From: a virus
Direction: 5' to 3' (one strand)
Virus record (IMG/VR): IMGVR_UViG_3300043427_000544
Span: 1-26,485 of that record
DNA: 26,485 nt
Shown here: in pieces, positions 1-26,485 of the stretch
How the letters are laid out: each line of letters starts with the position of its first letter
How positions within the stretch are numbered: the first letter of the stretch is position 1
The notes under the pieces: generated by a model
What the model was told of the DNA's origin: nothing
Seen by the model: the letters and a program-made list of their open reading frames with translations, nothing else
The model's database searches: none
Made by a program: the position numbers and the translations under genes

Positions 1-1482
1 ATCAAATCCTTTCAATCCATCAACCGCAGTAAAAGAGAAAAGCTTTGGCCCGCTCTTATAAGGAGATGTGATAAAGTCGGGAGCTATGTATCCGCTAAAG
101 AAAGATTGCACTCCTTCAAATAAATTATAATTAATTTTACTTGTTCCACTTGTTGCTCCCATTACAAAGGTATTATTTCCAAACGCAATCGATTCAAAAT
201 TAGCAACTGAAGCCGCTGGTATTGCAGTCCAATTTATTGCGTTTGTAGAGTAAGCTATTCGATTAGTTCCAAAATCTGTTACCGCAACAAAATATCCGTT
301 ACCAAAAGCTATTTTTTGAGGACTAAATGCTATTGAATTACTTATCCAAGTTAATCCATCAACTGAATATCTTGAGCCAATAGTAAACAGGCCATTAGCA
401 AAAAGAATTGTTGTAGAGTTAAAAACTGTTGCTTGCTCATCCCAATTTAAACCGTCATAAGAAGTAAAAGTTGTTCCTCCTGAAGATGCGCTACAAACCG
501 CAACCCAAATTCCATTACCATAAGCAACACCGCTAAATGATGGATTTATACTTGTTGTTCTTGATGTCCAAGTAATTCCATCTGGTGAGGTCATTATACG
601 ATTAGTTCCAGTATTAGCAACTGCAACATATAATCCATTTCCAAATGAAATATCTTGAAAAGTCATTACCTCACTAGGAGTTCTGCTTGTCCATGTTATT
701 CCATCTGGTGAGGTATTAATATATGATGTTGGAACTCCTGAAGCAATTACAAAACCAATGGCTACAAATTGACCATTTCCATAAGTAACGTGTTCAGCAC
801 CTAAATAACCGCCACTTGTCCAAGTAATTCCATCCGAAGAATATTGCACATTTGCAAAAACACCAACAAAAAACCCATTTCCATAAGCCATGCCTCTAAA
901 ACCTCCAGTTGGAGAAGCGGCTTGCCAATCAGTAATATCGTTGTTGGCGCTAACTTGATTTAAAGCAACTCTCCAAGTCCGATTGCCACCAACAAGAAAC
1001 TCGTTAAAATCTCCAGTCTCGCCAGCAATTGTAAAGTCAACCGAAGAACCTATTATTGTCTCTAATGGGTCGTTTCCTGTATTGCCCCAATTGTAGGTAA
1101 TATCGTTAATAAGCAAAGTAGTAACTGCTCCTGAATAGCCAGTTCTGAAAATTTGCAAGTTCCAAGCATTACCTCCATAGTTGGTAGCATACCCCCCCTG
1201 ATATTTTAGACCGTAATCATTTACAGGAGCGTTTTGGCCTGTTAAAACAACATAGCCTTTAACATCCTCACTTGGCATGGTGTAGCTAAAAGACAAGCTC
1301 GAAGACAAGAAAGTATTGCCTGGAGAGCTATACCACATTGCAGTATGGTAACCCGACTCGGGAGCAACTGCAATTGTCAATACATCGCCTTCGGTGTAGA
1401 ATAGTGAAGGAGCAACGCCGTTAATGGTAATTGTACCAAGACCTTCTCTAACTGCAAATTGTAATCTGAAATCGTTAGCCAT
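1..1482 (-). CDS. Large tail/baseplate protein with InlB-like domain and propeller repeats (3' end cut by window edge)
   Basis: Open from ATG at 1482 to the window edge, giving the first 494 residues; the rest lies to the left. Residues about 14-82 resemble the bacterial InlB-B-repeat-like fold (YTEGD, GY, MPSEDV). From about residue 199 there are seven repeats of roughly 40 residues with a strand of type YGNGxFVAV (near 199, 233, 279, 320, 360, 392, 433). They alternate with Asp-box-like turns SxDGITWTS (near 214, 258, 299, 340, 372, degenerate at 411). That spacing suggests a seven-bladed beta-propeller, as in BNR/sialidase-type folds. The start codon shares one base with the tape measure stop (TAATG), so translation is coupled. 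Position after the tape measure gene implies a tail-tip, baseplate or receptor-binding component. Binding role is inferred; no enzymatic residues were identified. Confidence 0.75.
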   Translation of the reverse strand, partial: MANDFRLQFAVREGLGTITINGVAPSLFYTEGDVLTIAVAPESGYHTAMWYSSPGNTFLSSSLSFSYTMPSEDVKGYVVLTGQNAPVNDYGLKYQGGYATNYGGNAWNLQIFRTGYSGAVTTLLINDITYNWGNTGNDPLETIIGSSVDFTIAGETGDFNEFLVGGNRTWRVALNQVSANNDITDWQAASPTGGFRGMAYGNGFFVGVFANVQYSSDGITWTSGGYLGAEHVTYGNGQFVAIGFVIASGVPTSYINTSPDGITWTSRTPSEVMTFQDISFGNGLYVAVANTGTNRIMTSPDGITWTSRTTSINPSFSGVAYGNGIWVAVCSASSGGTTFTSYDGLNWDEQATVFNSTTILFANGLFTIGSRYSVDGLTWISNSIAFSPQKIAFGNGYFVAVTDFGTNRIAYSTNAINWTAIPAASVANFESIAFGNNTFVMGATSGTSKINYNLFEGVQSFFSGYIAPDFITSPYKSGPKLFSFTAVDGLKGFD

Positions 1483-3377
1483 TAGCCTTTATTTATCTTA
1501 TTGTTTGCTTGTCCTAAAACATAAACCAAATCGTTGCCTTTTACTACAAACTCGCCGCTTACATCTCTGTTTTGCTCAAATAAACCTCCCTGAGCGCCTC
1601 CAGTAAATGACGAGCCACCTCCAACTCCTGAGCTTCCAACTGAAGAGCCACCGCCTCCACCTCCGCCACCTTTAGAACCTCCCAAGCTTTTAGCTTTGTT
1701 TGATACGAAACCAGCTAAAGCAATTAGGGCAACTCCAGCTCCAATTGCGACCGCTGGATTAAGAGTTTTTAATGCCGTTTTTATGCCTTCTACGGCAAGA
1801 CCAGTTGCAATAGCTAATTGTCCTAGCTGATTTAAAATACCAGCTAATCCGCCAAGTAATGCACCTCCAGCGGCTTTAATTACGTTGCCACCACTTGCTA
1901 AAGCATCACCAATTGCGAAAGCCATGTCACCAAGAGTATTTTCCGCGCCTTGTTCTAAAATATCAAATGTCTCGTTAACAAAAGCTTGAGTTTCTGCCAA
2001 TCTTCCTATAAATGTATCTAAAGAGCTAAAGCCTTCAGCTGCTCCGTTTGCAATTGCCGCGTAAAATTGCTCAATACCTATTCCGCTACCTTGTAATGCT
2101 TGATTTAAAGCATTAAGAGCTTGAATTTGACTTTGTATGTTTTCTAAATTAGCCTCTGGTAATTCAAATTTATCTCTTTCTGGTAGAGTTGGTTCAAAAG
2201 AAACTGCTGGTCTACTAAGTTCAATTTTTTGAATCTCCTCAAAAGTTCTAAGTAATTTTTGAGATTCAGCGTTTACTTTAGATGCTGAATTTGCGCTTTT
2301 ATCATTATAATCAACTGAGGCAATTAAATTTTGATTTACTAATGCAGTAAGTTTAACTCTTTCAGCTTCAATATCTGCTAATCTTTGAATTTCGGGATTT
2401 TGTTGTTTTAAATACCTTATTTGATTTTCATTAATTAAAACAAGTTCTTGTTGGCCTTGCGCTCTAAATTTTGCGGCTTTTTGTTCAAAGGCTGAAATTT
2501 GTTGCAATATTTCAGCATTTTTCTCTAGTATTAATCTTTCCTCATCTGCTAAGGCAACAATCTTATTTATACCACTTGAAGCAGTTGCACGAGCAACTAA
2601 AATTTGAGTTAACCTATTATAAGAGTCTCCAACTTTACCAGCCAAAATCTGTTCGTCTGATAAATTTTTAAATATGGTAGGAGCTTCTCCTCTAAGTTTT
2701 TCAACCGCTGCCAATCTTTTTTCTCTGCTTACAGTTTCATTTTCAATAACTGCTCTTAAAGATTGAATTTTTATTATTTCTTTATCAGCGCTTGCAGCTC
2801 CTTCTAATTGAGCTTGTGTTGTTTCTCCTAAAGTATCTTTGTATTTGTCTAATTGTTCGGCTAAAGATTTTGCAGCCTCTTCGGTCTTGAAAAAACCTTG
2901 CATTTGCAAAACAGTCAAAGCAGTTGTTAATATTGATATGCCTAAAACAACGGCGTTAGCTGGAGACAAAATAGATGCTAAAGCAGCCTTAACCGCGCTA
3001 CCAGTTGAGCCAGTACTATTTTTTAATTGTTGAAATGAGCCAGCCAATTGCTGAATGTTGTTACCAACACCAATAATTCCAAAAGGCGCGTCCTGGATAA
3101 TTCTTGCAAAGTCTGTTCCAACTGAATTGTAACCGCTAGTAGCTTTAGTTAAGGGTTCAACGCCAGCAGTTTTTAATTGAGTTAAAGCAGCCTTTGTTTG
3201 TGCTAATCTTGAGTTTAGACTTTGTATTTCTGGCAAATCAGTTGCCGCCTTTAAAGCCTTATCTAATTCTAAAGCTTGTTTTTCAAGAGTCTCAATAATT
3301 CTTACAGAATCGCCAAAACCTTTTCTTAAGCCGTCAATTACCGCTCCAATTTCAACCTCTATTTTTGGATTTGCCAT
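1482..3377 (-). CDS. Tail tape measure protein
   Basis: 631 residues. It sets tail length and occupies the tail lumen; the order chaperone pair, this gene, tail-tip gene is the standard siphovirus order. The N-terminal 80 residues and about residues 190-400 are heptad-like and rich in Ala, Lys, Glu and Gln, suggesting coiled coil. A hydrophobic stretch lies at about 127-160 (ASILSPANAVVLGIS) and another at about 530-585. A glycine/serine-rich stretch near 590-620 (a run of nine Gly) precedes a short C-terminal strand. At roughly 1.5 angstrom per residue, a known rule for tape measures, the tail would be near 95 nm, on the short side. Its start overlaps the end of the upstream chaperone gene by 26 nt. 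Identity rests on composition, size and position; the fold is not diagnostic by eye. Confidence 0.88.
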   Translation of the reverse strand: MANPKIEVEIGAVIDGLRKGFGDSVRIIETLEKQALELDKALKAATDLPEIQSLNSRLAQTKAALTQLKTAGVEPLTKATSGYNSVGTDFARIIQDAPFGIIGVGNNIQQLAGSFQQLKNSTGSTGSAVKAALASILSPANAVVLGISILTTALTVLQMQGFFKTEEAAKSLAEQLDKYKDTLGETTQAQLEGAASADKEIIKIQSLRAVIENETVSREKRLAAVEKLRGEAPTIFKNLSDEQILAGKVGDSYNRLTQILVARATASSGINKIVALADEERLILEKNAEILQQISAFEQKAAKFRAQGQQELVLINENQIRYLKQQNPEIQRLADIEAERVKLTALVNQNLIASVDYNDKSANSASKVNAESQKLLRTFEEIQKIELSRPAVSFEPTLPERDKFELPEANLENIQSQIQALNALNQALQGSGIGIEQFYAAIANGAAEGFSSLDTFIGRLAETQAFVNETFDILEQGAENTLGDMAFAIGDALASGGNVIKAAGGALLGGLAGILNQLGQLAIATGLAVEGIKTALKTLNPAVAIGAGVALIALAGFVSNKAKSLGGSKGGGGGGGGSSVGSSGVGGGSSFTGGAQGGLFEQNRDVSGEFVVKGNDLVYVLGQANNKINKG

Positions 3378-3669
3378 TTTTCTCTAGTTTACTTGCAATT
3401 TCCAACAATTTCTTTGCTTTCGCAAAGTCTTGCGGTGTTGACTCTAAATGCTTTGCCATCTTATCCCAAGGCAATGGCCAAATTTTTGTTTGGTCTAGGT
3501 TAGCACCTTTTTTTAAATGAGGTTGTAAACCAATTACCGCTTGAACTCTCATTGCCTCAATCATGTCCTTTTGGTCAATCTCGTGGCCTTTTATCAATGC
3601 CTTTAACTCTTTACGGCTTAAACAAAAAAGTTGCTCATAGGGCACCTTAGTACGGCCTACAAGCAACAT
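3352..3669 (-). CDS. Tail assembly chaperone, T-like part (expressed by -1 frameshift from the upstream gene)
   Basis: The stand-alone frame from the first ATG is 105 residues, but the same frame is open back to an A9 slippery run at 3716-3724 in the upstream gene. A -1 slip there gives a 228-residue fusion: 107 residues of the upstream protein, 16 linking residues (NINEDESEDYSARENL), then these 105. This matches the lambda G/GT arrangement, in which the extended form helps load the tail tube protein onto the tape measure. The linker plus N-terminus (SARENLMLLVGR, then LSRKELKALIKG) looks like one continuous helical domain, so the internal ATG is probably not the main start. The C-terminus is Lys-rich. 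It overlaps the tape measure start by 26 nt. Confidence in the frameshift is high from architecture; no expression evidence is available. Confidence 0.82.
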   Translation of the reverse strand: MLLVGRTKVPYEQLFCLSRKELKALIKGHEIDQKDMIEAMRVQAVIGLQPHLKKGANLDQTKIWPLPWDKMAKHLESTPQDFAKAKKLLEIASKLEKNGKSKNRG

Positions 3670-3677
3670 TAAATTTT

Positions 3678-3723
3678 CGCGAGCGGAATAATCTTCGCTC
3701 TCGTCTTCATTTATGTTTTTTTT
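3678..3723 (-). promoter_or_regulatory. Programmed -1 ribosomal frameshift site with downstream hairpin
   Basis: On the minus strand the upstream chaperone gene ends GAA AAA AAA ACA TAA. The heptamer A_AAA_AAA (3723-3717) is a classical slippery site, with AAA codons in both P and A sites. The -1 frame carries no stop until the end of the 3352-3669 gene. Beginning 13 nt after the heptamer is a hairpin, CGAGAGCG (3703-3696) / CGCTCGCG (3685-3678), with a 10-nt loop and one A-G mismatch; it could stimulate slipping. The spacer is a little longer than the usual 5-9 nt unless only the inner five pairs form. Confidence 0.78.
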
Positions 3724-4037
3724 TCTTGGCTTTCACCAATGCCCAACTCCAAAAGCAAGTCGGCCAAAACATCGTTAAACAACTTCATTACATCCTTTCC
3801 CTCAATCCAAACTTTTAACTCATCCAAAGCAACTGGATTTGTTGATTTACGCAAACAAGCAACTTTGTGGCATTCATGTAATAAAGCGTAAATGTAATCT
3901 AGTTTCGGTATTGCGTTGCCAGTAAATGCCTCTGCAATTCCTAATCCTGTAAAATCCTCAAAGTTTGCTAATGACCCAAGATTTGGGTAAAAGAAAATCT
4001 CCCCTTCTTTAAAAGGAGCTGAATGGTACTTAGCCAT
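3711..4037 (-). CDS. Tail assembly chaperone, G-like part
   Basis: 108 residues, beginning MAKYHSAPFKEGEIFFYPNL and ending QEKKT at an A9 run. It lies between the major tail protein and the tape measure, the fixed position of the tail assembly chaperone in siphoviruses. The body looks alpha-helical (LDYIYALLHECHKVACLR, VMKLFNDVLADLLLELG), as expected for gpG-like chaperones. The short product is made by normal termination at 3711; the long product arises by -1 slippage in the A run. It starts 9 nt after the tail tube gene ends, so it is probably in the same transcript. No specific family motif was recognised; the call depends on position, size and the frameshift signal. Confidence 0.82.
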   Translation of the reverse strand: MAKYHSAPFKEGEIFFYPNLGSLANFEDFTGLGIAEAFTGNAIPKLDYIYALLHECHKVACLRKSTNPVALDELKVWIEGKDVMKLFNDVLADLLLELGIGESQEKKT

Positions 4038-4046
4038 ATATTTTGT

Positions 4047-4463
4047 TTAGGTTGGTATAACGCTAATAACAGGAGCGCCAGCAAAGTCGAAAGTTCCTGA
4101 GAATGAAACTTGAGAGTTTCTTTCCGCGGTAATCTCAACTGAGTTTAATTGAGCGTCAACTGTAATGATTTTGTCTCCTGAGTCAGTACCACCAAAAACC
4201 AATTCAAATACTTTTCCGATGTCTTCCATCAAGTCAAAAGCTGAAAGGTTAGATACTCCAGTAGATGCAAAATCTAGGTCTCCACTAAAAGAGAAAGAGC
4301 CTGATTTGTCGCCGCCTTCTAGTCTTACACCATAATCGCCCGTGCAATCGTTTCTCACGGTTACGGACTCATTGGATATTGAAACAGACGCGGAGGTTTT
4401 ACAAACGACTGGAAGATTGTTCCACTCGAAAGTAAAGAAATTGCCTAATTGATATGTTGCCAT
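4047..4463 (-). CDS. Major tail (tube) protein
   Basis: 138 residues, nearly all beta-strand. The N-terminal MATYQLGNFFTFEWNNLPVVCKT, alternating Ser/Thr strands in the middle and the C-terminal SFSGTFDFAGAP resemble the TP901-1-like tail tube family, in which the protein stacks as hexamers around the tape measure. The GSFSFSGDLDF and VSFSGTFDF strands form an internal echo, typical of the tube sandwich. It lies between the tail terminator and the tail chaperone genes. It has its own promoter motif with a predicted leader of about 10 nt, fitting its need for high expression relative to the neck genes upstream. Small for this family, but smaller tube proteins are known. Confidence 0.85.
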   Translation of the reverse strand: MATYQLGNFFTFEWNNLPVVCKTSASVSISNESVTVRNDCTGDYGVRLEGGDKSGSFSFSGDLDFASTGVSNLSAFDLMEDIGKVFELVFGGTDSGDKIITVDAQLNSVEITAERNSQVSFSGTFDFAGAPVISVIPT

Positions 4464-4479
4464 TGCTTATTCGTTTTAA

Positions 4480-4507
4480 CAAATATACATAAATTTTTAT
4501 TTACTAA
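4480..4507 (-). promoter_or_regulatory. Promoter of the major tail protein gene
   Basis: Minus-strand TATATTTG at 4487-4480 matches the Bacteroidota -7 element TAnnTTTG. A weak TTA stands 17 nt upstream at 4507-4505, where TTG is expected. The 20-base stretch TATATTTGTTAAAACGAATA is identical to that upstream of the portal gene. The final G is 17 nt before the ATG, the same spacing as at three other genes. Predicted start near 4473. Confidence 0.7.
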
Positions 4508-4953
4508 GATACTTGGAAAATATCCAAGGTATAAGACAAGATTTTTTGGTAAGCTATTTGGCTACTACCTTGCTCAATTTGTGTTCTGCTAAAGTTTTTT
4601 CTAATCTCTAAAACTTGCAAATCAGCTGGAAACGTAAGATAATCCAAAGTCATTTTTAATTGAATGGCATTGGAAATATTTTCCGAAAGCTTTTTACCTC
4701 CGTTACCTTGTGCAAACTTAGTTACAATATTGATTTGAAAGGTTGCGTTTTGTCTTATTGAGCAATCGTTGTTTGTTGTCTCGGCTTCGTTTTGGTCTGT
4801 AATAAGGACGTAAGCGGCCGAGCCTTGGTAGTTTGCTGGATTTATGCCAGGCGGTAATTCCGTATCGTAAATTGGAATAGTAACTCCGCTAAGAGTCAGA
4901 GGAGTAATTGCATTAATTACGGCAATTCGTATGTCGGTAGCTATTTCTCTCAT
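4504..4953 (-). CDS. Tail terminator / tail completion protein
   Basis: 149 residues. It opens with a helix (MREIATDIRIAVINAIT) followed by PIYDTELPPG and alternating strands (AAYVLITDQNE, FQINIVTKF), then a helix and two more strands. This pattern resembles the lambda gpU / DUF3168-like tail terminator fold, a ring that stops tube growth and joins the tail to the neck. It stands directly before the tail tube gene and overlaps the HK97 gp10-like gene by ATGA. The fold assignment is from gene order and predicted strand pattern rather than a clear motif. Confidence 0.65.
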   Translation of the reverse strand: MREIATDIRIAVINAITPLTLSGVTIPIYDTELPPGINPANYQGSAAYVLITDQNEAETTNNDCSIRQNATFQINIVTKFAQGNGGKKLSENISNAIQLKMTLDYLTFPADLQVLEIRKNFSRTQIEQGSSQIAYQKILSYTLDIFQVS

Positions 4954-5414
4954 CCTAAATCTTTGTTTATCTCGTTTTCAATATCCGTTACTAAATTAGC
5001 GGTATTCCTAAAAAAGGCTGGCATTAAATAAGGTCGGCCAATAATTCGTCCTTGTCCGTTTCGGTAAAATCTCCTGGCTATGTCTCGAACCTCTTGCGTA
5101 TACTGAGGATTAGAAAGAATCTCTCTTGCGCTTAATCCCGTGCCAAATTCTAACCAAGCCTCAATCTCAAATACTGGGTCGCCTGACTGCACGCCAACTC
5201 TCCAGGCTAAACCGTTTTCTTCAACTACTTTGTCAATTCTTTGCTTAATATTTAGCGGCTGGCCTTCCCAACTGCTAGGAGCGTTTCTAATTGCCTCAAT
5301 TTCAATATCGGTTGCCGTGCTTGCCAAAATATCTTTGACGGCGTCAATTACAATTTGCTCTTGCTTGTCCAAGTCTTTTAAAGCCGCGTCCAAGCCTTTT
5401 ACCGTAACCGCCAT
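4950..5414 (-). CDS. HK97 gp10-like neck / tail completion protein
   Basis: 154 residues. Hallmarks of the HK97-gp10 family are visible: an N-terminal GLDAALKDLDK helix, a long helix with many Ala and Ile, the middle AWLEFGTG segment (normally YxxFxEFGT in this family) and a C-terminal GRPYLMPAF preceding a last helix. The protein acts at the head-tail junction during tail attachment. The start codon shares one base with the stop of the head-closure gene (TAATG), and the end overlaps the tail terminator gene by 4 nt. An insertion relative to short members lies around residues 95-120. Confidence 0.82.
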   Translation of the reverse strand: MAVTVKGLDAALKDLDKQEQIVIDAVKDILASTATDIEIEAIRNAPSSWEGQPLNIKQRIDKVVEENGLAWRVGVQSGDPVFEIEAWLEFGTGLSAREILSNPQYTQEVRDIARRFYRNGQGRIIGRPYLMPAFFRNTANLVTDIENEINKDLG

Positions 5415-5740
5415 TACACTCCGACCATGTTAATAATGTACTCTTTGTGCTGGCGTTCGTCATTCAATTGAACGCCTGTAATTTTGTAATACTTGCTCCG
5501 ATAATAAACCTGGTAGTTTTCGCTAGGAACAAAAGAAACTCTGTATTGTATTGCAATTTGGTAAGTGTTTGGCAATACCATTTCGCCAGCTTCCAAAGCG
5601 TTTCCAGCTCTAGTCTGTTTAACAGATGCAAACGTAGTTAAGAAAGTGCCTGGAGTAACAGTTGTGCCTCCAGCTCCATCGCTTACAGTTTGAAAGGAAA
5701 CAAACTCAACTTTTTGGTCGTATTTTCCAAAGTTTATCAT
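5414..5740 (-). CDS. Head closure / head-tail joining protein (SPP1 gp16-like)
   Basis: 108 residues. It begins MINFGKYDQKVEFVSF, then SDGAGGTTVTPGTFLTTFASVK, the usual opening of phage head-tail joining proteins (SPP1 gp16 / PF05521): a strand, a Gly-rich turn and the characteristic T-x-x-A-x-V-x strand. It ends with paired strands YYRSKYYKITGVQ and KEYIINMVGV. It closes the connector after packaging and presents a surface to the tail. ATGA overlap with the upstream adaptor gene and a one-base overlap with the gp10-like gene downstream place it in a tight neck operon. Confidence 0.83.
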   Translation of the reverse strand: MINFGKYDQKVEFVSFQTVSDGAGGTTVTPGTFLTTFASVKQTRAGNALEAGEMVLPNTYQIAIQYRVSFVPSENYQVYYRSKYYKITGVQLNDERQHKEYIINMVGV

Positions 5741-6204
5741 ACGAATAAGTCCGCTCTATATTTTAACTCAGTTGAAATACTAGCCTTTTGGGCGTATTGC
5801 TCTTGTACTGTAATTAGGTTTTGTCTAAAGGCAAAATCCGTTGCAATTCTTTTAAGCATTGCAACGTGCAAATCTTGAGGCAAAGGATTGGAGTTGTTAA
5901 ATCCAGCCGTATAAGTGTAATTGGCTACCTCTGTTTCGTCCGTTGTTACATCCGCAACCCAAGGCCCAATCGGGTAAATTCTTTGGCCAGTTTTATTATT
6001 TGTTACAACGACATTTCTTTCCACATAAAGCATTCCGCTTGCCTTCTCACTTTCAATTCTAGCCGCTGGGATTAGTTCGTTAGTAATCAAGGTATCCCAA
6101 TCTGAGAAATCAATTTGCATCCAAGCCTTTGCCTCTGCCAAAGTAATTGGCTCCGTTGCTACCTGGAAACTGTATCTAATGTCTACGGGTCTAATTACGC
6201 TCAT
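5737..6204 (-). CDS. Head-tail connector (gp6/gp15-like adaptor)
   Basis: 155 residues. The N-terminal EPITLAEAKAWMQIDFSDWDTLI is the signature of the phage gp6-like head-tail connector (PF05135): P-[IV]-[ST]-L-x-E-x-K-x-[WH]-L-[KR]-[IV]-[DE], followed by an all-helical region (LITNELIPAARIESEKASG) and a long insertion of strands. It forms the adaptor ring under the portal. Its start overlaps the stop of a 46-codon gene upstream (ATGA). The next gene starts inside its last codons. Confidence 0.85.
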   Translation of the reverse strand: MSVIRPVDIRYSFQVATEPITLAEAKAWMQIDFSDWDTLITNELIPAARIESEKASGMLYVERNVVVTNNKTGQRIYPIGPWVADVTTDETEVANYTYTAGFNNSNPLPQDLHVAMLKRIATDFAFRQNLITVQEQYAQKASISTELKYRADLFV

Positions 6205-6341
6205 TTTTTCTTATAGTCTTGTTTGTCCACTTTAATCCAAACCGCCAAGCCTTTGTCGACCAAATAGGTGTCGTAGGTCTTGCCTACGGTCAATATTTCG
6301 CCTTTCTGAAAGGGTGCTAGGTCAATTAATAATTTTATCAT
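6201..6341 (-). CDS. Small conserved-looking neck-region protein (46 aa)
   Basis: 46 residues, MIKLLIDLAPFQKGEILTVG and so on to QDYKKK, running from ATG at 6341 to a TGA that overlaps the connector start by ATGA. The sequence reads as a compact beta barrel: two short strands, a KGEILTVGKTY turn, then AVWIKVDK. No family was recognised. The coupled junction and absence of space for another gene support expression. It could be a small neck accessory or a leader peptide for the connector. Confidence 0.6.
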   Translation of the reverse strand: MIKLLIDLAPFQKGEILTVGKTYDTYLVDKGLAVWIKVDKQDYKKK

Positions 6342-6352
6342 AAAGATACTAT

Positions 6353-6895
6353 TTATTTCATTAAATGTTTTTTCTCATTCCATGGCTCGAAATCAGTCCA
6401 AGGTCGGTAAGAATGGAAAACGTAAAGCGAACGGATTAAACCAACCTTTAAGCCAAGCTCTTTAACTCTCATCGAAAACAATGAATCAAAAGCCAGGCTA
6501 TTTTCGACAAACTTAATTTTTTTCCAGGTCTTATACTGAAAGGCCATAAAAAACCCCGCAATGTACTCGTTTATTTCTTGCACCCCACCCCCCCCGTATG
6601 ACATGGCGATATTGTAATGATTTCTAATGTTTAAGTCGTTGCTAAAGGCTTTTCCATGCAATTGGTGCTTTGACCTTAGCCGATTGGTATAACATCCAAC
6701 CAATCCAAATTTGTCTCCATCTAAAGACAAAGCATCGTGTATTCTTTTGCCCCAGTCAGGAGTCAGATACAAAATATCACCGTCTTGTAAAACAATCCAA
6801 TCGTCATCGTTTGCATTTAGGCTGGCCAAGTATTCGTTGTAGGCTTTGCCAATGTCTTTCTCTAAACTAAAAGGATTTGAGTAAAATATTCTCAT
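6353..6895 (-). CDS. Glycosyltransferase-like protein (short GT-A type)
   Basis: 180 residues. It begins abruptly in the middle of a GT-A fold: MRIFYSNPFSLEKDIGKAYN, then DDWIVLQDGDILYL with a DGD (38-40) in the position of the metal-binding DxD. The later INEYIAGFFMAFQYKTWKKI resembles the acceptor-side segment of family 2 enzymes, in which a residue set around G-x-x-M is followed by a helix starting with W/Y. The usual first nucleotide-binding strand is very short, so this could be a minimal or truncated enzyme. It contains a G8 run (6588-6595) in codons for SYGGGG. ATGA overlap with the preceding glycosyltransferase indicates a single translated cassette. Donor and acceptor cannot be predicted. 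Confidence 0.7.
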   Translation of the reverse strand: MRIFYSNPFSLEKDIGKAYNEYLASLNANDDDWIVLQDGDILYLTPDWGKRIHDALSLDGDKFGLVGCYTNRLRSKHQLHGKAFSNDLNIRNHYNIAMSYGGGGVQEINEYIAGFFMAFQYKTWKKIKFVENSLAFDSLFSMRVKELGLKVGLIRSLYVFHSYRPWTDFEPWNEKKHLMK

Positions 6896-7584
6896 TTGTA
6901 GTTTACAAATTCAGGATGTTTTGAGAACTCTTCGTAAAGCTTTAAATTTATTTTACCGCTTTGTCTTCTTTCATTAATTGATAAAGACGAATCGACGGCA
7001 AAACGCCAATCTAAAACATCAAATAAATCAAGGCTATTTTTTACATCCATAAATGGTTTAGTAGTTAATCCTAAGTCATGTATTCTTTGACTGTATTCGA
7101 CGTGTTCAAATCCCCATAAGCCAAATTGAGGCCTCATTCCTCCAGCTACCTGAAGACATATATTTTTCAAATAAAGCATACATCCATTAGGAGCGGTATA
7201 TGTCATAAATCCTTCATGTTCACCGTAAAATCTTATTGAAGGACTATAAATGATGTCATTGCTTTTTTTATCAAATGTCAAGCACAAATGATTGACTTGA
7301 GAATTAATGTAAGGCTTAAACCAATCATGTGTTTTCGGTCTTACATCGTCATCACAAAGAAAAATGTGGTCATGTTTGTCGGCTAACTCTAAACACTTGT
7401 TTTTAGCCTTAGCTATTCCAACATTTTGCTCAAACCGATAATTAGATTTTACAGGTGTTTTGGATGCATCATCAACCACATAAATAGTAGCATTGATTGG
7501 CAAATATTTTTCCCATTCAATTAATGTTTCCTCAAATACTTCTTTTCTATTGTGCGTTGTTAAACAGACTGCAATTGTTTCCAT
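6892..7584 (-). CDS. Family 2 glycosyltransferase
   Basis: 230 residues. Clear GT-A fold: TIAVCLTTHNRKE at the N-terminus, YVVDDAS (35-41) for nucleotide-sugar binding, NVGIAKAKN (54-62), then FLCDDDVRP with DDD (78-80) as the metal site. The region around GFMTYTAPNGCMLYLKN and the GLWGFEHVEYSQRIHDLG helix match the acceptor half with the ED/EH-type catalytic position. No membrane segment. It starts 25 nt inside the end of the preceding glycosyltransferase gene. Sugar and acceptor unknown; in a phage the target may be its own virion proteins, a modified base, or the host surface. Confidence 0.88.
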   Translation of the reverse strand: METIAVCLTTHNRKEVFEETLIEWEKYLPINATIYVVDDASKTPVKSNYRFEQNVGIAKAKNKCLELADKHDHIFLCDDDVRPKTHDWFKPYINSQVNHLCLTFDKKSNDIIYSPSIRFYGEHEGFMTYTAPNGCMLYLKNICLQVAGGMRPQFGLWGFEHVEYSQRIHDLGLTTKPFMDVKNSLDLFDVLDWRFAVDSSLSINERRQSGKINLKLYEEFSKHPEFVNYK

Positions 7585-8870
7585 TCTAAGAATTTTGGAT
7601 GTTCTGAAAATAAAGTTTGATTATATTTTTGATTGAATAATTCTAGCTTAGACCACATTAAATCATTTCTATCACTTATGCTTCTTTCTTTAAAGGTTTG
7701 GCTACCTAAATGATTTACTTTAGCTGAAACAACCAACATTGGAGGCACATCAATTTTCTTTAATTGCTCAACTAATGAATTGTCAGCAAACCAAAAATCA
7801 AAATCCTCATCTAATCCGCCAATCTCTTTATATAATGACCTTTTCATCATAAACGCCCAACCTGATAAATTTCTACCACATTGCCAGCCTATTTCATTTT
7901 CTGTAACATCCTTTTGCCTAAAGTCAGCCATTGCAATTGGACTCACAATTGGATAGTCGGCGGCTAATAAACCATGTAGCCAGCCATTTTTAAATATCAA
8001 ATCATTATTACAAAACATTACCCAGGGAGCATTACCACGAACTGCTCCAAAATTTAAAAATTTGTTATAATTGAATTGGGAATGAGGATTGTATGTGGTT
8101 GCATTTTTATAGAATAAATTAGTCTTCTCTTCTATTACAATACAATTGACTTCCAAACCATTTGCCGACTGAATACAACTATCAATTGCATTTTGAGTCA
8201 TTTTTGACCCTAGTTTTGAAGCGTTAGAAATAAAAATTACATCTACAATTGGATTCATACTGCTTTTTCGTTTGTTTCTTATGTTGGGGATATATTCTTG
8301 AGCAACGGTTGTTAAATCGCTATAATCATAATGATAAAGGACTTTATTTATTTTAAACTCAGACTTTAAATGTGGTTTTAAAATCTTTGCGTAACCAGCG
8401 TCCTCAGCTCTTGGTAAGCTCGGAAAAGAAACCTTAGTTGAAACTTCTTTTTTTATTACTGGTATATGATTTGGCAATCTATAATAAGCCTCCTCAGTAT
8501 TGTAATCGTTAGGAAAATCTTTAGAATAGTAACAGATTTTAGGATTGTTGCCATTTAGTGAAACAGAGACCTCAAAGGTTATACAATCTGCATTTGAATT
8601 AATTGCATCTAAAATAGTTAAAATGTAATCTGACTCAATGCGGTCGTCACAATCAACAAAGGAAATGTATTTTCCACTTGCTATGCTTATCATAAGATTT
8701 CTTTTATCTCCGAGCATAATCGTTTTGTTGTCAATTAAATATATAATCTCAACTTCCTTTTGGTCTTGCTCTGGCAATGCTTCTAATTGACTATAAAGCA
8801 TATCCAATGATTTAGGCAAAAAGGTATTTCTTCGCCCTGAAACTGAAGGGACTAAAATTGATAATTTCAT
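7560..8870 (-). CDS. Two-domain family 2 glycosyltransferase
   Basis: 436 residues with two GT-A-like halves. The first (1-200) starts MKLSILVPSVSGRR, has IASGKYISFVDCDDRI with DCDD (73-76) and PSLPRAEDAGYAKIL with the catalytic ED (156-157). The second (about 206-436) begins NPIVDVIFISNAS and has FNYNKFLNFGAVRG, then WVMFCNNDLIF with NND (288-290), and GWAFMMKRSLYKEIGGLDED typical of family 2 acceptor regions. Two domains could add two sugars in turn or make a repeating unit. The second metal triad is NND rather than DxD, so that half may be weaker or inactive. Coupled by ATGA to the methyltransferase upstream. Confidence 0.85.
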   Translation of the reverse strand: MKLSILVPSVSGRRNTFLPKSLDMLYSQLEALPEQDQKEVEIIYLIDNKTIMLGDKRNLMISIASGKYISFVDCDDRIESDYILTILDAINSNADCITFEVSVSLNGNNPKICYYSKDFPNDYNTEEAYYRLPNHIPVIKKEVSTKVSFPSLPRAEDAGYAKILKPHLKSEFKINKVLYHYDYSDLTTVAQEYIPNIRNKRKSSMNPIVDVIFISNASKLGSKMTQNAIDSCIQSANGLEVNCIVIEEKTNLFYKNATTYNPHSQFNYNKFLNFGAVRGNAPWVMFCNNDLIFKNGWLHGLLAADYPIVSPIAMADFRQKDVTENEIGWQCGRNLSGWAFMMKRSLYKEIGGLDEDFDFWFADNSLVEQLKKIDVPPMLVVSAKVNHLGSQTFKERSISDRNDLMWSKLELFNQKYNQTLFSEHPKFLEWKQLQSV

Positions 8871-9406
8871 TTAAACCAAATTATTCCTGTACCTGAATGA
8901 TGACCAATATCTGTCCAATCTGCTTTCTGCTCTGGAATTTCTTCCCAAAGTTTAGAAAGCTCATCAAAAAGCACAATATCATCCATTAAAACTATTCCTT
9001 TCCATTTAATTTCTCTTAAATGATTTAGTACTTCTTGTTCGTAGATTCCGTCGTGCATTGTGTCAATAAACAATAAATCAAAAGAATCATCAATTAATAA
9101 ATGTCCGTTTTCTGAAAGGTAGAAATTTAGATTTTTTGGCTTATAATTAAGAGAAATTTGATTTTCAATATCATAGCTTAAAACTTCATTTTCAGATTGA
9201 GCTAAACAAAAAGCCGAATGACCGCGCAAGCTTCCAAGCTCCATTATTTTTCCTTTTACTTGGCTACCTAACCAAACTAAAAGCCTGTAATGCTCAATTC
9301 CAGCTGGTTCGTCAATATATTGTAAATTGGTATCATGATTTGGAATTGATTCCATGATTTTAACCATCTCAATTGCATTAAGTGTTTTTTTAGTAGGCTT
9401 TTTCAT
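8867..9406 (-). CDS. SAM-dependent methyltransferase (class I, Methyltransf_24-like)
   Basis: 179 residues from ATG at 9406. A longer frame exists only from a TTG at 9424, which would overlap the upstream gene. Motif I is MELGSLRGHSAF (55-66), followed by LSYDI (76-80) with the acidic residue that binds ribose, DLLFIDTMHDG (110-120) and IVLMDDI (138-144). This pattern is typical of the Methyltransf_24 group, often found beside glycosyltransferases in surface-sugar clusters, where it may methylate sugars or caps. It is separated from the Cys-rich gene by 2 nt and overlaps the first glycosyltransferase by ATGA. Not a DNA methyltransferase by motif. Confidence 0.83.
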   Translation of the reverse strand: MKKPTKKTLNAIEMVKIMESIPNHDTNLQYIDEPAGIEHYRLLVWLGSQVKGKIMELGSLRGHSAFCLAQSENEVLSYDIENQISLNYKPKNLNFYLSENGHLLIDDSFDLLFIDTMHDGIYEQEVLNHLREIKWKGIVLMDDIVLFDELSKLWEEIPEQKADWTDIGHHSGTGIIWFK

Positions 9407-9408
9407 TA

Positions 9409-9585
9409 TTAAATTTCTCCGCAAGGCTTACAATTTTTCTTAAAATACATTTCGCATTGTGTTCCTTCATGATTGCTTGGCTCCTTATCAAAGTAAATTT
9501 GCATTTCGCTAGCCTTAGCCGTGTACCGCTCGCAAGAGTTTTTAAGCTTGCATCTTTGCGGCTTACACATCGTAAATGTTGCCAT
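9409..9585 (-). CDS. Cysteine-rich mini-protein (58 aa), paralogue of the 24473 gene
   Basis: 58 residues. Six cysteines at 7, 12, 18, 44, 52 and 55. The core pattern M-C-x4-C-x5-C-x-R-[YF]-T-A-K-x-S-E ... C-E-M-Y is shared with the plus-strand gene at 24473, including TAKxSE, MQ, YF and CEMY. Such spacing suggests a zinc-binding or disulfide-stabilised fold. The second copy lacks the last two cysteines (CKPC) and has a longer C-terminus. It heads the cassette of methyltransferase and glycosyltransferases, 2 nt upstream of the methyltransferase start. Function unknown. Two diverged copies in one genome argue that it is a real gene. Confidence 0.72.
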   Translation of the reverse strand: MATFTMCKPQRCKLKNSCERYTAKASEMQIYFDKEPSNHEGTQCEMYFKKNCKPCGEI

Positions 9586-9601
9586 ATCTTATTATTTATT
9601 T

Positions 9602-9634
9602 TTAAAGTAAATGATTTTGAACGGGTTAAACAAA
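9602..9634 (-). promoter_or_regulatory. Candidate promoter of the glycosylation cassette
   Basis: Below the capsid terminator a new promoter is expected. Minus-strand TTTG (9634-9631) lies 21 nt from TACTTTAA (9609-9602), a partial match to TAnnTTTG, 17 nt before the Cys-rich gene start. The -33 TTTG overlaps the terminator's T run. Weak support. Confidence 0.3.
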
Positions 9635-9661
9635 AAAAGGCTGGAAAAATTCCAGCCTTTT
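9632..9661 (-). terminator. Intrinsic terminator after the major capsid gene
   Basis: Minus-strand stem GGCTGGAA / TTCCAGCC (9657-9650 and 9646-9639), loop TTT, followed by seven T. It is 29 nt past the capsid stop. The flanking A and T runs extend the stem, so it might also work on the plus strand, where no gene approaches. Confidence 0.85.
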
Positions 9662-9689
9662 AACCACTAAACTAAACACACACTAAATA

Positions 9690-10961
9690 TTAGGTAGTCT
9701 CAAGAAGCGCCTTAGCAGCTGCAAAAGTTCCTTTAACCAATACTGGAGTATCGTTAGCTGAGATAAATTGTACCAATCTCTGCTCGATTCTTACAGTCTT
9801 CAAGTTGTCAATAAAGTCGTCACCAGACTCTCCAATTGCTACTTGCAAACCGCTTCTCAAACGTACGTTAATAACTGAAAGGTCACCACCTACAAAGTTA
9901 GCAGCAGTTCCAGTCAAAGCGTTGGTTGGGATAATGTTTACACCCCAAGCAGTAATTCCACCTTGTGCATTGAAAGTAACGCCAGCTGGCAAGATATATT
10001 GCTTTTCAGCATCCTTCTCAGAAAGCATTAGGTGATACTGTCCAGTCTCAACAAATACTCCTGTTGCAGTTCCGTTAGCAGCTCTTACTTGAGCGATAAT
10101 TCCGTGGATAACATCCCAGTTAGTAGCAGACTCAACACCACCAGCCATTGAACCGCCAGTGAAAGTGGTAGACTTAGAAAGCAAACCAGCAAGCTGAGGA
10201 GATGTACCATTACCAGTAAACAATTGGTTTTCGATTACAGTCTCAACACGCTTCACACCATTGGTTTGGATGTAAGAAGCCAAGTAAGCGGCATCTTCCA
10301 ACATTTCCATGGAAACCTTCATGTGTACACCAATCTTCTCAACCTTAGCTCTCTGCTCTTTGTATTGTACGTCGATTTGAGTTTTCTCAACACCTTCGCC
10401 AATCATTACTGGAGTTCCTTGTTGGTCGTACTCTTCAACCCATACTGCATACTGAGTTCCGATTGCTCCAACGCTTGCGTTAGCAAGGTAAACCAACAGT
10501 CTCTGACGGATAGGAGAAACAACACCTGTAAACTCAGAGATTGTAACTTGTCCTGAAGATGCTTCGTTAGCGATTGTAGAAGCTAGAGTAATAGTTCCAA
10601 CTGACTTCTCGTTAATTTCAAATACCAAAGGAGCCTTTAGACGAGCGTTAGGCTCAGACTTTAGACGCTCAATTTCAGCTTGTACTGGAGCATAAGCCTT
10701 CATGAAAGCAGTCTTAAAATCTTCACCGCTAACTTCTTTCTCTACTGCATTCTTTTGCATTGCAATGTCCAACTTATCAAGTTGCTTTTGCATTTCTGCT
10801 GCCTCTTCTTTGGTTACTACGCCATTGAAAGACTTTAATAGGCTTTCAGCCTTTTCGAAAGCCTCATTGGCTTTAGTTTCTGCATTTGCTGCTTTTGCTT
10901 TTAAAGCTTCGCCAGCCTCTGCAATGACTGCCTTTACGGCGTCGATTGTTAGATTTTCCAT
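9690..10961 (-). CDS. Major capsid protein, HK97 fold, with N-terminal scaffold domain
   Basis: 423 residues. Residues 1-105 are highly charged, Ala/Glu/Lys-rich coiled coil (AEAGEALKAKAANAETKA), equal to the delta scaffolding domain removed by the prohead protease in HK97-type phages. From about residue 110 the sequence becomes mixed strand/helix with E-loop and P-domain features of the HK97 fold: SGQVTISEFTGVVSPIRQR, VSMEMLEDAAYLASYI (spine helix and following segment) and GVNIIPTNAL, ending LVKGTFAAAKALL. It follows the prohead protease with a 13-nt overlap and is followed by a strong terminator, as expected for a highly expressed gene. Confidence 0.93.
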   Translation of the reverse strand: MENLTIDAVKAVIAEAGEALKAKAANAETKANEAFEKAESLLKSFNGVVTKEEAAEMQKQLDKLDIAMQKNAVEKEVSGEDFKTAFMKAYAPVQAEIERLKSEPNARLKAPLVFEINEKSVGTITLASTIANEASSGQVTISEFTGVVSPIRQRLLVYLANASVGAIGTQYAVWVEEYDQQGTPVMIGEGVEKTQIDVQYKEQRAKVEKIGVHMKVSMEMLEDAAYLASYIQTNGVKRVETVIENQLFTGNGTSPQLAGLLSKSTTFTGGSMAGGVESATNWDVIHGIIAQVRAANGTATGVFVETGQYHLMLSEKDAEKQYILPAGVTFNAQGGITAWGVNIIPTNALTGTAANFVGGDLSVINVRLRSGLQVAIGESGDDFIDNLKTVRIEQRLVQFISANDTPVLVKGTFAAAKALLETT

Positions 10962-11632
10962 GATTCAAATTGTTTTTTAAGTTCGTTAATTGTTATTATT
11001 TCGACCGCTTCGGCTTCTTTTATTTCCAAAGTAGGCGAGGCTGGCTTTAGAAACTCCAAAAGTGATTTAAGTTGATTTTCTAGTTTTTCAATTGTTTCGT
11101 CGGTTGCGTCTGAGGTCTTTACAAACTTCTCAAGTCTATCAAGATATTCGAACGCGTCCGCTTCGCTTTTAAGGTCAATAAACGTAGTCTCGGGATTAGC
11201 GCCCAAGAATTGAACTGCTGAGCCTTCATACATCATTACTTCCTTAATTAGGTTTGCTTTGGCCTCTTGGTCAAACTGCTCTTTAATAGTTCTAAAGCCA
11301 AAAGAATGCTGGTTAATTAGCTCGCTCTCAATCATTTTCTGAAAGTCCATTCCAGCTGCATGACTACCAATTTTAGCCTCGTAACGCAATCCTTTATTGT
11401 CTTCGTAAAGATTGGTGATTTTTGCGACAACCTTGTTTTTATCGTGGTCTAGTAAATACTTGATTAACTGCTTGCCTTGTGGCCCACGCTCCATTACAGT
11501 CTTGGTAAACGCTCCTGGCTCGATTACATCGCCATCCAAGTCTTTGTTTCCAAATACGGCAAAGTAACCAGAAACAATCCCTTGTTTGGTATCTGAGTCG
11601 GCAAAGCCTTGGTTTAGTCCTTTCTTTAACAT
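10949..11632 (-). CDS. Prohead serine protease (HK97 gp4-like)
   Basis: 227 residues from ATG at 11632. An in-frame extension to 11680 would run through the promoter and is rejected. GYFAVFGNKDLDGDVIEPGAF (22-42) is the classical N-terminal signature of caudoviral prohead proteases (PF04586). His63 in LLDHD and Ser110 in HSFGFR match the catalytic pair of this herpes-protease-like fold. The C-terminal 70 residues are Glu/Lys-rich and could be a self-cleaved tail. It removes the scaffold domain of the capsid protein encoded next. Own promoter motif with a predicted leader near 10 nt. Confidence 0.92.
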   Translation of the reverse strand: MLKKGLNQGFADSDTKQGIVSGYFAVFGNKDLDGDVIEPGAFTKTVMERGPQGKQLIKYLLDHDKNKVVAKITNLYEDNKGLRYEAKIGSHAAGMDFQKMIESELINQHSFGFRTIKEQFDQEAKANLIKEVMMYEGSAVQFLGANPETTFIDLKSEADAFEYLDRLEKFVKTSDATDETIEKLENQLKSLLEFLKPASPTLEIKEAEAVEIITINELKKQFESWKI

Positions 11633-11648
11633 CGCATATTCGTTTAGA

Positions 11649-11677
11649 CAAATATACAAATAAAAAAAATTAGGAAA
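11649..11677 (-). promoter_or_regulatory. Promoter of the prohead protease / capsid genes
   Basis: Minus-strand TATATTTG at 11656-11649, followed by TCTAAACGAATATGCG and ATG at 11632. It differs at only a few bases from the portal and tail tube promoters and has the same 17-nt spacing to the start codon. The -33 region is only TTTC (11677-11674). Confidence 0.68.
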
Positions 11678-11687
11678 CAAAAGGCGA

Positions 11688-12455
11688 TTAAATCACAAAT
11701 GCATTAGGAAAGTTTCGGCGAGCATAAGACTCGGAAATATAAACGACAACACAACTGCAATTAACGGTCTGAGCAGCTCCGCCGTTTATGTCCCCAGGTT
11801 TATCCATAAAAACTTGAATTCCTTTGGTGTTAAAAGGAAAAAATTGGTCTGCTCTTATTGGTTTGTCTTGCGCTTGTATATGTTCAATTCTTGGCTCTCT
11901 TGAGCCTCCATGAATCCATATTTTCCAAAGTGTTGTTCCCGTTTGGCTTGCCCAATCTTGGGCCGAGCGCTTCTTGCCTTCATTGTAAGCTCGTGTCGAT
12001 TCAGTCCTAGCAATGGCTCGCGCTCGCTTTACGTCAGGAATAAACTCTAATAAAAGCCTTTCAATCTGAAACGGATTTAATCCGTCTGCAATTCCTTGTG
12101 CAATTATCTCGTTTACCTTCTTTTGCGTTGTTTCGGTAACATCCAAAATAAGCTGGCCAAGGTTTTGTAAAACCCAATCCTTTATCCATTCCTTCCATGT
12201 ATTCAAAAAGAAATCGTCAGGAATAAATGCCTTTTCTTTATTGTCTTGTCTTATTCGGTTAAACTCTTTTCTTGCTGAGTCAACAAAGACGGTTTGGTAA
12301 AATTGAACGTAAGCGTTCTGCATAGGCAACAAAGGCACGACTGGTTTAGCCTGTTCCTTCAATGCCTCGGTAAATATTTTTACTCCAAGGCGCTCGTATT
12401 TCTTTAGGTCTGCTTGTGCTGACCTTCTAACCTTAGAGTAATTTATTTTTCTCAT
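11688..12455 (-). CDS. Phage head morphogenesis protein (SPP1 gp7 / Mu F-like)
   Basis: 255 residues. The middle segment ARAIARTESTRAYNEGKK is the hallmark of the Mu gpF / SPP1 gp7 family (PF04233). It is preceded by IADGLNPFQIERLLLEF and followed by KIWIHGGSREPRIEHIQ and a C-terminal AAQTVNCSCVVVYI, with the conserved N-C-x-C and the H-x2-Q/x-D type positions seen in this family. These minor head proteins sit near the portal and may help DNA exit or protease recruitment. Located between portal and prohead protease as usual. The protease gene downstream has its own promoter beyond this gene's stop. Confidence 0.88.
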   Translation of the reverse strand: MRKINYSKVRRSAQADLKKYERLGVKIFTEALKEQAKPVVPLLPMQNAYVQFYQTVFVDSARKEFNRIRQDNKEKAFIPDDFFLNTWKEWIKDWVLQNLGQLILDVTETTQKKVNEIIAQGIADGLNPFQIERLLLEFIPDVKRARAIARTESTRAYNEGKKRSAQDWASQTGTTLWKIWIHGGSREPRIEHIQAQDKPIRADQFFPFNTKGIQVFMDKPGDINGGAAQTVNCSCVVVYISESYARRNFPNAFVI

Positions 12456-12458
12456 TTC

Positions 12459-13841
12459 TTAGGCTGGGAAATCTACAAAGTCAGTTGCTGCACCTCCTAA
12501 AGCCTCCTCGCTTGGAAGTACGTTGTTAGGAATCCAATGAACATCCATTGCAGGGTCTTCGCTAGCGTGCCAGTTTAACAAGCTTCTAACTTCGTTGCCT
12601 GTAAAGTATGGCGATTTGCCGTATGTTTCTAGGATAACTTTTACGTCAGGTTGCAACTCGCTAAAGCTAGAGATATCGAAATCAATAACGTAATCCATGC
12701 CGTAAGACTTGCCAAGCCATATTGTAAATTTCTCCTCAATCATTTGGAGTTGCGGCATAATTACATCGGTAACCAAAGACTTTTGCGCGCCTTCTAAATT
12801 GGCATAGGTTGCGTTAGAACTAAACAAAACAGGGTTGACGCCCCAAAGACCGCAAAGAGTTTGCAAGTCCATGTTTTGAGAATTGATAATGTCCATCGCA
12901 ACTGGAGACAATCCGATTGCATCGTAACGCAAAGGAATGGATGAGGCAACTATTTTATTAATGTTTTTATTGCCGTTTATCCTCTCGTCTATCCGTTCGT
13001 CCATCTTAGCTCTTTGGTCAGGCGACGGCCAAAACTCAGGGTTTGTAATATTAGGCGAAATAATGCCTTTGGCTCCTCCGTTTTGGAAAGTCTTTTGCTT
13101 GGCAAAGGTCGCCTCGTTGTTAGCCTGTAAGGTTGTCAAACCAGCCAAGAGAGGAGGCATTCCACGCAATTGCGCGCCGTTCAAATCCCAAGTTAGATTG
13201 GTTGTTTTGATGTGTAATACCTGGTCAGCTGGTATCTCAATATTTTGGTCTCCAATTATCAATTTGTAGCCGCGTACTGGCTCGAATAAACTGCCAGCCA
13301 CAATCTCTACATAGTTAGACGGCAAAATGTACATCTCCTTTATTTTGCCCTTATTAAGGCCGTCCTGAGGAGCAAATCCGTAAACAAATATCTCGCCGCT
13401 AGTATTGTACCACGTTAGCATAGAATCAAGAAACTCGCTCCAAGTTTGCATTGGATTAGGGTTTTTGATTAGCTGGTTTACTGGGTCGGTATAACTTACA
13501 TCCTCAAGCTCCTTTTTCCTAAATGCTATGCTTTGCAATCTATTAAGTTCCTTCGAGTTGTACTTTCCGCCTCTGTATTTCTTGCTTCCTTCGCTCTCTT
13601 TGTAAACGTAGGTGGGGCATTGCTTGCCTTTCTCTGCTATCTTTCGAATAATTGAGTAAACCAGGGCGTTTCCTTTGTATCCCTTGTCGATAAAAGTTTG
13701 TTGGTTTGAGTCATACCAAACAACAAGCGTGGAGGCCGTAAACTGGCCATAAAGTATTTGATTGAGTAGGTTTACATCTGGGTAAGTCTTTGTAGGCGTT
13801 ACTTGTGGCGTGATGTAATTCTGAAGAGCCTTTAATAGCAT
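12459..13841 (-). CDS. Portal protein (HK97 family)
   Basis: 460 residues. Features of PF04860-type portals: AIRKIAEK-like helix (YSIIRKIAEKGKQ), then PNPMQTWSEFLDSMLTWYNTSGEIFVYGF (wing), QVLHIKTTNL, GMPPLLAGLTTLQANNEATFAKQKTFQNGGAKGII (stem and crown helices) and a later GLWGVNPVLFSSNATYANLEGA segment, the typical N-[LM]-E clip motif. It forms the dodecameric packaging vertex. It is preceded by a small membrane protein gene whose last codons abut the portal promoter, and followed 3 nt later by the morphogenesis gene. Confidence 0.93.
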   Translation of the reverse strand: MLLKALQNYITPQVTPTKTYPDVNLLNQILYGQFTASTLVVWYDSNQQTFIDKGYKGNALVYSIIRKIAEKGKQCPTYVYKESEGSKKYRGGKYNSKELNRLQSIAFRKKELEDVSYTDPVNQLIKNPNPMQTWSEFLDSMLTWYNTSGEIFVYGFAPQDGLNKGKIKEMYILPSNYVEIVAGSLFEPVRGYKLIIGDQNIEIPADQVLHIKTTNLTWDLNGAQLRGMPPLLAGLTTLQANNEATFAKQKTFQNGGAKGIISPNITNPEFWPSPDQRAKMDERIDERINGNKNINKIVASSIPLRYDAIGLSPVAMDIINSQNMDLQTLCGLWGVNPVLFSSNATYANLEGAQKSLVTDVIMPQLQMIEEKFTIWLGKSYGMDYVIDFDISSFSELQPDVKVILETYGKSPYFTGNEVRSLLNWHASEDPAMDVHWIPNNVLPSEEALGGAATDFVDFPA

Positions 13842-13857
13842 AGCATATTCGTTTTAA

Positions 13858-13885
13858 CAAATATACCTATTTATTTTTTTCTAAA
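13858..13885 (-). promoter_or_regulatory. Promoter of the portal gene
   Basis: Minus-strand TATATTTG at 13865-13858, with TTT 17 nt upstream (13885-13883). Bases through TATATTTGTTAAAACGAATA are identical to the tail tube promoter. The final G is 17 nt from the ATG; predicted start near 13851. Confidence 0.7.
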
Positions 13886-14031
13886 AATGCAAGTCCATAA
13901 AACCAAATTACAACCATAACCACTCGAGCTAACCAATGCCACGTAAGAGGATTAAAATCCAAAGTCACAAATACGATTAATAGGTAAGTGATAAACATTA
14001 AAATAAGCGAGGCAATTGTTTCTTTTGTCAT
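13867..14031 (-). CDS. Small two-helix membrane protein (possible holin)
   Basis: 54 residues from ATG at 14031 to TAG. Two hydrophobic helices, about 5-24 (IASLILMFITYLLIVFV) and 32-50 (WLARVVMVVIWFYGLAFL), joined by a short loop, with a charged tail EKNK. The start overlaps the terminase stop by ATGA, so it is probably translated. Size and topology fit a class II-type holin, but the position between terminase and portal is unusual and no endolysin is visible nearby, so the role is open. The stop codon lies 1 nt before the portal promoter's -7 element. Confidence 0.6.
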   Translation of the reverse strand: MTKETIASLILMFITYLLIVFVTLDFNPLTWHWLARVVMVVIWFYGLAFLEKNK

Positions 14032-15197
14032 ATTGAGAATTTAAAATCTTGTTTCTTTTTTAACTCCATCATTGCCAAATATCTCAACGCGTCAATAGCG
14101 TGGTTATAATCGCCAATAGGACTGTTTAGGCTTTTACCAGTCTTGTCTTTATCCCAGGTATAAGAGCGCAATTCCTTTATTAGGTTTGTGCTTTCTTTGG
14201 TCACTAATAGCTTATGCTCTTGCAGTATCTGAATGCCAAACTTAATTGAGTCGGCTCCCTTTAGGACTGGTTTAATGTTAAATCCTGAGCGGTAAATTTC
14301 CTCAATACTTTTCGGTTCGGCCGAGTCTGCATAGATTTTGTCCGATTTATTTATTCCTAATCGGCTCATTTCTCTAATGATGTCCGAGTTTAGCATCCCT
14401 TGGCGGTAAATTTTCTCCTCAACAATTAAAGAATCGTCGTATTGATAAACTCCAACCAATGTCGTTGGGTCGTTAGTAAATCCAAAGTCCATGCCGTAAC
14501 CAATTATCTTGGCATTTGCTGGCACTTGGTCGATTGATGACCAATTAGAGAAAATAATACCGTCTAAACTTCCAACCTGACCAAGGCCGTAAACCCTCCA
14601 CCAGTTCTCCCAGTATTTAGATGTCTTAGCCTTTTCTTTTGCCTTTTCTATTTCCTTTACAATTGCAGCGTCTAAGGCTTCGTTGTCTTTGTAGGTCAAT
14701 ATTACAAAGTCCGAGTCTTCGTCTTTTATAAGCTCGGTATGAACCCAAAACTCTTGGGTTGGATTATAATCTAAATAAATAAAATCCCTTGTACGGATTG
14801 ATAATTGATTGTAGGACTCAAAGTCTATATTGTTGCACTCGTTTACGAATAAAACGTGCCTTCTTGCTCCTCTAAGTTTGTCGGGTTGGTCTGCCGAGAA
14901 AAACTCAATAAATGAGCCGTTTAAAAACTTGTATTTTAGGTCGGACTTATTAAATTGAGCGTCTCGATAATTGCCAGTCATGACCATTATATTCAAAAAG
15001 TCTTTAACCGCGCCACGCTTTAAGTGTGGGATTGATTCAGCCACAACCGAAATTTCGGTATAGGGAGTCTGCATTGCATGAGTAATTAGCAAAGGCAAAA
15101 TCGAAAAGGTTTTGGACGATGAGGTGCCACCTTGTACAATCCTTACTCTTTTTCTGAGCTTTGAGATTTTAGCTTGAGCCGTTGTCTTTTGGAACAT
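14028..15197 (-). CDS. terL: Terminase large subunit
   Basis: 389 residues. ATPase: Walker A-like GGTSSSKT (23-30), Walker B VLFVNE (115-120), then NPTQEFW coupling motif. Nuclease domain of RNase H fold: GMDFGF with Asp237, IYADSAEP with Asp291 and PIGDYNHAIDALRY with Asp363/Asp369. The set resembles the short PBSX/SPP1-like large terminases that cut and package DNA through the portal. Start ATG lies 29 nt inside the small subunit gene; the end overlaps the small membrane protein by ATGA. At 389 residues it is compact but complete. Confidence 0.95.
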   Translation of the reverse strand: MFQKTTAQAKISKLRKRVRIVQGGTSSSKTFSILPLLITHAMQTPYTEISVVAESIPHLKRGAVKDFLNIMVMTGNYRDAQFNKSDLKYKFLNGSFIEFFSADQPDKLRGARRHVLFVNECNNIDFESYNQLSIRTRDFIYLDYNPTQEFWVHTELIKDEDSDFVILTYKDNEALDAAIVKEIEKAKEKAKTSKYWENWWRVYGLGQVGSLDGIIFSNWSSIDQVPANAKIIGYGMDFGFTNDPTTLVGVYQYDDSLIVEEKIYRQGMLNSDIIREMSRLGINKSDKIYADSAEPKSIEEIYRSGFNIKPVLKGADSIKFGIQILQEHKLLVTKESTNLIKELRSYTWDKDKTGKSLNSPIGDYNHAIDALRYLAMMELKKKQDFKFSI

Positions 15198-15615
15198 TTA
15201 GGTCGATTCCTGTAAATATTGGCGTTTCCAAAATATGGGTTGTTTCTTGCTTGTCTCCGTACTTCTTAGGCATTAGCTTAGACAACTCCCATTTCTTTGC
15301 GTCTATCTTTAATCTTTGCAAGCTCACCCATCCTGGGTCTATCTTTCCAGTTTCCGCGTCTCTTTGTGGAGGCTCGGAATAGTCTTGCTCGATGCTTTCG
15401 AACTTTAACTCGGCTCTAACAGTCATTGCCTTCGCGTATTTGTTACTCATTCCCTCATTTTTAACCACCCAATCCAAAAAGGTCTTGTATGCTGGTAGGT
15501 TGTTTTTGTCTGAGTCAATTATAGATTTTAGGCTTTTACCTTGGCAAATTTGCTCAATTATAATGTCAAACGCCTTTTGTTTGTCTTTATCGTCCCAATG
15601 TAAATGCTTTTCCAT
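15169..15615 (-). CDS. terS: Terminase small subunit
   Basis: 148 residues from ATG at 15615 (a GTG two codons earlier is possible). The N-terminus (DDKDKQKAFDIIIEQICQGKSLKSII) is an HTH-like DNA recognition domain. The QRLKIDAKKWELSKLMPKKYGDK segment near residue 105-127 is typical of Sf6/terminase small subunits (central oligomerisation helices). The C-terminal tail would contact TerL. It recognises the packaging site, often within or near this gene. It is immediately downstream of an intrinsic terminator, yet no clear TAnnTTTG element was found in the 16 bases between them, so its promoter is unidentified. Confidence 0.87.
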   Translation of the reverse strand: MEKHLHWDDKDKQKAFDIIIEQICQGKSLKSIIDSDKNNLPAYKTFLDWVVKNEGMSNKYAKAMTVRAELKFESIEQDYSEPPQRDAETGKIDPGWVSLQRLKIDAKKWELSKLMPKKYGDKQETTHILETPIFTGIDLNVPKDNGSS

Positions 15616-15631
15616 AATCACAAATTTAAGT

Positions 15632-15662
15632 AAAAAAACCTTGCCCGATTGAGCAAGGCTTT
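15632..15662 (-). terminator. Intrinsic terminator between replication and packaging modules
   Basis: Minus-strand stem GCCTTGC-type arm with GCAAGG (CCTTGC 15658-15653, GCAAGG 15644-15639), 8-nt loop TCAATCGG, then seven T. It lies 25 nt after the stop of the 82-residue gene and just before the terminase small subunit, separating early from late genes. Confidence 0.83.
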
Positions 15663-15687
15663 CCAGTTAACACAAACCCAAAACTAA

Positions 15688-15936
15688 CTATTTAAGTGTA
15701 ATGACCTCGCCAGTCTTATTGCCAGCAAAGTCGCAAAGTACTCCATTCCATTCAAAGCGTACCTCTTTCTCTCTAAGTTGATAAGCAGCCGCCAGCGTTC
15801 TTATTTGCCTTTGTACAAGCTCGATTGTCTCAAACTTGCCTTTGCCTTTATTAGACCATGTCGACCATTGGCCGTCCCTTAGTCGGTATCTAATCTCTAA
15901 CGAATAATCGGTTTTAGTTGGCTGGATTCTCGGCAT
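15688..15936 (-). CDS. Hypothetical protein (82 aa) downstream of the XRE regulator
   Basis: 82 residues, no recognised family. The sequence is strand-rich with many Arg and Trp (LEIRYRLRDGQWSTWSNKGKGK), then a helix IELVQRQIRTLAAAYQ and strands REKEVRFEWNGVLCDF. It overlaps the end of the XRE gene by 23 nt, so the two are cotranscribed from the promoter at about 16.15 kb and share the terminator. The pair regulator plus small protein could be a control unit, or this may be a simple phage accessory. Confidence 0.65.
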   Translation of the reverse strand: MPRIQPTKTDYSLEIRYRLRDGQWSTWSNKGKGKFETIELVQRQIRTLAAAYQLREKEVRFEWNGVLCDFAGNKTGEVITLK

Positions 15937-16132
15937 CTTTTCGTCTAATTACAACCTCCAAGCCAATCTCTTCGCAAATCTGTCTAAGTCTGTTTAGGCT
16001 TATACTTTCCCAACCATTTTCAACCTGGTTAATTGGAGCCAGGGACAGTCCGATTTTATCGGACAACTGCTCTTGCGTATAACCAGCGGCTTTGCGTGCC
16101 TTTCGTATGAGTAACCCTTCGTAAATGCTCAT
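15914..16132 (-). CDS. XRE-family helix-turn-helix regulator
   Basis: 72 residues. Residues 6-62 form a HTH_3 domain: LLIRKARKAAGYTQEQLSDK, turn IGLSLAPINQVENG (recognition helix) and LNRLRQICEEIGLEV. The core fits Cro/C1-type DNA binding. It is the last regulator of the replication block and has its own promoter, with TATATTTG 17 nt from ATG. It may repress that promoter or time the switch to the late genes. No oligomerisation domain beyond the HTH. Confidence 0.85.
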   Translation of the reverse strand: MSIYEGLLIRKARKAAGYTQEQLSDKIGLSLAPINQVENGWESISLNRLRQICEEIGLEVVIRRKDAENPAN

Positions 16133-16148
16133 TTGTTTATTCTTTAGG

Positions 16149-16176
16149 CAAATATATCATTCCGATTTGATTCCAA
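16149..16176 (-). promoter_or_regulatory. Promoter of the XRE regulator gene
   Basis: Minus-strand TTG (16176-16174), 17 nt, then TATATTTG (16156-16149), an ideal match to the flavobacterial consensus. The G is 17 nt from the ATG, as in the late genes, but the leader (CCTAAAGAATAAACAA) differs. Confidence 0.78.
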
Positions 16177-16196
16177 GTTAAAAGCAAGATTTTTGT

Positions 16197-16538
16197 TTAA
16201 AACGGAACTAATTTATAAATGCCCATGTGTATAAACTCCTCGCCTTTTTTTACCAGGCATTTGCGAACGTTTAACTCAAATACCATTTTATCGTTAAATC
16301 CATATTTCTTTTGCGCAATGTCAATTAACAACTTAACTGGGTTGTCTAGGTCGCTGGCCTTGTTGCTAAAGCCAAAGAAAAATTCAATCCTCAACATTTG
16401 GTTTGGGTCAATTTCGGCTTTTGGCAACATAAACATTATCGTCCGCTCGTAATTCTTATACTCTTCGGTCTTAAAGCGTTTGCCTTGCCAAGCTTCGTTA
16501 ACGCTTAGTGGTTTTTCGTTTAATTTAAATTGTATCAT
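16197..16538 (-). CDS. rusA: RusA-like Holliday junction resolvase
   Basis: 113 residues. KPLSVNEAWQGKRFKT at the start, then ASDLDNPVKLLIDIAQKKYGFNDKMV with Asp63, Asp65, Asp73 and Asp83, the acidic set and Lys of the RusA family (PF05866). It cuts four-way DNA junctions formed by recombination and replication before packaging. Close to the family's usual 120 residues. ATGA overlap with the upstream membrane protein gene. A 64-nt gap to the XRE gene carries that gene's promoter. Confidence 0.9.
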   Translation of the reverse strand: MIQFKLNEKPLSVNEAWQGKRFKTEEYKNYERTIMFMLPKAEIDPNQMLRIEFFFGFSNKASDLDNPVKLLIDIAQKKYGFNDKMVFELNVRKCLVKKGEEFIHMGIYKLVPF

Positions 16539-16684
16539 TTACATTTTTTATAAATCCAAGACCAAGCCAAAGTCCATAAAGCTAAGGCAACCATAAATAG
16601 CAGCAAACTAGAAACCTTTAGCAACGCCAGTAAGGCAATGCCTACTAGCGCCGCAAAGATTGCGTACAAATCATTTTTTCTCAT
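16535..16684 (-). CDS. Small two-helix membrane protein (49 aa)
   Basis: 49 residues from ATG at 16684, which shares a base with the stop of the upstream gene (TAATG). A longer frame starting at 16762 would overlap that gene in another frame and is rejected. Two hydrophobic segments (AIFAALVGIALLALL and LLLFMVALALWTLAW) flanked by MRKND and YKKCK. Topology suggests a small inner-membrane protein; superinfection or holin-like roles are possible but unsupported. Coupled to RusA by ATGA. Confidence 0.62.
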   Translation of the reverse strand: MRKNDLYAIFAALVGIALLALLKVSSLLLFMVALALWTLAWSWIYKKCK

Positions 16685-16956
16685 TAGAACGGCAAAGTAT
16701 CGTTTTCGTGAATTCGTTTCTCTGTCGGCTTGTTTGCCACTTGTACCGCCTCCTTTATCCAAACTTGTAAATAGTGAGTTGGCTTACCTTCCACAATTTG
16801 CGGCTTTTCCTTAATGTCTAGGTTTACCCATTCGGCATCGTTGTCGTTTAGGTATTGTAAAAGTCCTTCCAAGTCTTTTCTTGATTGGCTTACTTTCCAA
16901 ATTTCTCCAAATTTGGTTTTCATTAGTTTTGCGTTTCCGCCGTAAATCTTGCTCAT
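16684..16956 (-). CDS. Hypothetical replication-module protein with SSB-like C-terminal tip (90 aa)
   Basis: 90 residues. It starts MSKIYGGNAKLMKTKFGEIW and alternates strands and one helix (SQSRKDLEGLLQYLN, WVNLDIKEKP, THYLQVWIKEA). The extreme C-terminus is HENDTLPF, similar in layout to the acidic xPF tip by which single-stranded DNA-binding proteins recruit partners. With ERF, a helicase and RusA in the same operon, an SSB-like or partner-binding role is an attractive guess, but the OB fold cannot be confirmed by eye. The stop overlaps the next gene's ATG by one base. Confidence 0.65.
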   Translation of the reverse strand: MSKIYGGNAKLMKTKFGEIWKVSQSRKDLEGLLQYLNDNDAEWVNLDIKEKPQIVEGKPTHYLQVWIKEAVQVANKPTEKRIHENDTLPF

Positions 16957-16963
16957 TGTTTTT

Positions 16964-17143
16964 TTAGTTAATAGTTATTTTAATCGTATTAAATTTTGTT
17001 TCTGAATTAATAGCTTCACTTATTTCAATTTTAATGTCTGAGGCCAAAGCTATGTTTTTGCGCTGGCAAAACATTTGTATTTGTCTAACCAATTGCGGCC
17101 CTTTCTTTTCCTTTCTGTTTGATAAAAAATAAGTGCTTTTCAT
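16964..17143 (-). CDS. Hypothetical small protein (59 aa)
   Basis: 59 residues, MKSTYFLSNRKEKKGPQLV to KITIN, from ATG at 17143, which overlaps the methyltransferase stop (ATGA). The N-terminal half is strongly basic (NRKEKKGPQLVRQIQ) with one Cys, and the C-terminal half is acidic with a final strand (NTIKITIN). No family recognised. Fully packed between its neighbours with a coupled start. Confidence 0.58.
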   Translation of the reverse strand: MKSTYFLSNRKEKKGPQLVRQIQMFCQRKNIALASDIKIEISEAINSETKFNTIKITIN

Positions 17144-18060
17144 ATTGTTAGCTGTTTATCTAGTTCGTTGTATTGTTGAATCGCCTTAAATATTTGATAA
17201 ACTACTTGTGGGACGATTGCGTTTCCTCCAGCTTTGATTGATTCGTTTCTCCATTTAGGAAAGGTAATTCCGTCCAGTCTGTCGGAAATCCCATCATCTC
17301 CATCACAAATTGGGGCGACAGATGGGAACATTTCGAAGTCTGCTCCTGGTAATTTATTGCATCTTTTAATGAGTTTGTCATTGGGTTGTGTCCTTGTCTC
17401 GGTGCATTTCCTCTTCTCCCAGCATTCTTGTCCGATACTGTCGGAGTTGGAAGTAGTCCTCTCAATGCCATTTGGTCTAGTGGCATCGTAAATGGTTTGT
17501 GTCCCTTTTCCACTAATCTCTCCATTCTCTCGTCGTATTTGTCGAAGCTCTTTTGCTCCCTTGCTTGCGCTAGAGGAGTAGGCAACAAACCAAATTCTGT
17601 CTCTTCTGTGGGGTGCGTTAACGGCACAAGCTGGAAGTAAAAACGGTGTAACTTGGTAGCCTTCAGCTTCCAGGTCAGCCTGCACTTCGTCGAATACCAA
17701 CCCTCCATTCCAATTAGTAAGGCCGCGAACGTTTTCGCCCACAACCCAGGTCGGTTGAATCTCTCGAATTGTTCTAAGCATCTCAGGCCAGAGGTGTCTC
17801 GAATCTTCCTTTCCAAGTCTCTTTCCTGCGGATGAGTATGGTTGGCATGGGAATCCACCTGTAAGAATGTCAATTGTTCCTCGGTGAATAGTGAAATCTG
17901 TCTTGGTGATATCATTGTAGGTTATTGCTTTAGGCCAGTAATATTTTAAAACTTTTTGTCCAAATTCATTCCATTCGCAATGGAATATGTTTTCCCATCC
18001 CATCCATTCTGAGGCTAAATCGAAACCTCCAATTCCGCTAAATAGTGAGCCGTGTCTCAT
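17140..18060 (-). CDS. dcm: DNA cytosine-5 methyltransferase
   Basis: 306 residues from ATG at 18060, 1 nt after the helicase stop. (A TTG 12 codons earlier is possible.) Motif I HGSLFSGIGGFDLA (3-16), motif IV GGFPCQPYS with catalytic Cys72, motif VI ENVRGL (109-114), motif VIII PHRRDRIWFVA (150-160), a target-recognition stretch at about 161-255, and motif X GNAIVPQVV (279-287). It modifies cytosine in phage DNA, presumably to evade restriction; no cognate endonuclease was found. The segment from residue 49 to 286 also encodes another protein in the +1 frame (17202-17915), placing both reading frames under selection over 714 nt. Confidence 0.94.
   Translation of the reverse strand: MRHGSLFSGIGGFDLASEWMGWENIFHCEWNEFGQKVLKYYWPKAITYNDITKTDFTIHRGTIDILTGGFPCQPYSSAGKRLGKEDSRHLWPEMLRTIREIQPTWVVGENVRGLTNWNGGLVFDEVQADLEAEGYQVTPFLLPACAVNAPHRRDRIWFVAYSSSASKGAKELRQIRRENGEISGKGTQTIYDATRPNGIERTTSNSDSIGQECWEKRKCTETRTQPNDKLIKRCNKLPGADFEMFPSVAPICDGDDGISDRLDGITFPKWRNESIKAGGNAIVPQVVYQIFKAIQQYNELDKQLTI
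17202..17915 (-). CDS. Nested gene in the +1 frame of the cytosine methyltransferase
   Basis: 237 residues from ATG at 17915, entirely inside the methyltransferase gene. It does not look like a random shadow frame: it holds PGLWAKTFAALLIGMEGWYS, STKCRLTWKLKATK, two similar segments GLLPTPLAQ (109-117) and GLLPTPTVSDK (153-163), and SPQFVMEMMGFPTDWTELPF (200-219). From memory, a companion protein with PTPTxxD and LxPxFVxxMMGFPxxWT motifs recurs next to, or within, phage C5 methyltransferase genes. The function is unknown. It may modify methyltransferase specificity, or have arisen by overprinting. No ribosome binding site was evident; internal initiation or a leaky coupling would be needed. 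Medium-high confidence that it is translated. Confidence 0.68.
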   Translation of the reverse strand: MISPRQISLFTEEQLTFLQVDSHANHTHPQERDLERKIRDTSGLRCLEQFERFNRPGLWAKTFAALLIGMEGWYSTKCRLTWKLKATKLHRFYFQLVPLTHPTEETEFGLLPTPLAQAREQKSFDKYDERMERLVEKGHKPFTMPLDQMALRGLLPTPTVSDKNAGRRGNAPRQGHNPMTNSLKDAINYQEQTSKCSHLSPQFVMEMMGFPTDWTELPFLNGETNQSKLEETQSSHK

Positions 18061-18061
18061 A

Positions 18062-19111
18062 TTAAAATGGGGATTTAGTTTCTGTTTCAATATCAAAATT
18101 ATTTGTTCCCAAATTGGGAAACTTTTCTACTCCTGTAAATTGATAGCTTTTAACATTTGCGTTTGCAAAGTAATCGAATCCGTCTTTACCAATGTACCGG
18201 TTGCGCTTTCTGTTAAAATCAATTGTAATGTCAAAAGGTATTCCAACCAGCTTTTGTTTCTTAATCTTATCAGTCTTAATTATTACCGTTGTATCGTTAG
18301 GGTCTGTTGCTCTGTTAGGTCGCCAAACTGAAATTGTGTTGTCGGTTGAATCTGCAAACGTACCCCCCCCCTTTATTTGGTAGAGACTTGGAGGAGGATA
18401 ATTTCCGTCTTTCTCTTTTCGTGGTGTAGTTTGGTGCATCACCAAATGATAAGAAACATTATTCTTTCGAGTAAAATTAATTCTATCCATCATAAACCGC
18501 GAGGCGTATAAATGCTCTTGCTCTCCTGGGGACATCTCGTGTCTGATTTTTATGTACGGGTCTACAATTACCGCGTTAACTCCTCTCTCCCAAACTAGGA
18601 ATTCAAAGACGTTTTCAATCTGTTCTATTCTAAAGTCAGGAACTCCGTTTTTTTCAGGGTAAACAAAAAAGAAATTATCCTTTACCAAATCAAAGGCATT
18701 TAAATACTCCTCTTCGCTAAGGTCAAAATTCTTGTAAGCTCGGTCGGTACTCTTGCCAGTTATCGTGTGTATTATGTCATCGAAAAACTCGTCAGGAGGG
18801 TAATTCTCAGGACTAAAGAAAGCAAACTTCCAACCCTCATTAATTGCCTTTAAAACGCAAAGAAAAATAAGAAACTGCGACTTTCCTTCGTTGTTGTAAC
18901 CCGTCCACAAGTTAAACTCTCCAGCCTTCCAAGACCACATCTTATTTTGCAGTCCTCCGCTGGTTACCTGGTCGATATCCCTTACATAAGTTTTACTTCC
19001 AGCCTCTTTTCCCTTACGGAAATTGTTTAGCATTGACTCTCGTTGGCCAGCAAATGTCTTTATTGATGCCTCGCAAAAATCTAGGTCAAACTCTTTGTTG
19101 TGTTTTTTCAT
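18062..19111 (-). CDS. DnaB-type replicative helicase / RecA-fold ATPase
   Basis: 349 residues. Walker A GYNNEGKS (71-78), a strand-end AFFSPEN (97-103) typical of DnaB/RepA motif 1a, Walker B VIVDPYIK (181-188), sensor HQTT (226-229) and IKGGGTFADSTD (246-257), which corresponds to the DnaB motif H4 region that binds DNA. No N-terminal DnaB domain is visible, so it resembles the RecA-like domain alone, as in phage replicative helicases. The G9 run (18363-18371) codes for GGG in this motif. It follows a 100-residue gene whose end overlaps its start by ATGA and precedes the methyltransferase by 1 nt. Confidence 0.87.
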   Translation of the reverse strand: MKKHNKEFDLDFCEASIKTFAGQRESMLNNFRKGKEAGSKTYVRDIDQVTSGGLQNKMWSWKAGEFNLWTGYNNEGKSQFLIFLCVLKAINEGWKFAFFSPENYPPDEFFDDIIHTITGKSTDRAYKNFDLSEEEYLNAFDLVKDNFFFVYPEKNGVPDFRIEQIENVFEFLVWERGVNAVIVDPYIKIRHEMSPGEQEHLYASRFMMDRINFTRKNNVSYHLVMHQTTPRKEKDGNYPPPSLYQIKGGGTFADSTDNTISVWRPNRATDPNDTTVIIKTDKIKKQKLVGIPFDITIDFNRKRNRYIGKDGFDYFANANVKSYQFTGVEKFPNLGTNNFDIETETKSPF

Positions 19112-19410
19112 TCAAAAAAGTATTTATCAATTTCCGTTTTAAGTTCGTTGTATTTGCCTTGCTTCTTGGCTAGGTCTGTAAACCATTGCCTTTCAAATAT
19201 CCTGTTTTGCCTTGCCTCTTCTTGCAATGCTAATTTAGTGCCTTTTAAATCGTAATCTTGTAAATTTATAATATTGACGTACTTTTTTTGTAGAGCGTAC
19301 AACCTTTTTAGGTTTACTTCCATTAAGGCCCAATTCTTAGTTTGCTGAGCTTGTACAATCAATCCCCAAACATTTCTGTTTAGGTCGTTTAATTCTTGTA
19401 TCTCTTTCAT
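19108..19410 (-). CDS. Hypothetical helical protein (100 aa), possible helicase partner
   Basis: 100 residues, predicted almost wholly alpha-helical: MKEIQELNDLNRNVWGLIVQ, LKRLYALQKKYVNIINL, LALQEEARQNRIFERQWF and a C-terminal LKTEIDKYFFE. Many charged residues in heptad-like spacing point to coiled coil. It lies between the replication initiator (1-nt gap) and the helicase (ATGA overlap), the slot where helicase loaders are often found. No nucleotide-binding motif, so an ATPase-type loader is excluded. Function inferred from position only. Confidence 0.62.
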   Translation of the reverse strand: MKEIQELNDLNRNVWGLIVQAQQTKNWALMEVNLKRLYALQKKYVNIINLQDYDLKGTKLALQEEARQNRIFERQWFTDLAKKQGKYNELKTEIDKYFFE

Positions 19411-19411
19411 C

Positions 19412-20113
19412 TTACCACCAGTTGTCTTCTATTGTTGATTTACCGTATTTAGGCTCTTCCTTTTCAGGTATTGGATTGCCTCTCTTTATCCAGTTAACAA
19501 AATGCTCTTTAGCGTCTTTCTCATCTACCTTTAATTTTTCTGTTAATATCATTTCTTGTCTAAAGTCATTTAAGTGATTTCTAACCTGGTCAATTGTAGC
19601 CTTATTTTTCATTGCAATTCCTTCTAGCCAAATAGTACTTGTCCAAAGCTTTCTAAAGATTTCGTTGTGGCTCTCTTCACTTAATACAATTTCTTTTACT
19701 TTCCTTTCCTTTAATTGCATTGCATCCGCATTGCCTTCGCTATGCGTTCGCATTGCATTTGCATCATTGGTTTGATTCCAGCGTTTTTTGGCTGATTCCC
19801 TAGCCTTTTCGGAGCGCTCTTCTTTCAATTCCATACGTTTTAAAAGGCTTTCAGACCAAAAATATTGCTCGTTAATTACAAACAAATCAAAGTCATTAAT
19901 TAGCTTTTTAATAGTATCCTCTTGCGTTTGCAATGCAAATGCTATGCTTTTGTAATGCGTTCGCATACGATAATCGCTTTCGTTTCTTAGCAGTTCTATT
20001 AATGCCCAAAACAATCCGTAACCCTCCCATCCTAATTCCATGCGCAATTGCAAAATCTTAGGGTCATCTTTCGCGTTTGAATCATGCGAAAAGTAATAAG
20101 CTTCTTTCTTCAT
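19412..20113 (-). CDS. Replication initiator / DnaD-like protein (DUF4373-type N-terminus)
   Basis: 233 residues. The N-terminal KKEAYYFSHDSNAKDDPKI with LQLRMELGWEGYGLFWALIELLRNESDY is the signature of the Lin1244/Lin1753-like DUF4373 domain, a winged helix of phage replication proteins. Residues 65-85 contain FALQTQEDTIKKLINDF. A charged linker (about 100-145) carries the DNA repeats described separately. The C-terminus is helical (IDQVRNHLNDFRQEM, HFVNWIKRG), then an acidic EDNWW tail. It likely binds origin DNA and recruits the helicase encoded two genes downstream. The ATG is only 10 nt after a terminator-like hairpin, so transcription must read through it or be controlled there. Confidence 0.82.
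   Translation of the reverse strand: MKKEAYYFSHDSNAKDDPKILQLRMELGWEGYGLFWALIELLRNESDYRMRTHYKSIAFALQTQEDTIKKLINDFDLFVINEQYFWSESLLKRMELKEERSEKARESAKKRWNQTNDANAMRTHSEGNADAMQLKERKVKEIVLSEESHNEIFRKLWTSTIWLEGIAMKNKATIDQVRNHLNDFRQEMILTEKLKVDEKDAKEHFVNWIKRGNPIPEKEEPKYGKSTIEDNWW
19714..19966 (+). repeat. Iteron-like repeats within the replication initiator gene (candidate origin)
   Basis: Two clusters of GCAT/ATGC-based repeats. Cluster 1 (19714-19767) contains GCATTGCAT at 19717-19725 and 19750-19758, and GCATTTGCAT at 19755-19764. Cluster 2 (19921-19966) contains ATGCAAATGC (19933-19942), the reverse complement of that last element. The 12-mer ATGCGTTCGCAT occurs exactly in both (19742-19753 and 19955-19966), 213 bp apart and in the same frame, encoding MRTH twice. 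Lambda O also carries its origin iterons inside the initiator gene. Low-complexity coding could explain part of this. Confidence 0.5.
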
Positions 20114-20123
20114 ATTTGTAAAT

Positions 20124-20154
20124 AAAAAAACCCAACTGGTGGTAGACAGTCGGG
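20124..20154 (-). terminator. Intrinsic terminator / attenuator upstream of the replication initiator
   Basis: Minus-strand stem CCCGACTG / CAGTTGGG (eight pairs with one G-U), 8-nt loop, seven T. It ends the predicted 85-nt RNA and the upstream operon. The next gene's ATG lies only 10 nt beyond, too close for a separate promoter. Confidence 0.78.
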
Positions 20155-20208
20155 TTCAGGTTAAATTTAACCTATGGAATTATTCTAGCTACCACCCTGG
20201 AATAATTC
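20124..20208 (-). ncRNA. Predicted 85-nt structured RNA with two complementary hairpin loops
   Basis: On the minus strand the predicted transcript begins at the first base of hairpin A: arms GAATTATTC (20208-20200) and GAATAATTC (20185-20177), 14-nt loop. Next is the perfect 14-bp palindrome GGTTAAATTTAACC (20172-20159), then hairpin B: CCCGACTG (20154-20147) / CAGTTGGG (20138-20131), loop TCTACCAC, and a run of seven T (20130-20124). Loop A has GGTGGTAG; hairpin B contains CTACCACC at the loop and first stem base. The 8-nt match would allow a kissing complex. The promoter with TATATTTG ends 7 nt before the first arm. It is either a stand-alone small RNA or an attenuator leader of the replication initiator, which starts 10 nt after the T run. 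No known RNA family recognised. Confidence 0.65.
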
Positions 20209-20214
20209 GATACA

Positions 20215-20242
20215 CAAATATAAACATTTTGGATTTAACCAA
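20215..20242 (-). promoter_or_regulatory. Promoter of the structured RNA
   Basis: Minus-strand TTG (20242-20240), 17 nt, TATATTTG (20222-20215), the same spacing and elements as the XRE promoter. Its -33 element lies in the last codons of the 49-residue HTH gene. Predicted start near 20208, the first base of hairpin A. Confidence 0.72.
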
Positions 20243-20384
20243 CCAGCGAGCGCTTCTTTAGTTGGAAATAAATACAACCATAAGAAAGTCCCATTTCTTG
20301 CGCAATTACCTTTATTTGCTTTCTGTCTTGCCAGGCCTCAAATATTAGCTCCTTTTGATACTCAGTTAGATTTCGTCCCCTCAT
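20235..20384 (-). CDS. Small helix-turn-helix protein (49 aa)
   Basis: 49 residues from ATG at 20384, overlapping the end of the preceding gene by 23 nt in another frame. The layout LTEYQKELIFEAWQDRKQIK, then VIAQEMGLSYGCIYFQLKKR is a single helix-turn-helix of the transposase/sigma-like type (I-A-x-x-M-G-[LV]-S). Last gene before the structured RNA, whose promoter overlaps its 3' end; it could regulate that promoter. Too small for another domain. Confidence 0.65.
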   Translation of the reverse strand: MRGRNLTEYQKELIFEAWQDRKQIKVIAQEMGLSYGCIYFQLKKRSLVG

Positions 20385-20727
20385 TCTTATCTAAAATTAG
20401 TTCTATTGCATTTAGGCAATCGTGAAACAACGAGCCGCCCTTGTCAATCGAATGATGTAGCTTTTCAAACAAGGTCACAAACTCGTGAAACTGCTTAATT
20501 GTAGCCTCTCCTCCGTCGTAATTCTCCAGGAATCTAAACGCCTCGGTTGACTTTCTTTTAAGCGCGTTAATCATGTTTTTGTGCTTGGTTTTTAGGTCTC
20601 CGTCAAAGGCTTTTAACATCGTAATGTCTTCGTAATAATCCAGCATGATTTCTTGGAGGGCCAAGTATACCAAATACTTTTGGGTTGCTCTGTGGTTGAG
20701 TTCTATTATTATTTCCTCTCGTGTCAT
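20362..20727 (-). CDS. Hypothetical helical protein (121 aa)
   Basis: 121 residues from ATG at 20727, which overlaps the upstream stop (ATGA). An extension to a TTG at 20760 is rejected because it runs into the upstream gene. Helical throughout: MTREEIIIELNHRATQKYLVYLALQEIMLDYYEDI, then KTKHKNMINALKRKSTEAFRFLE and HEFVTLFEKLHHSIDKGG. No recognised family, no metal-binding or nucleotide motif. Part of a run of small coupled early genes. Confidence 0.66.
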   Translation of the reverse strand: MTREEIIIELNHRATQKYLVYLALQEIMLDYYEDITMLKAFDGDLKTKHKNMINALKRKSTEAFRFLENYDGGEATIKQFHEFVTLFEKLHHSIDKGGSLFHDCLNAIELILDKNEGTKSN

Positions 20728-20945
20728 AGCTTTTCGATTTCTTCTTTTACTTCTAACCAATATTTTAAATCTTTATCGAAAAGCTTTGCTTCTGACATTT
20801 GAGAATCAAAAGCAATAATTTCATCAAAAAGTTGATTTACCGCTATTAAAGCGCATTGTTTTGCTAAAAAATCAGTCCCATAAGAGGCATAAACTTCGTT
20901 ATACATTTTAGTATAAATTTCAATAGCTTTTTCTTTAGGTGTCAT
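20724..20945 (-). CDS. Hypothetical small protein (73 aa)
   Basis: 73 residues from ATG at 20945 (MTPKEKAIEIYTKMYNEVY), whose ATGA overlaps the upstream HTH gene's stop. A longer frame to 21032 lies over that HTH gene and is discarded. Helical with aromatic spacing, ACLIAV-like helix and an acidic C-terminus (LKYWLEVKEEIEKL). The pattern KAxEIYxxM ... A...ALIAVNQL is common among small uncharacterised phage proteins of the Bacteroidota. Function unknown. Confidence 0.66.
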   Translation of the reverse strand: MTPKEKAIEIYTKMYNEVYASYGTDFLAKQCALIAVNQLFDEIIAFDSQMSEAKLFDKDLKYWLEVKEEIEKL

Positions 20946-21148
20946 CGTTTTATAAAGTATCGTGCAAAAGTTTTTCCGTTTTCGGTTACCATATCGGTTA
21001 CAACATTTAAACCTTTGTCCCTTAGTTCGCAAATTCTCGCCGCTAATCTATCGCAACCAAATTGCTGGCTGGCCTCTCTTTGAGTTATTGAATAACCGTT
21101 TAAAAGCCATCCCTTGATAAGTGCGTTTTGTGAGTCAGTCGATTCCAT
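20942..21148 (-). CDS. Winged helix-turn-helix protein (HTH_39-like)
   Basis: 68 residues from ATG at 21148, sharing its A with the previous stop. The sequence SQNALIKGWLLNGYSITQREASQ, QFGCDRLAARICELRDKGLNV and TENGKTFARYFIKR matches the phage HTH_39 domain (PF14090): first helix, S-I-T-x-x-E-A, recognition helix with R-x-A-A-R-I-x-E-L and the wing. Probable DNA-binding regulator of early genes. The whole protein is the domain. Confidence 0.82.
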   Translation of the reverse strand: MESTDSQNALIKGWLLNGYSITQREASQQFGCDRLAARICELRDKGLNVVTDMVTENGKTFARYFIKR

Positions 21149-21447
21149 CAATTCAAGTAGTTTAATAGTTCAACACTTGCTTTTGTAAACTCGTCTTTAA
21201 ACTCTTGCTCGCTAATTGGTATTAGTTCCTGTTTAATGGTTTCGTCGTACCAGCGTCCAGCAGAATAGCTAATTGGATGTATTGAAATCTCAGGATAAAT
21301 AAGTAATGTATTATCTAAACGAGACTTGACAAACAAGTAATTTTGGTCGTCCAAAATCATTTGGTAGTGATGCATAATTTTAAAGTACTTTGGAATATTA
21401 AATTCCGTATCTACAAAATGCGTGGTTTTAATTTTAATCGTTTCCAT
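21148..21447 (-). CDS. Hypothetical protein (99 aa)
   Basis: 99 residues. Strand-rich N-terminal half (TIKIKTTHFVDTEFNIPKYF, YLFVKSRLDNTLLIYPEISI) and a helical C-terminus (ISEQEFKDEFTKASVELLNYL). No family recognised. The start is preceded by ACTCCTATG, one of four similar start contexts in this operon. It overlaps the HTH gene by one base. Confidence 0.66.
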   Translation of the reverse strand: METIKIKTTHFVDTEFNIPKYFKIMHHYQMILDDQNYLFVKSRLDNTLLIYPEISIHPISYSAGRWYDETIKQELIPISEQEFKDEFTKASVELLNYLN

Positions 21448-21467
21448 AGGAGTTTGGTTTTAGGTGT

Positions 21468-21569
21468 TTACAATAATTTTAAGCCGAGCATATACCCTAG
21501 CGCAAAGATTGGCGACAAGGCCAAGACTGTGTAAATGATTTTTCCGATTACTTTAACTGCTTTTTTCAT
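21468..21569 (-). CDS. Single-helix membrane mini-protein (33 aa)
   Basis: 33 residues: a basic N-terminus MKKAVKVIGK, then one hydrophobic helix (IIYTVLALSPIFALGYMLGL) and KLL. Start ATG at 21569 with the context ACACCAATG. It is too short for long-frame detection but fits the gap between the HTH-type gene and the 99-residue gene, downstream of a candidate promoter. Membrane insertion likely; function unknown. Confidence 0.5.
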   Translation of the reverse strand: MKKAVKVIGKIIYTVLALSPIFALGYMLGLKLL

Positions 21570-21591
21570 TGGTGTTTGTTTTAAATGTTTC

Positions 21592-21622
21592 GAAATATCT
21601 AAAGATTCTAATTAATAACAAA
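21592..21622 (-). promoter_or_regulatory. Candidate promoter of the small early-gene cluster
   Basis: Minus-strand TTTG (21622-21619), 19 nt, GATATTTC (21599-21592). The -7 element departs from TAnnTTTG at two positions. It sits in the 57-nt gap between genes and has the same spacing as the candidate at 23.7 kb. Confidence 0.35.
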
Positions 21623-21626
21623 GATT

Positions 21627-21959
21627 TTATACTTTTTTCTCAATCATGTTTTTAGACTGGGCAACGTCTAGCAGCTTTTTAACCTTGCGAAATTCTAGGT
21701 TTTGGTCTTCTGCTATTTCTCGGCAGCAGTAGCCGTAAGTTGCCAAAGTTAAAATCCTACTAATTTGGTGGTCGGTTAAAATCTGAAATATATTTTCGTC
21801 CATCAATTTCCGAGGGTAAATCTCGTGAAGTTTCATTTTTGTGTAGAGCAAATAGCCAACCTTTTGCACATCTAAGCCAAGCGTTTTGGCTATCTTTTTG
21901 CGTGTCAATCCCTCCAGGTAAAGGGATTTAATTTGCTGGGTTATTTCATCAAATTCCAT
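21627..21959 (-). CDS. Protein with two helix-turn-helix segments (110 aa)
   Basis: 110 residues with two HTH-like stretches. The first, about 10-35, is YLEGLTRKKIAKTLGLDVQKVGYLLYTKM; the second, about 73-97, is ATYGYCCREIAEDQNLEFRKVKKLL. Both follow the pattern helix, IA..L.L, turn, recognition helix. A DNA-binding role in early regulation is likely. The ATG overlaps a 45-residue gene upstream by 19 nt. The stop precedes a candidate promoter by a few bases. No known family name. Confidence 0.7.
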   Translation of the reverse strand: MEFDEITQQIKSLYLEGLTRKKIAKTLGLDVQKVGYLLYTKMKLHEIYPRKLMDENIFQILTDHQISRILTLATYGYCCREIAEDQNLEFRKVKKLLDVAQSKNMIEKKV

Positions 21960-22078
21960 AGTCTTTCGAATGTTTCGTTAAAAGGTAATTTCTCTTCGTT
22001 AAATGTGGAGGCGACACCTCTTGGCGCTAGGTCTCCAGGGCGTTGTATAAACTTGCCTAAATATGTGTAATGGCTCAT
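21941..22078 (-). CDS. Hypothetical small protein (45 aa)
   Basis: 45 residues, MSHYTYLGKFIQRPGDLAPR to LWNLMK. The ATG overlaps the Gp157 stop (ATGA) and the end overlaps the double-HTH gene by 19 nt in another frame. Tyr and Arg-rich first half, acidic second half. No family recognised; supported by tight packing. Confidence 0.52.
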   Translation of the reverse strand: MSHYTYLGKFIQRPGDLAPRGVASTFNEEKLPFNETFERLWNLMK

Positions 22079-22557
22079 TTGATTTGGAGGTTAAAGTTTT
22101 CAATTAGTCTTGCGCCAGTAATATTTTCGCCGCGTTTGATGGCTTCTTTGATTGCGACCTTGTCAGCGGTAACCACGTTTTTAATGTTTATAAACTCGCT
22201 AGGCAAAGCCTCGACAATGTCAACCTCGACCGACTCGCTACGGCGTAAAGAGAGCTTAAATAAAGGACTTTCTATCTTGTCGATTGTACTTACTAGCATC
22301 GCCTCTCTAAGCGCGTCCTTGAGCCTTGTAATGGCTCGGTCTTTACTTTCCTTCATTGCTTTTAATCTCTTAATCTCTTGGTCGATTACGTCTGAATCGC
22401 TTTGGATATTTGCGATTACCTTGGCATAGTTGCCAGCTTTTGCCTGGAGTTGCTCTTGGTTAATTACCAGCATTTGCTCCAGCTCAGGTGTAAGCTCGTC
22501 GGTTTCCAATAGAAAGGCTAACTCTTGAGCCTCTCTTGTTATTTCGTATAAGTTCAT
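22075..22557 (-). CDS. Siphovirus Gp157-family protein
   Basis: 160 residues. MNLYEITREAQELAFLLE at the start, long coiled helices rich in Lys, Glu and Ala (KVIANIQSDSDVIDQEIKRLKAMKESKDRAITRLKDAL), and the C-terminal strand-containing PLFKLSLRRSESVEV, LPSEFINIK and ADKVAIKEAIKRGENITGARL. This is the full layout of PF05565 (Gp157). In several phages this gene sits beside the single-strand annealing protein and is linked to recombination or host-specific resistance; the mechanism is uncertain. Overlaps the ERF gene by ATGA. Confidence 0.88.
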   Translation of the reverse strand: MNLYEITREAQELAFLLETDELTPELEQMLVINQEQLQAKAGNYAKVIANIQSDSDVIDQEIKRLKAMKESKDRAITRLKDALREAMLVSTIDKIESPLFKLSLRRSESVEVDIVEALPSEFINIKNVVTADKVAIKEAIKRGENITGARLIENFNLQIK

Positions 22558-23105
22558 AATAATCCGTCTAAGGTGTCTTGTTGGTCTTGTGTTAAAATGT
22601 ATTTACTCAAAGCCTCTTTGGCTTGCTTTTTTTGTGCATCCGTTCCGTTTAGATATCTAACGATGTAGGCAAATTGCTCGTCGGTCGGTTTGGTCTTTAC
22701 AACCGCTGGAGTTTGGCGTACTGGTCTAGTTGCAGCCTCTCCGTCATCGTCGCTAATTGCTAGGTTTAGAATGCTTGTAATGGCGTAACGTCTTGCATAA
22801 CTAATTGCCGAGCCTTGAGCTTGTGGGTCGTTTTGTCTTACTACCTGGAGCGTGTAAGTTGCTGAAATGTACTCGCCAGTCTCGGCGTGTATTAGCATGG
22901 TTGTAAGACCGTCGCCGTTTGGAAACTGGCTAAGGATTAAACCAGCCTTTTCGAGCGGTTCGCTGACCTCTGTAATGATGTGAGGCAAGCTGGCGTAATT
23001 GGACTTAAAAAACGGATTCTTAGCGTCTTTGCTAATTTTCCCAACCATCGCATGGAACTTGGCTAAGCCTTGCGTTAGGTTTGTGATACTTGGTGATTTT
23101 TCCAT
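22554..23105 (-). CDS. ERF-family single-strand annealing protein
   Basis: 183 residues. NLTQGLAKFHAMVGKISKDAKNPFFKSNYASLPHIITEVSEPLEKAGL is the classic ERF opening (PF04404), followed by LTTMLIHAETGEYISATYTL, DPQAQGSAISYARRYAITSILNLAISDDDGEA, with the Q-x-x-G-S-A-x-[ST]-Y-x-[RK]-R-Y motif. It anneals single strands in phage recombination and end joining. Its start follows ACACACCT and lies 11 nt after a strand-rich hypothetical gene. A C-terminal Gln/Lys-rich extension of about 50 residues follows the core. Confidence 0.93.
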   Translation of the reverse strand: MEKSPSITNLTQGLAKFHAMVGKISKDAKNPFFKSNYASLPHIITEVSEPLEKAGLILSQFPNGDGLTTMLIHAETGEYISATYTLQVVRQNDPQAQGSAISYARRYAITSILNLAISDDDGEAATRPVRQTPAVVKTKPTDEQFAYIVRYLNGTDAQKKQAKEALSKYILTQDQQDTLDGLL

Positions 23106-23116
23106 AGGTGTGTTGT

Positions 23117-23383
23117 TTAAAGGTTGCGTTCAATTTCTATCTCTAATTCCATTAAAATGCTAGGCGTTGGGATTGCCTCAATTACCTCATCGGTTGACGG
23201 GTTAAAATAAAATAGGCTGGAGGTATGGTCTATTACAATTTCTGTTTCGCCATATCCTGGCGCGTACTCGCTCTCGTCCTCGGCGGAATTGTTAACGGTG
23301 TAGTCGCCTTGCCAAACGTACTCAAAGCCTTCGTAAATAAAATTTACTTGCTGGTCGTAGTGTGTTTCTGTGTCGTAGTTCAT
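23117..23383 (-). CDS. Hypothetical acidic protein (88 aa)
   Basis: 88 residues, strongly acidic and Tyr-rich: MNYDTETHYDQQVNFIYEGF, EYVWQGDYTVNNSAEDE, then SLFYFNPSTDEVIEAIPTPSI and a Glu-rich C-terminus (LMELEIEIERNL). Predicted beta-strands then a helix. The negative charge over the surface recalls DNA-mimic proteins such as anti-restriction or anti-CRISPR products, but there is no family match. Start context AAACACCTATG. Second gene of the early operon. Confidence 0.65.
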   Translation of the reverse strand: MNYDTETHYDQQVNFIYEGFEYVWQGDYTVNNSAEDESEYAPGYGETEIVIDHTSSLFYFNPSTDEVIEAIPTPSILMELEIEIERNL

Positions 23384-23391
23384 AGGTGTTT

Positions 23392-23661
23392 TTATTTTCT
23401 TTTAGCTCTTTTAACTTTATCTGTAAAAATCAAATACTTGCTACGCAATTCAGAATTAAAGAAAATATCCATCCATTGGTCTCCTGAAAAGCTATAAAAT
23501 TGCTCAAATTCGTCTTCAGATAATTTGATAGTTTTGCAGTTTTCAAATTTGCTAAAAATCATTGCTGGCACTTTAACGCCAAAGCTTTTTCTAGAAAAGT
23601 TTGCGTTTAACTCAATTCCGTAATAGTGAGTTTTTGAGGTTTTGTAAATTAACTGGGTCAT
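23392..23661 (-). CDS. Hypothetical early protein (89 aa)
   Basis: 89 residues, first gene of the minus-strand early operon. Strands at the start (TQLIYKTSKTHYYGIELNANF), a central SEDEFEQFYSFSGDQWMDIFF and a basic C-terminal tail (KVKRAKRK). No family recognised. As first early gene it could act soon after infection, where host-takeover proteins are often found. The promoter candidate lies about 40-70 nt upstream. Confidence 0.65.
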   Translation of the reverse strand: MTQLIYKTSKTHYYGIELNANFSRKSFGVKVPAMIFSKFENCKTIKLSEDEFEQFYSFSGDQWMDIFFNSELRSKYLIFTDKVKRAKRK

Positions 23662-23701
23662 AATTTTTGTGTTTTGGTTGTTGTTGTTCGTATTACTGAT
23701 T

Positions 23702-23740
23702 CAAATATCTCACAAATAAATTAGATTCCAAACTATTTGT
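23702..23740 (-). promoter_or_regulatory. Divergent early promoter/operator region
   Basis: The intergenic stretch 23662-23805 separates the minus-strand early operon from the plus-strand genes. Minus-strand TTTG (23732-23729), 19 nt, GATATTTG (23709-23702) is a near match to the promoter consensus. ACAAATA (23712-23718) and TATTTGT (23734-23740) form a 7-bp inverted repeat overlapping it, a possible operator. The plus-strand promoter was not identified with confidence. Confidence 0.42.
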
Positions 23741-23805
23741 AAAAATATTTTCATCAAAATCGAATATTTTTTTTTCGTCTCGGTTTTTATGCTTTTAACT
23801 TGCGT

Positions 23806-24126
23806 ATGGAAGAGGACAAAATTTTAAATCCGTTTGGCTACCTGGAGGCAACCAAGGTGCTGGACGAAAACAGAAAGCCAGTAGATTGGTGGATGCAATA
23901 CTTAGAGTTTAACCAGGCGGTCGAGGAAAACGAATTTTACGTTTTATTTGCCGATGGCTTGCTGGTAAAAAAAGGACGGTCTAAATACAAAAGCAGCCAA
24001 TACACCTTTGGCGACGAGTACAAATCATTTAAGCAATATTATGACGAGAAAAAGACTTTTAAGAATGACTCCAACGATAATTGGTATTTTATTGCTCATG
24101 GCATTATTGATGAAAATACTAAGTAA
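23806..24126 (+). CDS. Hypothetical protein (106 aa), plus strand
   Basis: 106 residues from ATG at 23806. An upstream TTG two codons earlier is less likely. It reads MEEDKILNPFGYLEATKVLD, then WWMQYLEFNQAVEENEFYVLFADGLLVKKGRSKYK and YTFGDEYKSFKQYYDEKKTF. Strand-helix mix with many aromatics. No family recognised. First of three plus-strand genes and coupled to the next by TAATG. Divergent orientation to the early operon suggests its own timing. Confidence 0.65.
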   Translation: MEEDKILNPFGYLEATKVLDENRKPVDWWMQYLEFNQAVEENEFYVLFADGLLVKKGRSKYKSSQYTFGDEYKSFKQYYDEKKTFKNDSNDNWYFIAHGIIDENTK

Positions 24127-24386
24127 TGGAGAATAATTTCTTTGCAGTCCAAGTTTGTGTTGTACTTGACGAAATACGGGACTTGCTAATTGCCAAAAAT
24201 CTAAAGTACGGGAACTCAGCTCTTGAGCCTCTTGGCGTATTTAGTCAGTTGTCCGCTAAGGAGGGACTACTGGTTAGGATTGACGACAAGCTAAAGCGGA
24301 TTAAAAATGGTAGCTTAGAGCGCGACGATGAGGACGTTATAAACGATTTGATTGGTTACCTGGTCTTGCTAAAGATAAATGGATAA
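24126..24386 (+). CDS. DUF1599 / nucleotide-modification-associated-like protein
   Basis: 86 residues. LDEIRDLLIAKNLKYGNSALEPLGVFS, then GLLVRIDDKLKRIKNG and DDEDVINDLIGYLVLLKI match the DUF1599-type domain (PF07659) found alone or fused in phage proteins: K-N-x-x-Y-G-[NA]-[SA], R-I-[DN]-[DV]-K-[LW]-x-R and D-[SL]-[IA]-x-D-[LI]-x-[GN]-Y. It is structurally linked by others to nucleotide metabolism and base modification. A role here is inferred. It shares a base with the upstream stop codon. Confidence 0.78.
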   Translation: MENNFFAVQVCVVLDEIRDLLIAKNLKYGNSALEPLGVFSQLSAKEGLLVRIDDKLKRIKNGSLERDDEDVINDLIGYLVLLKING

Positions 24387-24472
24387 GGTTAACTAGAGTT
24401 TACAAAAAGGGGGTAAAATGTAAGATATCCTAAACATTTTATAGGAAAAACAAACTTAATGAATGAATAATC

Positions 24473-24670
24473 ATGCCTGACATAACCATGTGCCCAGGGA
24501 CAAATTGTCCCTACAAAGAAAGCTGCTACAGATTTACGGCAAAGCCAAGCGAGTATATGCAATCCTATTTTATGAATCCTCCAATTAAGGACGGCAAATG
24601 CGAAATGTACTGGGGTGATTTAAGCGAAGCTATTTGGGGTCAGCTTCATGACATTATAAAATCTAAATAA
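24473..24670 (+). CDS. Cysteine-rich mini-protein (65 aa), paralogue of the 9409 gene
   Basis: 65 residues: MPDITMCPGTNCPYKESCYR, then FTAKPSEYMQSYFMNPP and GKCEMYWGDLSEAIW. Cysteines at 7, 12, 18 and 43. The layout M-C-x4-C-x5-C-x-R-x-TAK-x-SE ... CEMY is shared with the minus-strand 58-residue gene at 9409-9585. It lacks that copy's last two cysteines and carries a helical tail (LSEAIWGQLHDIIKSK). Could bind zinc with Cys4. The ATG follows an 86-nt gap without a clear promoter. Function unknown. Confidence 0.72.
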   Translation: MPDITMCPGTNCPYKESCYRFTAKPSEYMQSYFMNPPIKDGKCEMYWGDLSEAIWGQLHDIIKSK

Positions 24671-24842
24671 GGCTAATCTGCCACAATTAGGAAAAATTCA
24701 TGCAAGTGTCGACAAAATGTAGACGGTTGGCCACTTATATTGTCGATTTTTGGGACGAATTTATGTAAAATAGTGACAAACAATTCGAATAATTTCCGAA
24801 TAGCAACTTATAAGTTCACAGAATGGAAACTTTTGTTAACCT
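24671..24842. other. Convergent intergenic region with a palindrome
   Basis: The region lies between the converging 24473 and 24843 genes. A perfect 12-bp palindrome AACTTATAAGTT occupies 24805-24816. CTAAT / ATTAG with an 8-nt loop near 24673-24690 forms a weak hairpin. No strong T-tailed terminator or gene was found, although convergent genes normally need one. Confidence 0.45.
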
Positions 24843-25391
24843 TTAGAATAGTTTTTTACTTACACTAAGTGTATGTAATTTTTCCAAAGGCTGGAACTGG
24901 TAGCTAAATAAATACTTGTTATCCAGGTACGATACTTTTGCGCCTGGTTGTAACAAAGAGTTAACGCTTGCGCCCAAATAAATTCCTTTTGGCTTTTCGA
25001 CAATTGTCTTGGTTTCGGTGTTGGTTATTGTGTTGGTTACGACTGGTATTTTAAAATCGCTTGTTGCGGTCATTTTTAGCACCTCTCCCAAGACTTCGCC
25101 GCTTACGTTGGTACTTCCATACTCAAAAGGAAAGGACGCGTTAAAGTGGCTTATTTGTGGCTTAAAATTAATTAGTACTGTGTCCCTTAAAACTTCCGTT
25201 TTTATCTTTGTTTTAGGGACGTAAACCGTGTCTTTTACCTCTACAATCAAAGTGTCCGTTTTTGTCACGGTTTCAAATTTGTATACCGTCTCGCTTTCGG
25301 TCTTTGGGAAAAATATGCAGGCAACAAGTATTCCAGCCAAAAAGGCCAACGTTGCTATTTTAATTTTTTCGTTGTCGTTAGAGAAATTCAT
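24843..25391 (-). CDS. Membrane-anchored protein (182 aa), possible spanin-like or DUF6808-like
   Basis: 182 residues. After NDNEKIK comes a transmembrane helix (about 11-28, IATLAFLAGILVACIFF), then a Lys/Thr/Val-rich extended region (VTKTDTLIVEVKDTVYVPKTK) and strands through the C-terminal YLFSYQFQPLEKLHTLSVSKKLF. Bacteroidota phages carry similar small TM-plus-strand proteins of unknown function. The repeated TDTLxxxVKDTVYV-like pattern could span the periplasm, so a spanin or envelope role is possible. The start overlaps the upstream gene by ATGA. Confidence 0.66.
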   Translation of the reverse strand: MNFSNDNEKIKIATLAFLAGILVACIFFPKTESETVYKFETVTKTDTLIVEVKDTVYVPKTKIKTEVLRDTVLINFKPQISHFNASFPFEYGSTNVSGEVLGEVLKMTATSDFKIPVVTNTITNTETKTIVEKPKGIYLGASVNSLLQPGAKVSYLDNKYLFSYQFQPLEKLHTLSVSKKLF

Positions 25392-25609
25392 TGCTCAATA
25401 AATAAATTGTCTTGCTCTAGTATTTTGCGTAACTCATCTCGGCAGTACTTATAAGCCTGGTAAGTTTCGTCCGATAATTCTTTGTACTTCATTTCAGAGC
25501 GCAAAAGTTGGTCAAACTCCCAAATGGCGCTTTTATAGTTATGGCCGTTTATTGCCGCTTGGAAATCGTCGTTTTCCTCAGGTAAATAGTATTCCAGTAT
25601 TGCTTTCAT
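25388..25609 (-). CDS. Conserved small phage protein (73 aa)
   Basis: 73 residues: MKAILEYYLPEENDDFQAAI, NGHNYKSAIWEFDQLLRSEMKY and YKYCRDELRKILEQDNLF. The pattern LPEE..F..A..G..Y..A.WE.D..LR...KY....RD.L is a widespread small protein in phages and prophages, without an assigned function. The start overlaps the metallophosphoesterase stop (ATGA), as does its end with the membrane protein. Confidence 0.7.
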   Translation of the reverse strand: MKAILEYYLPEENDDFQAAINGHNYKSAIWEFDQLLRSEMKYKELSDETYQAYKYCRDELRKILEQDNLFIEQ

Positions 25610-26472
25610 AACGGAAATTTACAACTGTCTACAAGCATTTCCCAATTGTCAATATCCTTAGTTCTAATTCGTCGACCCTCTAAGGTTAAAATGCGGCCTC
25701 CTGTTGGCTTTACTGGGGCGCCACGTTCAACGTGCCAACCTCCAAAACCGTCCTCGTATTCTTCCTTATAGCATCCAACAATTGCTAGGTGAATTTGCTT
25801 TTGTACTAATTCGTGATAATGCTTACCTGGGTTGTATTGAATTGTATCGCGCGCATCATTACGGCTTGCGTTTTCGTGTATGTGACCCATAACAAAGACG
25901 TCCATATTTTCGTAAAGCTCTAGCGCTCTAGTTAGGTTTATGGCGCCCTTGGTAACAACTGCGCCACCACCCGCCCCATGCATATACTTTAAATTTTTTG
26001 TCATAAAAGTATTGGTTTCTAGTTGCTTTTTAATGACTACCCAACCACCATAACCCCCAGTATATACGCTCGTTTTATTTGTATAATTTAACAAATCAAC
26101 AAAGCGCTGCAATGGATCAGTTTCTAAGTTTTTTATAATTGCGGTCTCGTGGTTGCCGTAACCAATAACCGTTAGCAAATGCGCGTAAGGAGTCCACCAA
26201 TCTACGGCGTCCTCAATTACTGCGTCAATATAGTTTGCCTTGTTATGCTCGGGTAATACGTCCTTTTTACTTCGCCTTGGGTCGTACTTACCTTGCATCA
26301 TGCAAAAGAAATCGCCGTTTATAAATATTGGCATTTCTTGGTCTTTGCAGTAATCCAAATGGCGCTTTAATTTTTCTCGGTCACATTTGGGATTGTCCCA
26401 ATGTATGTCCGACAATAAAGCAATTTTGGACTCTGTTTGGCCGAGGCTTATTTGGTGTAAGTTTCTCGACAT
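25606..26472 (-). CDS. Calcineurin-like metallophosphoesterase
   Basis: 288 residues. Metal-binding motifs are in order: SDIHW (21-25, D22/H24), INGDFF (51-56), GYGNHET (105-111), His165 in MHGAGG and GHIHE (196-200). This is the standard set of the calcineurin-like superfamily (phosphodiesterases and nucleases such as Mre11-related enzymes). Substrate unknown; in phages such proteins may act on DNA ends or on nucleotides. The last gene at the right edge; its ATG is preceded by GGAAATCAAAAAA. Upstream context lies outside the window. Confidence 0.88.
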   Translation of the reverse strand: MSRNLHQISLGQTESKIALLSDIHWDNPKCDREKLKRHLDYCKDQEMPIFINGDFFCMMQGKYDPRRSKKDVLPEHNKANYIDAVIEDAVDWWTPYAHLLTVIGYGNHETAIIKNLETDPLQRFVDLLNYTNKTSVYTGGYGGWVVIKKQLETNTFMTKNLKYMHGAGGGAVVTKGAINLTRALELYENMDVFVMGHIHENASRNDARDTIQYNPGKHYHELVQKQIHLAIVGCYKEEYEDGFGGWHVERGAPVKPTGGRILTLEGRRIRTKDIDNWEMLVDSCKFPL

Positions 26473-26485
26473 TTTTTTGATTTCC

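Follow-up and report, generated by a model that had tools for sequence, protein, structure and literature searches.

The window, i.e., the entire 26,485-nt stretch of DNA analysed here, is a phage fragment carrying terminase, portal and capsid genes. On its minus strand, the open reading frame (ORF) of a C5 methyltransferase (MTase) at 17140–18096 wholly contains a second ORF of 237 codons, which starts with its own ATG and lies in the +1 frame (Table 1). The ORF coordinates and this start codon bear out the nested frame reported in a preliminary description of the sequence, which had placed it over MTase residues 49–286; the overlap stands, but the numbering was apparently counted from the TTG of the longest ORF rather than from the ATG at 18060, the likely start of the MTase. 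Elsewhere in the fragment, within positions 7560–9424 of the minus strand, a glycosyltransferase family 2 gene (7560–8870) and a possible small-molecule methyltransferase gene with weak Pfam matches (8867–9424) neighbour the capsid gene (9690–10961).

Table 1. Features of the overlapping methyltransferase locus in the window. TRD, target recognition domain.
Feature	Position	Strand	Basis and remarks
C5-MTase catalytic subunit	17140..18060	-	Frame 0, ATG, motifs I–VIII and X; ORF runs up to TTG at 18096
Nested gene, putative TRD and motif-IX subunit, 237 aa	17202..17915	-	+1 frame; phrog_1008 match; dual-coding constraint
Nested N-terminal core, aa 41–110	17586..17795	-	Alignments A1/A2; invariant wobble bases; predicted helices and hairpin
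LPTP module 1, nested aa 111–154	17454..17585	-	Sequence; module cluster 57, common to relatives and recombined
LPTP module 2, nested aa 155–198	17322..17453	-	Sequence; module cluster 56
Motif-IX-like segment LSPQFVMEMMGFPTDWTEL, nested aa 199–217	17265..17321	-	HHalign; cis equivalent in L388, L347
Frame-0 linker at the usual C5 MTase TRD place, MTase aa 184–256	17293..17511	-	pLDDT <50; poor frame-0 conservation
MTase motif X (GNAIVPQ), frame 0, overlapping the nested 3' end	17206..17226	-	Alignment A3; invariant G279, N280, A281

The frame-0 product matches PF00145 (E = 6.7e-45) and phrog_363 (E = 1.9e-73). All the motifs that had been read from the letters are present, i.e., I (FSGIGGF), IV (GGFPCQP), VI (ENV), VIII and X (GNAIVP), and motifs I–VIII and X stand together in one chain, as in a C5 MTase. 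AlphaFold models most of the catalytic domain with confidence (core pLDDT about 95), the Foldseek matches of this model in the PDB include M.HaeIII (E = 1.5e-15) and M.HhaI (E = 5.3e-15), and an MTase profile run against solved structures matches M.HhaI over motifs I–VIII. While the catalytic fold is common to these enzymes, M.HhaI and M.HaeIII carry the TRD and motif IX in the same single chain, whereas in the window MTase motif IX was not seen in frame 0 and no folded TRD is predicted. Residues 184–256, at the place of the C5 MTase TRD, are predicted to be disordered despite 121 aligned sequences, and frame-0 residues are poorly conserved across the part that encodes the LPTP modules of the nested protein.

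Homologues of the nested protein with an intact frame are found throughout the relatives. In a set of 80 viral loci collected with the MTase alignment alone, and free of selection bias from the nested sequence, every locus carries the nested frame, always in +1 phase. The same holds for all 85 viral and phage loci of a first table and all 80 genome loci from a nested-profile search, both of which were found by the nested sequence; two of these genome loci, L165 and L166, have a broken MTase frame and are thus not flagged as full overlaps. When samples of two bacterial phyla (those of G001 and G003) were searched with PF00145, three of the 50 MTase matches proved to have the nested arrangement, and these score far above the other 47 against the clade profile. 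Matches to phrog_1008 occur in 17 of 299 genomes of the Pseudomonadota (phylum of G002) and in 4 of 299 of the Bacillota (phylum of G003); each of these genome loci that the nested profile recognises overlaps an MTase in the +1 phase, and three weak phrog_1008 loci have no nested-profile match. Individual loci depart from the pattern: L088 has a frameshift in both frames, and L316, with its MTase in two frames and its nested frame in three pieces, is a frameshifted copy or a sequence error.

The wobble base of the MTase is the second codon position of the nested frame. Across 59 dereplicated MTases, third-base identity at fourfold-degenerate sites is 0.74 inside the overlap, compared with 0.48 before and 0.52 after it, such that the constraint is strong and confined to the overlap. 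It is uneven, being slight at the PCQ region and the last codons and heavy in the core and motif-IX parts, and some wobble bases are invariant (e.g., GCT in 59/59 and GGG in 58/59). Could the MTase codons simply hold open an untranslated frame by chance? The MTase and nested motifs do overlap, which means that part of the nested conservation is inherited. However, under random synonymous recoding of 161 MTases the nested frame stays open with a mean P of 0.0005, and at 148 of the 161 loci none of 300 recodings kept it open. The +1 frames of ordinary MTases, in turn, show longest open runs of only 32–120 codons and no nested-profile match. Together with the invariant wobble bases, these results make a chance frame exceedingly improbable, and it was rejected by the wobble-constraint and synonymous-recoding tests. 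The nested gene is real.

We further compared substitutions per site at MTase codon positions 1, 2 and 3 in 32 independent close pairs, position 1 being the wobble base of the nested frame. Rates at the three positions are 0.06/0.05/0.22 upstream of the overlap; within it they are 0.06/0.02/0.13 for the core as far as motif VIII, but 0.31/0.17/0.16 for the LPTP modules and 0.14/0.06/0.04 for the motif-IX segment. The site that varies most is therefore the wobble base of the MTase where the catalytic part is encoded, whereas over the LPTP modules and motif IX it is MTase position 1, as expected if the nested frame is preserved there. Amino-acid identity of the nested protein likewise exceeds that of the MTase only in the LPTP and motif-IX parts. 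By these computations both frames are under selection, with the nested frame dominating over the TRD/motif-IX segment; nested-frame variation is not neutral, and the early suggestion of two conserved proteins in one stretch of DNA is borne out by this and by the nested homologues.

The nested protein matches phrog_1008 (E = 1.4e-17), a family labelled 'DNA methyltransferase' that is matched as well by the TRD portion which L388 carries in cis and by gene 40 of L346; the label is silent on a TRD/motif-IX role and on the overlap with a catalytic gene. A literature match for phrog_1008 turned out to be phrog_10089, which shares the prefix only. No match to the nested protein was found in Pfam or NCBIfam, nor to the nested profile in a PDB sequence search of solved structures. 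Its AlphaFold model alone is poor (pLDDT 61, pTM 0.32), suggesting helices, a hairpin at residues 79–99 and a helix in the first LPTP module, and structural comparison of this poor model gives a best Z of 3.7. The N-terminal core, which shares its DNA with the MTase frame as far as motif VIII, bears a conserved pattern of CLE, W, C.L.WK and R.YFQL. When the nested profile was compared with 41 ordinary C5 MTases by HHalign, the sole match placed the segment LSPQFVMEMMGFPTDW on motif IX (P = 0.0024), a short and weak match of 24 columns and 12% probability; in agreement with this placement, L388 and L347 have the equivalent segment in cis, ahead of motif X. Most nested proteins contain one to four LPTP modules. 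The 475 distinct modules fall into 214 clusters, one module occurs in 24 neighbour contexts, and the modules are recombined into 177 distinct arrays in 240 loci (near-copies included). Such shuffling resembles an exchange of specificity modules, by which analogy the LPTP arrays may determine specificity.

Sequence comparison indicates that the same parts occur fused, split or nested among relatives, in four forms. In the nested form, represented by the window, the TRD and motif IX are in the +1 frame. In the split form, found in Arthrobacter phage Eesa (L346, with the break after motif VIII) and other actinophages, motif X joins them there. In the TRD-only form (L347 and, in part, L365–L377), the LPTP modules alone are in the +1 frame, with motifs IX and X in frame 0. 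In the one-frame form (L388, L389), all parts lie together; the chain of mycobacteriophage DotProduct (L388) runs through motifs I–VIII, five LPTP modules, motif IX and motif X, and matches phrog_363 and phrog_1008 together. Wherever the TRD is out of frame in these forms it is in +1, never +2. An odd case is L366, whose halves share one frame with a stop between them. All forms group in a single clade (SH-aLRT 100), from which 16 ordinary MTases are separate. In this quick, midpoint-rooted tree, nested forms lie on both sides of the deepest fork of the clade and the fused L388 sits beside the split L391 on very short branches, for which reasons the fused form looks derived. The fused DotProduct gene (L388:70–2061) and the two overlapping genes of Phanphagia (L391:1017–2043) have very similar catalytic domains, which suggests that one architecture can turn into the other through a small indel.

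An ATG lies within 15 codons of the column of the window's nested start in 159 of 161 loci (a raw count, against a background of ATG at 4% of codons). For seven Bacillota loci, in which the nested ATG was picked by eye, SD-like motifs precede it in six, against a background of 13.6% of positions (P = 4e-5). Both frames are annotated in some Paenibacillus phage records. Alternatively, +1 ribosomal frameshifting near motif VIII could join the nested segment to the catalytic half as a single-chain enzyme with no separate start, an idea that draws on the existence of fused single-frame forms and on the fact that nested, split and TRD-only forms all have the TRD in +1 relative to the catalytic part. 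We consider it unlikely, as the nested frame is constrained well upstream of such a junction, the internal ATG stands almost always near the same place and is preceded by SD-like motifs in Bacillota, and the product in the nested form would be devoid of motif X, which is in frame 0.

We therefore favour, with a probability of roughly 80%, a reading in which one C5 MTase is made as two polypeptides from the same DNA, the nested product being a TRD/motif-IX subunit that acts in trans. Frame 0 would give a catalytic subunit with motifs I–VIII, the disordered linker and motif X, while the +1 frame, translated separately from its own internal ATG, would give an N-terminal docking region, tandem LPTP modules in the role of TRD, and motif IX. 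Once assembled, the two subunits would methylate phage DNA as an active enzyme, probably countering host restriction and thereby protecting the phage genome. A competing possibility is that the nested frame encodes a de novo overprinted protein of its own kind, for example a regulator or an anti-restriction factor, with nothing but its DNA in common with the MTase. In accord with such an origin, the protein was never free-standing in the loci examined, and its N-terminal core yielded no cis counterpart in this analysis. De novo overprinting, however, would leave the protein without homologues outside the overlap, whereas its LPTP and motif-IX parts are found in cis between motifs VIII and X in L388 and L389, and the catalytic frame is without exactly these parts. 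We accordingly regard an overprinted protein as very unlikely, and the nested product is probably not an unrelated companion. A conserved, non-chance frame near C5 MTases had been proposed at the outset and holds, but the term 'companion' needs sharpening, since the nested protein looks like the missing TRD/motif-IX half of the same enzyme.

Three Bacteroides loci speak against an obligate pair of subunits, because their MTase frame contains three TGA codons with the nested frame intact, which the two-subunit reading does not predict unless TGA is read through. These are L165 and L166 (MTase frame from 2814) and L350 (from 1811). Two of the three TGA codons stand at conserved Trp positions, and the nested frame is open over 335–353 codons. 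Either the catalytic gene has died while the nested gene was retained, or TGA is subject to readthrough.

Two-polypeptide C5 MTases have precedents. In M.EcoHK31I, the gene of the small polypeptide lies inside that of the large one in another frame. Its specificity is YGGCCR. The large polypeptide of M.EcoHK31I carries motifs I–VIII and X and the small one motif IX, with the predicted TRD placed on the large subunit, and M.AquI is split into two polypeptides, with the motifs apportioned around the variable region (PMC3404938). At the level of sequence, the window has the M.EcoHK31I kind of motif split, with motif IX on a separate small polypeptide, although its motif-IX match is weak and its TRD would reside on the small rather than the large subunit; following the published motif layout (PMC3404938), we file it as a putative further member of that kind. 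The M.AquI type of split, in which the small subunit carries motifs IX and X together, is instead seen in the actinophage forms L346 and L351; the window differs in its fully nested small gene and in keeping motif X on the large subunit. Plasmid searches returned few places, none labelled M.EcoHK31I or M.EaeI, and no description of the clade-wide overlap pattern was found among the open-licence PMC papers searched. Long dual coding had been called rare, a view that needs tempering by the M.EcoHK31I precedent and by the frequency of the arrangement in this MTase clade.

More tentatively, the window may represent a broad phage and bacterial MTase clade that keeps its halves in different frames, with the nested half made of swappable mini-TRDs, each LPTP module having its own target; specificity would then evolve under dual coding, and the architecture would switch by single frameshifts. 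We hold this wider proposal to be possible rather than probable.

Taken together, full dual coding over about 700 nt turns from a supposed rarity into a recurrent, testable arrangement in phages and bacteria of several phyla. phrog_1008 gains a likely function, and the findings suggest that a number of 'DNA methyltransferase' annotations are half enzymes. The clade offers a natural system for studying the movement of enzyme halves from one reading frame to another and the exchange of recognition modules.
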